From the NCBI GenBank assembly GCA_024763055.1, contig JANTGH010000003.1, positions 1-58,971 of the forward strand: a stretch of DNA of 58,971 nucleotides, given 5' to 3'. A program made the translations under genes and the position numbers. Below, piece after piece: positions 1 to 58,971 of this stretch. This stretch comes from Desulfobulbaceae bacterium. GTDB lineage: Bacteria > Desulfobacterota > Desulfobulbia > Desulfobulbales > Desulfobulbaceae. The notes beneath the pieces were generated by a model, which worked only from the letters and a program-made list of their open reading frames with translations, made no database searches and was not told the origin of the DNA. Numbering within the stretch: position 1 is the stretch's first letter; each line of letters starts with the position of its first letter.

Positions 1-65
1 GCCCTCGCAGGGGTGCCTTCATTGCCCGACAAATTAATTCAATCGCTCACTGGTAACTTGGATAT

Positions 66-2543
66 GTGCAAATCCAACTGAATTTTGTGACAATAGCCGG
101 TGAAGGCTGTAAACACGTTGTTGCGGTCCTGCTGGATCTGTTGGATAAAAAAGAAAAACTCCCGGAAGAACCGGTTCCTGCAGCCGTTCTGGAAGAGCCC
201 TATCTTTCGCCGGATGAAATAAAAGCACAGGCCCTGGAAGATCGGAAAAAACGAGCCCGCACCGAGCAGTTCACCCTCACCCCGGGAGATATGCTCAAAG
301 GCGATCACCTGCTTACCACGCCGAGGGGAAAACAGTACCAGGTTACCCTGCATAATCCGGTCGCCGGGATTGGCCACTGTTCCTGTCCCGATTTTTTATC
401 CAGCGGCCTGGGAACCTGTAAACATCTTGTCTTTCTGCATAATCACGTAGCGAAACAAAAGGGATTCAAGAAACAGCTGACCCGTGAGCGTTTTCCCTAC
501 GTGGATATCTTCTGGGATGCGCGCGCTGCCCGGCCGCGGCTTTTCCATGAGCAGTCTTTTACTGGAGATGATCCGCTTGCAGAAATGCTGGCGGAGATTT
601 TTACAGAGGATGGGCAATACCGGCTGCCGGGCCTGGCCGATTTCATGCCCTACCTCGAACGGTTGCAGTCGTATAAACGGGTGCGGATCCAGGAGTCGGT
701 CATGGGCAAACTTGCAAACCGACTGCTGGATATAGAGCTTGCGGCCGCCGCTGACTCTCCCCTGCCGAATTCCGTCGACTATCTCAAGGTTTCTCCTTAT
801 CCCTATCAGGAAGAGGGTATTCGTTTCGGACTCTATAAACGGGCCGTACTCATCGGCGATGAAATGGGTCTTGGCAAGACCATGCAGGCCATTGGTCTGG
901 GTGTTTTAAAAAAGGAGATATTCGGCTTTACCAAGGTGCTGGTGGTCACCCTGGCATCGCTCAAGGATCAGTGGCAGCGGGAGATTGAACGGTTTACCGA
1001 TGAAAAGGCAGAGGTTATTGCGGGAAGCGCTGCGCAAAGAAAACGACAGTACAGTGAAGATGACTCCCTCTTTAAAATCACCAACTATGAGGCCGTGCTC
1101 CGTGATGTCACCATTATTGCCCGTTTCAAGCCGGATCTGATCATCCTGGATGAGGCCCAGCGGATCAAGAATTTTGAGACCAAGACTGCGGAAGCGGTAA
1201 AAAGTCTGCCCAGGCAGCATGCCCTGGTACTCACCGGTACGCCTCTTGAAAACAAGTTGGAAGATATCTACTCCATTTCCCAGTTTCTTGATCCGGAACT
1301 GCTCAGCCCGTTGTGGAAGTTCGCCGCCGATCATTTTCTTCTCAGCCGCCATAAAAAGGGAAAGATTTTAGGCTATCGCAACCTGGAAAAGCTGCACAAC
1401 AAGCTCAGGCCCCTGGTGATCCGGCGCCGCAAGGAAGAGGTACTCGATGATCTGCCGGAGCAGCTCGTCAACGATTATTATCTGGATCTCCACGAAACCC
1501 AGGCAGAAATTCATGCCGGATACTCCAGGTCGCTGCTGCCGTTGATCAATAAAAAATTCCTCACCCCCATGGATCTGCGCAAGATCCAGGTGCTGCTGCT
1601 CAAGATGCGCCAGGTCTGCGATTCCACCTACCTGATCGACCGGGAAACCAATATTTCTCCGAAACTTGATGAACTGGCCACCATTCTTGGTGAACTGGTG
1701 ATTGAAAATAATCGCAAGGTGGTGATTTTCAGTGAATGGACCACCATGACCTTTCTCATCGGCAAACACCTGTCCAAAGTCGGTATCCCCTTTGTGGAGC
1801 TCTCCGGCCGGGTTCCGGTGAAAAAACGGCAGGTCCTGATCGACGAGTTCAGCACCAACCCGGAGTGCAAGGTCTTTCTTTCCACCGATGCCGGCGGCAC
1901 CGGTCTGAACCTGCAGGCCGCAGACTGTGTCATCAATTTTGAGCTGCCCTGGAACCCGGCAAAGCTCAACCAGCGTATTGGCCGGGTCAACCGTATCGGC
2001 CAGAAGAGCAAGTGTGTTAATGTGATCAACCTGATCACCAAGTCCAGCATAGAAATGCGGATCATGGCCGGAATTCAGCTCAAGGGCGAGCTGTTCAGCG
2101 GGGTGTTTGACGGCGGCGTGGACGAGGTGATGTTTGATCGCAAAAAACGGGAAGAAATGGTCAATCAGCTGCGGGAAATGCTGGGCCAGGAGCTGGAAGA
2201 GCCGGTTGCAGAGCCGATTCCCGGCGAAGAGCTGCCCGAAGATACCCCCCATTTCCTCAATCCCGAGGTACTGAAAGAAGAGGAAGAGGCAGAGGATTAC
2301 ACCGCTGAAGAACCGGAAGAGAGAGTTCCTGCTGAACCGCCTGCAGGCAATTCCAAGCCGCCGGAGCAATCACCGGAAAAAATGGAAGACGTCCTCAACC
2401 AGGGTATGTCCTTCATCTCCGGCCTGTTGGAGATGGCTACCGGTCAGAAAATCGAGGCCGCTGGCGGAGAGGGAAAAAAAATGGTTAAACTGGACAAGGA
2501 AACCGGAGAGGTGACCTTGAAATTCAAGCTGCCCGGATTTTAA
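66..2543 (+). CDS. SNF2-family helicase with SWIM zinc finger (5' end uncertain)
   Basis: DEAD/H-like ATPase of the SNF2 superfamily, expected to translocate on DNA and remodel DNA-protein complexes in the cytoplasm. Seen: an intact SWIM finger at about residues 105-120 (CSC, then CKH), Walker A DEMGLGKT near 265-272, DEAQ box near 362-365, motif III TGTPLEN near 390, and a C-terminal helicase domain with STDAGGTGLNLQ and NQRIGRVNRIGQ. The last 120 residues are acidic and of low complexity. The apparent start is a GTG 10 bp after an in-frame TAA (54-56), yet residues 14-28 (GEGCKHVVAVLL) resemble the second half of another SWIM finger. The true start may therefore lie further upstream in another frame, with a frameshift, or this end is truncated. 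The family call is firm; the start is not. Confidence 0.9.
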   Translation: MQIQLNFVTIAGEGCKHVVAVLLDLLDKKEKLPEEPVPAAVLEEPYLSPDEIKAQALEDRKKRARTEQFTLTPGDMLKGDHLLTTPRGKQYQVTLHNPVAGIGHCSCPDFLSSGLGTCKHLVFLHNHVAKQKGFKKQLTRERFPYVDIFWDARAARPRLFHEQSFTGDDPLAEMLAEIFTEDGQYRLPGLADFMPYLERLQSYKRVRIQESVMGKLANRLLDIELAAAADSPLPNSVDYLKVSPYPYQEEGIRFGLYKRAVLIGDEMGLGKTMQAIGLGVLKKEIFGFTKVLVVTLASLKDQWQREIERFTDEKAEVIAGSAAQRKRQYSEDDSLFKITNYEAVLRDVTIIARFKPDLIILDEAQRIKNFETKTAEAVKSLPRQHALVLTGTPLENKLEDIYSISQFLDPELLSPLWKFAADHFLLSRHKKGKILGYRNLEKLHNKLRPLVIRRRKEEVLDDLPEQLVNDYYLDLHETQAEIHAGYSRSLLPLINKKFLTPMDLRKIQVLLLKMRQVCDSTYLIDRETNISPKLDELATILGELVIENNRKVVIFSEWTTMTFLIGKHLSKVGIPFVELSGRVPVKKRQVLIDEFSTNPECKVFLSTDAGGTGLNLQAADCVINFELPWNPAKLNQRIGRVNRIGQKSKCVNVINLITKSSIEMRIMAGIQLKGELFSGVFDGGVDEVMFDRKKREEMVNQLREMLGQELEEPVAEPIPGEELPEDTPHFLNPEVLKEEEEAEDYTAEEPEERVPAEPPAGNSKPPEQSPEKMEDVLNQGMSFISGLLEMATGQKIEAAGGEGKKMVKLDKETGEVTLKFKLPGF

Positions 2544-2559
2544 TAAGGGAACTCTGACA

Positions 2560-3129
2560 ATGGTGGACACCACTCGTGAATACAATGATTGTGCCCGCAG
2601 AATAGAAGAAAATGCCTTGTGCAACTGGCCGGAAGTCCAGGAATGTTGCTGGAGATTTATGCGGATATCCCTTAATCGCAGTGGTTTGAACCGTCTTTTT
2701 TTAAGAAGCGTCGTATACCAGACATCACGGGTGAGATCCAGTCGGGCTGATCCTGGTCTGTTTGCGGCACGTCTTCAACGGTTGCCGGGTCATCCCTTCT
2801 TCGTGTTCAAAGGCTACAAGTCAGCCCTGTCCCTAAATGGTCTTTTTGTCCGATCTCCCGGAGTCGTCGTTTCACTCCGCTTCCATGAGAGGGCTTGTCA
2901 TGCTCAAGCAATAATGCTCGAAATATCCATCATATGTCTGTGCTTATTTTTTTTGCACTCTCTTATCTCGAATAAAAATTTTTATTTCCGGACAGATACA
3001 AGACAGCTTGGTTCACGGTTAAAATATTTTATCTCCTACATCCGGACCCTTGCTCCGCAGATGTGGAACTGCCGGATTTACATAGAGTTTGGAATCCCTG
3101 ACCAGAAATGCGTCAAAAAAACTGTCTGA
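2560..3129 (+). CDS. Doubtful ORF after the SNF2 gene
   Basis: This 189-codon open frame begins 16 bp after the helicase stop. I recognise no family. The first 35 residues are charged and protein-like, but the rest is arginine/serine/leucine-rich with no domain and ends in a patchy hydrophobic stretch, as expected for non-coding sequence read by chance or a frameshifted remnant. No convincing ribosome-binding site precedes it. It occupies most of the 636-bp gap between the helicase and the transporter, in which I see no other gene or RNA. Confidence 0.2.
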   Translation: MVDTTREYNDCARRIEENALCNWPEVQECCWRFMRISLNRSGLNRLFLRSVVYQTSRVRSSRADPGLFAARLQRLPGHPFFVFKGYKSALSLNGLFVRSPGVVVSLRFHERACHAQAIMLEISIICLCLFFLHSLISNKNFYFRTDTRQLGSRLKYFISYIRTLAPQMWNCRIYIEFGIPDQKCVKKTV

Positions 3130-3179
3130 ACCCGTTATTGCTTGCATACAATTCCTCCATGGCCGCTGGATAGTTCATT

Positions 3180-4877
3180 TTACCTCTCGCGCCCTCCTGC
3201 GGCATCTTCCCGGCCCGGTCGCAAGGTTTGGATGGCTCGGGCAATGGATGTATTATATTCATGAATCTGGCGCAGGCTGTCCATCAGCTCCATGTGAATG
3301 GTATGGGTGAGCTTTGACTGGGCAACCATGTCTTCCACTCTTTTCAAATGCCTGTACTCAACATCCTGTTTAAGCTGGTAAAAATGATCTTTCTGCTCAA
3401 GCAGAACTGCGGCCTTTTCCGGGTTCATTTCTCGTAGAACTTCAGTAAGAAGATGTATCTCCCCGCTGATATTTGTATATAGCTCCGTGATTTCTTTCTT
3501 ACCCTGCGTGGTCAGGTCGACCTTGAGAGTTTCTTTTTCCGCCAGCAGGTTCAGCAGCCGCACCTCTATTATATCCCCGATTTCCTCCTGAACCTTAACA
3601 ATATTCATCAAAGCAAAAGCTTCCTTTGATTCCCGGTCGCTTAGCGGTTGTTCGACTATTTTAAACAGATAATCCGTCACCTGTGTCTCAAGGTAATCAA
3701 TTTTTTCCTCACGCATTTTCACTGCCTGCAGGGTCGGCAGAGAGGGGAAGATGCTATCAAAAGGGGCGGCAGTTCCAGTAAATGAAGCAATAGCCCCGTC
3801 AAGCATGCGACCAAGTATTTTGTTCATCCGGGCCATCTCCGCCCGGGTAAAACTCAGGGCCATGGAGGGGGTGTTTAAGGCTGATTTTTTCAAGTGCCAG
3901 ACCTTGGGGATGAGCTTCAACTCCTCGTCCTTATCCGGTAACAGCAGGAAAACCAGACGGCCAAAAAGGGGGGTGAAGGGAAGAAAGGCAAACGACATGA
4001 GCAGGTTATAGAGTGTATGCGCATTGGCAATTTGCCGTGGAAGTTCTGCTCCCGGTGAGAGGAAGCGGACAATTGTAACAGACTCCGGAATCCAGCAGAG
4101 AAAGAAGGTGACACTGAAGACATTAAACAGGATTTGTGCCAGAGAAACCCTGCGGGCGGCACGAAAGGTGCCGATACTGGCAATGGCTGCAGTGACACAG
4201 GTCCCGATATTGGAACCCAGCATCAGTGGAATGCTGGCCTCAAGGGTCAGGACACCCTGCTGGGCCAGGACAATGACGATGCCGACAAAAGCGCTGCTGC
4301 TCTGGATAAGAGCGGTAAAGCCCATGCCGACCGCAACGCTGAGCAAGGGGTTCTTCAGTTGGTGCAGACTCTCAATAAATGGAGTGTAACTTCTTAAGGG
4401 AATCATGGCCTCGGACATGAGCTGCATACCGAAAAACAGAAGGCCAAATCCTGCCAGCGCCTCACCGGCGTGTTGATAGCCAGGTTTTCGACCAAGAATT
4501 TTTAAACAAAAACCTGCGGCAAAAATCAGCAGGGCATAGTCGTTCAGTCTGAAGGCAATGAGCTGTGCCGTGACAGTGGTTCCGATTTCCGCACCCAGGA
4601 TGACCCCCAATGCCTGGCTATAGGTCATGAGCTGGGTTTGTACAAGACCAACCAGCATGACCATTATGGCGCTGCTGCTCTGGACAACCATGGTGGCAAA
4701 GGAACCGACAAACAGAGCGGAAAGGCGGTTTGAGGTCAAGGTTGCCATGAGGGAGCGGATACGCTCGCCGGATACCTTTTTCAGTCCACTGCTCATGGTA
4801 TTCATACCGTAGAGAAAAACGGCAATTCCGCCGATGAAATAAATCGTGATATATTGCAAAGGCAGATCGGTATGCAT
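3180..4877 (-). CDS. Na/Pi cotransporter family protein with PhoU-like C-terminus
   Basis: Inner-membrane sodium-dependent phosphate transporter of the PNaS family. Seen: two inverted-topology repeats each carrying the family motif QSSSA (VVQSSSAIMV and LIQSSSAFVG), about eight to ten hydrophobic segments in the first 340 residues, then a roughly 220-residue charged helical domain of the PhoU-like type seen in bacterial NptA homologues. I start it at the ATG at 4877 (MHTDLPLQYI, 565 residues). A GTG 20 codons upstream (4937) lies inside the hairpin repeat at 4920-5027 and is less likely. The gene stands alone on the minus strand, convergent with the helicase. Phosphate is inferred from the family; some homologues may move other anions. 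Confidence 0.9.
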   Translation of the reverse strand: MHTDLPLQYITIYFIGGIAVFLYGMNTMSSGLKKVSGERIRSLMATLTSNRLSALFVGSFATMVVQSSSAIMVMLVGLVQTQLMTYSQALGVILGAEIGTTVTAQLIAFRLNDYALLIFAAGFCLKILGRKPGYQHAGEALAGFGLLFFGMQLMSEAMIPLRSYTPFIESLHQLKNPLLSVAVGMGFTALIQSSSAFVGIVIVLAQQGVLTLEASIPLMLGSNIGTCVTAAIASIGTFRAARRVSLAQILFNVFSVTFFLCWIPESVTIVRFLSPGAELPRQIANAHTLYNLLMSFAFLPFTPLFGRLVFLLLPDKDEELKLIPKVWHLKKSALNTPSMALSFTRAEMARMNKILGRMLDGAIASFTGTAAPFDSIFPSLPTLQAVKMREEKIDYLETQVTDYLFKIVEQPLSDRESKEAFALMNIVKVQEEIGDIIEVRLLNLLAEKETLKVDLTTQGKKEITELYTNISGEIHLLTEVLREMNPEKAAVLLEQKDHFYQLKQDVEYRHLKRVEDMVAQSKLTHTIHMELMDSLRQIHEYNTSIARAIQTLRPGREDAAGGRER

Positions 4878-4919
4878 AATGGTGTCGTATGTTTTTTTTA
4901 TGATCGTTTGAGAAGCAAC

Positions 4920-5027
4920 GTAAGCTGGCACAGGCACCCCACCTTCGCGCGGTCACGCCTGCCTGCATAGAGGGGCTATAGCGAACAGGCGTGCCTGCGC
5001 AAATTCGGGGCACCTGTGCCAGCTTAC
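4920..5027. repeat. 108-bp near-palindromic element (large hairpin)
   Basis: The left arm begins GTAAGCTGGCACAGG and the right arm ends CCTGTGCCAGCTTAC. The outer 21 bases pair at 19 positions. Pairing continues inward with interruptions, including CACGCCTG against CAGGCGTG, leaving a short loop near 4967-4981. It lies directly upstream of the Na/Pi transporter. The shape fits a REP/MITE-like non-autonomous element or a strong RNA hairpin. No second copy was noticed in this window. Confidence 0.7.
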
Positions 5028-5295
5028 ATTTCGGAGGTAAATGAAAACACCCGGTTACATAGCCTGTGATCAGTAACGAAGCAACGTCTCTCGGACAGAG
5101 ATTATGTCTTTGCCGATCACTGAAAAAAGGCTGCGTAAAAATACCTGCATGCGCCGGGAGCGGAAAATGCCGTGTTGAAATCATATTTTATTTAAATAAT
5201 TTCGGCACGACAAATTATATCTGGTTACAGGGTTTGTAACTCTGTGGTTTCATATCCCCAAATCATACCGGCTTTTCTCCGAAGGAGGAACAACA

Positions 5296-5707
5296 ATGAG
5301 GGGACAAAAAAAGCAAAAAAGGTGCCAGGTTTATTATTTCCCCGACCGTGAGGCGGCAGAGAATTACGAACGAATAGAGCTGTTGAAGCAAATTGAAAGT
5401 CTTACGGCAGTTCCGCAAAATGGCCGGGAACAACCGGATCTTGACAGCATAGCCGAAACCTGACTGGATCGTACCCGTGATGTATGGTACAAGAGATATC
5501 TTAAAAGAAAACGATTTAAGCCGCTATTTTTAAAAGATATCCGCCGGGATCTCCAGAAGCGGCAATTAACCCTTCTGCAGTTACGGGAAGCCTTTGCAGC
5601 AATTCAGCGAGCGCAACCGATTCACTCGCAAATTGTGGCGGTTAGAGCAGGAGTATGATCTTCGGAAAGAGTTACCATGGCGCTTATTAATATCCAGTCC
5701 GCAATAA
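5296..5707 (+). pseudogene. Decayed small gene: in-frame TGA, then frameshift
   Basis: A clear ribosome-binding site (GGAGG at about 5284) precedes ATG 5296, and 55 charged codons follow up to TGA 5461-5463. The same frame then stays open and protein-like for 64 more codons (for example DVWYKRYLKRKRFKP) to TGA 5656-5658. From about 5597 a different frame looks better (RKLWRLEQEYDLRKELPW), ending at TAA 5705-5707 and overlapping the next gene. The simplest reading is a gene of about 135 codons broken by a nonsense mutation and a 1-bp shift. No family recognised. A 5-bp stem (5471-5475 with 5486-5490) follows the TGA, so selenocysteine is conceivable but weakly supported. Confidence 0.5.
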
Positions 5708-5985
5708 AGCGGGTGCAGCAGATCATCCGCAAACTGGAGCCGCCGCAGGGGGTGGAAATATTAACCTACAAGCGCAACCGTGGCATTACCATCATTAAAA
5801 TTGACGAAGACACGGTTTCCATTCAGGAACGGGGTTATGAAGAGCAGACCCTGCTGGTGCAGATAAAGGATCTGGCAAAGCAGCTCAAATCCATTGCCAA
5901 AAGAGAATTTCCACGAAGCCGAAAGGTTCGTGTTTACCAGCTGGACAGCCCGTACTGCCTGGGGATAAAACGAAAACAGCTCTAA
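5677..5985 (+). CDS. Conserved-looking hypothetical protein, 102 aa
   Basis: Family not recognised. The protein is small and basic with no signal peptide or membrane segment. It reads as a helix, then beta-rich middle (EILTYKRNRGITIIKI), then helix. Composition is protein-like throughout, and a plausible ribosome-binding site (GGAAAGAG) lies 8-10 bp before ATG 5677. It overlaps the 3' tail of the decayed gene upstream, so the two may once have formed an operon. Function unknown. Confidence 0.6.
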   Translation: MALINIQSAIKRVQQIIRKLEPPQGVEILTYKRNRGITIIKIDEDTVSIQERGYEEQTLLVQIKDLAKQLKSIAKREFPRSRKVRVYQLDSPYCLGIKRKQL

Positions 5986-6227
5986 TGGGTTTTTTCGCCT
6001 GGCCGGTACAGACTATAACTGTAGGGCGTCTCTGTAGATATGCATGAGGCCTCCATGGGGCCGGCCTTCATCGTTACAGATCGGCTTTACGCCTGATACA
6101 ATTCCGGGAAAGGTTACCTTCCCCCTTTTTCCTTACCTTCAGGACGATGTTTTTGTTGACTTTCATTGCCCTTTCATGGTCATTTATGATTGAAATTGAT
6201 CGTTTTTGACCTCTTAAAGGGTGATCT

Positions 6228-7085
6228 GTGAAAAAACAATCAGAGAACATCATACCTGAGCAGCGGCGGGCACTTGTTTTAGGGCATATTCAACGAGAAG
6301 GTGTTGTCAGCGTCCAGAAGGTTGCTCAGCTGATCGGTACTTCCGTTGCTACTGTCCGTCGTGATTTTGCTGAACTGGCCAATCGCGGCATGATTGTACG
6401 AATCCACGGCGGAGCCATGCTGGCTTTATCCCAGCAGACTACCTTTGAGCCCGACTACCACTTCACATCTAAAGTTTTTGTTTCGGAAAAAGAAGCCATA
6501 GGAAAGGTAGCAGCCGAATTGTTACAGCCCAGGCAGAGCGTCCTTTTTGATTCCAGTTCAACAGTTTTTCAGGCAGCCCGTTTTGTCGTTGAGCGAGGCA
6601 TTCCGATCCTCGCGCTGACTAATGACCTCAACATCGCCAACGCACTGGCTGATGCTCCCCGGGTAGAACTCAAAGTCACAGGCGGCTCCCTCCGGTCAGG
6701 ATCCTTTACCCTGGTTGGCGACCCGGGCCGGAGTTTCCTCGGAAGCCTGCATGTGGACGTCTGCTTTTTAGGGATACATGCAATTGCTCTTCGCCCCCAT
6801 CACAACAACTCAGGCAGTAATAAGGATCCCTGTGCAACCCTGAGCGATACGTCCCTTGAAGTTGTGGCAATGAAACGGCAGATGGTACGCGCCGCCAGGA
6901 AGAAAGTAGTTTTGGTTGATTCCAGCAAGTTCGGCATTTCAGCTTTTTGTGACGTGTGTACCCTGGATTACATCGACATCATTATCACTGACCGTAATAT
7001 TCAGCCCGATCAGCAACGATGCCTTGAGCGCAATGGGATACAGGTCATCATTGCCGATCAGGAAAAAGTCGAAAAAACAGCATGA
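6228..7085 (+). CDS. DeoR/GlpR-family transcriptional regulator
   Basis: Probable sugar-phosphate-responsive repressor of the catabolic genes that follow. Seen: N-terminal DeoR winged helix (residues about 12-65, with VSVQKVAQLIGTSVATVRRD and IVRIHGGAM), then a DeoR sensor domain of the ribose-5-phosphate-isomerase-like fold with FDSSSTV near residue 107, TGGSLR and VLVDSSKFG. Length 285 aa is slightly above the usual 250-260. The extra residues lie around HHNNSGSNKD in the sensor domain. It is transcribed in the same direction as the ABC transporter genes, 91 bp upstream. The effector is not predictable, but a phosphorylated pathway intermediate would fit the family. Confidence 0.88.
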   Translation: MKKQSENIIPEQRRALVLGHIQREGVVSVQKVAQLIGTSVATVRRDFAELANRGMIVRIHGGAMLALSQQTTFEPDYHFTSKVFVSEKEAIGKVAAELLQPRQSVLFDSSSTVFQAARFVVERGIPILALTNDLNIANALADAPRVELKVTGGSLRSGSFTLVGDPGRSFLGSLHVDVCFLGIHAIALRPHHNNSGSNKDPCATLSDTSLEVVAMKRQMVRAARKKVVLVDSSKFGISAFCDVCTLDYIDIIITDRNIQPDQQRCLERNGIQVIIADQEKVEKTA

Positions 7086-7176
7086 ATGAATTCGGTTCCT
7101 GGATGCATACCTAACGATACTATTCTTGGTTCCTGGTAATTTTCGGACAAGCGCCTCCAAGGCAAGGCAAAATTAG

Positions 7177-8262
7177 ATGGCATCAGTAACAATAGATTCA
7201 GTTAAAAAGCGTTTCGGCAGGAACGAGGTCCTGCACTGCATTGATCTTGCGATAGAGGACAGTGAGTTTGTTGTTCTGGTCGGCCCTTCGGGTTGCGGGA
7301 AATCAACCCTGTTACGGATGATTGCCGGTCTTGAGGAGGTTACCGAGGGGCAAATCAAAATCAATGATCAGGTCGTCAATAATATACCGCCCAAGAAACG
7401 GGATATTGCCATGGTCTTTCAGAATTACGCGCTCTATCCCCACATGAAAGTCTTTGACAACATGGCGTTCAGCCTGAAGCTGCAGAAAATGAGCGCCCGG
7501 AAAATCAGGGAGCAGGTAGAAAAGAGCGCAGAAATCCTCGGCCTGACGGATTATCTTGATCGGTATCCCAGGCAGCTCTCCGGCGGCCAGCGGCAGCGGG
7601 TGGCCATGGGCCGCGCTATAGTTCGGAGCCCAAAGGTTTTTCTGTTTGACGAACCGCTCAGCAACCTTGATGCCAAACTTCGCGTACAGATGCGAACGGA
7701 AATAAAAACCCTCCATTTTCAGTTATCCACCACCTCGATCTATGTGACCCATGATCAGATAGAGGCAATGACCATGGCCGACAGGATTGTGGTCATGCAT
7801 GATGGCTGGATTGAACAGGTGGGTACCCCGTTGGAATTGTATGATTTTCCGGCCAACCGATTTGTAGCCGGGTTTATAGGATCGCCGGCAATGAATTTTC
7901 TTGAGGGGACCATCGTCGGCGATAGCGGCGCATGCGCTGTGGAGCTTGCTGACTCCACCCGTCTGCCCCTGCCGGACTCCTGGACTGTCGAGCATGGGCG
8001 CAGGGTTGTTTATGGTATCCGGCCCGAACATTTGAGCTTAGCTCAGGAGAACGGCGGTATTGGGGCAAAGGTTGTTGTCGTGGAGCCGACAGGATCGGAG
8101 ACGCTTATTATCAGTGAAATAGCAGGCATGAAACTGCATGCGGTCTTTAGAGAGCGCCATAGCTTCAGACAAAAAGATACCATTTTTCTGCAGCCGACTC
8201 CTTCAAAAACTCATCTGTTTGATGCGCAAACAGGGAACGTCATAGAGGGTAATAGTATCTGA
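7177..8262 (+). CDS. ABC transporter ATP-binding protein, MalK/UgpC/MsmK type
   Basis: ATPase of a carbohydrate-type (CUT1) ABC importer, bound to the inner face of the membrane. Seen: Walker A GPSGCGKST (about residues 37-45), Q-loop, signature LSGGQRQR, Walker B VFLFDEPLSNLDAK, switch histidine YVTHDQ, and a C-terminal TOBE domain (about residues 235-361, with IRPEHL). Length 361 is typical. It is the first transport gene after the DeoR regulator and is followed by the binding protein and two permeases, so the importer is complete. Placing the ATPase gene before the binding-protein gene is common in this family. Confidence 0.95.
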   Translation: MASVTIDSVKKRFGRNEVLHCIDLAIEDSEFVVLVGPSGCGKSTLLRMIAGLEEVTEGQIKINDQVVNNIPPKKRDIAMVFQNYALYPHMKVFDNMAFSLKLQKMSARKIREQVEKSAEILGLTDYLDRYPRQLSGGQRQRVAMGRAIVRSPKVFLFDEPLSNLDAKLRVQMRTEIKTLHFQLSTTSIYVTHDQIEAMTMADRIVVMHDGWIEQVGTPLELYDFPANRFVAGFIGSPAMNFLEGTIVGDSGACAVELADSTRLPLPDSWTVEHGRRVVYGIRPEHLSLAQENGGIGAKVVVVEPTGSETLIISEIAGMKLHAVFRERHSFRQKDTIFLQPTPSKTHLFDAQTGNVIEGNSI

Positions 8263-8297
8263 CATTCCCTTCAGCCGGACCACGGATTGGCCCGGCA

Positions 8298-8331
8298 GAC
8301 ACTTTCATCCCTTCTGTCGGGTAAAAGTGTC
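8298..8331 (+). promoter_or_regulatory. Hairpin between ATPase and binding-protein genes
   Basis: GACACTTT (8298-8305) pairs with AAAGTGTC (8324-8331), and an inner CCC can pair with GGG. No T-run follows, so it is not a classic terminator. It lies 35 bp upstream of the binding-protein start, where it could stabilise or separate the abundant binding-protein transcript. Confidence 0.4.
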
Positions 8332-8366
8332 CAACCGGAAATCATCACCATCAAGAGGAGGAAGGT

Positions 8367-9671
8367 ATGAAAAAAGTGACAAGACGTGACATCATGAAAG
8401 CGGGTGCCGGTCTGGCTGTCCTCGGCGTAGCAGGCGACCTGGTGCTCCCGGCAGGTGCCGTCGCCACATCTTTTACTCCGGAAAAAGGCGCCGCCCTGCG
8501 CGTGCTGCGCTGGAAACGTTTTGTTCAGGGAGATGAAGACCTGTGGAACGCCAACACCAAAAAATTTACCGAATTGACAGGTGTAAAAGTCAAAATAGAT
8601 ACTGAATCATGGGAAGACGTGCGACCCAAAGCCGCAGTTGCCGCAAACATTGGCAGCGGCCCGGATATTATTATCGGCTGGTATGATGATCCCCACCAGT
8701 ATCCGGACAAGCTGGTCGACCTGACGGATCTTGCGGAAGGCCTGGGCAATGAACTTGGCGGCTGGTACCCGGTCTGTGAGAGTTACGGCAAGCGTGATGG
8801 CCGCTGGATTGCGCTCCCGCTTGGAGCGGCCGCCAACTGTCTTGTCTATCGTGAGAGCTGGATTAAGGAGGCCGGTTTTGACAAATTTCCAGCCGACACC
8901 GACGGATTCCTGAAACTCTGCCAGGCGCTCAAGAAAAATGGTCATCCCCCGGGATTTGCCCTTGGCAATGCAGTTGGCGACGGCAATATGTGGACCCATT
9001 GGCTGCTCTGGACCTTTGGCGGTAAAATGGTCAATGATAACAATGAGGTGGTGATAAATTCTCCGGAAACAGTCAAGGCCCTGGAGTACGCTAAAGAGCT
9101 GTACCAGACATTCATTCCGGGAACGGCATCCTGGCTGGACAGCCATAACAACAAGGCCTTCCTGTCCGACAAGATCAGTATCACCAATAATGGCATTTCC
9201 ATTTATTATGCCGCAAAAAGCAAGAACATGCCGATTGCCAAGGATATTAACCATTCCCCATTTCCGATTGGTCCGGTCGGACGCCCGACCGAGCTGCACC
9301 TGTTCACCCAGGCCATGGTCTTTAAATATTCCAAGTATCCAAATGCCGCAAAAGAGTACCTGCGCTTTATGTGGAGCAAAGAACAGTACGAACCGTGGCA
9401 GCAGGCCGCCATGGGCTATATTACCCAGCCGCTGAAAGCATACGAAGCCAATCCGATATGGACCTCGGATCCGAAACATACTCCGTATCGCGATACCCTG
9501 GCCAGAATGCTGCCCAACGGATATTCCGGAACACTGGGCTATGCCTCGGCTGCCGTGATGGCTGACTTTATTGTCGTCAACATGGTCGCGGAAGCTGCCA
9601 CCGGAGCTGTTTCTCCCAAAGCGGCCGCCGCCAAAGCGGAAAAAAGGGCTAAGCGGTATTACCGGGTGTAA
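8367..9671 (+). CDS. Extracellular solute-binding protein, Tat-exported (CUT1 family)
   Basis: Periplasmic receptor delivering substrate to the MalF/MalG-type permeases. Seen: an N-terminal twin-arginine signal (TRRDIMKAG followed by a hydrophobic stretch and an alanine-rich cleavage region near residues 30-35), then a cluster-B solute-binding fold of usual size (434 aa). Ribosome-binding site AGGAGGAAGG ends just before ATG 8367. Tat export means the protein folds in the cytoplasm first. The downstream enzymes (LarA-like, DUF1537, PdxA2, glycerate kinase) suggest a sugar acid as ligand rather than a neutral sugar, though CUT1 receptors mainly bind oligosaccharides, polyols or glycerophosphate-like ligands. 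Confidence 0.93.
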   Translation: MKKVTRRDIMKAGAGLAVLGVAGDLVLPAGAVATSFTPEKGAALRVLRWKRFVQGDEDLWNANTKKFTELTGVKVKIDTESWEDVRPKAAVAANIGSGPDIIIGWYDDPHQYPDKLVDLTDLAEGLGNELGGWYPVCESYGKRDGRWIALPLGAAANCLVYRESWIKEAGFDKFPADTDGFLKLCQALKKNGHPPGFALGNAVGDGNMWTHWLLWTFGGKMVNDNNEVVINSPETVKALEYAKELYQTFIPGTASWLDSHNNKAFLSDKISITNNGISIYYAAKSKNMPIAKDINHSPFPIGPVGRPTELHLFTQAMVFKYSKYPNAAKEYLRFMWSKEQYEPWQQAAMGYITQPLKAYEANPIWTSDPKHTPYRDTLARMLPNGYSGTLGYASAAVMADFIVVNMVAEAATGAVSPKAAAAKAEKRAKRYYRV

Positions 9672-9689
9672 AACTTCGTTTATTCCTGT

Positions 9690-9708
9690 GCCGGATACTT
9701 TATCCGGC
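9690..9708 (+). promoter_or_regulatory. Hairpin after the binding-protein gene
   Basis: GCCGGAT (9690-9696) pairs perfectly with ATCCGGC (9702-9708), with a 5-nt loop and no T-run. It sits 19 bp after the binding-protein stop and 50 bp before the first permease. Such intercistronic hairpins often protect binding-protein mRNA and reduce permease expression. Confidence 0.45.
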
Positions 9709-9757
9709 GCGGGCTGTTCGTGTGATTTTTTTCTACTGAACCCGATCTCCCATTGTT

Positions 9758-10702
9758 ATGGCGCAACAAACCCAATCTGCTGTGGTGCCGCCCAAAATTA
9801 CCTTCTGGGAACGCTTTGAAAACAACCGGAATCTACTCGGCCTGTTTTTGATGCTGCCCACCGCAGCACTGCTGGTGACCTTTCTCGCCTATCCCCTGGG
9901 GCTTGGCGTATGGCTTGGCTTAACCGATACGACCATTGGTCGGGAAGGAGTTTTTATAGGCCTGGAAAATTATAAATGGCTTTTTGCCGACAGTGTGTTC
10001 TGGCTTTCTGTTTTTAATACCTTTCTCTATACCACGGTTGCCAGCACCATTAAATTTGGCCTGGGTCTCTGGCTGGCCCTGATTCTCAATCAGCATATTC
10101 CATTCAAATCTCTTATCCGGGCCATCATCCTGCTGCCATGGATCGTTCCCACGGTGCTCTCCGCCGTTGCCTTCTGGTGGATTTACGATTCGCAGTTTTC
10201 CATTATCAGCTGGTCGCTGATGAAACTGGGATTCATCGATCAGTACATTAACTTTCTTGGCGAGAAGAACAATGCCCGGGCAGCAGTCATTATCGCCAAT
10301 ATCTGGCGCGGAGTTCCCTTTGTCGCCATTTCCCTGCTGGCGGGGCTGCAGACCATCTCCCCCATCCTGTATGAGGCGGCAACCCTTGACGGAGCCAATA
10401 AGTGGCAGCAGTTCAGGCATGTCACCCTGCCCATGCTGACGCCGATTATTTCCGTGGTCATGACCTTTTCCGTGCTTTTTACCTTCACGGATTTTCAGCT
10501 CATCTACGTCCTGACCCGGGGTGGACCTATCAATGCGACCCACCTGATGGCAACCCTCTCTTTTCAACGGGCCATTCCGGGCGGCCACCTGGGCGAAGGC
10601 GCTGCCATTGCTGTTGCCATGATTCCTTTCTTGCTTGCCGCTATTCTCTTTAGTTATTTTGGTCTGCAGCGCCGGGCCTGGCAGCAGGGAGGGGGCCACT
10701 GA
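9758..10702 (+). CDS. ABC transporter permease, MalF/UgpA type
   Basis: First inner-membrane subunit of the CUT1 importer. Seen: six hydrophobic segments in 314 residues and the EAA loop that contacts the ATPase (EAATLDGANKWQQF, about residues 206-219). The N-terminus is short (about 28 residues before the first segment), as in UgpA rather than MalF. It shares one base with the next permease (TGA/ATG at 10700-10704). No strong ribosome-binding site is visible before ATG 9758. Confidence 0.94.
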   Translation: MAQQTQSAVVPPKITFWERFENNRNLLGLFLMLPTAALLVTFLAYPLGLGVWLGLTDTTIGREGVFIGLENYKWLFADSVFWLSVFNTFLYTTVASTIKFGLGLWLALILNQHIPFKSLIRAIILLPWIVPTVLSAVAFWWIYDSQFSIISWSLMKLGFIDQYINFLGEKNNARAAVIIANIWRGVPFVAISLLAGLQTISPILYEAATLDGANKWQQFRHVTLPMLTPIISVVMTFSVLFTFTDFQLIYVLTRGGPINATHLMATLSFQRAIPGGHLGEGAAIAVAMIPFLLAAILFSYFGLQRRAWQQGGGH

Positions 10703-11589
10703 TGTTTGGACGGAAAAAGGAGAAAGAGACCGGCCGGGAGGGCATGGGCTATCTCAGTTCACTTCCCCTGCGGGTGGTCACTGTGTATGTTCCCCTGGTT
10801 GTTTTTATTATCCTGCTGCTCTTTCCATTTTACTGGATGGGTCTGACCACACTAAAACCCGATACCGAGCTGTTGGATTTAAACAGGTTTAATCCGTTCT
10901 GGGTCACCATGCCGACCCTCGCGCACATAAAAAAACTGCTGTTTCAAACCTCGTATCCCCGCTGGCTGTGGAACACCATGCTGATTTCGGTGCTGTCAAC
11001 CTTTATCTCTATTTTCTGCGCCGTCCTGGCCGCCTACGCCATTGAACGTCTGCGTTACAAGGGGTCACGCTTCATCGGCATGGCTATTTTCCTGGCCTAC
11101 CTGGTGCCGCCGTCCATTCTCTTTATTCCGCTGGCAACCATGGTGTTCAAGCTGGGCCTGTTTGATACCAGACTGGCGCTTATCCTGACCTATCCGACCT
11201 TCCTGATTCCCTTCTGTACCTGGCTGCTGATGGGATATTTCCGCTCCATCCCCTATGAAATTGAAGAGTGTGCCATGATTGACGGCGCCTCCCGTTTTCA
11301 GGTGCTGATCAAGATCATGCTGCCCCTTGCCGTTCCGGGCCTGATTTCGGCCGGTATCTTTGCCTTTACCCTTTCCTGGAACGAATTCATCTACGCCCTG
11401 ACCTTTATTTCATCATCGGAAAACAAGACCGTGGCGGTCGGGGTTATTACCGAGCTTGTCGACGGCGATGTGTACCACTGGGGTTCTCTGATGGCCGGAG
11501 CCCTGCTCGGTTCCCTGCCGGTGGCCATTCTCTACTCCTTTTTTGTTGAACATTATGTTTCCAGCATGACCGGAGCGGTGAAAGAGTAA
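10702..11589 (+). CDS. ABC transporter permease, MalG/UgpE type
   Basis: Second inner-membrane subunit of the importer. Seen: six hydrophobic segments in 295 residues and an EAA-like loop in which alanine is partly replaced (EECAMIDGASRFQVL, about residues 190-204). A charged cytoplasmic start (FGRKKEKETG) precedes the first segment. Start and stop overlap with the upstream permease indicates translational coupling. The catabolic enzymes begin 27 bp after its stop, which supports one long transcript. Confidence 0.94.
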   Translation: MFGRKKEKETGREGMGYLSSLPLRVVTVYVPLVVFIILLLFPFYWMGLTTLKPDTELLDLNRFNPFWVTMPTLAHIKKLLFQTSYPRWLWNTMLISVLSTFISIFCAVLAAYAIERLRYKGSRFIGMAIFLAYLVPPSILFIPLATMVFKLGLFDTRLALILTYPTFLIPFCTWLLMGYFRSIPYEIEECAMIDGASRFQVLIKIMLPLAVPGLISAGIFAFTLSWNEFIYALTFISSSENKTVAVGVITELVDGDVYHWGSLMAGALLGSLPVAILYSFFVEHYVSSMTGAVKE

Positions 11590-11616
11590 TGTCGATTTCT
11601 ATTCGTTGAGGCGGAT

Positions 11617-12894
11617 ATGGCAAAAGTTACAATACCATTTGACGGCAAGCCCCTCCGGTTCCAGGTGCCGGATGCAAATCTGATCGAGGTGCTCAGCCCT
11701 GCCCGATCCCGGCCGCTTATCCGTCTTGGGAAGGAAATAGAAAAAGCCCTGGATAACCCGATTGGCCAGAAACCGCTGCAGGATTGGGTCAGGCCGACGG
11801 ACAGGGTCATTCTAATCAGTGATGACAACACGCGCCTGACCCCTGCTGACCGTATCATCCCGCCCATGCTCGACAGGTTGAATGCGGCAGGCGTTGCCGA
11901 TGAGAACATCTCCTGCATTATGGCCCTGGGAACCCACAGATACATGTGCCGGGAAGAGTTGATCGCCAAGGTCGGGCCTGGTGTGCTTGAGCGGATCAGA
12001 GTTTTTAATCATGAATGGCGGGATCCGGCCGCCCTGGTTGATCTTGGTGTTTCACGGCACGGCACGCCTCTTCTGATAAATCGGGCGGTTGTGGAAGCCG
12101 ATGTGGTTATCGGCCTCGGGGCCATTGTCCCGCATCATATCCCTGGATTTTCCGGTTCGTCCAAGATTATTCAGCCTGGTGTCAGCGGGGCCGGAACAAC
12201 GGCGCAGACCCATATCCTCTCCTGTGAAAGCGGAGGCGATTCTTTTCTTGGCATCCACGACAATCCGGTTCGCAGCGATATGGATGATATTGCCGACCGG
12301 GTGGGAATGTCGACAATTTTTAATGTTGTCCTCGACAGCGACGGCAGGGTGTGCGGCCTGTTTTTCGGCGAGATGCGGGCCAGCTATCGCCAGGGGATTG
12401 AGCTGGCACGCAGGATCTACGGAGTGCCCTATTGTGAAACACCGGATATTGTTCTGGCCAACTCCCATCCCTGCAATCTCGATTTCTGGCAATCGCACAA
12501 GTCACTTTACCCGGCCCAGCGTATGATCAAAAAGGGCGGCTCAATCATCTGCTGTACTCCGGCTCCGGAGGGGGTGAGTCCGGTGCACACGGAACTGCTT
12601 TCTTTTACGTCTTGGTCATCGGCGAAAATCAAAGAGGCCTACCATGCGGGAGAGCTGAAAAACGGTGTTGCCTGCGCCCTGGCCATTGCCTGGGCAATGG
12701 TTCGAGAAAAGGCTGAAATAATTACCGTTTCTGAGGGAATATCACCAGAAGAAAAAGAGGCGCTCGGACATATTCATGCGCCGGATATTGGTTCTGCCCT
12801 CAAAATTGCTTTCGACCATCAAGGGACGGCAGCGCGCCTGACAGTCCTGACCCATGCCCCTGATATGCTGCCCATCCATACCCCTGCCCGGTGA
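11617..12894 (+). CDS. LarA-family nickel-dependent racemase/epimerase (DUF2088)
   Basis: Cytoplasmic 2-hydroxyacid racemase or epimerase acting by hydride transfer through a nickel-pincer nucleotide. Seen at positions matching characterised lactate racemase: SDDNTR (Arg73), GTHR (His107), PHHIPGF (His173/174), Lys183 for covalent cofactor attachment, and His199. Catalytic histidines and cofactor lysine are all present in a protein of the usual length (425 aa). The next genes phosphorylate and oxidise four-carbon sugar acids and phosphorylate glycerate. C2 epimerisation of a tetronate, or racemisation of glycerate, is therefore more likely than lactate racemisation; this is inference. The cofactor genes larB, larC and larE are not in this window. 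The stop overlaps the next start by 4 bp. Confidence 0.88.
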   Translation: MAKVTIPFDGKPLRFQVPDANLIEVLSPARSRPLIRLGKEIEKALDNPIGQKPLQDWVRPTDRVILISDDNTRLTPADRIIPPMLDRLNAAGVADENISCIMALGTHRYMCREELIAKVGPGVLERIRVFNHEWRDPAALVDLGVSRHGTPLLINRAVVEADVVIGLGAIVPHHIPGFSGSSKIIQPGVSGAGTTAQTHILSCESGGDSFLGIHDNPVRSDMDDIADRVGMSTIFNVVLDSDGRVCGLFFGEMRASYRQGIELARRIYGVPYCETPDIVLANSHPCNLDFWQSHKSLYPAQRMIKKGGSIICCTPAPEGVSPVHTELLSFTSWSSAKIKEAYHAGELKNGVACALAIAWAMVREKAEIITVSEGISPEEKEALGHIHAPDIGSALKIAFDHQGTAARLTVLTHAPDMLPIHTPAR

Positions 12895-14174
12895 TGCCGA
12901 ATCTTGCCTTTAGAGAATTGATCGTTGTGCTGGCGGACGACCTGACCGGGGCCGCAGATACCGGTGTCCGGTTTCTACGGGCAGATCGTCCCGCCTGTCT
13001 GCTGGCGTTCAGTGAGCTTGATAATGTCCCTCTGGAAAAAGCGGATGTTCTTTCCGTATACACCAGAAGCAGAGCTCTGGACGGAAAAATCGCTGCGGAA
13101 CGAGTGGGCGGAACGGTTGAAAAATTGCAGTCTTTAAGACCAGCGTTGATCTATAAGAAGCTGGATTCCTGCATACGGGGCAATGTTGCCCGGGAGCTTG
13201 ACGCGATTCTGGAAAGACTGCCGATCCAGGCCTGTTTTATCGCCCCTGCCTTCCCGGAACAGGGGCGCACAACAGTACACGGCATTCATTTTCTCCATGG
13301 TGTCCCGGTTGCAGAGACGGAAATGGCCCGGGACCCGATAACTCCGGTTGCCCAGTCGGACCTGGCCCGTTTTCTTGCAGCAGAAAGTTTCTATCAGGTT
13401 GGCCGGATCGATATTGATGACTATGACCAGGGCCGGGAATTTGTTCGAAACAGAATTGCAACTCTGCTTGGACAGGGATGCCGCTCTATAATTTTTGACG
13501 CTGCCCATCAGGAGCATCTGAACCTGGTGGCGGAGCTCGGACTTTCTTTTTTCACTGACTGTATTTTTGCCGGCTCTGCCGGCCTGGCGGCCGGGGTAGC
13601 CAAAAAACTCGGGCGTAGTCGTCCCGCACCATTGCATGCCGGGAAGACTTCAGGAGGAAATAATACAAAAATACTCTATCTGTGCGGCACAGCCTCGGAA
13701 AAAACCGCCGAGCAGGTACAACAACTGCTTGCCGCAGGCAATTGCAGTGAACTGGTTCTTGATGCTGAAACACTTGCCGGGCTTGCGCAGCAACAGCACG
13801 GGCGATTAGCCTCTGATGCGGCAAAACTTCTCAAATCAGGACCGCTGGTTATTCATATTTCCGCGCGGCCGGCAAAGGGCTTTTCTGCAGACCCTGAAAA
13901 AGTGCTTCGGGGTCTTACCCGTTTAACCTGTACACTGCTCAACCTGGAGCAGCTCTCCTGTATTTTCCTTTCCGGAGGGGACACGGCGGATGCGGTGCTG
14001 CAGGCAACAGGCGTGCAATATATCCATCTTGATCAGGAGTTGCTTTCCGGAATCGTTCTGGGACGCTGCTTTGGCGGGATGCTTGATCAGGTACCAGTCG
14101 TGACCAAGGGTGGCAGCTTTGGTACTCCGGACATTTTATTGCAGGTTTCCGGCCACCTTGAAAAAGTTATTTAA
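12891..14174 (+). CDS. Four-carbon acid sugar kinase (DUF1537; DtnK/OtnK-like)
   Basis: ATP-dependent kinase that phosphorylates tetronates such as D-threonate or D-erythronate at the 4-position, in the cytoplasm. Seen: N-terminal DUF1537 domain opening with VVLADDLTGAADTGVRF, KKLDSCIRGNVARE near residue 90, and a C-terminal nucleotide-binding domain with FLSGGDTADAVL near 360 and a closing KGGSFG motif. Length 427 is typical. It overlaps the LarA-like gene by ATGA and is followed 13 bp later by pdxA2. In characterised pathways this pair turns D-threonate into dihydroxyacetone phosphate and CO2. Substrate stereochemistry cannot be read from sequence. Confidence 0.92.
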   Translation: MMPNLAFRELIVVLADDLTGAADTGVRFLRADRPACLLAFSELDNVPLEKADVLSVYTRSRALDGKIAAERVGGTVEKLQSLRPALIYKKLDSCIRGNVARELDAILERLPIQACFIAPAFPEQGRTTVHGIHFLHGVPVAETEMARDPITPVAQSDLARFLAAESFYQVGRIDIDDYDQGREFVRNRIATLLGQGCRSIIFDAAHQEHLNLVAELGLSFFTDCIFAGSAGLAAGVAKKLGRSRPAPLHAGKTSGGNNTKILYLCGTASEKTAEQVQQLLAAGNCSELVLDAETLAGLAQQQHGRLASDAAKLLKSGPLVIHISARPAKGFSADPEKVLRGLTRLTCTLLNLEQLSCIFLSGGDTADAVLQATGVQYIHLDQELLSGIVLGRCFGGMLDQVPVVTKGGSFGTPDILLQVSGHLEKVI

Positions 14175-14187
14175 AATGAGGGCCCAG

Positions 14188-15225
14188 ATGACAGATAAAA
14201 AGCCTCTGCTCGGGATTACCATTGGCGATCCCGGCGGCATCGGCCCTGAGGTATCGGTAAAGGCCTTAGGCGATGAACAGATTTTCCAGGTATGCCGTCC
14301 TCTGCTGATCGGAGATTCCGAAATCATTGCCGATGCGCTCGGGTTCTGCCGACTGGATGCAACCGTCCACAGTTGCTCTGTTCCCGAGCAGGGAGTATAT
14401 CGTTTAGGGACCATTGATGTCCTTGATCTCGGGAATATGCCCCTTAAACAACGTCGACATAAGATGATCACCGCCGACCAGGGCAGGGCCTCTTTTGAGT
14501 ATGTGGCAAAAGCCATAGAGCTTGCCATGGCAGGACAAATTGACGGTACGGTAACGGGGCCTATCAGCAAGGAGGCGATCAATGGTGCCGGGTATCATTA
14601 TGCGGGACATACCGAAATTTATGGTTCCCTGACCGACACCGTTGACTATGCCATGATGCTTGTTGACAATGGTTTCCGAGTGGTTCATGTCTCCACCCAT
14701 GTCAGCCTGCGCGAGGCCTGTGACAGAGTGAAAAAGGATCGCATCACTACGGTGATCAATTTAACCCATTCCGCCGTCCGGCAGATGGGTGTTTCTTCAC
14801 CCTCGATTGCCGTTGCCGGCTTAAACCCCCACTGTGGCGAAGGCGGGATGTTTGGTGATGAAGAAATGCGGGAAATCCTGCCAGCCGTGCGGGAGGCAAA
14901 TGCACGCGGACTTACTGTTGAAGGGCCGATCCCGGCGGACACCGTATTTGTTAAAATGCGGGGAGGAATGTTTGACGCAGTCGTGGTCATGTATCATGAC
15001 CAGGGCCATATTCCGGCAAAACTGGTGGGGTTTCAGTATAATGACCGAACAAAGAGCTGGGACAGCATGTCCGGGGTCAATGTCACCCTGGGGCTGCCGA
15101 TCATTCGCACCTCGGTGGATCACGGCACCGCCTTTGACAAGGCCGGGGACAACTGCGCCAATCCACAGTCCATGGTTGAGGCCATAAAACTGGCGGCTGT
15201 GCTGGCTGCCGCAGGAGTGTCGTAG
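14188..15225 (+). CDS. pdxA2: PdxA2-type 4-phosphotetronate dehydrogenase (decarboxylating)
   Basis: NAD-dependent oxidation of 4-phospho-D-threonate (or D-erythronate) with decarboxylation to dihydroxyacetone phosphate. Seen: PdxA fold with GITIGDPGGIGPE near the start, TGPISKEAI, the metal-binding histidines in YAGHTE, THVS and YHDQGH, and GLPIIRTSVDHGTAFD at the C-terminus. I start it at ATG 14188, preceded by GAGGG at correct spacing (345 aa). ATG 14176 is in frame 12 bp upstream but lacks this signal. Pairing with a DUF1537 kinase argues for catabolism rather than pyridoxal-phosphate synthesis. Confidence 0.92.
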   Translation: MTDKKPLLGITIGDPGGIGPEVSVKALGDEQIFQVCRPLLIGDSEIIADALGFCRLDATVHSCSVPEQGVYRLGTIDVLDLGNMPLKQRRHKMITADQGRASFEYVAKAIELAMAGQIDGTVTGPISKEAINGAGYHYAGHTEIYGSLTDTVDYAMMLVDNGFRVVHVSTHVSLREACDRVKKDRITTVINLTHSAVRQMGVSSPSIAVAGLNPHCGEGGMFGDEEMREILPAVREANARGLTVEGPIPADTVFVKMRGGMFDAVVVMYHDQGHIPAKLVGFQYNDRTKSWDSMSGVNVTLGLPIIRTSVDHGTAFDKAGDNCANPQSMVEAIKLAAVLAAAGVS

Positions 15226-15239
15226 GATCCTGTCGGCCA

Positions 15240-16508
15240 ATGGAGAATACAAAGGCAACACAACTTCTGCTCGACTTGTTTCAGGCGGCCGTCCAGGCTG
15301 CACATCCGGCAAACTGTCTGCCGTCCAGGCTTCCCGAGCCGGGAATGCGGACGATTGTGATCGGGGCGGGCAAGGGGTCCGCCATGATGGCCCATGAGCT
15401 GGAAAAACGGTGGCCGGGTGCGCTGGAAGGGATTGTGGTCACCCGCTATGGGCATGCTGTGCCATGTAGAAATATTGAGATTATCGAGGCCGGACACCCA
15501 TTGCCTGATGAGAACAGCGTCCGGGCCGCGGACAGGATACTGAAGCTGGTTAGAGGCCTTGGCCGTGAAGATCTGGTTATTGCCCTGATCTCCGGCGGCG
15601 GGTCGGCGCTTTTATGCCTGCCTCCCGAGGGAATATCACTTGCCGAAAAAATGGCGGTGAATTCGGACCTGCTGAAAAGCGGCGCCACTATCAGTGAAAT
15701 GAACTGCGTGCGCAAGCATATCTCTGCCATCAAGGGCGGGCGTCTGGCTGCAGCCATTGCCCCGGCCCGGCTCGTGACCTGGTTGATCTCGGATGTGCCC
15801 GGGGATGATCCGGCAATGATCGCCTCCGGTCCTACTGTAGCTGATGATACCAGCGTGGAAACCGCCCTGCGAATTATCGGGCAATACCGGATTCCGCTCT
15901 CTGATGGCCTGCGCACCTATCTCGCCGGTGGGCAGGCTGTCACGCCGAAAAAAAACAACCATGTTTTCGACAATACGCTCACCAGGATCATTGCCTCGCC
16001 CATGCAGAGTTTACAGGCAGCAGAGCGGCTGGCCCGACAGCAGGGCTTTACCGTCTTGTGTCTTGGGGATGCCCTGGAAGGAGAGGCACGGGAAGTAGGC
16101 CGGGTCCATGCCGGAGTGGCCAGGTCCATTGCCCGGTTTGGTATTCCCGTTACATCGCCGGCAATACTGTTAAGCGGCGGGGAAGTTACTGTTACCTTGA
16201 CAGGAGAAGATGCGGGACGTGGCGGTCCCAATCAGGAATTTCTCTTAGGCCTTGCCCTGGAGCTGGATTCTCATATCGGTATCCATGCCCTTGCCTGCGA
16301 TACCGATGGCATGGATGGCAGTGAGCCGGTTGCCGGCGCGATAATTCATCCGGATACCCTGAAACGGGCAGCAATACACCAGCTTTCCATCCGGGACGCT
16401 CTCAAAACCCATAACAGCTATAAATTTTTTAAAGAGCTGGCCGACACAGTCGAAACCGGCCCGACCTATACCAATATCAATGATTTCAGGGCAATACTCC
16501 TAAAATAG
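15240..16508 (+). CDS. Glycerate 2-kinase (GckA/TtuD, MOFRL family)
   Basis: ATP-dependent phosphorylation of D-glycerate to 2-phosphoglycerate, feeding lower glycolysis. Seen: N-terminal Rossmann-like domain with GAGKGSAMMAHELE, VVTRYGH and LISGGGSALL (about residues 115-125), NCVRKHISAIKGG, and a C-terminal MOFRL domain with LLSGGEVTVT and GGPNQEF. Length 422 is normal. It is the last gene of the catabolic block, 14 bp after pdxA2. Its presence means the operon can also handle a three-carbon acid, either imported or derived from the tetronate route. That is a reason to consider glycerate racemisation as the LarA-like enzyme's job. Confidence 0.92.
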   Translation: MENTKATQLLLDLFQAAVQAAHPANCLPSRLPEPGMRTIVIGAGKGSAMMAHELEKRWPGALEGIVVTRYGHAVPCRNIEIIEAGHPLPDENSVRAADRILKLVRGLGREDLVIALISGGGSALLCLPPEGISLAEKMAVNSDLLKSGATISEMNCVRKHISAIKGGRLAAAIAPARLVTWLISDVPGDDPAMIASGPTVADDTSVETALRIIGQYRIPLSDGLRTYLAGGQAVTPKKNNHVFDNTLTRIIASPMQSLQAAERLARQQGFTVLCLGDALEGEAREVGRVHAGVARSIARFGIPVTSPAILLSGGEVTVTLTGEDAGRGGPNQEFLLGLALELDSHIGIHALACDTDGMDGSEPVAGAIIHPDTLKRAAIHQLSIRDALKTHNSYKFFKELADTVETGPTYTNINDFRAILLK

Positions 16509-16623
16509 GCCGTCTTTCTTTTTCCTCACAAGACCAATCAACTTACTTGCTATGTATATCCGCGCCGGAGAAGATGAAAATTAACCCGCATGGCCGGGCC
16601 CGTTTGGCCGGCCACAACAAACC

Positions 16624-17556
16624 ATGAAAGTATCCCGCTTCGGCCTGGTAAGCCCTGCCCTCCACCGGAATTTTTATAGAAAATATTCATTGCGCATGTC
16701 CCTTCGCACTTTATGGTTTAAACATGTTGTTCTCTTCCTGTGCCTGTGGGGCACTTTCTGTTTATTACCGCCCTCTGTACACGCCCTGGAGATCATGCTG
16801 CCCCAGGTGTACAGCGAGGGCATGGACGTCAGCGGCTGGCTGATGAGTGAAAAGCTGGATGGAGTCAGGGGCTACTGGAACGGCAAAAAGCTGTTAAGTA
16901 AAAACGGAAATCTCCTGCATCCTCCGGCAGCGTTTCTGGAAAGCTTCCCTCCCTTTGCCCTGGAAGGGGAGCTCTGGATGGGTCGGGGAAAATTTCAGCA
17001 GACGATCTCCATCGTCAAAAAACAACAACCCCATGACGGTTGGCGAAAGCTGCGGTTTGCCATCTTTGATGTGCCGAAGGCGCCGGGAGGATTACTGCAG
17101 CGTCTGCACAAGGCCAGGGACTGGTTTGGAAAACATCCCACCCGTTTTGTCTTTGTTATTCCCCAGAGGCATGTCAGGGATGCAAAACAGCTTGAAGCTG
17201 AACTGAAGCAGGTGGAGAGGCTTGGCGGTGAAGGCCTGATTGTAAGAAAACCGGACGCCCTGTATACCAGTGGACGGAGTCAGGAGATACTCAAGGTCAA
17301 GAGTTACGCAGATAGGGAAGCCGTGGTCATCGCCCACATTGAAGGTACAGGCAGAAATCGGGGGCGTCTTGGTTCGCTGCTTGTGGAATTACCCGATAAA
17401 ATCCGGTTCAGGATCGGAACGGGGTTCAGCGATGAGCAACGGATCAATCCGCCGCCCATCGGGTCGATCATTACCTTTAAATATTACGGTTTGTATTCGT
17501 CCGGCCGACCCCGATTTCCCTCGTTTCTCAGAGTAAGGCCGGATACCGGGCTCTGA
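16624..17556 (+). CDS. ATP-dependent DNA ligase with signal peptide (LigE-like)
   Basis: Minimal nick-sealing ligase predicted to be exported. Seen: a signal-peptide-like hydrophobic stretch (about residues 33-53), then a nucleotidyltransferase domain with motif I EKLDGVRG (adenylated lysine), motif III-like LRFAIFDV, motif IV GEGLIVRKP and motif V LKVKSY. An OB-fold follows with RIGTGFSD and GSIITFKYYG. There is no zinc-finger, HhH or BRCT domain, as in the Lig E group of Gram-negative bacteria. ATG 16696 (MSLRTLWFKH) would give a more normal signal-peptide n-region than ATG 16624; neither has a clear ribosome-binding site. It is a single gene, 115 bp after the catabolic block. A role on periplasmic or incoming DNA is inferred. 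Confidence 0.88.
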   Translation: MKVSRFGLVSPALHRNFYRKYSLRMSLRTLWFKHVVLFLCLWGTFCLLPPSVHALEIMLPQVYSEGMDVSGWLMSEKLDGVRGYWNGKKLLSKNGNLLHPPAAFLESFPPFALEGELWMGRGKFQQTISIVKKQQPHDGWRKLRFAIFDVPKAPGGLLQRLHKARDWFGKHPTRFVFVIPQRHVRDAKQLEAELKQVERLGGEGLIVRKPDALYTSGRSQEILKVKSYADREAVVIAHIEGTGRNRGRLGSLLVELPDKIRFRIGTGFSDEQRINPPPIGSIITFKYYGLYSSGRPRFPSFLRVRPDTGL

Positions 17557-17584
17557 GGATCCGGCAGCGGCGGAGCGGCACGGC

Positions 17585-17856
17585 TCAGAACCAGAATTCA
17601 GGATATTTCCTGGTCTTAGGGATATTATTGACCAGCAGGGCGACAATCAGCATGACAAGGGCACCGAGTCCCGCCGGAATCAGGGCATAAAGGTACCCGA
17701 ACCCATGAATTTTATGGCTGCCGATAACGGCAATGAAAGCCGTCGCGCCTCCCCCGTAATATCCAGATAACCCGAAATTTCTTTCATCGCTTCATAGATA
17801 TCTTCATCAGAGATGGGAAGAGTGGGTACGCCCTCCATATTATTTGGATTTGTCAT
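17585..17856 (-). pseudogene. Internally deleted CBS/HPP-family membrane protein remnant
   Basis: The 5' part encodes about 35 residues with ISDEDIYEAMKEISGYLDIT, typical of the region before CBS domains in HPP proteins. At about 17757 the frame shifts directly into GGATAFIAVIGSHKIHGFGY and a hydrophobic tail ending RKYPEFWF, the C-terminal transmembrane part of HPP-family proteins. The junction falls at ACGGGGGAGGC. The CBS domains and first membrane helices (several hundred bp) are missing, so this is a deletion remnant. It lies between the ligase and the ArsR regulator. Confidence 0.6.
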
Positions 17857-18005
17857 AACAAATTGTCTCAATAAATTATTATCAGGCAGATAGTGTCATC
17901 AGCAGGTGTAAATCGTTGTCCGGCATGCAGAACCCGACGGCATGGGAAGCATAAGGGCTGCGGCTTTCTTTGGCGACGAAAAGATGAATTGGACAGGGAC
18001 TCCTT

Positions 18006-18362
18006 TCAGGGTCCTATCTTCCCTTTCGGCTTGCGTAATACTGCAGCATCGGGAAGAGATACAATCATTTTTTTCAACTCCATGTCATCATCAAGCCAAC
18101 TCCGTAGCTCGACAAGCAGGGTTTTAGCATAGACCGACTCACTTCCATCAGAGAGACTGTATAAAATCCACGTCCCCTGGCGCCGTCGTTCCACCAGGCC
18201 GGCGTCTTCAAGAAGCTTCATATGCTTGGACACCGTAGATTGAGCCAAACCAAGAAGATTCTGGATTTCGCAGACGCAGAGTTCGCCCCGTTGCAGAACT
18301 TTTAAGACCCGAACCCTGTTGGGATCGGAAAGCGCTTTCATTACCCGAATGAACTGTTTCAT
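18006..18362 (-). CDS. ArsR-family metalloregulator
   Basis: Small winged-helix repressor. Seen: from ATG 18362 (MKQFIRVMKALSDPNRVRVL) a standard ArsR fold of 118 residues with the metal-site helix ELCVCEIQ, recognition helix QSTVSKHMKLLEDAGLV and a wing ending RRQGTWILYSL. The CxC of ELCVCE is the As(III)/Sb(III) site of classic ArsR proteins, so arsenite or another thiophilic metal is a plausible inducer. The frame is open upstream to 18518, but those 52 residues are not family-like. No ars genes are adjacent; the nearest minus-strand neighbour downstream is the HPP remnant, and the serine hydrolase is divergent. Confidence 0.85.
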   Translation of the reverse strand: MKQFIRVMKALSDPNRVRVLKVLQRGELCVCEIQNLLGLAQSTVSKHMKLLEDAGLVERRRQGTWILYSLSDGSESVYAKTLLVELRSWLDDDMELKKMIVSLPDAAVLRKPKGKIGP

Positions 18363-18516
18363 GGCAGAATTCTCACGGTTGTATTTTAATTCGAAGGTCG
18401 ATGACAGACGATAATCCTGTGGGCAGGGGGAAAAGCCGGCCTTGCCCGCTGCTTCATTTGCCTGTATGTTCTTGACGTGACCCAAAAGACAATCCCATAA
18501 AAAGGTCTCATATTCC

Positions 18517-19641
18517 ATGGAAGCTCCTGAATCATCCCCGCAGATGCACCTTGATATGCTCTGTCACCAGGGAGTACAAAAAAAAATCTTTCCTGGTGTG
18601 GCGGCAGCAATTGTCAGCGGACACGGAGGCCGACGATTCTCTGTCATTTCCACGGCCGGCCAAACACGCGTAGACGGCCCGGGAACGGGTATAGAACCTG
18701 ATACATTTTTTGATCTGGCCTCGCTCACCAAGCCCCTGGCAACAACCCTGTCCATCCTTACCCTGATGGAAGAAGACGCCCTTACTCCGGATGACCGATA
18801 TGCTGATTTAAGTGCCTCTACCATACCACCGGATAAACAAAATATCACCATTGCGCATCTGCTGTCGCATTCCTCGGGACTGGCCCCTTATAAACCATAT
18901 TTTAAGCATTTTTCTCCGGATGGAGCACAGAATGCCGGAAAACAACTTGTGCAACGAATTGTCCAGGCCCCACTTGAGTATGCAACCGGTACGGACTGCC
19001 GATACAGCGACCTGGGCTTTATCCTGCTTGGCGATCTCATAAAACAGATAAGTGGCCGACCGCTGAATTATTTTTTCAAAAAAAAGATAACCGAACCCCT
19101 TGGCCTGAGCCGGGACCTTTTTTTCCTGCCGCCGGATGTTGAAAAAACATTCGGCCAAAATCAATTTGCCGCCACCGAGCGATGCGGGTGGCGCATGAGA
19201 ATTCTCCAGGGAGAGGTTCATGACGAACACTGCTTTCTGATGGGTGGGGTGGCCGGACATGCCGGTCTTTTCGGGACTATCGGCGGGGTGCTCCACCTCT
19301 GTACGTCGATACTGGATAGTTGGCAGGGGGGACGAAAGAGCAACTTGCCGATCAGCGACACAACTCTCCGCATGGCCCTGCAGCGGCAATACCCGACAAG
19401 AACCTGGTGCCTGGGATTTGATACCCCCTCAACAGGCTATTCGAGTGCCGGTTGTTATCTTGCACGGCAGAGCATCGGCCATCTCGGCTATACCGGAACC
19501 TCGTTCTGGATTGATCCCGCAAAGGAGACAATCCTGATTTTACTGACCAACCGGGTGCATCCAAGTCGTGAAAATAAAAAAATACGGGAATTCAGACCGT
19601 GGTTTCATGACCGGGTGATGGAGTTTCTCTTTCCGCTTTAA
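18517..19641 (+). CDS. Serine hydrolase, class C beta-lactamase family
   Basis: Penicillin-binding-protein-like hydrolase of the beta-lactamase/transpeptidase family. Seen: SLTK (nucleophile serine and lysine, about residues 69-72), YSDLG as the second motif (Tyr/Asp in place of YSN), and HLGYTGTS near residue 325 as the third. Length is 374 aa. There is no N-terminal signal peptide, so it probably acts in the cytoplasm and is more likely an esterase, peptidase or cell-wall recycling enzyme than a resistance lactamase. The start follows AAGGT at 18502. It is divergent from arsR and convergent with the sulfur-relay genes. Confidence 0.87.
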   Translation: MEAPESSPQMHLDMLCHQGVQKKIFPGVAAAIVSGHGGRRFSVISTAGQTRVDGPGTGIEPDTFFDLASLTKPLATTLSILTLMEEDALTPDDRYADLSASTIPPDKQNITIAHLLSHSSGLAPYKPYFKHFSPDGAQNAGKQLVQRIVQAPLEYATGTDCRYSDLGFILLGDLIKQISGRPLNYFFKKKITEPLGLSRDLFFLPPDVEKTFGQNQFAATERCGWRMRILQGEVHDEHCFLMGGVAGHAGLFGTIGGVLHLCTSILDSWQGGRKSNLPISDTTLRMALQRQYPTRTWCLGFDTPSTGYSSAGCYLARQSIGHLGYTGTSFWIDPAKETILILLTNRVHPSRENKKIREFRPWFHDRVMEFLFPL

Positions 19642-19664
19642 CCCGCAGATGTTCATTCAGGAAA

Positions 19665-19708
19665 TTTCAAAAACAAAAAAGGCCCCTGCCGGCAACGGCA
19701 GAGGCCTT
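19665..19708 (-). terminator. Rho-independent terminator of the tusA/dsrE operon
   Basis: Stem AAGGCCCCTGCCG (19679-19691) against CGGCAGAGGCCTT (19696-19708), one mismatch, with loop GCAA. On the minus strand it is followed by a T-rich tract (A-rich 19665-19680 on plus). It ends the minus-strand sulfur-relay operon 24 bp past the last stop and may also stop the convergent hydrolase transcript. Confidence 0.8.
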
Positions 19709-19731
19709 GAGATACTACGCAACGAAAAGCG

Positions 19732-19905
19732 TTACCACCAGCAAACGGTCTTGTCGGCGGCAAAAATCTTTTCAACCAGGACATCATAGTCAGGGTCGTC
19801 GCTAAAAAGCTTAAATTCATCGGCGTCGCGATCACGGTTGAGAATTTCAACCAGGGTCTTGACATCATCGTTGGGCTCAGAACGGTATACCTGTAATATT
19901 TTCAT
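19732..19905 (-). CDS. 57-residue protein of the tusA/dsrE cluster
   Basis: Small acidic protein of 57 residues beginning MKILQVYRSEPNDDVKTLVE and ending DKTVCWW. GGAGGAG ends about 6 bp before ATG 19905, a very strong ribosome-binding site, and the gene lies 15 bp after the preceding dsrE-like gene, before the terminator. Composition is clearly coding. I recognise no domain. The single cysteine (Cys55) two residues from the C-terminus recalls the C-terminal cysteine of sulfur-relay carriers such as DsrC, but there is no sequence similarity. Function unknown; a role with the neighbouring sulfurtransferases is inferred from context. The small hypothetical gene described in YTD-type sulfur clusters may correspond. 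Confidence 0.8.
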   Translation of the reverse strand: MKILQVYRSEPNDDVKTLVEILNRDRDADEFKLFSDDPDYDVLVEKIFAADKTVCWW

Positions 19906-19920
19906 AATCGCTCCTCCTCT

Positions 19921-20268
19921 CTACTCGGCACAGGCCGGCGGGGGCTCATTGGTCTGTTTCAGCAGACCATAGGGAATAATAACATCGGCCTCCCGCATTC
20001 TTTCACCAAGATCCTGCAGGGAGATATTTGTCATCTCAACGCCTTCGGGCAAGTCTGTGGGCGCGTCAGCGCCGCAACTTAAAACCTCCCCTTCCATGTC
20101 GGCTATCCAGGCAATATTTTCAGCCATATATTCAGACATTTGAGGGAACTCGCCATTCATGACAACCGGATAACCATAGTGATTTTCCACGGCAAGACCG
20201 AGAGCGGAACGGATACCGTCGTTGTAAAAACGATTGGCAATAAGTATATATACCTTTAATGTTTCCAT
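19921..20268 (-). CDS. DsrE/DsrF-like protein, second of cluster
   Basis: 115-residue protein with the small alpha/beta fold expected of the DsrE superfamily: opening KVYILIANRFYNDGIRSALG, a central VEMTNISLQDLGERM and AD VIIPYGLL near the end. Cysteines are at VLSCGAD and the tail PPACAE. The usual DsrE active-site cysteine context is not obvious, so it may be a structural partner rather than a sulfur carrier. It lies 12 bp after the first dsrE-like gene and 15 bp before the 57-residue gene, all in one operon with tusA. The assignment leans partly on context. Confidence 0.7.
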   Translation of the reverse strand: METLKVYILIANRFYNDGIRSALGLAVENHYGYPVVMNGEFPQMSEYMAENIAWIADMEGEVLSCGADAPTDLPEGVEMTNISLQDLGERMREADVIIPYGLLKQTNEPPPACAE

Positions 20269-20280
20269 TTTTGAAACTCC

Positions 20281-20613
20281 TTATAAAACTATGTACTTAC
20301 CGCATTCATCCAACAATGCGCCATGAAAAGCCTGGGTCCGCATCTGACTGGCACTCAGTCCATCCGGAATATCATTGGCCGAGTCATATCCTTCACAGGT
20401 ATAACTGTCGGCGCAAATGGCAATATCATCTTGACCGCACAGGTCTGCCAGGGCCTTGAAGCGAGCATCTTTGGTTAAATGAACTGATTTATAGGTGAAG
20501 AATATCATAGGCTTTTTTCCAGCCTTCACAGTTGCCTCGGCAAGGCCGATAACATGTGTCATATTCTGGGGTGAAGTTACAAAAATAGCGAGTTTATTTG
20601 GATCTCCTGCCAT
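20281..20613 (-). CDS. DsrE-family sulfur-relay protein
   Basis: 110-residue cytoplasmic protein of the DsrE/DsrF-like superfamily, thought to pass persulfide sulfur to or from TusA. Seen: KLAIFVTSPQNMTHVIGLAE with the first strand and helix, KKPMIFFTYKSVHL, then two cysteines in ICADSYTCEGY (about residues 76-83), one of which is the likely persulfide carrier. AGGAGA lies 6 bp before ATG 20613. It follows tusA by 38 bp. Direction of sulfur flow cannot be read from sequence. Confidence 0.85.
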   Translation of the reverse strand: MAGDPNKLAIFVTSPQNMTHVIGLAEATVKAGKKPMIFFTYKSVHLTKDARFKALADLCGQDDIAICADSYTCEGYDSANDIPDGLSASQMRTQAFHGALLDECGKYIVL

Positions 20614-20651
20614 TGGTTTTCTCCTTCTAAGAACTGATTAACCCGAGACCA

Positions 20652-20909
20652 TCAACCTTTTTTTACAAAAAAGCTGATATAGCCGGACTCTTCCTTTTCT
20701 CCGAGATATTCATGGCCGGCACGATCACACCAGCCGGGGATATCGTTACGGGAACCTGGATCGGTACCGTCAATCTGCAGAATTTCACCTGAGTTGATCT
20801 TGCCGATCTCCTTCTTGGTACGAAGCAACGGCATCGGGCAACTCAGGCCCTTTGCATCGAGTACTGCTGTAACTTCCAGTCCATCAGGTGCTACTTTGTG
20901 ATCACTCAT
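20652..20909 (-). CDS. tusA: TusA-family sulfurtransferase
   Basis: Small sulfur carrier that holds a persulfide on its conserved cysteine. Seen: LDAKGLSCPMPLLRTKKEI near residues 17-35 with the CPxP signature, then LQIDGTDPGSRNDIPGWCDRAGHEYLG, the usual second half of TusA. Length 85 is typical. It is the first gene of the minus-strand operon tusA-dsrE-dsrE-57 aa and divergent from a YeeE/YedE permease. Here it more likely serves dissimilatory sulfur transfer than tRNA thiolation, because of these neighbours. Confidence 0.93.
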   Translation of the reverse strand: MSDHKVAPDGLEVTAVLDAKGLSCPMPLLRTKKEIGKINSGEILQIDGTDPGSRNDIPGWCDRAGHEYLGEKEESGYISFFVKKG

Positions 20910-21342
20910 TTAACCCTCCTGTACGTGATAAGACAAAAAAAGAAAGAATAGACTAAGAACCTATTTCATCGACACCTTCACTCTTCACTCATTATTCTAT
21001 CAGTGCGGGGACTAAAAAGGGGAGCGAAGCAAAATTTTTTATAGCCAATAGTGAAAATTCTGTCAAGCAATAAATGAATGACAATTCAAAGAATACCTGA
21101 GAGATAACATCTTAAAAATTCGTTGAAATTTAAAAAAAACAAATTGCTTTTTCTTCAAAAGAAAGGTCAATATCCTTGACAAGAAATGAGGGTAACGGTA
21201 AAGGATGAGGCATTGAGAAAAAATAAATATCAGTATTTTTTTACACGAACAAATAAAAATTTTATAAGGATTCCAACGACAAGTAACAGTTATGTATTTT
21301 TGTTTTTTCATATAATTACTTAAAACTTTTGGAGGAGAAAGT
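20910..21342. promoter_or_regulatory. Divergent AT-rich promoter region, tusA / YeeE permease
   Basis: This 433-bp gene-free stretch separates the two arms of the sulfur cluster and must hold both promoters. Towards the permease a TTGACA at 21176-21181 is followed after 17 bp by TAAAGG, a weak -10. A ribosome-binding site GGAGGAG lies just before ATG 21343. I see no clear operator palindrome, riboswitch or small gene. Confidence 0.4.
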
Positions 21343-22680
21343 ATGAGTGATGCGAGCTTTGGCGGCAAAATTAAGGGGCTCTACAAGGTTCTCTGTGAAA
21401 CCGAGTGGAATGCCAACATTACCGGGGTAATTGTGGCACTCCTCAGTATCCTGATCATGGCATGGTGGCGTCCCTGGGGCGCTGTTGGAGCAATCAGAAA
21501 CTGGGGAGACTGGATACTTTATGCAGTAGGGTATCTTGAGAACACACCAAAATCAGCACTTATCAATTCCGGATCGGTGATCGGAATAGGATTTGTCGGA
21601 GGGGCTTTTCTCTCCGCCTGTCTTGGCGGGCAGTTTGCCCTTCGTTTTCCACCCTATCGGGAGATCGTCAAGGCGGTTCTCGCCGGTATTTTCATGGGTG
21701 TCGGCTCCGCTCTGGCAGGAGGGTGCAATGTCGGCGGCATGTATAATGCCATCGGTAACCTGGCAGCCAATGGTTTTTCCATGTGGTTTGGTCTGGTACT
21801 CGGCGTCGTTGGCGGACTCTGGCTGTTGTACAAGGAAATGGAATACATCACCTGGGGTTCCAGCGGCTCCTGGACCGTGGAGTTTCCCCGCCCCGTCCAG
21901 GGAATACTTGGCGCTGTTGCCCTGGGCGTACTTATCTGGGGAGCCTATTACTATTCAAACTATGACGGAGACGGCAATGTTGACTACATAGCCTCTTTGT
22001 CGGGTATCCTGCTGATTGCCGCCGGTCTTGGCTATGCCATGCAGCGTGGTCGCTGGTGCATGGTCCAGGGATTCCGTGAGCCGCACATGACCGGTGACTG
22101 CACTCTGGCGAAATCCGTGGCCCTGTCCATCTTTATTTTAGCGATAGGCGGCGCTGTATTAAAATATGGCATTCCCATGCATGGTGGCGACCCTGTCCTT
22201 GCACCGGCAAATTATGTGCGCGGCACCTTTGGCTGGGGCGGAGTTGTCGGTGGTTTCATCTTCGGGCTCGGCGCCATGTTAGCCGGTGGCTGTGGATCCG
22301 GAACCCTGTGGCGTGTGGGTGAGGGGCAGATCAAGCTTTGGCTTGTGGTTCCTTTTTTCGGCATTGCCAACTCCATGATGGTCACCTGGTTCAAAAATAT
22401 GGAATTTGAGGTAAGTGGCAGCGCGCTGAAAAATTTACTTGCCCAGGCTCAGTATGGCCTGCTCGATTCCGATGTCGATGAAATACGGGAGGCGATAGAT
22501 ACCGGCGGCTCTATTGATGTAACCGGCCTTGAACAGGCAGGCCATCTCGGCAGATATCTGTACCTCCCTGATACCATGGGATATGGTCCTACCCTGTTGT
22601 TTATCGGGTTTATCATGGCCCTGTGGTATGTCGTTGTCACCTGGAACGAAGACAGCAACAAGCTCATCGTGCCCATGTGA
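21343..22680 (+). CDS. YeeE/YedE-family sulfur-compound permease (DUF395)
   Basis: Inner-membrane transporter of the YeeE/YedE (TsuA) family; the best-studied member imports thiosulfate using conserved cysteines. Seen: about ten hydrophobic segments in 445 residues and duplicated halves with GGCNVGGMYNA (about 127-137), RGRWCMVQGF (about 236-245) and LAGGCGSGTLWR (about 312-323), whose cysteines match the family's transport path. A soluble loop with an acidic stretch lies near residues 370-405. It is divergent from tusA and the dsrE genes, which supports uptake of thiosulfate, sulfide or polysulfide sulfur. It ends at a strong terminator. Confidence 0.92.
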   Translation: MSDASFGGKIKGLYKVLCETEWNANITGVIVALLSILIMAWWRPWGAVGAIRNWGDWILYAVGYLENTPKSALINSGSVIGIGFVGGAFLSACLGGQFALRFPPYREIVKAVLAGIFMGVGSALAGGCNVGGMYNAIGNLAANGFSMWFGLVLGVVGGLWLLYKEMEYITWGSSGSWTVEFPRPVQGILGAVALGVLIWGAYYYSNYDGDGNVDYIASLSGILLIAAGLGYAMQRGRWCMVQGFREPHMTGDCTLAKSVALSIFILAIGGAVLKYGIPMHGGDPVLAPANYVRGTFGWGGVVGGFIFGLGAMLAGGCGSGTLWRVGEGQIKLWLVVPFFGIANSMMVTWFKNMEFEVSGSALKNLLAQAQYGLLDSDVDEIREAIDTGGSIDVTGLEQAGHLGRYLYLPDTMGYGPTLLFIGFIMALWYVVVTWNEDSNKLIVPM

Positions 22681-22704
22681 TCATTATCTTTTTGGTTATG
22701 ACCC

Positions 22705-22741
22705 AAGCGACATCCATTTTTTAATGGTTGTCGCTTTTTTT
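22705..22741 (+). terminator. Rho-independent terminator after the YeeE permease
   Basis: AAGCGACATCCATT (22705-22718) pairs with AATGGTTGTCGCTT (22723-22736) with one mismatch, followed by a run of T to 22741. It lies 25 bp after the permease stop. Confidence 0.85.
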
Positions 22742-22869
22742 AATAATTCATATCAGTCCTTCCTTACTTTTCTTAAGAAAAAAAGACCGTTATCACCATT
22801 TTTGTGTTATAATTAAATTTTAATATTTAAAAAGACCCGGCAAATACTATAATTTTCTTGTTCTTGAGA

Positions 22870-23460
22870 ATGGAACTGAGCAACCATGATTTACGAAAAA
22901 AAATACTCGCCCGCCGGAATACTCTTCCCTTAAAAAATCAGAACGAAAAATCAAAGAAAATCATAGGTTCCTTACTTAATCTTCCCGAGATACAGAGGGC
23001 GTCAACTCTCTTTGTTTATGTCAATTTTCGCAGTGAAGTACAGACGATTTCCTTTATCAAAAAATGTCTGCTGGCTGACAAAAGGGTAGCTGTGCCGGTG
23101 ACCCATGTGACTGAAAGAAAACTACGCCCCATACGGATAACCGATCCCGAGAAAGACCTTCAGCCGGGATATTGCAATATCCTGGAACCGAATGAAGACC
23201 TGCAACAGACAAGAGCGATAGATCCCGCTTCAATTGAGGTGGTTATTGTCCCGGGTTCGGTCTTTGACAAACGGGGAGGACGATTAGGTTACGGCGGCGG
23301 CTATTATGACAGGTTCCTTGCCCTGGCCGCGCCACAGGCAAGGCGCATTGCCCCGGCCTATGCATTGCAGGTTGTTGAGATGCTCAAGCTCCAGCCCCAT
23401 GATCAAACCATGGACCTGCTTATCACCGAAGACAACAGCTATTCCTGCGGGAGGGAATAA
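22870..23460 (+). CDS. 5-formyltetrahydrofolate cyclo-ligase
   Basis: Cytoplasmic ATP-dependent enzyme converting 5-formyl-THF to 5,10-methenyl-THF. Seen: N-terminal LRKKILARRN, the FVYVNFRSEVQT substrate region, VIVPGSVFDKRGGRLGYGGGYYDRFL (shown here as two motifs: VIVPGSVFD and LGYGGGYYDRFL), and a closing DLLITED. Length from ATG 22870 is 196 aa. A TTG 12 bp upstream is in frame but less likely. It is followed 2 bp later by the deacetylase-family gene, so both are cotranscribed. Confidence 0.92.
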   Translation: MELSNHDLRKKILARRNTLPLKNQNEKSKKIIGSLLNLPEIQRASTLFVYVNFRSEVQTISFIKKCLLADKRVAVPVTHVTERKLRPIRITDPEKDLQPGYCNILEPNEDLQQTRAIDPASIEVVIVPGSVFDKRGGRLGYGGGYYDRFLALAAPQARRIAPAYALQVVEMLKLQPHDQTMDLLITEDNSYSCGRE

Positions 23461-23462
23461 AT

Positions 23463-24518
23463 ATGTACAAAACCGCCATCTACCGCGATGACCTTTTTCT
23501 GGCTCATGATCCGGGGCCCGACCATCCTGAATCTCCCAAGCGTCTGCGGGTTATCTATGATGAACTTGATAACGAAGACACAGGCTCACGCTTTATCTAT
23601 CCGCAATTTGATCCGGCATCAACCGACACCATTGAACTCAATCATTCAGCAAAACTCATCAAGCAAATTGCAGCCACAGCCGGCAAAGATCACGCCTATC
23701 TCGATGCCGACACCCGGACCTCGGCCGACTCCTATGCTGCTGCCAGGCTTGCCGTCGGCGCTTTAATCGATGGCATTCAGCGTCTTGACCGGGGAGAGAT
23801 TGATAACGGCTTTTGCCTTGTTCGGCCGCCCGGCCATCATGCCGAACATGACCAGTCCATGGGATTCTGCCTGTTTAACAATATTGCCATTGCCGCGCGC
23901 TTTGCCCGAAAAGAACTGTCAATGAAACGGATCATGATTATCGACTGGGACCTGCACCATGGTAACGGAACCCAGCACAGTTTTTATGATACCGATCGGG
24001 TGCTCTATTGTTCAACCCATCAGTACCCGTATTATCCGGGTAGCGGTTCCGTTGTCCAGACCGGAAATGCAAGCGGTGAGGGCTTCACCGTCAATGTTCC
24101 TCTGCCCGGCGGCCAGGGTGACCCCGAATTTGCCCGCATTTTTAATGAGCTGTTTGCCCCCATAGCGAAACAGTATCAGCCGGACATTTTTCTCGTCTCC
24201 TGCGGTTTTGATATCTATGATGGTGATCCTCTTGGCGCTATGACGGTCAGTCCTGCCGGTTTTTCCTACATGACCCGGATAATGCGTGAACTGGCTGAGG
24301 AACTGTGCGGCGGCAGGCTCTTGATTACCCTGGAGGGGGGATATAATTTAACGGGCATGCGGGATGGGGCTCTCGCTGTTTTATCGGAATTATGCGGGGA
24401 AAGCGTCGCGGGACAGGGTCTTAGCAAAAAAATAAGCACCTCCCTGAGAAATGCCGCTGTTGAATGTTCACCCCTGGAACAGGCGTTGTCTATGCAAAAA
24501 AATTATTGGAAAGTATAA
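23463..24518 (+). CDS. Histone deacetylase superfamily amidohydrolase
   Basis: Zinc-dependent deacetylase of the HDAC/acetoin-utilisation family, probably acting on acetylated lysines or polyamines. Seen: HPESPKRLRVI near residue 20, the tandem histidines RPPGHHAEHDQSMGFC (about 121-136), zinc-binding DWDLHHGNGTQ (about 161-171), VSCGFDIYDGDPLG and LEGGYN (about 286-291). All catalytic and zinc residues are present. Length is 351. The natural substrate in bacteria is uncertain. It follows 5-FTHF cyclo-ligase by 2 bp. Confidence 0.92.
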   Translation: MYKTAIYRDDLFLAHDPGPDHPESPKRLRVIYDELDNEDTGSRFIYPQFDPASTDTIELNHSAKLIKQIAATAGKDHAYLDADTRTSADSYAAARLAVGALIDGIQRLDRGEIDNGFCLVRPPGHHAEHDQSMGFCLFNNIAIAARFARKELSMKRIMIIDWDLHHGNGTQHSFYDTDRVLYCSTHQYPYYPGSGSVVQTGNASGEGFTVNVPLPGGQGDPEFARIFNELFAPIAKQYQPDIFLVSCGFDIYDGDPLGAMTVSPAGFSYMTRIMRELAEELCGGRLLITLEGGYNLTGMRDGALAVLSELCGESVAGQGLSKKISTSLRNAAVECSPLEQALSMQKNYWKV

Positions 24519-24613
24519 TTTTACACTTTGCTGGACAAGAATTTTATGAAAAACGTAAACAAGCAGGTTGTCATCTGAGCCATCAGTTGGATGACTTTTG
24601 GGAGAGGATTTTA

Positions 24614-24766
24614 AGCCCGTATATTTCACAAGCGATCTGCTGCACGATCGGAAAACCATGTCTGCGGCCTTTTGGGTCCTGGTCCTCGAAGGTCTCACTT
24701 CGTTCGCTATCTGCAAAAAAACGTTTTCCGACCTTTCGCTACGATCTTTGTGAAATATGGGGGTCT
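24614..24766. mobile_element. MITE-like repeat, copy 1
   Basis: About 153 bp bounded by similar inverted ends, AAGCCCGTATATTTCACAA on the left and TTTGTGAAATATGGGGGTCT on the right. The interior includes CCTCGAAGGTCTCACTTCGT followed by TCGCTATCTG. The same end and interior sequences recur in reverse orientation at 54282-54483. No coding capacity. It lies between the deacetylase and the response-regulator gene. The family is not recognised. Confidence 0.65.
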
Positions 24767-24780
24767 AAAAGGTATATTGC

Positions 24781-25836
24781 ATGGGTTCTAAAATTCTTAT
24801 TGCCGATGATGATGATCTTGTCCGGACCGCCATCTTCAAGATTCTCACCATGTTTAATCATGATGTCACTGCAGTGCAATCCGGCAGGGAAGTGCTTGAA
24901 CAAATTTCCGAAGATTATGATGTTATAGTGCTGGACATCAACATGCCGGATCTGGACGGTTTTGAAACCTTGGAACATCTGAATGCAATAAAGCTCGATA
25001 TCCCGGTACTGTTTCTTACCGGCGCTGGTTCCATGGATTACGCGGTCAAGGCGATAAATCTCGGCGCTTACGATTTCATAACCAAGCCCATAGAAGACAT
25101 CGAGTTCTTTCATGTCAAGGTCAGGCGGGCCATTGAAAAGCGAACCTTTCTCCGCCATGAAAAACTCTATAAGCAAAACCTTGAAAGTGAGGTAAAGGCT
25201 AAAACCAGGGAACTGGCCGCAAAAAACATTCTTCTTGAACAGTACAGTGATCACCTTGAAAAGGCGACCGTGCAAATCATGTCCTCTCTGCAGGCGGCAA
25301 TGGAAGAAAAAGACGGGTATACCGCAGGACATACCCGCCGGGTCACTGAATTATCCATGCTGCTTGGCGAAGCCATTAATCTTCCCGAAGACGAACAGGT
25401 TGTACTCCGACGGGCCGCACAGTTCCACGATATCGGCAAGCTGGTTATAGATCTTTCCTGTATACAGAAACCCGGAAAGCTGACACCGGAGGAATGGGAG
25501 TTGATCAAAAAACATCCCGAAGTAGGCGCCAATATTATTGAACCCCTGCAGTTTATGGAACGTGAACGAAATATCATCCGTCACCACCATGAAAAACTTG
25601 ACGGCAGTGGCTATCCGGACGGTATTGGGGGCAATGAACTGGATATGCTTGCGCGGATACTTACCGTGGCCGATAGTTTTGATGCCATGACCTCACGTCG
25701 TAACTATCGCCGCAATCTTTCCACCGTAGAAGCCGTGGCCGAATTACGACGTTGTGCAGAAAGTCAGTTTGATCCTGAACTCGTTGAAGCCTTTGCCGGA
25801 ATTGTCCTCTCTGCCCGGTCGCTCTATAAACAATGA
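24781..25836 (+). CDS. Response regulator with HD-GYP domain (RpfG-like)
   Basis: Two-component output protein predicted to hydrolyse cyclic di-GMP on phosphorylation. Seen: receiver domain (residues 4-120) with acidic pocket DDDD, phosphoacceptor Asp in VLDINMPD, and LTGAG plus KPIED. A coiled linker (about 120-165) follows, then an HD-GYP domain with HDIGKL (about 219) and HHEKLDGSGYPDG (about 263-275). Both the HD dyad and the GYP triad are intact, so activity is likely. Length is 351. No sensor kinase is adjacent. It starts 15 bp after the MITE-like repeat, whose interior may supply or disturb its promoter. Confidence 0.93.
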   Translation: MGSKILIADDDDLVRTAIFKILTMFNHDVTAVQSGREVLEQISEDYDVIVLDINMPDLDGFETLEHLNAIKLDIPVLFLTGAGSMDYAVKAINLGAYDFITKPIEDIEFFHVKVRRAIEKRTFLRHEKLYKQNLESEVKAKTRELAAKNILLEQYSDHLEKATVQIMSSLQAAMEEKDGYTAGHTRRVTELSMLLGEAINLPEDEQVVLRRAAQFHDIGKLVIDLSCIQKPGKLTPEEWELIKKHPEVGANIIEPLQFMERERNIIRHHHEKLDGSGYPDGIGGNELDMLARILTVADSFDAMTSRRNYRRNLSTVEAVAELRRCAESQFDPELVEAFAGIVLSARSLYKQ

Positions 25837-26098
25837 ATCAGATGGTTAACTGGTACCTTGAAAATTAGGATTTTCATTCGAGATCAAGACAGCCGCAGGT
25901 ATATCTTTTCCCTGTTCATCTTTTTTCTGTTGTATTCCCGACCGGCTCCTTTTACATTCTCTTCTTGGAACCCTGTCCTTCTCCCGAATTTTTTTTGTAT
26001 TGAAGATCCTGACAATGTGGCGTTGTTAAGGCAATTAAATTAACAAAGGGGGGGGGAAGTCGCAGGCGCCTTATTAATTTAATAATATTGGTAATACG

Positions 26099-26386
26099 AT
26101 GAAAATAAGCAAAGAAAAAATCGAGCGTGTAGCCCGGCTTGCCCGACTTGATCTGTCAGGGGATGAAGTAGAGAAAATGACCAGACAGTTAGACACTATT
26201 CTCCAGTATATGGCCAAACTTGACGAACTCGATACCACCGGAATTGAGGTAAGCACCCATACCCTGAATGTGGTCAACGCCTTTCGTGATGATGAGGTAC
26301 GAGAATCCTTGCCGAGAGAAAAGGCGCTTGCCGCCGGTCCACTGCAAAACGGCGAAGCCTTTATTGTGCCCAAGGTTATCAAGTAG
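26099..26386 (+). CDS. gatC: Asp-tRNA(Asn)/Glu-tRNA(Gln) amidotransferase subunit C
   Basis: Small subunit of the GatCAB complex, which converts misacylated Glu-tRNA(Gln) and Asp-tRNA(Asn). Seen: typical GatC sequence with VARLARLDLSGDE, a helical middle and the C-terminal REDEV-type segment (FRDDEVRESLPREKAL) that wraps around GatA. Length is 95. Fifteen bp separate it from gatA. The 262-bp region upstream holds no gene; a run of nine G (26048-26056) lies 42 bp before the start. Confidence 0.95.
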   Translation: MKISKEKIERVARLARLDLSGDEVEKMTRQLDTILQYMAKLDELDTTGIEVSTHTLNVVNAFRDDEVRESLPREKALAAGPLQNGEAFIVPKVIK

Positions 26387-26401
26387 AGGGAGCAAACGAA
26401 T

Positions 26402-27847
26402 ATGTATAGCATGACAATACATGAGGCAAAAAATAAACTTGCCGCAAAAGAGATAACTTCGGTGCAACTGGTCGAATCAGTGCTCTCCCGCATCGACGCA
26501 GTAGAAAATCACACCAAGGCCTACCTGACACTGGATCGGGAAGGTGCGCTTGCGGCTGCACGGCAAGCCGATAAAAATGGCGGCAGCGGTCCGCTGCACG
26601 GCATTCCCCTGGCAGTCAAAGATGTATTTTGTACCCGTAACATGCCGACCACCTGCGGCTCAAAAATTCTTGAAGGCTTTGTCTCGCCCTATGACGCAAC
26701 GGTCATCGAGAAACTAACTGATTCCGGGGCTATTCTTATCGGTAAGGTTGCCATGGATGAATTCGCCATGGGCTCAACCAGCGAAAACTGCGCCTTTCAG
26801 GTACCGGAAAATCCCTGGAAAGCCGGCTATGTGACCGGCGGCTCAAGCGGTGGGTCGGCAGCCGCCGTGGCCGCTGACGAATGTTTCGCCTCCCTTGGTT
26901 CCGATACCGGCGGCTCCATACGTCAACCGGCATCACTCTGCGGGATTGTCGGCCTTAAACCCACGTATGGCAGGGTATCCCGGTACGGTCTTGTTGCCTT
27001 TGCCTCCTCGCTTGATCAGGTGGGGCCGTTAACCAAGGACGTACGCGACTGCGCCCTGATGATGAATGTCATTGCCGGCCACGATCCGCGTGACTCTACA
27101 TCCATAAAACAGAACGTTCCTGATTTCACGACCTCATTAACAGATGGTCTGCAGGGAATTCGGGTCGGTATTCCCGGGGAATATTTTGCCGAAGGCCTGG
27201 ATCCCGAGGTGGAAAAGGCCGTCCAAAACGGCATCAATATGCTGCGAGACGCCGGTGCTGAGATTGTTGATGTATCCCTGCCTCATACCGAGTACTGCGT
27301 GGCCGTCTACTACCTTATAGCTCCTGCCGAGGCAAGTTCCAATCTTGCCCGTTTTGACGGGGTCCGATTCGGATATCGGGATATGTCTGCTGATTCCCTG
27401 ATTGATATGTATCGTCAATCCCGCTCGCACGGGTTTGGCGATGAGGTCAAACGCCGTATACTGATCGGTACTTATGCCCTGTCTGCCGGTTATTACGATG
27501 CCTATTACAAGAAAGCTTCCCAGGTTCGCACTCTGATTAAAAATGATTTTGCCAGTACCTTTAGCCAATGTGATCTGATAGTCTCACCGGTGACCCCGAC
27601 TCCTGCCTGGAAGATCGGAGAAAAAGCTGACGACCCACTGGCCCTGTATCTCTCTGATATCCTGACAATTTCATCAAATCTTGCCGGGATTCCAGGTCTT
27701 TCGGTTCCCTGTGGATTTTCCGGAGAGGGGCTTCCCATTGGCATGCAGATGCAGGCCGCCCACTTTAATGAAACAACGCTGCTTAAAGCCGCCTGGAACC
27801 TCGAGCAAAGGACGGGACTGACAACAAAGAAGCCGGTATTGCCATGA
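26402..27847 (+). CDS. gatA: Asp-tRNA(Asn)/Glu-tRNA(Gln) amidotransferase subunit A
   Basis: Glutaminase subunit of GatCAB, generating ammonia for transamidation on tRNA. Seen: amidase-signature fold with catalytic lysine in LAVKDVF (about residue 76), the Ser-cisSer-Lys triad region VTGGSSGGSAAAVAA (about 148-162), and GSDTGGSIRQPASLCG (about 171-186). Length 481 is typical. gatB is not in the window, which is common when gatCA and gatB are split. The stop overlaps hisC by 4 bp. Confidence 0.96.
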   Translation: MYSMTIHEAKNKLAAKEITSVQLVESVLSRIDAVENHTKAYLTLDREGALAAARQADKNGGSGPLHGIPLAVKDVFCTRNMPTTCGSKILEGFVSPYDATVIEKLTDSGAILIGKVAMDEFAMGSTSENCAFQVPENPWKAGYVTGGSSGGSAAAVAADECFASLGSDTGGSIRQPASLCGIVGLKPTYGRVSRYGLVAFASSLDQVGPLTKDVRDCALMMNVIAGHDPRDSTSIKQNVPDFTTSLTDGLQGIRVGIPGEYFAEGLDPEVEKAVQNGINMLRDAGAEIVDVSLPHTEYCVAVYYLIAPAEASSNLARFDGVRFGYRDMSADSLIDMYRQSRSHGFGDEVKRRILIGTYALSAGYYDAYYKKASQVRTLIKNDFASTFSQCDLIVSPVTPTPAWKIGEKADDPLALYLSDILTISSNLAGIPGLSVPCGFSGEGLPIGMQMQAAHFNETTLLKAAWNLEQRTGLTTKKPVLP

Positions 27848-28956
27848 AATTAAATATTCCTGAAAATATCGCTGAAATTATACCCTATCCTCCAGGTAAA
27901 CCGCTTGAGGAACTCGAACGTGAATACGGCATCAGCAATTCCATTAAACTGGCCTCCAACGAAAATCCCTGGGGACCTTCCCCCAAGGCTGTTGCCGCCA
28001 TTGAAAAATCCTTACAGGGACTGCACCGTTACCCGGACGGTTCCAGCTTTTATCTGACCGAAGCCCTGGCTCGCTGGCTTGGTGCCGGTATGGATGAAAT
28101 TGTCCTTGGTAACGGTTCCAACGAGGTGATCGAATTCCTGGTCAAGACCTTTGTCCGTCCCGGTGATGAGGTTATCACCAGTCACCCTTCCTTTCTTATG
28201 TATCAGAAGTTTGTTCAGGTTCGGGGGGGCAGGAATACCGTCCTGCCGTTAAAAGACATGCAACACGACCTTGAAGCCATCCTCAATACAGTCAGCGAGC
28301 AAACCCGGTTGATTTTTCTCGATAATCCAAATAACCCTTGCGGAACCTTTTTCTCCACCAAACGTTTTGATGATTTTCTTCAGCGGTTGCCGGAATCCGT
28401 CATCCTGGTTCTTGATGAGGCCTATGCTGATTTTGTTGAACAGAAATTACGAATAGATATCCTTTCTTATATTCGTAAGTCTGAAGGAATTCCAGCCGTT
28501 GTCGGCCTGCGCACCTTTTCCAAGGCTTTCGGTCTGGCCGGATTGCGCATCGGCTTTGGTCTTATGCACCGCGATATTGCCGATCTGCTACATCGCGTCC
28601 GCCAACCTTTTAACATCAACCTCCCGGCCCAAATCGGCGCGCTTGCGGCTTTGTCTGATAGCGATCATTATAACTCCACTCTTAATAAGACCCGATCAGG
28701 ACGTCAGTGGCTCAGCGAACAGGTACGGCAGCTTGGCTGCAAACCATACCCATCCCATACCAATTTTTTTCTCATTGATGTATGCGGCGATGCCACCCGA
28801 TTATTTGAGAGCATGCTCCATAAAGGAGTTATTGTCCGCTCCATGAAGGCTTACGGTTATCCTGATTTTATCCGTATCACAGTTGGAACCGAGGCCGAAA
28901 ACACGCGGTTTGTCAAATCCCTTGCCGAGAGTCTGAACGAACTGTCCTATGTCTGA
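27844..28956 (+). CDS. hisC: Histidinol-phosphate aminotransferase
   Basis: PLP-dependent aminotransferase for histidine synthesis (imidazole-acetol phosphate to histidinol phosphate). Seen: KLASNENPWGPSP near residue 37, GNGSNEVIEFL, LDNPNNPCGT (about 160-169), LDEAYADF, and the lysine motif TFSKAFGLAGLRIG (about 223-236). Length is 370. It is coupled to gatA by a 4-bp overlap and to cmk by an 8-bp overlap, giving a gatC-gatA-hisC-cmk operon. Enzymes of this clade sometimes also act on aromatic amino acids. Confidence 0.93.
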   Translation: MKLNIPENIAEIIPYPPGKPLEELEREYGISNSIKLASNENPWGPSPKAVAAIEKSLQGLHRYPDGSSFYLTEALARWLGAGMDEIVLGNGSNEVIEFLVKTFVRPGDEVITSHPSFLMYQKFVQVRGGRNTVLPLKDMQHDLEAILNTVSEQTRLIFLDNPNNPCGTFFSTKRFDDFLQRLPESVILVLDEAYADFVEQKLRIDILSYIRKSEGIPAVVGLRTFSKAFGLAGLRIGFGLMHRDIADLLHRVRQPFNINLPAQIGALAALSDSDHYNSTLNKTRSGRQWLSEQVRQLGCKPYPSHTNFFLIDVCGDATRLFESMLHKGVIVRSMKAYGYPDFIRITVGTEAENTRFVKSLAESLNELSYV

Positions 28957-29644
28957 AAAGCAGCTAATCGTTACCATTGATGGTCCTGCCGGTGTCGGCA
29001 AATCAACGGTTTCCCGTGAGCTGGCCAGGCGTCTTGGTTTCACCTATCTTGATACCGGCGCCATGTACCGGGCCGTTGCCTATGCGTGTCAAAATGCTGG
29101 AGTGAACCCAGCTGATGAGGATGCTGTGGCCGCACTCATCCATGATCTTATAATAGAACTTCAGCCCCCGACAAGTGCGGATGGTGACGTCAGAGTTTTT
29201 CTCAACGGGAAAGAAATAAGTAATTTTATCCGCACGCAGGAGATGGGGATGTTGGCGTCCAGGATATCAGGATTGCCGGTGGTGCGCGACAAATTAACTG
29301 ACCTGCAGCAGCAGATGGGCCGAAAAGGTAAAATAGTTGCCGAGGGCAGGGATACCGGCACAGTTGTCTTTCCGCAGGCAGCCTGGAAATTTTACCTCGA
29401 TGCCAGGCCGGAAGAACGAGCCCGCAGACGTGCCGAGCAACTCCGAGACAGAGGCGAGGTCGCTGATGAAACGGAAATACGAGCGCAAATTATCAAGCGG
29501 GATCAGGATGACAGGCAACGAACAATTGCCCCATTAAAGGCAGCGGCTGATGCGATTATTATTGATTCAACCAACGGCACAGCCGATGATGTTACCAGAT
29601 TAATGATCGCACATATTAAACAGAATTCGTTCCAACCTGTTTAA
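28949..29644 (+). CDS. cmk: Cytidylate kinase
   Basis: Phosphorylates CMP and dCMP with ATP. Seen: P-loop IDGPAGVGKSTVSRELA (residues 11-27), LDTGAMYRAVAY, VVRDKLTDLQQQMG, EGRDTGTVVFP and the lid arginines RPEERARRRAEQL. Length 231 is typical. It is the last gene of the gatC-gatA-hisC-cmk operon and overlaps hisC by 8 bp. Confidence 0.95.
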   Translation: MSEKQLIVTIDGPAGVGKSTVSRELARRLGFTYLDTGAMYRAVAYACQNAGVNPADEDAVAALIHDLIIELQPPTSADGDVRVFLNGKEISNFIRTQEMGMLASRISGLPVVRDKLTDLQQQMGRKGKIVAEGRDTGTVVFPQAAWKFYLDARPEERARRRAEQLRDRGEVADETEIRAQIIKRDQDDRQRTIAPLKAAADAIIIDSTNGTADDVTRLMIAHIKQNSFQPV

Positions 29645-29798
29645 TATGCCTAAAGGGTACTGCAAGGCATGCTAAAAATTTTGCAGCAGACACCAAGCTT
29701 TAGCGTGGTGCCGAGGATAAATATTTTTAAGCATAACGCTGAGATCGAGCAAGGTGAGCGGGAAACAAGACTCCGAAATACAATATTTCAAGGTGGTT

Positions 29799-29835
29799 AA
29801 AAAAAGTGACGGCCGACCCCAATGGTCGACCGTCA
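29799..29835 (-). terminator. Terminator of the nuo operon
   Basis: On the minus strand a GACGGTCGACC/GGTCGGCCGTC stem is followed by seven T (A-run 29799-29805 on plus). It belongs to the outer copy of the duplicated nuoN tail. The inner copy has the same hairpin at 29995-30024 but no T-run. Confidence 0.75.
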
Positions 29836-30175
29836 ACGAAGGAGAAAACAAGGTATTTAAGCAGTTGGCAGGCTGCTTCTATACCATATTGGCCAGGCAA
29901 AGCACTTGTTGCGCGACCAATCTCTGAACCCGGGAGCGAATCTGCTCCAACAACCCGGGTAAGTCTAAATCAAGTACAATTTGTTTACGTATAGGTGACG
30001 GCCGACCAAGTGGCCGACCGTCACATCCGAAGGAGAAAACAAGGTATTTAAGCAGTTGGCAGGCTGCTTAAGTACCATTATTGACCAAGCAGAGCACTCG
30101 CGGCCTGGCCAATCACTGAACCCGGGAGCAGGCCAAGTCCGACAACCCCGAGTAAGGCTAATCCAAGTACAGTTG
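29806..30175. repeat. Tandem duplication of nuoN 3' end and downstream hairpin
   Basis: Two direct copies offset by about 190 bp: 29806-29985 and 29995-30175. A 42-bp block is identical (29837-29878 and 30028-30069). The inner copy includes the last codons of nuoN. The outer copy has drifted and no longer encodes the NuoN tail, though CTGAACCCGGGAGC is conserved in both. The 29645-29805 stretch next to it holds no gene I can support. Confidence 0.85.
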
Positions 30176-31523
30176 AAATACCAGCCGTATAATTAATTTC
30201 TATCTCTTCCTGCGGGTCACTCATATACATGTAGCGAACAACCCTCAAATAAAAATATGCTGAAATGGAACTGAAAAGGACAAGCCCGATAACGGTCATC
30301 GTGTAACCGGCGCCAAGAGCGGCCTTCATCAGGTAGAATTTACCGACAAATCCTGCCGTCGGTGGAATGCCGGTTAGTGAAAACATAAAAATGAGCATCA
30401 AAAGTGCCGCTAAAGGATGCGTCTTGGCAAGTCCTTTGTAATCATCAAGCGACTCATGACGATTTCCAGGCGAAGCCAGAAGAATAAGGATTGCAAAAGC
30501 ACCCATATTCATAAAACCATAGATTAGAAGATAGGCCATCGTGGCAGATAATCCATCAGCGGTACCGGAGATAACACCGAGCAGAGAATAACCGGCGTGG
30601 GCCACGGCGGAGTAGGCCAACATTCGTTTGATGTTTTGCTGGCACAACGCGGTAATGTTTCCAATACCCATAGTAAGCAGAGCAAGTGCTGCGAGCAGCG
30701 GTCCCCATTGATCATGAAATTGGGGGAAACCGGAAATCAAGACCCTGCCAAAGATTGCAAAACCGGCAGCTTTGGGGCCAACCGACATAAAAGCAGTAAT
30801 AGCCGTAGGCGCACCCTCATATACATCCGGTGTCCAGAAATGGAAGGGGGCAATGGCCACCTTGAAACAAAAGGCAACGATCATCAAGGCAAGGGCGCCC
30901 AGCAAGGCAGGATTATGGAGAAGCTGTCCAGAACCACTCAGCTCGGCAATTTTCGCAATGTTTGTCGTTCCGGTTAAACCATAAACAAGTGACATACCGT
31001 AAAGAAGAATGGCTGAAGCAAATCCTCCCATAAGAAGATATTTCATCGCGGCTTCACCTCCCCTCTCATCCCCCTTGTGCATACCAACAAGGCAGTAAAC
31101 AGACAGGGCCATGAGTTCCAGTCCAAGGTAAAGCACCATCAAATCACCGGCAGAGGCCATGAGCAACATGCCCACCGCTGAAAAAATCATCAGGCTGTAG
31201 TACTCTCCCTGCAGCAACCCTTCCGTACGGCGAAAATGCTCACTCATCAAGGCAGTCATAATAACGCCTAACAGACAAATCACTTTAAAAAACACAGCAT
31301 AAGAATCGGTAAGTATCATACCGCCAAATGCAGAGGCGTTCTGTTGCCCCGCAACCATTCCCATCACAGTGATACAGCCGAGCACTGTCAACCAAGGCAA
31401 AAATTCACGATGTTTGCCGGCAAACAGGTCCAATACTATCACCACCAGGCCAATACAGACCAAAAGCATTTCCGGTAAAATCGGCTCGAAGGCTGTCCAG
31501 CTGACTATTGCTGAGTTTATCAT
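30078..31523 (-). CDS. nuoN: NADH-quinone oxidoreductase subunit N
   Basis: Antiporter-like proton-pumping subunit in the membrane arm of complex I. Seen: 481 residues with about 14 hydrophobic segments, YLGLELMALSVYCL with the key glutamate, FKVAIAPFHFWTPDVYEGAP and NIKRMLAYSAVAHAGY. It is the last gene of the minus-strand operon, 47 bp after nuoM. Its 3' end is duplicated downstream. Confidence 0.95.
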   Translation of the reverse strand: MINSAIVSWTAFEPILPEMLLVCIGLVVIVLDLFAGKHREFLPWLTVLGCITVMGMVAGQQNASAFGGMILTDSYAVFFKVICLLGVIMTALMSEHFRRTEGLLQGEYYSLMIFSAVGMLLMASAGDLMVLYLGLELMALSVYCLVGMHKGDERGGEAAMKYLLMGGFASAILLYGMSLVYGLTGTTNIAKIAELSGSGQLLHNPALLGALALMIVAFCFKVAIAPFHFWTPDVYEGAPTAITAFMSVGPKAAGFAIFGRVLISGFPQFHDQWGPLLAALALLTMGIGNITALCQQNIKRMLAYSAVAHAGYSLLGVISGTADGLSATMAYLLIYGFMNMGAFAILILLASPGNRHESLDDYKGLAKTHPLAALLMLIFMFSLTGIPPTAGFVGKFYLMKAALGAGYTMTVIGLVLFSSISAYFYLRVVRYMYMSDPQEEIEINYTAGISTVLGLALLGVVGLGLLPGSVIGQAASALLGQ

Positions 31524-31570
31524 CTTCTATCCTTTAGCTATAACTACAAGTAATTGTAAATTCCTTTAAT

Positions 31571-33082
31571 TTAATGCAGTACAATAGATGTTACCTGCTT
31601 AACATGCTCAACCCCTGCAGTACCATTAACCTGTTGCAGGAGGTGCGCAACCGATTCATGCATGAAACTTAGCATTGCGTCCGGGTACAATCCAATCCAG
31701 AAAACCAATACCACCATGGGTAGAAGGGTCACTATTTCACGCACATTCAATTCGGGCAGCCCGATAACCTTGTCATTTACCGGGTTGAAGAAAACACGCT
31801 GATACAGCCAAAGCATGTACCAGGCTCCGAGAATAAGTCCAGTAGCGGCAAAGAATGCTGCCCAGGGAAGTGCAATAAAGCTGCCGAGCAAAATAAGAAA
31901 TTCACCAATAAAACCATTCGTTGCCGGCAACCCGACAGCGGCAAGTGTAAAAAGCAAAAAGAATCCGCCAAATACCGGCATCGTTGTGGCAAGTCCACCG
32001 TAATCGGCAATTACCCTGGTATGGGTTCGCTCATAAACCATGCCTATACAGAGGAACAAGGCGCCGGTCACAACACCGTGATTGATCATCTGCAGGATGC
32101 TGCCCTCTACACTCTGCGTATTTAGGGCATACATACCAAGAGTGACAAACCCCATATGACTGACCGAACTATAGGCAATAAGCCGTTTGAGATCAGACTG
32201 GGCAAGACATATTATAGCGCCGTAGACGATACCGATAAGTGACAGCACGATCATCGGAATCATCATAGCCTGCGTGGCATCGGGAAGGATGGGCATGGAA
32301 AAGCGGAGAAAACCATAGGCGCCCATTTTAATTAAAATTGCTGCCAGAATTACCGAACCGGCAGCAGGCGCTTCAGTATGGGCATCGGGCAGCCAGGTGT
32401 GAACCGGCCACATGGGCACCTTGACGGCAAAGGCTGCAAAAAATGCTAAGAAAAGAATCATCTGCAATCGGAAAGAATACGTATGTTCCGCAAGCTTGAG
32501 GATATCAAAGGTATGTCCTCCGTTCATGTAAAGCGTGATCATGCCAATGAGCATAAGCAGGCTACCAACTAAAGTGTACAAAAAGAATTTTATGGTAGCA
32601 TACAGTCGATTTGGTCCACCCCATACACCGATGATGAGGAACATTGGGATCAACATTGCCTCCCAGAAAATATAAAAAAGGAAAAGATCCAAGGCACAAA
32701 AAACTCCAATCATCACACCCTCTAAAACAAGGACGGAGAGAAAAAATTCCAGCACCTTGGTCTGTATCGATTCCCAGGACACCAGAATAGAAAGGACTGT
32801 GATCAGCGCCGACAGCAAAATAAAGAGAACACTGATACCATCAACACCAAGACTATAGGAGATGTTAAATGCAGGAATCCAGGCATGATGTTCGGTAAAC
32901 TGCATAAGATATGTAGTTTTATCGAACATAAAAAACAATGGCAGGGCAAGGACAAACTCAATCAGACTTATAATCAAGGCCATGGTTTTTATGGCCTGAA
33001 CATCTTCCCTTTTCACGATCAGTAAAGAAAAACCGCCGATAATAGGAAAGAAAATTAGTGCGCTTAGCAATGGTACTGACAT
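31571..33082 (-). CDS. nuoM: NADH-quinone oxidoreductase subunit M
   Basis: Antiporter-like membrane-arm subunit. Seen: 503 residues, about 14 hydrophobic segments, FYIFWEAMLIPMFLIIG with the conserved glutamate, KVPMWPVHTWLPDAHTEAP and LKRLIAYSSVSHMGFVTLG. It lies 67 bp after nuoL and 47 bp before nuoN. All lysine and glutamate positions I could check for the proton channel are present. Confidence 0.95.
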   Translation of the reverse strand: MSVPLLSALIFFPIIGGFSLLIVKREDVQAIKTMALIISLIEFVLALPLFFMFDKTTYLMQFTEHHAWIPAFNISYSLGVDGISVLFILLSALITVLSILVSWESIQTKVLEFFLSVLVLEGVMIGVFCALDLFLFYIFWEAMLIPMFLIIGVWGGPNRLYATIKFFLYTLVGSLLMLIGMITLYMNGGHTFDILKLAEHTYSFRLQMILFLAFFAAFAVKVPMWPVHTWLPDAHTEAPAAGSVILAAILIKMGAYGFLRFSMPILPDATQAMMIPMIVLSLIGIVYGAIICLAQSDLKRLIAYSSVSHMGFVTLGMYALNTQSVEGSILQMINHGVVTGALFLCIGMVYERTHTRVIADYGGLATTMPVFGGFFLLFTLAAVGLPATNGFIGEFLILLGSFIALPWAAFFAATGLILGAWYMLWLYQRVFFNPVNDKVIGLPELNVREIVTLLPMVVLVFWIGLYPDAMLSFMHESVAHLLQQVNGTAGVEHVKQVTSIVLH

Positions 33083-33149
33083 ATTTATTACCGTAATTAT
33101 AGTTGGCTGGGCAGTTAACCCATATTTACTTGTCCCTAACCCCTAACCT

Positions 33150-35309
33150 TTACTTTGTAAACAGATAGACAAAGATAAACAGTGCACTTCCACCCATCCA
33201 GGCAAGGTAATGAGAGACCTGCCCGTCCTGGAGCTTTCTAATTTTATTGGAGAAGTTCCCGATTCCTCTGGGAATACCGTTAACTATATTCTCTATGATT
33301 CCAATATCTACAATTTTCAACAGAATTCGCCGGCTGAAACTGAGGGTCGGCTCGACAATGCCTCCAATATAGATTTCATCAATATAGTATTTATTCAACA
33401 ACAGTCTATAGACCTTGGGAAACCGCTCGGCAAGCACAGCCGGAATTTCCGGTTTGGTAATATACATATAAAAGGCCAGCAGAATACCGCAACCACCGGC
33501 AAGCACCGAAGATCCCATTAACATGGACTCTGCATATGTAGAGATATTCATATGTGGATGACCAAGCACCGGCGCGAGAAAATGAGCCCAGTAATTATGG
33601 CCGCCAAGCAGGGCCGGAATACCGAACCAGCCGGCACAAACAGCACCGACCGCCAGCAGTAAAAGGGGTATGGTAACCACCGGTGATGATTCTTTAAGAT
33701 GTGCTTTTTGTTTTGCAGTCCCCCTGAATTCACCATGAAAGATAAGGAAAAACAGCCTGAAAGAATAAAAAGCGGTTAAAAAGGCGACGAATGTTCCAAT
33801 AAACCAGGCGAATTTTCCAGTACCGATTTCAGAATTAAAGGCCATGGTAAGAATTTCATCTTTACTAAAGAAGCCTGCCAAACCGGGGACACCGGATATT
33901 GAAAGAGATGCAAGTAAAAAAGTCCAATAGGTTATAGGCATATAACGCTTCAGGCCACCCATGAACTTTACTTCCTGTTCATGATGCATACCCAGAATGA
34001 TAGAACCGCATCCAAGAAAGAGCAGGGCCTTGAAAAAAGCATGAGTGAAAAGGTGGAATATGCCAGCGGAATAAGCGCCGACTCCGCACCCAATAAACAT
34101 ATAGGCAAGCTGACTGACGGTGGAATAGGCAACCACCCTTTTGATGTCCGTTTGCACCAGGGCAATAGTAGCGGCAAAAAGACAGGTAACCACTCCAATC
34201 AGGGTAACAACATTTAACGCATAGTGTGAAAGTTCAAAAAGCGGGTTACAGCGGGCAACAAGAAAAACACCCGCAGTTACCATTGTAGCCGCATGAATAA
34301 GCGCACTGACCGGAGTCGGGCCTTCCATCGCATCCGGCAGCCAGACATGCAGAGGAATCTGTGCTGATTTACCAATGGCACCGCACAACAGCAAAAGACA
34401 AATTGCCGTCGGCATATCAAAGGTCATGCCGAATATGGAAAACGTCTGGCCGACGATCTGCCCGGTCTGCGAAAATACATCATAATAATGGAGACTGCCG
34501 AAATTGACAAAAACAAGAAACAGCCCTAAAATAAAGCCGAAGTCACCGATCCGGTTGACAAGAAAAGCCTTTCTCCCTGCATCGGCAGCAGATACCTTTT
34601 CATAATAAAAGCCGATCAGAAGATACGAGGAAAGACCAACCGCTTCCCAGCCGAAAAAGAGCTGCATGAAATTATTGCCCAGTACAAGCATGAGCATGGA
34701 AAAGGTAAAAAGGCTCAGGTAGGAGAAAAAACGATAATAGCCGTCTTCCCCTTTCATATAGCCGACGGAGTAAATATGGACCAATGCACTGATGGTTGTC
34801 ACGACAATGAGCATGACCGAAGTCAGTTGATCAAGCAAAAATCCGACTGCAACCCGAGTGTTCCCCGAGCTAATCCAGGTATACAGATCCTGATTGATAT
34901 AGTGGCCTGATTTAACCTCAAAAAATGCCTTTAATGCGCAGGAGAAAGAAATTAACACCGTTATAATTGGAACCCAATGCGATCGTACCCCGAGTCGTTT
35001 ACCAAGAAGTAAAGTAAAAATAAAAGAGGCAAGCGGTAAAAAAGGAATCAAAAGGAGGTATCCAGGTATTGATCCATTCTCAATTGGTGCGACGATTTGC
35101 CGCATGTTTTCCTCATGGGACGTGGCTGATGTATGTTGTCCAGCCTCCTCACTATGGGCATGAAGAGCAGCTCCACCATGTTCCGCATCGACAGTTATGG
35201 CAGGCGTATGCGTAGCTTGCTCGTGAGCCGATAATGCAGCCGTCGGCAAACAGCAAAATCCAGTCAGGGTAAGTACCAAAAAAATAATATTCAATGCTCG
35301 AGTTCTCAT
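33150..35309 (-). CDS. nuoL: NADH-quinone oxidoreductase subunit L with His-rich N-terminal extension
   Basis: Distal antiporter-like subunit of complex I with the long lateral helix. Seen: core from about residue 83 with about 15 hydrophobic segments, LFFGWEAVGLSSYLLIGF, KSAQIPLHVWLPDAMEGPTP and IKRVVAYSTVSQLAYM, and C-terminal helix region NKYYIDEIYIGG. Length is 719. Unusual: residues 1-28 look like a Sec signal peptide (cleavage likely after TAALSA), followed by a histidine-rich segment (His29, 34, 44, 50, 52, 59, 65) before the normal first helix. Ordinary NuoL starts directly with a membrane helix. The stop-start gap to nuoK is 2 bp. Confidence 0.95.
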   Translation of the reverse strand: MRTRALNIIFLVLTLTGFCCLPTAALSAHEQATHTPAITVDAEHGGAALHAHSEEAGQHTSATSHEENMRQIVAPIENGSIPGYLLLIPFLPLASFIFTLLLGKRLGVRSHWVPIITVLISFSCALKAFFEVKSGHYINQDLYTWISSGNTRVAVGFLLDQLTSVMLIVVTTISALVHIYSVGYMKGEDGYYRFFSYLSLFTFSMLMLVLGNNFMQLFFGWEAVGLSSYLLIGFYYEKVSAADAGRKAFLVNRIGDFGFILGLFLVFVNFGSLHYYDVFSQTGQIVGQTFSIFGMTFDMPTAICLLLLCGAIGKSAQIPLHVWLPDAMEGPTPVSALIHAATMVTAGVFLVARCNPLFELSHYALNVVTLIGVVTCLFAATIALVQTDIKRVVAYSTVSQLAYMFIGCGVGAYSAGIFHLFTHAFFKALLFLGCGSIILGMHHEQEVKFMGGLKRYMPITYWTFLLASLSISGVPGLAGFFSKDEILTMAFNSEIGTGKFAWFIGTFVAFLTAFYSFRLFFLIFHGEFRGTAKQKAHLKESSPVVTIPLLLLAVGAVCAGWFGIPALLGGHNYWAHFLAPVLGHPHMNISTYAESMLMGSSVLAGGCGILLAFYMYITKPEIPAVLAERFPKVYRLLLNKYYIDEIYIGGIVEPTLSFSRRILLKIVDIGIIENIVNGIPRGIGNFSNKIRKLQDGQVSHYLAWMGGSALFIFVYLFTK

Positions 35310-35311
35310 GC

Positions 35312-35614
35312 CTATCCCTTCAACTCGTTAACTTCATCAACATGGACGGTATGTCTGCTTCGGTAAAGTGTGATGGCAATACCAAGGCCGATTGCCGCCT
35401 CGGCAGCCGCTACCGTTATTATAAAAAATGTAAAAACTTGACCACGCATGGAATCAAGATAATGACTCAAGGCAACCATATTCAAATTAACGGCATTCAA
35501 CATCAACTCGATGGAAAGAAACATCATGATAATGTTTCTCCGGGTCAGAAAGCCACATACACCGATGGCAAAGAGAATGGCCGCAAGGCTCATATACCAG
35601 CTTAAAGGGATCAC
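35312..35614 (-). CDS. nuoK: NADH-quinone oxidoreductase subunit K
   Basis: Small three-helix membrane subunit. Seen: 100 residues with MFLSIELMLNAVNLNMVALS (conserved glutamate) and ITVAAAEAAIGLGIAITLYR (second glutamate). Both are needed for proton transfer. It ends 2 bp before nuoL. Ninety-two bp separate it from nuoJ, the largest gap in the nuo gene series; I see no gene or terminator there. Confidence 0.95.
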   Translation of the reverse strand: MIPLSWYMSLAAILFAIGVCGFLTRRNIIMMFLSIELMLNAVNLNMVALSHYLDSMRGQVFTFFIITVAAAEAAIGLGIAITLYRSRHTVHVDEVNELKG

Positions 35615-35706
35615 CTGGAGACCTCCATTGTAAAGAAAAGGAGAGAAGAGACAGGAGGCGAAATCTGCATTTCACACCCGGCGAGTAAACGTTGACAATG
35701 CATTAT

Positions 35707-36234
35707 TCAGCTCTTTTCTATAGTTGTTGAAGAATTTCGTTTAGCCAATACCAAGCCACCGACAACCGCAATGAGTAAAATCAGGCCGGCAATCTCAAAG
35801 GGTAGAATATAGGTGGAATATAATTCCTGCCCCAAGGCCTTTGTGTTAGTGGCCTTTTGTATTGCCTCAAGCGGCCAATGGCCTTTTTCACCAAGAACAA
35901 AGGCGGGCAGAATAGCGATCAGGGAAAAACCAATACCTATGGAAATAATCCTTGAAAGCCATGCCGATTGAACAAACCGGTCCATTTTGAGTTCCTCTCG
36001 AATATTTACCAGAAACATAACAAAGAGATAAAGAACGAGAATGGCACCGGCATAGACAATAATCTGTACGGCAGCAAGAAATTCCGCATTGAGCATTAAA
36101 TACAATCCGGCCATATGAAAAAAAAGAACTAAAACGGAAAGAAGCGAATGAACCGGATTACGCATGATGATAGCAAGCAATCCGGAACCGATAATCATCA
36201 CGGCACAGTAACAAAAAAATATCAGGGTAAACAT
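35707..36234 (-). CDS. nuoJ: NADH-quinone oxidoreductase subunit J
   Basis: Membrane-arm subunit of complex I. Seen: five hydrophobic segments in 175 residues, MRNPVHSLLSVLVLFFHMAG and AEFLAAVQIIVYAGAILVLY, the usual NuoJ signatures. The last 10 residues are charged. It lies 33 bp after nuoI. Confidence 0.94.
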   Translation of the reverse strand: MFTLIFFCYCAVMIIGSGLLAIIMRNPVHSLLSVLVLFFHMAGLYLMLNAEFLAAVQIIVYAGAILVLYLFVMFLVNIREELKMDRFVQSAWLSRIISIGIGFSLIAILPAFVLGEKGHWPLEAIQKATNTKALGQELYSTYILPFEIAGLILLIAVVGGLVLAKRNSSTTIEKS

Positions 36235-36267
36235 AAAGAGCTGCTCCTTATACGGAACTTTTCATTG

Positions 36268-36888
36268 TTAATCGTTCACGTTAGCTTGACTTCCAACAAC
36301 CTGCCCTTCAACAGTCCATTCATCTGGCACATCCAGACGCTTGGCCGCAGTAAGTCTCCCCTCCGGAATACCACGTGGCCGCCAAAATGGATTAACATAA
36401 TTATCCATAGCCTTTCCCTTCATTTCAACGAAACGGTCCCAATTACCAAGCAGCTTCTCCTGATCAAAGAATATTGATTCCCGGTCATAAGCGGCATACT
36501 CATAAATTTCGGTAAGGGCCAAGGCATTTACCGGACAGACTTCTTCACAAAACCCGCAGTACACGCAACGCAGCGCCTCAATATCATAAGAGTCAACTAC
36601 CCGAGCTCCACTGTCCTCGTCTTTATGAAAACGGATATAAATGCAACGTGACGGGCAGACGGTAACGCAGCGCATACAGGCAACACATTTCGATTCGCCG
36701 GTAATTTCATCACGGACGAGTGCGTGTTGTCCGCGAAATCCTAATTCTATTTCCGGACGTTCATCAGGATATTGCCTGGTAATTGGCTTTGAAAAAAGTT
36801 TCTTTAAGGTCAGCGCCATACCTTGCATGATTTCAACATGAAAGATGGTCTGAAGTAAATTTCTTTTGGGTTTGTATTGAATCTGCAT
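36268..36888 (-). CDS. nuoI: NADH-quinone oxidoreductase subunit I (8Fe ferredoxin-like)
   Basis: Carries clusters N6a and N6b, passing electrons to NuoB. Seen: CVACMRCVTVCP and CVYCGFCEEVCP. I start it at ATG 36888, preceded by AAGGGGGG, giving 206 residues; the frame is open to 36936 but would overlap nuoH. The C-terminal 60 residues (WRPRGIPEG and on) extend beyond the ferredoxin fold. Confidence 0.95.
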   Translation of the reverse strand: MQIQYKPKRNLLQTIFHVEIMQGMALTLKKLFSKPITRQYPDERPEIELGFRGQHALVRDEITGESKCVACMRCVTVCPSRCIYIRFHKDEDSGARVVDSYDIEALRCVYCGFCEEVCPVNALALTEIYEYAAYDRESIFFDQEKLLGNWDRFVEMKGKAMDNYVNPFWRPRGIPEGRLTAAKRLDVPDEWTVEGQVVGSQANVND

Positions 36889-36898
36889 GTAACCCCCC

Positions 36899-37867
36899 TT
36901 AGCCGGTAAAAGCTTTGATGAAACCGGTGAGAACAATATTGCCGAGAGCCAGGGGAATAAGCAGTTTCCAACCCACCTCCATCAACTGATCATACCGATA
37001 CCGAGGCAGTGTCGCCCGTATCCAGATAAAAAAGAACATGAACACATAGACCTTGGCCACAAACCAGAAGGGTGGAAATAAAGCCACCTCGAAAGGTCCG
37101 CTCCATCCGCCTAAAAAACATATAGTACCGATTGAAGCCATGACCATCATTCCAATATACTCAGCCATAAAAAATATGGCATACCGCATGCCGCTGTATT
37201 CAGTACAGTAGCCCGAAACAAGTTCCGTCTCTGCTTCAGGCAAATCAAAGGGCACACGGTTGGTCTCCGCAAGCATTGCAACACAGAAGACAAAAAAAGC
37301 AATGATCTGCGGGAAGACATACATCCCTGAAAAGGAAGCTCCCTGTGCTTCAACAATCTTGGTCAGGTTCAACGTACCGGACATCATCATGACACCAACG
37401 AGACTCAATCCCATGGCAATTTCGTAACTGATCACCTGAGCCATGGAGCGGAGTCCGCCAAGAAAGGTAAATTTAGAGTTCGATGCCCAACCCGCGAGAA
37501 TAACACCATAGCTTGACAACGAACTCATGGCAAAAATAAACAAAAGACCGATATTGATGTCGGCCAGTACCCAGCCTTTAGCAAAAGGAAGCACGGCAAG
37601 CGAAGTCATCATCGCAACAAGACAGATAATCGGCGCAGCACGAAATGTGAATACATCTGCCTGTTCAGGAACCACGTCTTCCTTGAAAAAACTCTTGATA
37701 CCATCGGCAATCGGTTGTAAAAGACCATGCCAGCCGACTCGCATCGGCCCTAAACGCACCTGCATATGTCCTATTATTTTTCGTTCAAAATAGGTTGCAT
37801 ACGCAACATGCAACATGACGATCGCAAAAAGAATCAGAATCTCAATAAGTATTATTATAACCTGCAT
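36899..37867 (-). CDS. nuoH: NADH-quinone oxidoreductase subunit H
   Basis: Membrane subunit that forms the quinone-binding chamber with NuoB and NuoD. Seen: 322 residues, about eight hydrophobic segments, ERKIIGHMQVRLGPMRVGW, ETNRVPFDLPEAETELVSGY with the acidic cluster, and RATLPRYRYDQLMEVGWK. It directly follows nuoD (50 bp). nuoE, nuoF and nuoG, which usually lie between D and H, are absent. Confidence 0.95.
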   Translation of the reverse strand: MQVIIILIEILILFAIVMLHVAYATYFERKIIGHMQVRLGPMRVGWHGLLQPIADGIKSFFKEDVVPEQADVFTFRAAPIICLVAMMTSLAVLPFAKGWVLADINIGLLFIFAMSSLSSYGVILAGWASNSKFTFLGGLRSMAQVISYEIAMGLSLVGVMMMSGTLNLTKIVEAQGASFSGMYVFPQIIAFFVFCVAMLAETNRVPFDLPEAETELVSGYCTEYSGMRYAIFFMAEYIGMMVMASIGTICFLGGWSGPFEVALFPPFWFVAKVYVFMFFFIWIRATLPRYRYDQLMEVGWKLLIPLALGNIVLTGFIKAFTG

Positions 37868-37917
37868 AATGTTCCTTGTGTCTTGTATCCTCTTCTAATT
37901 CTAAGCTTCTTTTCGAT

Positions 37918-39144
37918 CTACCTGTCACATTCACCGAGTACCACATCAAGCGTACCAATATTTGCTATTAAATCTGCAATCAAATCACCCTCTACAAGGG
38001 CAGGCAGGGCGCCAATGTGAATAAAGGAAGGTGAACGAATATGCATCCGGTAAGGCTTTCCGCTGCCATCACTGATGAAGTAAAATCCGAGTTCGCCCTT
38101 CGGTACCTCGGTAGAAACATAAATATCACCGGCAGGATATTCCCCACTTTCTTCAAGGAGTCGAACGAGACCGGTTCCATATCTGGAACTGTCGACCTCT
38201 ACCTTCCTGCTTCCCTGCAGAGACATAACCAAATCCGGTGCATCCTCCCCAATGATTGGACCGGGAGGAAGCTGGTCAATACATTGCTGCAGAATACGAT
38301 TGGACTGTGTAAACTCCTCCATCCTGCAGCGGTAACGGGCATAAATATCGCCATCGGCCCCTAATGGCACCTCAAAGTCAACAAGATCATAGGCATCATA
38401 AGGACGATGCTTGCGAATATCATAATCAATACCGGATCCACGAAGACAGGCGCCGGTCAAGCCAAGATCAAGAGCTTCCTGCCCTGACAGCACACCAATT
38501 CCCACTGTTCGCTTGAGCCAGATACGATTGGTATCGATCAGGGTTTCATACTCCTCAAGATTACCTGGAAATTCGTTAATAAAACGCTGAAGTTTATCAA
38601 TAAAATGCCTGGTCACATCCTGACGAACACCGCCAATCCTCGGATAGGAAAACGTAAGTCTCGCCCCACACAATTCCTCAAATAATTCTAAAAGAACTTC
38701 CCGCTCACGGAAACAGTAGAGAAAGACCGTCATGGCACCGATATCAAGAGCATGGGTTGCCAGCCAGAGCAGATGAGAGGCAATCCGTGACATCTCACAG
38801 ACCATGGTACGAAGGTATTTCGCACGTAACGGAACAGAGACACCCAACAATTTTTCAACGGCGACACAGTAGCCGACATTGTTAGCCATGGCGGCGATAT
38901 AATCAAGGCGATCAGACAAGATCAACGATTGAGCGTAGGTCCTGTGCTCAGCAATTTTATCAAATCCCCGGTGCAGGTAGCCGACATGGGGGGTACATTT
39001 GAGGATAGTTTCGCCGTCAAGTTCGAGATCAACCCGCAATACACCATGGGTAGCCGGGTGCTGCGGCCCCATTTTTACGGTATAGCGATCCCCCTCTCCG
39101 TCGGCAACCGGAACATTTATTGTTTTCGTCATGGGGCGTGTCAT
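37918..39144 (-). CDS. nuoD: NADH-quinone oxidoreductase subunit D
   Basis: 49-kDa-type subunit at the quinone site, derived from the NiFe-hydrogenase large subunit. Seen: [15 protein letters not shown] (quinone-binding histidines, about residues 24-38), [14 protein letters not shown], and the C-terminal segment [18 protein letters not shown]. Length is 408. The hydrogenase metal-binding cysteines are absent, as expected in NuoD. It overlaps nuoC by 4 bp and is a separate gene, not fused to it. Confidence 0.95.
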
Positions 39145-39737
39145 GATTTATCATTCCCTTTAGTGTGAGACTGTTCAGCGGCCGGTTGGCGAAGAATTCC
39201 TTTACCTAAATCAAACTGGTGTAATTCTACCGCCTTGCGTTGCAATTCCACTAATCCTGACCACTCTTCTCTTCCCTTCAGAGGATATTCCTTGCGCAGG
39301 GGATGGCCCTGCCAGTCATCAGGCAGCAATATCCGCCGCAGGTCCGGATGGCCTGTAAAAGATATACCCATCAAGTCGAAACATTCACGTTCATGCCAGT
39401 CGGCGCCTGTCCAGAGCGTCGTAATTGTATCAACACATGGATCGTTTTCCGGAACCTGGGCACGAATGCGAATAGAATGCCGCAAAGGAATAGAATAGAG
39501 ATTGTATACAACCTCAAAACGCTGGAGATTTGCTTCCGGACGGTTTTTATTGTCAACACCGCATAGATCCATCAAATGATCCATCCGTAAATCAGAACTG
39601 TCGCGCAGCCAGCGAAGCATTTCAACTATTTTGTCCCGCTTTACTATAACGCCGACCTGTCCCTGAAAATCACAGATATCAAGAACCTCTTCTGAGAATT
39701 GCTCCTGCAGGCGTCTTGCTACCTCCATAGACTCCAT
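39141..39737 (-). CDS. nuoC: NADH-quinone oxidoreductase subunit C
   Basis: 30-kDa-type peripheral subunit. Seen: 198 residues with the signature [20 protein letters not shown] and [18 protein letters not shown]. The start overlaps the end of nuoB (39719-39737), and the end overlaps nuoD by ATGA. The C-terminal 35 residues after the signature are longer than usual and have no known role. Confidence 0.95.
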
Positions 39738-40240
39738 CTGTACTGCTCCTGTAAAATTTTTTCCTGCAATTTAATAAGGCCCTGCATCAACGCAGCAGGC
39801 CGTGGAGGACACCCCGGTACATAGACATCAACCGGAACAATAGTATCAACACCCTGAGTAACCGCGTAGGAGTTAAATACACCGCCGCTGCATGCACAGC
39901 TGCCCATTGCCAGCACATAACGCGGTTCAGGCATCTGGTCATAAACACGCCGTAGAATCGGCGCCATTTTTTTTGTTAAAGTGCCGGCGACAATCATACA
40001 GTCGGCCTGACGGGGACTGGCACGAAAGATAATACCAAACCTGTCAAGGTCATTGGTGGAGGCCCCGGTGTCCATCATCTCAATGGCGCAGCATGCCAGA
40101 CCAAATGTGACCGGCCATATTGACCCTGCACGACCCCAGTTAACCAACTTATTTAATGGGCCGAGAATAGCATTGGCCCCTGGAATCATCTTAACCCCGT
40201 CCTCAATTTCCACCAGACCGGGCTCTTTTATTTCTCCCAT
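39719..40240 (-). CDS. nuoB: NADH-quinone oxidoreductase subunit B
   Basis: Holds cluster N2, the last iron-sulfur centre before quinone. Seen: [11 protein letters not shown] (tandem cysteines), [15 protein letters not shown] and [14 protein letters not shown], giving all four cluster ligands. Length is 173. It overlaps nuoA by 13 bp and nuoC by 19 bp. Confidence 0.96.
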
Positions 40241-40602
40241 TGGAGAACCTCCTTTTTCCAGGCGTAAACATAGCCTACCAGCAGCAGGAAGATAAATATC
40301 ATCATCTCAACAAGAGCAAAAAGCCCAAGACGATCGTACACCACAGCCCATGGGTACAGATAAATAGACTCTACATCAAAGACGACAAAAAGAATGGCAA
40401 TAAGGTAAAATTTGATTGAAAACCGCATCCGAGGGGCCTCGGTAGGTTCATTCCCTGATTCATAGGCTATCAGTTTTTCATGATAAGGGCGGCTTATCCT
40501 GAAAAACCGCCCCACATAAAGGGTAATCACGCCAAACAAGATCCCGAAAATAATCAGGATGAATATCGCCAGATACTCTTGTGGAATGTTCTGTGCTACC
40601 AT
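40228..40602 (-). CDS. nuoA: NADH-quinone oxidoreductase subunit A
   Basis: Small membrane subunit of complex I. Seen: 124 residues, three hydrophobic segments, [19 protein letters not shown] and [17 protein letters not shown]. It starts only 12 bp after the iron-sulfur protein gene upstream, so transcription runs into the nuo genes from the molybdopterin gene. Confidence 0.95.
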
Positions 40603-40614
40603 GGACTCTTCCTG

Positions 40615-41118
40615 TTATTTCCGGTTTTGCATGAGTTGTTCGGCGAAATCCTGCCGCCTTGTATCCGATACATTTCCGACCACGGAAAAAGTCAGACAAT
40701 TGGTTGTGCACTTCGTGACACACGCCGGCTCCAGGCCTTCATCAATACGATCCTTGCACAAATCACACTTATCCACCTTGCCGGTGCTGGCTTTCCACTG
40801 AGGCACTCCCCAGGGACAGGCCACTATGCATGCCTTACAGCCGACACAAAGGCTTTCCTGGACAAAAACAATGCCGTCCTTATCACGCCGCTGCATGGCC
40901 CCGGTCGGGCAGGCATCGACACACCATGGCTTTTCGCAATGAAAGCAGGCCATGTAGACAAAATCACGACTTGGCAACTTGCCCGAGTCCGACTCGACCT
41001 CCATCATTTTGCAAAAGAAAGCACCTTCACCAGGATCATTTTTATCTTTGCAATGTACTTCACAGGCCTTGCATCCAATACAATCCGCTACATTCTGGGT
41101 TACGATATATTTACTCAT
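40615..41118 (-). CDS. Four-cluster [4Fe-4S] ferredoxin subunit (HycB/PhsB/DmsB type)
   Basis: Electron-transfer subunit expected to carry four [4Fe-4S] clusters. Seen in order: CIGCKACEVHC, CFHCEKPWCVDAC, CVGCKACIVACP, then CDLCKDRI with ACVTKC. Length is 167. No Tat or Sec signal, so it is cytoplasmic. It lies 14 bp after a molybdopterin oxidoreductase gene and 12 bp before nuoA. In relatives this subunit links a molybdenum catalytic subunit to a membrane partner; here no NrfD-type anchor follows and the next products are complex I subunits, so NuoB/I/CD is a reasonable inferred docking partner. Confidence 0.93.
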   Translation of the reverse strand: MSKYIVTQNVADCIGCKACEVHCKDKNDPGEGAFFCKMMEVESDSGKLPSRDFVYMACFHCEKPWCVDACPTGAMQRRDKDGIVFVQESLCVGCKACIVACPWGVPQWKASTGKVDKCDLCKDRIDEGLEPACVTKCTTNCLTFSVVGNVSDTRRQDFAEQLMQNRK

Positions 41119-41132
41119 CCGTCTTCCTCCGA

Positions 41133-43223
41133 CTATGAAAGCGCTTTAATGGTCACAAAACATCCCTGGATATTTGGACTACCACCGGCCTTGTCCCAGT
41201 CTGTCAGTTTTCCCTTCATGAAAATCTGATCGGCCACGCCCTTCCCAAAAGATCGCTCTCTGGCCGGAACATCCGTACCGAAACCATGGAGCATGAAGAC
41301 GGCCTGTGGATGGATAAAATTTGTCACCTTGGTTTGCATGATCCCTTTAGTCTCGCCTGCGGCGATCTCTACCTCATCACCATCCTTAATACCAAGCTTT
41401 TGGGCTTCTGCGGTATTAATCCACAGTTTGTTCGAACCAAGCATCTCGGAAATGATTGGATTGTTATGATGCATGCCATGGGTCTGATAGCCGCAACGTC
41501 CAAAAAGTAAACTAAAACTTCCTTCAGGCGGGCCTTGAGGGGACTCATAAGGCTTCAGTGACTGCACGCCCATATCTTCCCACTTCTTGTTAACAATCTC
41601 GATTTTTCCTGATTCCGTCCCGAATTTCAGCTTGTCGCGATCATACCAGATAGGATCTTTTGCTAACTTGACAAAACCTTTAGCGTCAAAATCTTCAATC
41701 TTCACATCCGTATTCTGCAACTGGTACTTCCAGATTTCCTCTATGGATTCATAGGGGAGATACTCTCCCTTACCCATCCTCTTTGCCAGTTCCGTATATA
41801 TCTGCCAGCCGGGCTTAGAGTCGTTATACGGCTCCACACATTTTTGCCGACGCCCGAAACCCGGTTTCAACCCTTTTTCCGTACGCAGGATACTGTCACG
41901 CTCGATATAGGTATTTTCAGGCAGGATCACATCGGCGTACCAAGAAGATTCACTGAAATACACATCCGTCGAGACAATTAATTCCAGCTTATCCCAGATA
42001 CGTTTCTGCTCAGCGGTATCGGGCAGAGCGATAAGCGGGTTGTGCCGATGAATGAAGTACGCTTTCATCGGATAGGGTTTTCCGCTTTCGATAGCCTCAT
42101 AGGCTGTATGCAACATGCCCGCACCCTTGTCAAATTGCGGATACCTGGACCCACAACCATCGGCGCGCTCTTTTTCCTCGGGAGCGGGAATATCGGCACC
42201 AAGACTTTTCAGCCCTCCCGATCCCGCATCTCCTGGTCCCTTGGGATAAAAAAGACCGCCGGGAACTTCCATGCTTCCCATGAGTGCATTTAAAAGGTGA
42301 ATCATTCGGGAGGCATAAAAGGAATCACTGTAGCGGGACAACATCCAGCCTGGATGAAAAATGACCTTGGGCCGGTCATTGTTAACTTCATGGCAGAAGG
42401 CCATGATTTCTTCCGCGGATATACCGGTTTCCTTTTCAGCCCACTCAGGAGTATACGGTTTTAAAAAGGTCTTCAATTTTGGAAGACCGTCAACGTACTG
42501 CTTGACAAAATCTTTATCGTAAAGATTCTTTTTCACGATATAGTGGGTGATGCCGAGGAGCAGCGCATAGTCGGTTCCGGGCTTGACCTGCCAGTAACGG
42601 GTTGCCTTACTTGCCGTGTTGGAGGCCCGAGGATCGATATAGGTTACATGAGCCCCATTGCTCACGCCCTTGATAAAGCCTTTCACCTCTTTTACTTTAA
42701 GGGACTCGGTGATGTTCCGTCCGAAAAGGACTATATGGCTTGCGTTTTTGAAGTCGTAGGCAAACCCTTTTCTCCCAAGACCATAAATCGATTTGGAGGC
42801 ATGATTCACATTACGGCCGCAGGTGCAATCATGATTCATATAGTTTGGAGAGCCAAGTGCCTTGACAAATGCCTTGCGAAGATCTGCAAAGGGACCGCCG
42901 CGGTCACTGAACATTATTGATCGGGCACCATGCTTGGAGATTATACCTTTCAGCTTTTCTGTGATATAATCAAAAGCTTCATCCCAGGTTGCCTGCCGCC
43001 ATTGCCCTTCCCCCCGTTCGCCGGTGCGTATCATGGGATGCGTCGGCCGTTGCGAATCAAGCCGTTGCGAAAATGTAGCTCCTCCTTTTGCACAGAGACT
43101 CTTCCCCATGCCGCCGTCATTGCTGTTGCCTTCAATCCAGACAGGCTTGTCACCTTCAACGGTCACACTGACCGGACAACGAACAGCACACATACCACAA
43201 ATACTGTATACAGTTTTTTTCAT
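41133..43223 (-). CDS. Cytoplasmic molybdopterin oxidoreductase (PhsA/PsrA-like)
   Basis: Catalytic subunit of the DMSO-reductase superfamily with Mo/W-bisMGD. Seen: N-terminal [4Fe-4S] site CGMCAVRC with a later CAKG, the metal-ligand region HDCTCGRNVNH (a cysteine is the likely Mo ligand), and a C-terminal dinucleotide-binding domain with GRCGYQTHGMHHNN. It is 696 residues from ATG 43223, which follows AGAGG; a TTG 21 bp upstream is in frame. No twin-arginine signal, unlike periplasmic PhsA, PsrA and TtrA. Closest family by eye is thiosulfate/polysulfide reductase, but formate or another substrate is possible. It heads the 13-gene operon that includes nuoA-N. Confidence 0.9.
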   Translation of the reverse strand: MKKTVYSICGMCAVRCPVSVTVEGDKPVWIEGNSNDGGMGKSLCAKGGATFSQRLDSQRPTHPMIRTGERGEGQWRQATWDEAFDYITEKLKGIISKHGARSIMFSDRGGPFADLRKAFVKALGSPNYMNHDCTCGRNVNHASKSIYGLGRKGFAYDFKNASHIVLFGRNITESLKVKEVKGFIKGVSNGAHVTYIDPRASNTASKATRYWQVKPGTDYALLLGITHYIVKKNLYDKDFVKQYVDGLPKLKTFLKPYTPEWAEKETGISAEEIMAFCHEVNNDRPKVIFHPGWMLSRYSDSFYASRMIHLLNALMGSMEVPGGLFYPKGPGDAGSGGLKSLGADIPAPEEKERADGCGSRYPQFDKGAGMLHTAYEAIESGKPYPMKAYFIHRHNPLIALPDTAEQKRIWDKLELIVSTDVYFSESSWYADVILPENTYIERDSILRTEKGLKPGFGRRQKCVEPYNDSKPGWQIYTELAKRMGKGEYLPYESIEEIWKYQLQNTDVKIEDFDAKGFVKLAKDPIWYDRDKLKFGTESGKIEIVNKKWEDMGVQSLKPYESPQGPPEGSFSLLFGRCGYQTHGMHHNNPIISEMLGSNKLWINTAEAQKLGIKDGDEVEIAAGETKGIMQTKVTNFIHPQAVFMLHGFGTDVPARERSFGKGVADQIFMKGKLTDWDKAGGSPNIQGCFVTIKALS

Positions 43224-43399
43224 GACCATCCTCTTGTTGTTCAACGCAAAGAACTCATTGCCTTCCGCGCCACAGGGGTTTCAGTAACCGGCTTCCTTGT
43301 CAAAAAAATACTCTAAAAAAATCTACATTATGCTCAATTTCAAGAATTTAAGGCCTTCAAAAAAAATAGCATTTTTCAGTGAAATCATTTTTTTGTATG

Positions 43400-43429
43400 T
43401 ACATACCCTTGTTCTTTCGACACTGTCAA
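43400..43429 (-). promoter_or_regulatory. Candidate sigma-70 promoter of the Mo/Fe-S/nuo operon
   Basis: On the minus strand TTGACA (43429-43424), an 18-bp spacer and TATGTA (43405-43400). The -35 is perfect, the -10 only fair. It would give a 5' leader of about 170 nt to ATG 43223. Confidence 0.35.
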
Positions 43430-43677
43430 GGGTTTCTTTTTTCGAAGACTTCCAACAAGTTGCTGGCTACCACATTGTGCACTATATAACCCGTTGAAAC
43501 AATGGAACTCTCGTTACGCGAAGGCACACTACAAAACAATGGAATGAAAAAAAAATCTATTTTAATCTTTTTTTTATTCAGGAAAATTGATACCTCAAAG
43601 AAAATAACGTTATGTTAATATATTACATAGGTAAACTCTGGTTCAACAAAGGAAGAAAATAATAAAAACGCACTAAA

Positions 43678-43699
43678 AATGAATGCATGTTCATTCATT
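43678..43699. promoter_or_regulatory. Perfect palindrome, TetR-like operator candidate
   Basis: AATGAATG, six bases, CATTCATT: perfect 8-bp inverted repeats in an AT-rich gene-free region. TetR/AcrR-family operators often have this TGAATG-n-CATTCA form. No TetR gene lies nearby. It is about 250 bp upstream of the candidate operon promoter. Confidence 0.4.
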
Positions 43700-43941
43700 G
43701 TACCGGTCAAGTTAGCCATTGTTATGATAAAGTGAAGAAGGGTGTATTTACCTCCCTGACGCACTCATATTTATATCGTAAATACTCCGCGAGAGACCCA
43801 TCCTGTTGACCCCGGCGATGAATAATCACTACTTAGCCTGCTCTCTGGACACTCTTTATCTCCCCCTGAGCCTATCCATCCCCCCTCGCAAAGGTCAAAC
43901 CATTCGGCCGCTACCTTGCTTCTTTCCCCGGCCCTTCTTTT

Positions 43942-44925
43942 TTACCAGCCCTGCGTTATCACATCGGCAAGGTCTTGATGCAGTTCATCAACACTGTCAT
44001 AGAAAACATCGGTGCCCAGAGAAAAATGGAGAAATATATTATTGAGCGCCGTGGGAATGTAGGGAAAAACTTTTTGCAGGTTGGCAATTCTGTTTTTAGA
44101 GAGCAGACAATAATCACCGGGAAGCAAGCTGTCCGCGACCGGTTGGCCGAGATTCGGGTCAGCCAGGATGTCACGCGGGTAAACGTTATCACGCACGGTC
44201 AGATACATCAGGGCATTACCCAGCTCATAGAGATCCAGGGCAAAGGGTTTTTCCGGCATGTAAAAATCATAATCAAAATCAATCCAGCGGTAGATGCCGG
44301 TTTCCCGTTCGACAAAAATATGGTCCCGGCGGACATCACCGTGGCGAAAGCCGTGGGCATGGAGAAAACCGATGGCCTCGACGCACGGGAGGTAGTGCGC
44401 AAGGATCCCGGGAAGTTCATTAAAAAAATATTCCTTATGGCCTGTCTTGCTGCGATGGATCACCTTGTCCACGCGGGTCCCGTCGATAATATCCAGGATG
44501 CGTACCAGATTACCGGCCTCATCAAGAACGGCCTCGCCCTGCATAAAATGGACCTGCCCCTGGACCAGCTCCAGAATACGAGCCTCTTTTTCAGGATTTC
44601 GATAACAGGGAATGGTAAAGGGCCCAAAGGTAATGTCAAAGGTCTCGTGGAAAACCAGTTTCAATATCCGCTTTTCTCCGGTGGCGAGATTTTCCACCCG
44701 CGGCACCCAGGGCTTTATCTGATCGTCAACACCAAACCGCCCTTCTCTTGTATAGGCGGTCACTAAAAAATAGCGACCATCTACATAGATAATATCTCCA
44801 TAATCAATGGAAGTAAAATCCGTGGTATCGGTAAAAACGCGCGGCTTTCTGCGCAGGCTCTTTGTCACCCGATGGGCACGCAGCCGCTCTGCAATTTCAG
44901 GCGGTAAATCCGCAACCACCGCCAT
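43942..44925 (-). CDS. Protein-kinase-like (lipopolysaccharide/RIO-type) phosphotransferase
   Basis: 327-residue protein with a protein-kinase-like catalytic region: FLHAHGFRHGDVRRDHIFVE as the catalytic loop and WIDFDYDFYM as the metal-binding DFD motif. The usual Asn of HxDxxxxN is His here, so activity may differ or be reduced. An N-terminal 90-residue region contains VFTDTTDFTSIDYGDIIYVD. ATG 44925 is preferred because it overlaps the universal-stress-protein stop by one base (TGATG). It is the last gene of a three-gene operon with uspA-like and panE-like genes. Substrate unknown. Confidence 0.75.
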   Translation of the reverse strand: MAVVADLPPEIAERLRAHRVTKSLRRKPRVFTDTTDFTSIDYGDIIYVDGRYFLVTAYTREGRFGVDDQIKPWVPRVENLATGEKRILKLVFHETFDITFGPFTIPCYRNPEKEARILELVQGQVHFMQGEAVLDEAGNLVRILDIIDGTRVDKVIHRSKTGHKEYFFNELPGILAHYLPCVEAIGFLHAHGFRHGDVRRDHIFVERETGIYRWIDFDYDFYMPEKPFALDLYELGNALMYLTVRDNVYPRDILADPNLGQPVADSLLPGDYCLLSKNRIANLQKVFPYIPTALNNIFLHFSLGTDVFYDSVDELHQDLADVITQGW

Positions 44926-45380
44926 CAGCCCACCACCCAGACTGTGCAATCATGCGTATGGTGGACCAGGGCGTTGGAAATGGAGCCGAACAGAAATTCC
45001 TCGGCCTTGGATACCCCGCGCTTACCGACAACAACCGTGCCGAATTCCCCCTGCCTCTGTGCGTCAAGAATAGCCTCGCTGATGGTTGTCTGTTCTGCCA
45101 TCCTGACATCCCGACTGATGGCTTCCTGGCCGATCCCGAAACCGGCCAGCGTATTGGTACTCCGATCCAGAACCTCCGCCGCCTGCTCTTCCCGTTGCCG
45201 TTTATAGTCGGTGAGCGAATCGCCCTTACTGTAATAATCAGGCGGCGGTTCTGGATAAATATGCAGCAGACAGACCTGAACCCCTTCAAGTTTACCGATA
45301 ATATTACCGGCGTACGCCAACCCTTTGTCGGACGTCGGGGTATCATCTACAGCGATAAGCACTTTTTTCCAATCGTTCAT
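44925..45380 (-). CDS. Universal stress protein (UspA family)
   Basis: Small alpha/beta nucleotide-binding stress protein. Seen: KKVLIAVDDTPTSDKGLAYA at the start and VVVGKRGVSKAEEFLFGSIS at residues about 121-140; the GxxGx9G(S/T) ATP-binding motif is present in the form G-K-R-G...G-S. Length from ATG 45380 is 151. An upstream start at 45404 would overlap panE more. ATG overlaps the panE stop (ATGA), and its own stop overlaps the kinase start. Confidence 0.92.
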   Translation of the reverse strand: MNDWKKVLIAVDDTPTSDKGLAYAGNIIGKLEGVQVCLLHIYPEPPPDYYSKGDSLTDYKRQREEQAAEVLDRSTNTLAGFGIGQEAISRDVRMAEQTTISEAILDAQRQGEFGTVVVGKRGVSKAEEFLFGSISNALVHHTHDCTVWVVG

Positions 45381-46339
45381 CGTGCGCCTCCCCCTTCCGC
45401 CCATCCATCGGTAACCTTTCTTTCCAGCAGTTTGACCAGCTCGACCATGGTCTGCTGGGTCGGTGTCGCCACCCCGACCTGCTCACCATACTGCACCAGA
45501 GCCCCGCACTGCGCCTCTATTTCCGTCCTCTGCCCGCTGAGAATATCCTGCAGCATGGAGGAAATATTCTGCTGGGTGCGTCTGCAGGCATCAAAAAGCA
45601 ATCCATACAGATCATGAAAGACCAGATCAACGGCATGGGCACGGGCAACCTGCTGCCCTTCATCAACAAGTCTTTTCATCAGAGTGATACCCTCAATCGA
45701 CTCAAGCAGTTGCCCATTTTTTACCTGCAGAACAGCGGTAAGGGCGTTGATGGCCGAATACACAATCACCTTGCACCAGAGACGACCCATGAGCCGATGC
45801 ACCGGGGTGCAGACAAGACCGGCCTCGGTAAACATGCCGGCAAGATCCCGTACCCGATCACTCATGCCGCCGCCGATTTCACCAAGATAGGTCTTTCCGG
45901 CTCCACCCTGGCGCACGATTCCAGGCCCCAGGGCCGTGCCTGCCATAAAGGTAAAACCACCGATAATCCCCTCTTTGTTTACCACCTGCTCCATGAGTTC
46001 AATGTTGCCAAGGCCTGTCTGCAGGGTAATTATCGGCGCATCGGCATTAATCAGATGGGACGCGGCCTGAACAGCTGCCAGGGTATCATGGGACTTTACT
46101 GCCAGCAGAGTCAATTCGGCTTCGCGGAGCTCCCCGGCATGGGTGACGGCATGGGCCGGAACAAAGCTTACCGCATCAGGATCGGAGCTACCCTGCTCCA
46201 TAAAACCAAGCCCCTGGCTGTTTATTGCCTCTACTCCCTCCCGGCTGGGATCAACCAGATTGACCCGATGCCCGTTTCGGGCAAGATAGATCCCAAATAA
46301 TCGGCCAATGGCCCCGGCCCCAAGAATAACGATGTTCAT
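45377..46339 (-). CDS. Ketopantoate reductase family protein (PanE/ApbA)
   Basis: NADPH-dependent 2-dehydropantoate 2-reductase family, possibly the pantothenate-pathway enzyme. Seen: N-terminal Rossmann motif VILGAGAIGRLFG, TLLAVKSHDT with the catalytic-region lysine, LQTGLGN, and a C-terminal helical domain with SSMLQDILSGQRTEIEAQCG, the family signature. Length is 320. First gene of a three-gene operon with a stress protein and a kinase-like protein. Paralogues acting on other 2-oxoacids exist, so the pantothenate assignment is not certain. Confidence 0.9.
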   Translation of the reverse strand: MNIVILGAGAIGRLFGIYLARNGHRVNLVDPSREGVEAINSQGLGFMEQGSSDPDAVSFVPAHAVTHAGELREAELTLLAVKSHDTLAAVQAASHLINADAPIITLQTGLGNIELMEQVVNKEGIIGGFTFMAGTALGPGIVRQGGAGKTYLGEIGGGMSDRVRDLAGMFTEAGLVCTPVHRLMGRLWCKVIVYSAINALTAVLQVKNGQLLESIEGITLMKRLVDEGQQVARAHAVDLVFHDLYGLLFDACRRTQQNISSMLQDILSGQRTEIEAQCGALVQYGEQVGVATPTQQTMVELVKLLERKVTDGWAEGGGAR

Positions 46340-46697
46340 GCTCCCCTCCCTCGTGAAGATAAACCGGTTACAAATACATGGATGATTGAGATGATTTTTG
46401 CTCGTTTAAAAAATAAGCATCATAATCCGCCTTGTTAAGGGGTGAAAAACATATTCATACAGCGAGGTGGATCATCGGATTGCTGCGTATTCCGTGGAAA
46501 AACGAAATCGGCAACAGGGTTAACTGCTCCGGCGCTTAGGGGCTGTAAGGAAATAAGTGTAACAATTTTGCGCTGAAATTTTGTTCATTTTTAAGGCGCG
46601 TAATGAGTTGCATAGTCTCTTCTATTCAGCCCTTTACGCAACGTAGAAAATGGGCAAAAGGGCAAGCAGGATGTTACAGGTATTTTTACACAGTCCC
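46340..46697. other. 358-bp gap with no gene seen
   Basis: This gap lies between the panE-like start and the DUF2238 stop. I see no coding frame with family features and no clear terminator or repeat. It likely holds the promoter for the panE-uspA-kinase operon near 46340-46450. Confidence 0.5.
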
Positions 46698-47297
46698 TTA
46701 CCCTGTAAACTCGTCAAGCTGACGGTCATGAATCCGGCGAAGCATTACCAGGGCCGTAAGAGAACCAATAAGGGCCATGGCCATATCGGATTGCGTGTCC
46801 CAGAGATAACCCTGGGTACCAAGAAAGGCATCGGCGCCGCTGCCGGTGCCGACGGCAACCCCCCATTCAATGAGTTCATACAAGGCGCTCAGGGCGAGGC
46901 AGAAACAGACAATGAAAAAATTTCTCCAGCCCGCGCCATTGACCACCCGGTTGCGGATGAGAAGTTCCCTGGCGATAATGGCCGGGACAAAGCCCTGGGC
47001 AAGGTGGCCCAGCTTGTCGTAATTATTTCGCGCCAAGTGAAAAACATCCTTCAGCCAATTAAAAAGCGGCACCTCGGCGTAGGTATAATGCCCTCCCACC
47101 ATCAGGATGATACAGTGGGCAAGAATCAGACCATAGGTGAGCGGCGTCAGCGGAAAGCTGCGGCGGGTAACAAGAAGCACCAGCCCGCCGACAAGGGCGG
47201 GGATCACCTCGAGAAGCCAGGTAAACCTGTCCCGGGGCTCCACGCCGGACCAGACCAGCCCACCAAAATAGATTCCCATCCACCACCATTTCATCAA
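46698..47297 (-). CDS. DUF2238 (YjdF-type) membrane protein
   Basis: Inner-membrane protein of the DUF2238 family, function unknown. Seen: six hydrophobic segments in 199 residues, the family motif NNYDKLGHLAQGFVPAIIAR and YELIEWGVAVGTG with DTQSDMAMALIGS, the conserved polar residues of the family. The start overlaps the stop of the DUF2207 gene by ATGA, so the two are co-translated. Confidence 0.88.
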   Translation of the reverse strand: MMKWWWMGIYFGGLVWSGVEPRDRFTWLLEVIPALVGGLVLLVTRRSFPLTPLTYGLILAHCIILMVGGHYTYAEVPLFNWLKDVFHLARNNYDKLGHLAQGFVPAIIARELLIRNRVVNGAGWRNFFIVCFCLALSALYELIEWGVAVGTGSGADAFLGTQGYLWDTQSDMAMALIGSLTALVMLRRIHDRQLDEFTG

Positions 47298-49276
47298 AAA
47301 CCTCCTCCGCCGCCGCCACCGGAACCGCCGCCACCACCAGATCCTCCGCCGCTACTACTGCTGGCTGAAGCCCCCATAGAGCCGGCAGCGGCGCTCCAGA
47401 CTCCTCCGGCGCCGCCACCGCCAAATTGGCCGCCACCACCGGTAAATCCGCCATGGGATCCGGTTCCGGAAAACGACGAGCCGCCGGTTGAAAGATGGCT
47501 TCCATAGCGCCGAAACCAGGAGTCAATAACGGGGCCCAGACCAAAGGCAACCAGGTACGGAAACCAAGCGTCCTGGACGTCCGGATCCTTTTTTTTCAAT
47601 TCCCGGCTGAAATATCCACGGGCCGAAGCGAGATACCGCCGCAGTTGCACTCCTTCGAGGGAATCTTTACTCCTGCCGGTATTAAGAATAGAATTAATAA
47701 CAGCCGCGCATAAACAGGCCGTTCCCAACAGGAGAAGAGGGCTGCAATTCATGACAAGTAATGCCGCCATGTACATCATACCGACACAGACCGCCCAGCC
47801 CCACAACAATTGCGCCCTTCCCTGAACGTGCATGGCGGTAGCGCGGTAATTTCGGGCCGAAACAAGACCAACCCCCCACAGGGCAACAAGCCCACCAATG
47901 AGCAACAGTTCCTGGGGATGTTCGTACTGGTGGGCAAAAAAATCGGCCAACAGGATAAAAAAACCGATTGCAAAGGCAATCGCCGTCGGCACCCAGATCA
48001 TTTCCACGGAATTTTTTGAGGATTGTGTCAGGGCTCTGACCTTCTTTTTCAGGGGCTCCCGTATCTTATGAACCGGATCAAAGGTCGTGCGATTACTCCG
48101 GTAATATTTTTTTACCTTTTTTGTATCGGTGGTATCACCATCGATAAAAAGCCCGTCGACCAGTTCCCGCTCATATCCGCGCAGAGTTGACCTCGGCACA
48201 AGCAGACTCAGATGGAGAGTATACATACCGGGAATTTTAAAACCCAACCAGGGAAAAACCTCCTGCTCAATTCGGCTCTTCATCTTTTCTTCCAGAACCA
48301 TGCGGGCCAGAACCGCTGCGACCTCGCTTGCATTTGTCGTCTTGTCCCAGGTGGCGCCGACCACCTCGGGTGATAGAGAAAAAACATACCTCTTGAGCCA
48401 GGCCGCATCTATCCGGTCCGGGGAAAGCAACTTTTTAAAACGCCCGAGTCCCCGCTCATGGGCAAGAAAATTAATCCCCTGAAACAGGGCGAGAAGAAAG
48501 AGCAGGGTGATAATGAGCACCCGCAACCAGATCGGCGCTCCCGTAACCGGGCCGCCAATCAACATGGCAGCCGTGTTCTGCTTTTGTCGAACGGGTTGCA
48601 AACCTACTGCAGCCGGCACTCCATCCGGATGCAGCAACACGGCTGAAAGCACGACGGATTTGCCCGGCGGAAGATCGTGCCGGCGTATCCTGGTCGGCAG
48701 CGTGCCGCGCACCTGCCAGGATGGATCGAGACTGAGCTGGAGTGAGAATTGCTGAATCACCCCGTCCCGGTCCGGGAAAGCAAAGTCGTGATTGAGTTGA
48801 TAACCGTCTTGAATCGGCAGAAGAATGCCGGAAAGCGTATACTCTAAAATATAAGTGATAACCTTGTGGGAAAAAGGCGGATCAGAAGGGAGACGGGCTC
48901 GCCAGCGCAGGGTGGTGGCATTGTGCCAGACCCAATGATCCATCCTGGCAAGATTGCCCTGCTGCAGAGAAATCTTCCGGTTACCGGTCGGATCGACCCG
49001 ATACACAGTATGCATGATTAAGCGTTGACCGGGACGGAGATTAAAACGCCGCTCGCCACCGTTCCAGGCACCGTTGAAGACAATGGACTGCTGCTCCATG
49101 ACATGCAGACGTCCTTCCCGGTCCAGCTCGGCATGCACCTGCATGTCCTGCCAGTACAGGCTCCGTCCCTGAGCTGTCCCGGACAACACAACAAAAAATA
49201 AGAGCCAAAACAGACGCACGCTTAGAGTCAGTCTCTTTTGGGTACCAAATAACTTTCCCGTTCTCTTTATGCCCAC
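47294..49276 (-). CDS. DUF2207 membrane protein with Gly-rich C-terminus
   Basis: Predicted membrane protein of the DUF2207 family. Seen: a Sec-type signal near residues 18-36, an extracytoplasmic beta-rich DUF2207 domain (about 40-235), a hydrophobic segment near 250, a soluble stretch, several further hydrophobic segments (about 425-535), and a tail of about 60 residues dominated by Gly and Ser, ending in a run of Gly and a final Phe. Such GGGF-type tails are usual for this family. Length is 660. It overlaps the DUF2238 gene by 4 bp. Function unknown. Confidence 0.88.
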   Translation of the reverse strand: MGIKRTGKLFGTQKRLTLSVRLFWLLFFVVLSGTAQGRSLYWQDMQVHAELDREGRLHVMEQQSIVFNGAWNGGERRFNLRPGQRLIMHTVYRVDPTGNRKISLQQGNLARMDHWVWHNATTLRWRARLPSDPPFSHKVITYILEYTLSGILLPIQDGYQLNHDFAFPDRDGVIQQFSLQLSLDPSWQVRGTLPTRIRRHDLPPGKSVVLSAVLLHPDGVPAAVGLQPVRQKQNTAAMLIGGPVTGAPIWLRVLIITLLFLLALFQGINFLAHERGLGRFKKLLSPDRIDAAWLKRYVFSLSPEVVGATWDKTTNASEVAAVLARMVLEEKMKSRIEQEVFPWLGFKIPGMYTLHLSLLVPRSTLRGYERELVDGLFIDGDTTDTKKVKKYYRSNRTTFDPVHKIREPLKKKVRALTQSSKNSVEMIWVPTAIAFAIGFFILLADFFAHQYEHPQELLLIGGLVALWGVGLVSARNYRATAMHVQGRAQLLWGWAVCVGMMYMAALLVMNCSPLLLLGTACLCAAVINSILNTGRSKDSLEGVQLRRYLASARGYFSRELKKKDPDVQDAWFPYLVAFGLGPVIDSWFRRYGSHLSTGGSSFSGTGSHGGFTGGGGQFGGGGAGGVWSAAAGSMGASASSSSGGGSGGGGGSGGGGGGGF

Positions 49277-49368
49277 GGATTCCCTCCTCTTTAAAAGAAT
49301 TGTAGCTGAATCGATGGGCGCTTAACAGAAAAATATTTTTTTATTGCTTTCCAAGAGAAGAACAAGTA

Positions 49369-49381
49369 TGAATAATTATCA
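49369..49381. promoter_or_regulatory. Fur/PerR-like box upstream of the zinc-ribbon gene
   Basis: TGAATAATTATCA, identical over 13 bases to the sequence between -35 and -10 of the perR-type gene at 55437-55449. A shorter copy (AATAATTATC) lies upstream of the peroxiredoxin gene at 56747-56756. It lies 37 bp before ATG 49418. Confidence 0.45.
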
Positions 49382-49417
49382 TTAACTATAATAAATGAAA
49401 TATCAGCAGGGGATAAC

Positions 49418-49861
49418 ATGTGTCTTGAAGTGAGAAAAACGTGCAAATGCGGCCGGAATAACGCCCAGTTCCATCTACGGGACAATATCCTCAGCCAGGA
49501 AGTCATCAGCGAACTCTATTGCCCTAAATGTTCGGACCAGGTAACGCTTGATCCCGCTACCATGCTCGTGGATAATGGATGGGTCATAGAATATGACATG
49601 GACCTTGCCCGGTTTATGACCGTCTCCAAACTGATGCTCGATGTGGAGACGATTCAACCCGGCTATCTTTTTGATTCAGGCTATGCCTGCTGGCTTGAAA
49701 TGTATCCCGGGGAAAAACAGGATATTCTTGATGAACGCGCTGAAATTTTAGAGCTGCAGAAAACCGATCCCAGGCGCTACCTGCAGGAAATCAGCAGCTG
49801 GAATATTGCCCGCATCCATCGACTGAAAGCAGATGGCTGGCGTAAGGCGCAGGACGCCTGA
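49418..49861 (+). CDS. Zinc-ribbon-like hypothetical protein
   Basis: 147-residue soluble protein. Seen: an N-terminal metal-binding site of four cysteines (CKCG near residue 10, CPKC near 40), likely a zinc ribbon, then an alpha-helical region with YACWLEMYPGEKQDILDERA. No enzyme motif. AGGGG lies 6 bp before ATG 49418. It shares a putative Fur/PerR box with the oxygen-defence operon, hinting at a role in stress or metal homeostasis. Family not recognised. Confidence 0.75.
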   Translation: MCLEVRKTCKCGRNNAQFHLRDNILSQEVISELYCPKCSDQVTLDPATMLVDNGWVIEYDMDLARFMTVSKLMLDVETIQPGYLFDSGYACWLEMYPGEKQDILDERAEILELQKTDPRRYLQEISSWNIARIHRLKADGWRKAQDA

Positions 49862-49877
49862 AACAGGGAGAGTAGAA

Positions 49878-50300
49878 TCATTCGTTTTGGGACACTTTCC
49901 TGCTGCGCAGCTGTTTGAGACGACCCCGGTTTTTCTTGGCCGACAGACGACGCTCCCGAGCCCGCTTCGGCACCCTGGTTTTTCGACGGGGTCGCTTCCG
50001 GTGCAGTGCCTGCTGCAACAGGCCGACAAAACGCCGGATAACCTCCTCCCGGTTTCCCGCCTGTGTCCTGCAGGAATCAGCAGCTATCCGCAACACCCCA
50101 TTTTTATTTATTCTTGAGGCAAGACAGCCGACAATCAACTGTTTTTGCCGATCATCAAGGCTCGGGGAATGGATCACGTCAAAGGCGAGGGTGACCCTGG
50201 TGTTGACCTTGTTGACATTCTGCCCCCCGGGACCGCTGCTGCGGGAAAAGGAAAAAGACAACTCCGAAAGGGGTATGTTTAATGCTCCAGTAATTTCCAC
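49878..50300 (-). CDS. arfB: Alternative ribosome-rescue factor (ArfB/YaeJ peptidyl-tRNA hydrolase)
   Basis: Releases stalled nascent chains by hydrolysing peptidyl-tRNA in the ribosome. Seen: class-I release-factor catalytic motif SSGPGGQNVNKVNTRV (about residues 21-36, GGQ at 25-27) and a strongly basic C-terminal tail (KRPRRKTRVPKRARERR and on) that enters the empty mRNA channel. Length 140 is typical. It is convergent with the zinc-ribbon gene. Confidence 0.94.
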   Translation of the reverse strand: MEITGALNIPLSELSFSFSRSSGPGGQNVNKVNTRVTLAFDVIHSPSLDDRQKQLIVGCLASRINKNGVLRIAADSCRTQAGNREEVIRRFVGLLQQALHRKRPRRKTRVPKRARERRLSAKKNRGRLKQLRSRKVSQNE

Positions 50301-50337
50301 GGTCCAATCATTCCGCCCCTTTCATAGTATCGAAAAC

Positions 50338-51552
50338 TTATCTTGTTCTACAGACAAAATCCGCAAACTGAACGGCACTGAGATAAAACTGGCAGACATC
50401 GTCCGTCGGGAGCTGCAGAACATGCAGCATATTCATGCACTTTTCCCGCTCTCCCTGTTCATAGGCCGTTATAACCTGCAGGTACGGAAACAGATCTCCG
50501 CTCTTATTTACCAATGCCTCTTTCACCGGCTCCGCCAGCGGCAATTTTTTCACAATCTCTTGCATAGGGGTATCAAGCAGGGCATCAAGAAGAGAAAAAA
50601 GTCCAAGAAGAAAAATTTCCGCCGCATCAGCAGGCGCAGTACCGGCCTGGGCAAGAAGCTCACAAAATCTGCCTCGGACAACGGATAACCGTATGAGCTC
50701 TTCCGGCTTATCAGACGCAAGCTCCGAAATGATTACCAGGGTGACAAAACGACGAATCTCCTTGGCACCGAGATAAATAATGGCCTGTCGGACCGATGCC
50801 ACCTCGTGCAACAGATAAAAATATGCGGAATTAATATAACGCAACAGTTTGTAGGTTATGCCGAGATCCGTTGAAATGATAGTATCAAGTCTATCAATAG
50901 TCGTCTTTTTTCGGTTTACTTCGGCGAGCAGGTTGATCAGGTTGAGCTTGACCGAGGCCACCTCCTTTATACGCAGTGTTTCCGGCTTGCTGAAAAAATA
51001 TCCCTGAAAATAACTGAAACCAAGTTTAGCCGCCCGGTCAAACTCGTCATAGGTTTCTACTTTTTCAGCTAAAAATTTAAGTTGATACCGCGAAAGTTTA
51101 TACAGCATCCGTTCGATCTCATCAATCGTGCTCAGACGAAAATCAATCTTGATGATATCCGCCAGTTCAATCAGCGGATCCAGCTTCTTCTTGTAAACAA
51201 AATCATCAAGCGCGATCTGGTATCCCTGTTCAGATAACTTTGTGCAGCTGGCAATGACCTTGGCCGTAGGCTCAACATCCTCAAGGACCTCAACCACGAT
51301 TTTTGTTTTGGGAAAAAAGGCTGCGATATCTTTACCGAGCAGCTGCTCGGTAAAATTAATAAAACAAGGCTTACCTGCCGATATTTTTTCTATGCCCTCT
51401 GTTAAAAAGGTACTGGAGAGTAAACTGGTCGTTGCCCTGTTCCCATCCACGTCCCCTAATTTTACCCCCATGGACTCACGAAAAAGCAATTCATAGGCAT
51501 GAAGTCGTTTGTTCAGGGTAAAAATCGGTTGTCGTGCTATATATACATCCAC
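50338..51552 (-). CDS. EAL-HDOD signalling protein (YuxH/CdgJ-like)
   Basis: Cytoplasmic regulator combining a degenerate EAL domain with HDOD. Seen: IARQPIFTLNKRLHAYELLF at the start (AYELLFRE in place of an EAL loop), LDDFVYKK, IIKIDFR, LAEKVET and FQGYFFSKP, then an HDOD domain from about 200 with LLRYINSAYFY and VRQAIIYLG. Because several metal-binding residues differ from active enzymes (E of EAL retained as YELL), catalysis is doubtful; it likely binds partners or c-di-GMP. Length is 404. It is a single gene. Confidence 0.9.
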   Translation of the reverse strand: MDVYIARQPIFTLNKRLHAYELLFRESMGVKLGDVDGNRATTSLLSSTFLTEGIEKISAGKPCFINFTEQLLGKDIAAFFPKTKIVVEVLEDVEPTAKVIASCTKLSEQGYQIALDDFVYKKKLDPLIELADIIKIDFRLSTIDEIERMLYKLSRYQLKFLAEKVETYDEFDRAAKLGFSYFQGYFFSKPETLRIKEVASVKLNLINLLAEVNRKKTTIDRLDTIISTDLGITYKLLRYINSAYFYLLHEVASVRQAIIYLGAKEIRRFVTLVIISELASDKPEELIRLSVVRGRFCELLAQAGTAPADAAEIFLLGLFSLLDALLDTPMQEIVKKLPLAEPVKEALVNKSGDLFPYLQVITAYEQGEREKCMNMLHVLQLPTDDVCQFYLSAVQFADFVCRTR

Positions 51553-51911
51553 AAAAAATACTCCCGTCTTTTTTTCGGATCGAGATAACGACTTTTTTCA
51601 ACTATAGCAAAAAAAGGGAGGCACAACCTAACGAATTCGGTGAAATGTCCTGATAAAAAGGATGGGGGACAAAAAACAGCGCAAATATGTTGGTCAGATA
51701 ACCATTTAAAATAAAAGAAACTTCATCAAAGAAACGTGCAAACGAGAAAACTTTGTGAAATATGCGGGCTGAAAATACAAAAAGAAGGTGCCCGGGGTCC
51801 AGGCAAACACAAGGAGAACAACCCCGCCCCCAGGAGGACGGGTATTAAACCAGGGTTACGTAATAAAGACAAGATGATATACGATCATCCCTCTTCTTTT
51901 CCCGGCACCTA
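51553..51911. other. 359-bp gap with a partial MITE end
   Basis: No gene seen. Holds an isolated copy of the MITE-like terminus at 51752-51770. The left end would be the promoter of the EAL-HDOD gene. Confidence 0.5.
51752..51770. repeat. Solo terminus of the MITE-like element
   Basis: TTTGTGAAATATGCGGGCT, close to the right end of the element at 24747-24766. I find no matching left end or interior nearby, so it is a remnant or a chance match. Confidence 0.4.
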
Positions 51912-52652
51912 TTAAAGAATCTGTTCAAGAAAAAGTTTCGTCCGGCTGTGTCGCGGATTATCAAAAAACATGTCGGGCCGGGCCATTTCCACAATGGCCC
52001 CGTCATCCATGAAAACAACCTGGTCGGCAACTTCACGGGCAAACCCCATTTCGTGGGTCACGACCACCATGGTCATACCCTCACGGGCCAGTGTAACCAT
52101 GACATCAAGGACCTCGCCGATCATCTCAGGGTCAAGGGCTGAAGTGGGCTCGTCAAAAAGCATAATTTTCGGCTCCATTGCCAGAGCCCTGGCAATGGCC
52201 ACCCGCTGCTGCTGGCCGCCGGATAACTGGACGGGATAATGGTCCGCCCGATCTCTGATACCGACCTTGTCAAGCAGGGAAAATGCTAATTCTTCCACTT
52301 TGCCTTTGTCCATTTTTTTGAGCTTGATCGGAGCAAGGGTCAAATTTTCCAGCACGGTCTTGTGTTTAAACAGATTAAAACTCTGAAACACCATTCCGAG
52401 TTCCATGCGGATTGTATTGATATTCTCTCCCGGGGCATAAAGATCGTGACCATCCACGACAATCGAACCGGAACTGATGGTTTCCAGCCTGTTGATTGCC
52501 CGCAGCAGGGTGGATTTCCCTGAACCGGAGGGGCCGAGCACCACCACCTTCTCACCAAGTTCCACATCAAGGCTGACATTGTCAAGCGCCTTGAATTGAC
52601 CAAAGTATTTGTTAATCCTGTTGATGCGTATAATGGGGTCAGCGGCGTTCAT
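51912..52652 (-). CDS. Polar amino-acid ABC transporter ATPase (GlnQ/HisP type)
   Basis: ATPase of a polar-amino-acid importer. Seen: Walker [11 protein letters not shown] (about residues 37-46), signature [15 protein letters not shown], Walker [15 protein letters not shown] and VVTHEMGFA. Length is 246. The start lies 14 bp inside the permease gene, so the two are translationally coupled. Last gene of SBP-permease-ATPase operon. Confidence 0.95.
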
Positions 52653-53424
52653 AATGACTGAGACGGTGTTCCATATTGGAGATCAATTTTGAGAGTACCA
52701 GGGTAATCAACAGGTAAATCAGGGCGATCATGGTATACGTCTCAAAATAATTAAAACTTTCCGAAGCGTATTCACGGCCCCGCCGTAAAATATCGGCAAC
52801 CGCAAGAATAGAGACTAATGAAGTGTCTTTAAGAAGGGCGATAAATTCATTGCCGACCGGCGGTAGAATTGTCCGCCATGCCTGGGGCAGAATGACATAG
52901 GCCATGGTCTGCCGCCGGTTGAAGCCCAGTGAAAGCGAGGCCTCGGTCTGGCCGAAATCAATGGACTTAATACCGGCCCGAAACACCTCCCCCATGTAGG
53001 CCCCGTAACAAAAGGACATGGCAATGACCGCCGCGACAATATCGGGAACACGGACAATGCGACCCAGGGCAAAATAAATGTAAAACAACTGCACCAGCAG
53101 CGGTATCCCCCGAACTACCTCAACATAAAGCGAAGCGGCAAGGTTGATATATCGATTTTTTGAAATTCTGCCAAGACCCGTCAGCAAACCGATTATCAGG
53201 GCAAGCGATATTGAGGCGATGGTCACCTCAAAGGTCACCCAGATGCCGTCGGGAACAAATCGTAAAATTTTTGCATAGGGATCCGGCTTGGCCAGCGGCA
53301 GAATCACCAGCAGACTGATCGTCCCGATCAGGGCGATCCTCCAGGCGGAAAACAGCCCCTTATCCCTGGGATCCGGGATGGCGGCACCGTCACCGATATC
53401 GATTATTTTTTCCTGCTCAGACAT
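52639..53424 (-). CDS. Polar amino-acid ABC transporter permease (HisM/GlnP type)
   Basis: Inner-membrane permease, His/Glu/Gln/Arg/opine family. Seen: about five hydrophobic segments, [20 protein letters not shown], and the EAA-type loop [20 protein letters not shown] (about residues 161-180). Length 261 includes an N-terminal cytoplasmic extension of about 25 residues. One permease gene is present, so it probably forms a homodimer. Confidence 0.94.
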
Positions 53425-53522
53425 AATGTTCCGTCACCGTTCCGCGAATGCACACGTCCCGAACAAGTCAGTTCGGGACATAACCCTAAAAGAATTGAAA
53501 GCAAAATGCAGGGGAAGGGCCT

Positions 53523-54257
53523 CTATTGGCCAATCCATTTTTTCTTTAACTCCTGGTCAATGCCCTTGGCCCTGACCGCTTCAATTCCCTTATTCAGCAG
53601 GTCCAGAATCTTTTTATTGCCCTTTTTCACGGCAAAGCCGTAGCTTTCGACCTTATCGGTTTTGAGGACTGCCGCAATTTTCAACTTCTCCTTGTATTTG
53701 TCGAGGGCGTAATTGGCCGCAACCGGATCATCACAGACAACGGCATCAATCCTGCCCACATTCAAATCTTCCATAGCAAGTCCTATTTCATCGTACGATT
53801 TAGGAACCAGCCCGTCCGCAGCCTTAATGGCAAAGTAGCCGGTGGTGCCTATCTGGCCGCCGACTTTCTTGCCTTTAAGATCAGCAAGACTTTTTACCGT
53901 GGAAGCCTTGTTGACAATCAATGCCTGGTGAACAGTGAAATAGGGTTCACTGAAATCCATGGCCTTTTTCCTCTCCTCGGTAATGGATACCGAAGAACTG
54001 ATGGCATCATATTTTCCCACAGCCAATCCCGCAAATATTCCGTCCCAGGCCGTATTTTTAAATACCGGTGTAAAACCTGCCTCTTTGCCGGCCGCCTTCA
54101 AGAAATCTATGGCAAAGCCGACAATCTCTTTCTGGCCATTGACAAATTCCATGGGGGGCCATGTGGCATCCGTGGCAAAAACAATCCTGGTTTCCGCCCA
54201 GGCTGAGCCGCAGAGAGTAGACAGGGCAACAAGTGTCAACAGTGCTTTCTTCAACAT
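53523..54257 (-). CDS. Polar amino-acid ABC transporter substrate-binding protein
   Basis: Periplasmic receptor of family 3. Seen: a Sec signal peptide (about residues 1-21, ending SAWA), IVFATDATWPPMEFVNGQKE, GFAIDFLKAAGKEAGF, AISSSVSITEERKKAMDFSE (about 85-104) and GGQIGTTGYFAI. The DFSEPYF region and typical binding-site arginine/aspartate pattern suggest a basic or polar amino acid. Length is 244. First gene of the operon, 98 bp before the permease. The MITE-like element starts 25 bp upstream. Confidence 0.94.
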   Translation of the reverse strand: MLKKALLTLVALSTLCGSAWAETRIVFATDATWPPMEFVNGQKEIVGFAIDFLKAAGKEAGFTPVFKNTAWDGIFAGLAVGKYDAISSSVSITEERKKAMDFSEPYFTVHQALIVNKASTVKSLADLKGKKVGGQIGTTGYFAIKAADGLVPKSYDEIGLAMEDLNVGRIDAVVCDDPVAANYALDKYKEKLKIAAVLKTDKVESYGFAVKKGNKKILDLLNKGIEAVRAKGIDQELKKKWIGQ

Positions 54258-54281
54258 AACAGTCTCCTGAAATAAAAAATT

Positions 54282-54483
54282 AGCCCGTGTAGTTCACAGG
54301 ACTCGTCGCGAACAGGCGGCAAATTCCGTGAATACAGATAGCGAACGAAGTGAAACCTTCGAGGCACAACGTCCAGAAAATTCCGGCATACTGTTTGTAT
54401 GTCGAGAACGCTTTTGGAGCTGTACCGCTGTAGTCATGGTGTTGAATGCCTTTGCAGCAGACCCTGGTGAAATATACGGGTTA
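54282..54483. mobile_element. MITE-like repeat, copy 2 (inverted relative to copy 1)
   Basis: About 202 bp with ends AGCCCGTGTAGTTCACA and GGTGAAATATACGGGTT, inverted repeats of each other. The interior contains GATAGCGAACGAAGTGAAAC followed by CTTCGAGG, the reverse complement of the interior of the element at 24614-24766. No coding capacity. It sits upstream of the amino-acid binding-protein gene, so it may carry or disrupt its promoter. Together with the following 138 bp it fills a gene-free stretch. Confidence 0.65.
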
Positions 54484-54620
54484 GTTGCAACCTCAACAGG
54501 ATGTCATGTAACACCCAATTTTCACTGTGGCAATAAAAACAAACAACACCTCGCTTTCATTTACAGCTGATAAAGAAAAAAAACGAGGGAAGTCTCGGGA
54601 AAAGTCGATCATCTTTCCCT

Positions 54621-54650
54621 TGACGACCTCCACCGGGAACAGGTAGAATA
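54621..54650 (+). promoter_or_regulatory. Sigma-70 promoter of pal
   Basis: TTGACG (54621-54626), 18-bp spacer, TAGAAT (54645-54650). A start near 54657 would give a 40-nt leader to ATG 54697. Confidence 0.6.
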
Positions 54651-54696
54651 GTTGATCAAATTCATCTTTCTCCCACCAACTTTCCAGAGGATGCCC

Positions 54697-55296
54697 ATGA
54701 AGACACTGACCAGCCTGCTTCTTATCACCTTTTTGACCGCCTCCCTTGCCCTGTTAGGTGGTTGTGGCAAAAAACCAGTACAATCCTATTCTTCCCAAAG
54801 CGGTACCAACGCCCCGGAAGGCAAAGATATAAGCACTCGGGGAACAATCAGTGAAGAAAATATGCCGGGAGAGGAATCACTTGATGCCGGTGAGGCCCTT
54901 GGCGGCTTTTCCGTCAACAGCGACCAGAAAAGCGACGAGTATAAAAGGACATATGGACGTTCCTCCATTGAAATGCAACCGGTTTATTTTGATTTTGATC
55001 AGGCGACAATCCGTGATGATCAGGTCCCGCGGCTGGAGCACGATGCTGATTATATGAAAAATAATCCCGGTCGCAACCTGGTTATTGAAGGTAACTCCGA
55101 CGAACGTGGTACGAACGAATACAACCTCGCCCTTGGGGAACGCCGGGCACTGAACGCTAAAAACTATCTGATAGAATTAGGTGTTGAAGAGACTCGCATC
55201 CGTACAGTCAGCTACGGTGAAGAACGGCCGCTTTTTTCCGGTCAAAGTGAAGATGACTGGGCACAAAACAGGCGGGATGATTTTGTCCTTGAGTAG
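54697..55296 (+). CDS. pal: Peptidoglycan-associated lipoprotein (Pal/OmpA family)
   Basis: Outer-membrane lipoprotein linking the envelope to peptidoglycan. Seen: lipoprotein signal with lipobox LLGGC (Cys about residue 23 from ATG 54697), a linker of about 70 residues rich in Ser, Glu and Gly, and a C-terminal OmpA-like domain with VYFDFDQATI, IEGNSDERGTNEYNLALGER and VSYGEERP. I start it at ATG 54697 (MKTLTSLL) after AGAGG; an upstream start at 54652 would extend the signal. No other tol genes are adjacent. It ends at a strong terminator. Confidence 0.92.
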   Translation: MKTLTSLLLITFLTASLALLGGCGKKPVQSYSSQSGTNAPEGKDISTRGTISEENMPGEESLDAGEALGGFSVNSDQKSDEYKRTYGRSSIEMQPVYFDFDQATIRDDQVPRLEHDADYMKNNPGRNLVIEGNSDERGTNEYNLALGERRALNAKNYLIELGVEETRIRTVSYGEERPLFSGQSEDDWAQNRRDDFVLE

Positions 55297-55344
55297 TTCC
55301 GCTTCTTGCATCTCACGACATATCTTGCATCGTCGCATAGTATT

Positions 55345-55387
55345 CCCGGAAACCGGTTCCCCGGTTTCCGGGTTTTCTTTTTTTATT
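55345..55387 (+). terminator. Rho-independent terminator after pal
   Basis: Perfect 12-bp stem CCCGGAAACCGG / CCGGTTTCCGGG with loop TTCC (55357-55360), then a long T-rich run to 55387. It begins 48 bp after the pal stop. Confidence 0.92.
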
Positions 55388-55428
55388 TAATAGGGCCTGA
55401 AAAAAAAACAATGGAGCCTTATATTTTC

Positions 55429-55457
55429 TTGACACGTGAATAATTATCAACTACTGT
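55429..55457 (+). promoter_or_regulatory. Promoter and Fur/PerR-like box of the oxygen-defence operon
   Basis: TTGACA (55429-55434), 17-bp spacer, TACTGT (55452-55457). Within the spacer is TGAATAATTATCA (55437-55449), the sequence shared with the zinc-ribbon gene promoter. A repressor bound there would block RNA polymerase, consistent with autoregulation by the gene downstream. Confidence 0.5.
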
Positions 55458-55492
55458 AAAAAAAAAATAATACTTAACAATAAATATTATCT

Positions 55493-56143
55493 ATGCAGAA
55501 ACTACTTCGCATGACTCATCAGCGGGAAATCATCCTTGATGAGATCAAAAAATGTGCAACACACCCCACTGCGGACGAGCTTTACGACAGGATCAAAAAA
55601 AAGCTGCCCCGCATCAGTCTGGCAACCGTCTACCGAAATCTTGAAATCATGTCCGAAGCCGGACTGATCAACAAGCTTGAAATCAGTGGACGGCAGAAAA
55701 GGTTTGACTGGGATCTTCACCAGCATGACCATATCTACTGTATGCAGTGTCACCGGGTTGACAATATCGACCTTGCCGATAAAAAGGACATCTCTCTGCC
55801 CACCGGTGAAAATCACGGGTACCTCGTGTCCGGATGTCGAGTCGAGTTTTACGGAATCTGCCCGAAATGCAGTGCTCAATCAAAAAAGAAAGGAGAACGT
55901 GAAAAGATGGCTTGTAAATCAAAATGCGGAACCAAAGGTTTAAGTGATAAACAACGCCAGGTTCTTGAAGCGCTGGCGAAATGTAAAGAAGCCTGCGGCA
56001 GTAAAGATATTGCCGCGGCCACAAGTCTTGAGCCCAAGCAGGTCAGCTGTCAGGTTACCGCTCTCAAGAAAAAAGGATTTATCGAAAGCCCGATCAGGTG
56101 CAAGTATGCCATTACCGGTGACGGCAAATCAGCACTTTCATAG
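55493..56143 (+). CDS. PerR/Fur-family regulator fused to a second winged-helix domain
   Basis: Metal-dependent repressor, likely peroxide-sensing. Seen: Fur N-terminal winged helix (RMTHQREIILDEI; SLATVYRNLEIMSEAGLI), sensor region RFDWDLHQHDHIYCMQC (metal and His ligands), a further cysteine pair CPKC near residue 123, then from about 139 an added segment MACKSKCGTKGLSDKQRQ leading into a second helix-turn-helix (SKDIAAATSLEPKQVSCQV). Normal Fur/PerR proteins are about 130-150 residues; this is 216. ATG 55907 lies in frame with AGGAG 11 bp upstream, so the second domain could also be made separately. Next genes are rubrerythrin, peroxiredoxin, desulfoferrodoxin and rubredoxins. Confidence 0.88.
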   Translation: MQKLLRMTHQREIILDEIKKCATHPTADELYDRIKKKLPRISLATVYRNLEIMSEAGLINKLEISGRQKRFDWDLHQHDHIYCMQCHRVDNIDLADKKDISLPTGENHGYLVSGCRVEFYGICPKCSAQSKKKGEREKMACKSKCGTKGLSDKQRQVLEALAKCKEACGSKDIAAATSLEPKQVSCQVTALKKKGFIESPIRCKYAITGDGKSALS

Positions 56144-56155
56144 GGGGACAGACCA

Positions 56156-56731
56156 ATGGCAACCTTACAGGGTACCCAAACCGAAACCAACATCCTTACC
56201 GCCTTTGCCGGTGAATCTCAGGCCAGAAACCGCTATTCCTTTGCCGCAAAAACCGCAAAAAAGGAAGGTTTTGTGCAGATAGCAGCCATATTTGAACGAA
56301 CAGCCCAGCAGGAACAGGCGCACGCCAAGACCCTTTTTAAGCTTCTTGAAGGTGGTGAAGTTGAGGTACGCGCCTCTTTTCCTGCCGGATCCATCGGCAC
56401 GACCATGGAGAACCTTGAAGCGGCGGCGGCCGGCGAAGAACACGAGTGCATTGAAATGTATCCCGCTTTTGCCGCCACCGCCAAAGAAGAAGGTTTTCCT
56501 TTAATCGCGGCTGTATTTACCGCAATTGCCAAGGCAGAAAAACAGCATGCCAGGCAGTACCGAAAATTTATCGACAACCTGAAATCAGGACGGGTCTTCA
56601 AGCGTGATGACAAGGTCATCTGGTATTGCAGAAAATGCGGCTATGTCCACGAGGGAATTGAACCACCCAAAAAATGTCCGGCCTGCGCTCACCCGCAAAG
56701 CTACTTTGAACTGCTCGGGGAAAACTGGTAA
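56156..56731 (+). CDS. rbr: Rubrerythrin
   Basis: Di-iron peroxidase protecting anaerobes from hydrogen peroxide. Seen: N-terminal four-helix domain with the two EExxH-type iron sites (GESQARNRY with ERTAQQEQAH; KEEGFP with AIAKAEKQHARQY), then a C-terminal rubredoxin domain with CRKCGYVHEG and CPACAHP. Length is 191. It starts 12 bp after the PerR-type gene in one operon. Electrons would come from the rubredoxins downstream. Confidence 0.96.
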   Translation: MATLQGTQTETNILTAFAGESQARNRYSFAAKTAKKEGFVQIAAIFERTAQQEQAHAKTLFKLLEGGEVEVRASFPAGSIGTTMENLEAAAAGEEHECIEMYPAFAATAKEEGFPLIAAVFTAIAKAEKQHARQYRKFIDNLKSGRVFKRDDKVIWYCRKCGYVHEGIEPPKKCPACAHPQSYFELLGENW

Positions 56732-56746
56732 GGGCTGCGGAAAAAA

Positions 56747-56756
56747 AATAATTATC
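56747..56756. promoter_or_regulatory. AATAATTATC core upstream of peroxiredoxin gene
   Basis: Third occurrence of the 10-base core also found at 49371-49380 and 55439-55448. It lies in the 164-bp gap between rubrerythrin and peroxiredoxin, so the latter may have its own regulated promoter. Confidence 0.35.
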
Positions 56757-56895
56757 CTGAAGTCCTGAATTCCCGCCGGAAAATTCACTGGCCGACAAGA
56801 AAAGTTTCCACCTTCTACGCGAAATCTTAAGAAGATAAAACACCTTACAACACTTCCATGTTTCAATCCATAACCAATGCACGGAGATTAATCCA

Positions 56896-57489
56896 ATGAG
56901 TACACTTGTAACCAGACAGGCCCCTGACTTTACTGCAACGGCCGTTATGGCCGACAACTCCATGAAAGATGACTTTAAGCTTTCCGACTATCGGGGGAAG
57001 TATGTAATTTTGTTTTTTTATCCCCTCGACTTTACCTTTGTCTGTCCATCGGAGATTATCGCCTTTGATAAAAACCTGGATAAATTCAAGGAAAAGAATT
57101 GTGAGGTGATCGGTGTTTCCATTGACTCGCAGTTTTCACACTGGGCCTGGAAAAACACCCCGGTTAACGAAGGAGGAATCGGCAATATTCAATATCCTCT
57201 CGTTGCTGATCTGGATAAAAAAATATCACGCCAGTACGGGGTGCTGCTTGACATGGGTATAGCCCTGCGCGGTACATTCCTCATTGACAATGAGGGTGTT
57301 GTTCGTCACGCGGTCATCAACGACCTGCCTCTTGGCCGATCCATTAACGAGGCTCTGCGGATGGTCGATGCGCTCAAGTTCCACGAGGAGCACGGAGATG
57401 TGTGTCCGGCCAACTGGCATGAAGGTGAGGATGCCATGACGCCGACCGCTGAGGGAGTTGCCGATTACCTCTCCAAACATAACGACTGA
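56896..57489 (+). CDS. 2-Cys peroxiredoxin (AhpC/TSA type)
   Basis: Thiol peroxidase reducing H2O2 and alkyl hydroperoxides. Seen: FYPLDFTFVCPSEIIAFDKN (peroxidatic Cys about residue 50) and the resolving cysteine in HGDVCPANWHEG (about 172). Length is 197. The active-site Thr and Arg context (TFVCP; RGTFLID) is intact. It lies 164 bp after rubrerythrin, with a candidate regulatory core in the gap, and 80 bp before desulfoferrodoxin. Confidence 0.96.
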   Translation: MSTLVTRQAPDFTATAVMADNSMKDDFKLSDYRGKYVILFFYPLDFTFVCPSEIIAFDKNLDKFKEKNCEVIGVSIDSQFSHWAWKNTPVNEGGIGNIQYPLVADLDKKISRQYGVLLDMGIALRGTFLIDNEGVVRHAVINDLPLGRSINEALRMVDALKFHEEHGDVCPANWHEGEDAMTPTAEGVADYLSKHND

Positions 57490-57569
57490 TTTTTCAGTGT
57501 GTTCTACAGCGGCCGTAAAAATTGCTGTGGAAATCAACCGCTTCATTTATCTAAACAGGAGAATATATC

Positions 57570-57944
57570 ATGACCAAGAAAAACGAAGTCTATAAGTGCG
57601 CTTTATGTGGTAATATCGTTGAAGTACTGCACACCGGCGCCGGCGAACTGGTCTGTTGCGGACAGCCCATGGATCTCATGGCGGAAAATACCGTTGACGC
57701 CGCCCAGGAAAAACACGTGCCTGTCATTACAAAAACCGACAACGGCTATAAGGTCGCTGTTGGCTCGGTTGCCCATCCCATGGAGGAGAAGCACTGGATT
57801 GAATGGATTGAGCTGGTGGCTGACGGCAAAGTGTATCGCCAGAACCTCTCTCCTGGAGAGGCTCCTGAAGCAACCTTCTGTATCGAGGCCTCGGAGGTAA
57901 CTGCACGGGAGTACTGCAACCTGCATGGCCACTGGAAGTCCTGA
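57570..57944 (+). CDS. dfx: Desulfoferrodoxin (two-iron superoxide reductase)
   Basis: Reduces superoxide to H2O2 without releasing oxygen. Seen: an N-terminal desulforedoxin-like centre I with CALCG and CCGQP, and a superoxide-reductase domain with the centre II ligands in [21 protein letters not shown] and CNLHGHW. Both iron centres are intact, so this is the 2Fe class. Length is 124. RBS AGGAG lies 9 bp before ATG 57570. H2O2 produced would be handled by the peroxiredoxin and rubrerythrin genes beside it. Confidence 0.96.
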
Positions 57945-58001
57945 TCACAACAGCCCCTAATTGATGATGGGGAAGAATACTTGAACCCAAAAAGGTGAAC
58001 A

Positions 58002-58211
58002 ATGGCTCAGCCAGAAGAAATGTACCAATGCCAAACTCCAAACTGCGGGTTTATTTACAACCCGGACAAAGGGGAACGAAAAGGAAAAATCAAGAAAGGT
58101 ACAGCCTTTGCCGATATTCCAGATGACTGGCGATGTCCGGTTTGCGGAGCAACCAAGGCGGCCTTTAAACCTCTTGCCGGTCCCGGTTCCGTCCGGGACG
58201 ATGCTGTTTGA
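58002..58211 (+). CDS. Rubredoxin with CX4C first knuckle (Rd-2 type)
   Basis: Small iron-sulfur electron carrier, 69 residues. Seen: YQCQTPNCGFIYNPDKG and DWRCPVCGATK. The first cysteine pair is separated by four residues instead of the usual two, as known for type 2 rubredoxins of some Desulfovibrio. C-terminus extends about 12 residues past the fold. Neighbouring normal rubredoxin follows 39 bp later. Confidence 0.9.
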   Translation: MAQPEEMYQCQTPNCGFIYNPDKGERKGKIKKGTAFADIPDDWRCPVCGATKAAFKPLAGPGSVRDDAV

Positions 58212-58250
58212 ATCCAATTTTAAAAAAAACTATAACTTGAGGGAAGCACT

Positions 58251-58409
58251 GTGAAAAAGTATAGATGTCTTGTCTGTGGATATGAATATGACCCGGAAGC
58301 CGGGGACCCGTCAAACGGCGTCGAGCCGGGGACCTCTTTTGATGATATACCCGATGATTGGGTTTGCCCGGTTTGTGGCGCCGATAAAGACGAATTCGAA
58401 GAAGTCTAA
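58251..58409 (+). CDS. Rubredoxin (canonical, 52 aa)
   Basis: Classic FeCys4 rubredoxin. Seen: [17 protein letters not shown] (CxxC), [20 protein letters not shown] (CxxC) and an acidic tail. Start is GTG 58251, with GAGGGAAG upstream. It most likely delivers electrons to rubrerythrin and the desulfoferrodoxin. Immediately followed by a terminator. Confidence 0.95.
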
Positions 58410-58416
58410 CGTAGCG

Positions 58417-58456
58417 AAAAACCCCGTCAATCGTTTCATAATTGCCGGGGTTTTCT
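58417..58456 (+). terminator. Terminator after the rubredoxin genes
   Basis: AAAACCCCGTCAAT pairs with ATTGCCGGGGTTTT (one mismatch), followed by CTTTTTG. It starts 8 bp past the rubredoxin stop and splits the final dsrE-like gene from the oxygen-defence operon. Confidence 0.8.
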
Positions 58457-58528
58457 TTTTGTGGCAGTCTAAACCGTATCAATACGTCTTGGCCTGCCAC
58501 AAAAAGAAAATTTTCAGGAGGATATTCC

Positions 58529-58876
58529 ATGAAAAAAACGGTTATTTTTGCCTTTCGCGGTGACCCGATGTGCTTTGTACATGTCCTGCTTAACGGACTC
58601 GATCTGGCCGAGCATGGCATGGAAGGAAAGATTATTATTGAAGGTGACGCCGTCAGCCTCATCCCGGAAATGGCCAAACCCGGTCATTTCCTCAATCAAC
58701 TGTTTGCCAGAGCCCGAGAAAAAGATATTATTCTCGGTGCCTGCCGGGCCTGCTCGACCAAATTAGGCGTTGCCGAGGCTGTTCAAGAGGAGGGGGTCGA
58801 ACTCATTGGCGAGATGTCCGGCCACCCGGCAATGTCGACCTATATTGAACAGGGTTATACAATACTTACTTTTTAA
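58529..58876 (+). CDS. DsrE-family protein (single)
   Basis: 115-residue DsrE/DsrF-like protein from ATG 58529 with CAGGAGG 9 bp upstream. Seen: KKTVIFAFRGDPMCFVHVLL at the start, KIIIEGDAVSLIPEM, and ILGACRACSTKLGVAEAVQE with two cysteines (CxxC, about residues 72-75) that could carry persulfide. It differs from the two dsrE-like genes at 20 kb. It follows the rubredoxin terminator, so probably has its own promoter inside the short gap. A role in sulfur handling under oxidative stress is inference. Confidence 0.85.
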   Translation: MKKTVIFAFRGDPMCFVHVLLNGLDLAEHGMEGKIIIEGDAVSLIPEMAKPGHFLNQLFARAREKDIILGACRACSTKLGVAEAVQEEGVELIGEMSGHPAMSTYIEQGYTILTF

Positions 58877-58971
58877 AGGTGTTGAAAAGAATCGGCAAAG
58901 AGTTAACAAAAACAGTGACATAAAGCACAAAAGCCTCTATAATGGTTGAAAATCCTAACCAGGGAAAATTC

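Follow-up and report, generated by a model that had tools for sequence, protein, structure and literature searches.

A LarA homologue encoded by a member of the Desulfobulbaceae is probably a tetronate C2 epimerase of the nickel-pincer type, with D-erythronate and D-threonate as its likeliest substrates, and would feed a co-encoded DUF1537 kinase and PdxA2-type dehydrogenase leading to DHAP. Gene order, residues, fold, cofactor genes and clade-wide linkage were observed, and from these we infer the substrate, stereochemistry and direction of the reaction. An epimerase of this kind had been proposed in a preliminary description of the same DNA and is upheld here as the best reading, supported by clade linkage, the presence of cofactor genes and a specific pocket signature.

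Gene organisation and cofactor genes

The window, meaning the whole stretch of DNA that was analysed (58,971 bp), corresponds to one entire contig; the draft genome it comes from totals 4.17 Mb. A run of genes on the forward strand (6228-16508) comprises a DeoR regulator, four ABC-transporter genes, the LarA homologue, a DUF1537 kinase, PdxA2 and a glycerate 2-kinase (Table 1). The last four are real genes, tightly spaced on one strand, and their domain matches and coordinates confirm the order LarA, DUF1537, PdxA2 reported earlier. The 4 bp overlap described between LarA and the kinase holds if the latter starts at GTG 12891, and becomes 1 bp (TGATG) if ATG 12894 is used. A DeoR homologue also heads the cluster in five related loci (L061, L063, L074, L075, L087), and a scan for consensus promoters and terminators gave results at about chance level and was set aside. 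The host genome holds a single copy each of LarA and DUF1537. It also encodes LarB, LarC and LarE, the cofactor genes whose presence the preliminary description had proposed to check, each matching its profile above the curated cut-off.

Table 1. Features of the LarA gene cluster in the window and cofactor genes elsewhere in the genome
Feature	Position	Strand	Evidence
DeoR-family regulator	6228..7085	+	DeoRC 4.1e-37, HTH_DeoR 1.6e-15
UgpC-type ABC transporter ATPase	7177..8262	+	NF008653 507 bits, cut-off 432 exceeded
Sugar-type ABC solute-binding protein	8367..9671	+	SBP_bac_8 7.8e-34
ABC permease 1	9758..10702	+	BPD_transp_1 1.4e-14
ABC permease 2	10702..11589	+	BPD_transp_1 5.3e-16
LarA homologue, predicted tetronate C2 epimerase	11617..12894	+	Lar_N 6.8e-55, residues, clade, model
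DUF1537 kinase	12891..14174	+	SBD_N 4e-58, NBD_C 5.6e-22; start GTG 12891 or ATG 12894
PdxA2-type dehydrogenase	14176..15225	+	PdxA 1.9e-103; most likely start ATG 14176 or 14188
Glycerate 2-kinase (DUF4147/MOFRL)	15240..16508	+	DUF4147 2.8e-84, MOFRL 1.8e-34
LarB	C123:4760-5389		Profile match above curated cut-off
LarC	C89:4942-6066		Profile match above curated cut-off
LarE	C47:935-1702		Profile match above curated cut-off

Residues and fold of the LarA homologue

The LarA gene is complete and its product aligns with LarA structures over its full length, scoring 185.9 bits for the LarA superfamily domain Lar_N (cut-off 23.3) and 24.7 for LarA_C, slightly below the cut-off of 25. All seven LarA residues compared are present, the catalytic D72, H108, H174 and K298 as D70, H107, H173 and K295, and the cofactor residues R75, K184 and H200 as R73, K183 and H199. 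Arg73, His107, Lys183 and His199 of the earlier cofactor-residue list therefore stand, and His174 does not, as the second catalytic histidine is H173; its neighbour H174 occupies the first substrate-recognition position and is nearly invariant across the clade described below. An AlphaFold model (pLDDT 92.9) has as its closest fold the Isosphaera LarA with bound substrate (9eid; TM 0.93, Foldseek E 2.4e-39). Lactate racemase LarA and Isosphaera LarA (5huq, 9eid) share with the window protein the fold (TM 0.87-0.93), the catalytic and cofactor residues and the NPN cofactor genes, but they are only about 26-28% identical to it, stand in another gene context and carry F, F, V, W, T at the substrate positions where the window protein has H, I, H, A, L. 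Nor did the protein reach the cut-offs of the curated NCBIfam models for lactate racemase (242.6 bits, cut-off 460), malate racemase (280.7, cut-off 500) or LarAH10 (264.2, cut-off 540).

A LarA clade with its own pocket signature

Scanning species genomes for relatives of the window LarA yielded 80 loci, and in a tree with out-clade LarAs the protein falls in a monophyletic clade of 76 tips (support 1.0, no intruders) that spans several phyla. At LarA positions 175, 176, 294, 297, 358 and 359 the clade has, with very few exceptions, H, I, W, H, A/S and L (abbreviated H-I / W-Q-H-K / A-L), and many of the residues diagnostic of the clade map onto published substrate positions (175, 176, 297, 355 and 359). 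The corresponding sets are F, F, W, E/Q in the lactate group, E, V, A, H in the gluconate group and H/Q and K in the malate group, and none of the assayed LarA groups described in the literature we found matches that of the clade, for which we likewise found no published assay of any member. Comparable in predicted chemistry are the D-gluconate 2-epimerases GntE1/GntE2 (4nar), which epimerise a sugar acid at C2 and share Trp 294 and Ala 358 with the window LarA. They differ from it in the loop (E-V/S versus H-I), at position 359 (H versus L), in overall sequence (19% identity to 4nar) and in lacking its C4 pathway context, and the gluconate signature of E, V, A, H at 175, 176, 358 and 359 is replaced in the window LarA by H, I, A, L. 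Judged from the alignment, the clade differs from malate racemases in having no Lys or Arg at the substrate-recognition positions, so that a predicted substrate with a second carboxylate or a phosphate is disfavoured. Ala/Ser in place of Trp358 would make room and suggests a larger substrate.

A neighbouring LarA group (L045-L050, L055-L058, L138) resembles gluconate epimerases in its substrate positions, which read R-V / W / A-H, and has no DUF1537 or PdxA2 nearby. Viral contigs held no relative of the window LarA and plasmids only distant LarAs, the best of which (Pusillibacter, 33.5%) has pyrimidine/ornithine-type neighbours and no DUF1537.

Linkage to DUF1537 and PdxA2

Neighbouring genes were called by tblastn within 4.5 kb of LarA in 79 clade and 15 out-clade loci. 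The adjacency of DUF2088 and DUF1537 genes, raised as a question in the preliminary description, proved frequent within the clade, with DUF1537 found in 40 of the 79 clade loci and none of those outside the clade. PdxA2 occurs in 46 clade loci and, like DUF1537, always on the LarA strand; one or both are present in 50, or 58 once IlvD is counted, and in 43 of the 57 loci whose two flanks each extend for 3 kb. Several of the remaining loci end at contig edges. Neither gene was found near an out-clade LarA (0/15; Fisher 7e-8, a value that overstates independence as the loci are related to each other). The pairing is seen in Desulfobacterota, Bacillota (Sporomusa/Pelosinus/Anaerospora/Halanaerobium), Spirochaetes and Chloroflexi, with varying transporters and gene orders.

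In a phylum sample of 395 genomes, Desulfobacterales included, DUF1537 was present in only 31 genomes but in five of the six with a clade LarA (window genome counted, p = 1e-5); one contig of this sample (genome G105) is the above-mentioned locus L061. Among the genomes with a clade LarA, G241 has an unlinked LarA and a separate TRAP-DUF1537-PdxA2 cluster elsewhere, indicating that the pairing holds at the genome level too. Linkage of LarA, DUF1537 and PdxA2 is thus a property of the clade across several phyla and not accidental. LarA lies directly beside PdxA2 with no nearby DUF1537 in nine loci (L064, L065, L069, L077, L079, L089, L106, L113, L121), whose kinase may be encoded elsewhere or belong to another family, and some clade loci have neither gene.

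Other neighbours were also noted. In 12 Chloroflexi loci (L123-L127, L129, L131, L132, L134-L136, L139) the gene immediately upstream of the clade LarA belongs to the fumarylacetoacetate-hydrolase (FAH) family. In two Moorella loci (L102, L105), which have no DUF1537 or PdxA2, the clade LarA retains the pocket signature and adjoins genes for two short-chain dehydrogenases, a protein of the URO-D family and an E1/E2 2-oxoacid dehydrogenase.

Predicted pathway

D-erythronate and D-threonate differ only at C2, and the reaction of assayed LarA enzymes is inversion at C2. Pairs of a DUF1537 kinase and PdxA2 reportedly convert D-threonate into DHAP (Zhang et al. 2016, cited in PMC10580937 and PMC12540250), which together with the position of the inversion makes a tetronate C2 epimerase the most economical reading. 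We posit that a tetronate (2,3,4-trihydroxybutanoate) would be taken up and then inverted at C2 by the NPN-dependent LarA homologue, which would most probably turn D-erythronate (2R,3R) and D-threonate (2S,3R) into each other. The enzyme would rely on the proton-coupled hydride transfer of its family, in which a catalytic His takes the proton of the 2-OH group while the hydride passes from C2 to the cofactor and is returned to the opposite face. The DUF1537 kinase would then phosphorylate D-threonate at O4, and PdxA2 would oxidise C3 with loss of CO2 to give DHAP. At C3, where PdxA-type enzymes act, 4-phosphohydroxy-L-threonine and D-threonate have the same configuration. As this configuration is common to D-erythronate and D-threonate, these two are the likeliest pair.

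The window kinase has both DUF1537 kinase domains, and the best of three curated models is that for D-threonate kinase (NF047819, 220 bits, cut-off 450; 146 bits for 3-oxo-tetronate kinase). All 18 DUF1537 kinases tested matched the D-threonate kinase model, the window kinase itself below the cut-off. PdxA2 belongs to the PdxA family and is encoded together with the DUF1537 kinase; it has the PDB relatives 4jqp, 6e85 (D-threonate 4-phosphate dehydrogenase) and 2hi1, and scores 289 bits against the D-threonate 4-phosphate dehydrogenase model PRK03371, short of its cut-off of 583. These sub-threshold scores count against the tetronate reading, as do the loci with PdxA2 only or with neither gene. 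A further point against it is that assayed lactate racemases handle 4-deoxy-threonate/erythronate only weakly (PMC11770544), although tetronates proper are absent from the reported reactions. In the literature searched we found no paper pairing DUF2088 with DUF1537, nor one pairing lactate racemase with PdxA2, though supplementary material such as that of the 2020 LarA paper may mention this gene context; the sole paper found with both nickel-pincer and erythronate deals with 4-deoxy compounds.

Alternative substrates and fates

It is unlikely, though worth weighing, that the tetronate belongs to the L series (L-threonate/L-erythronate) or that the epimer goes to a dehydratase instead of the kinase. 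PdxA-type enzymes expect the C3 configuration of D-threonate, which disfavours the L series, even though L-threonate does arise from ascorbate breakdown (PMC12540250). A dehydratase would fit the Syntrophaceae loci L088 and L092-L097, where LarA adjoins IlvD/EDD without DUF1537 or PdxA2, but linkage to the kinase or PdxA2 is far commoner than linkage to IlvD (50 versus 16 of 79 loci).

We also doubt that the substrate is a different 2-hydroxy acid, such as a branched or longer sugar acid degraded by several routes. Genes for PanB paralogues, IlvD, FAH-family proteins and 2-oxoacid dehydrogenases near some clade members would accord with such diversity, whereas the pocket signature is constant across the clade and the commonest partners remain DUF1537 and PdxA2, whose known substrates are four-carbon acids.

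Epimerisation one step later, on the tetronate 4-phosphate, appears improbable. Since LarA is co-encoded with both enzymes, gene order does not reveal whether it acts before or after the kinase, and the nine loci with PdxA2 alone would suit this order of reactions, yet a pocket without Lys/Arg does not favour a phosphate and the LarA substrates that we found reported are unphosphorylated.

Similarly improbable is glycerate racemisation, which the preliminary description had considered the main alternative and in which L-/D-glycerate would serve the glycerate 2-kinase, DUF1537 and PdxA2 forming a distinct pathway that shares the operon: the kinase gene lies 14 bp behind pdxA2 in the same run and glycerate is a good substrate for some enzymes of the LarA family (PMC11770544), but this reading has lost weight as no glycerate kinase was found near LarA in any of the 79 clade loci, and the pocket (H, I, A, L versus F, F, W, E/Q in the glycerate/lactate group) has the Trp358 to Ala/Ser change that suggests a larger substrate.

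A possible second route

Within 4.5 kb of a clade LarA, PanB paralogues occur in 15 and IlvD/EDD dehydratases in 16 of the 79 loci, and a second, LarAH10-type LarA in nine (14 within the loci as a whole). Varying combinations of PanB, IlvD/EDD, a TRAP transporter and the LarAH10-type LarA were seen in L063, L067, L072-L076, L082, L083, L087, L093-L097, L108 and L110. Most genomes checked have several PanB and IlvD copies, and the IlvD and PanB of L067 also exceed the cut-offs of biosynthetic models. PanB-IlvD pairs without a clade LarA were found in L143-L148, and an IlvD-DUF1537-PdxA2 cluster without LarA in L153 (genome G058).

IlvD-family enzymes usually require C2-R and D-threonate kinase requires C2-S, and because of these opposite needs an epimerase between the two makes sense. 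The clusters with PanB, IlvD, TRAP and LarAH10 look like an undescribed one-carbon-releasing sugar-acid route, in which IlvD would convert a tetronate to 4-hydroxy-2-oxobutanoate and PanB, running in reverse, would yield pyruvate and methylene-tetrahydrofolate. E. coli PanB joins various 2-oxoacids to formaldehyde in an aldol step, and in that study the reverse reaction had to be suppressed (PMC10127515). Tentatively, the two routes may form an anaerobic system using all tetronate stereoisomers, in which the clade LarA and the LarAH10-type LarA would sort C2 epimers between kinase/PdxA2, leading to DHAP, and IlvD/PanB, leading to pyruvate and to methylene-tetrahydrofolate that would enter the Wood-Ljungdahl pathway. 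Pantoate breakdown, a role for LarA that PanB brought to mind, was rejected as the main reading because PdxA2 chemistry requires a C3 hydroxyl, which pantoate lacks.

Relation to known pathways and implications

The window shares the DUF1537 kinase and PdxA2 pair with the D-threonate pathway DtnK-PdxA2, from which it differs by the LarA homologue added in front and by a kinase and PdxA2 that score below the curated cut-offs. Substrate class and end product, DHAP, would be those of the D-erythronate pathway DenD-OtnI-OtnK-OtnC; that pathway uses a two-step oxidation and isomerisation and another kinase subfamily, whereas a single epimerisation is proposed here. Cultured holders of the clade LarA include Desulfofustis glycolicus (L074), Sporomusa silvacetica (L091), Pelosinus propionicus and Halanaerobium congolense.

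The PanB-containing loci suggest that PanB has a second use, in the breakdown of sugar acids, which seems not to have been described. If the tetronate prediction is true, C2 epimerisation of tetronates would join the reactions of the nickel-pincer cofactor, a widespread LarA clade would gain a functional assignment, and anaerobes would have a one-step pathway link from erythronate to D-threonate.
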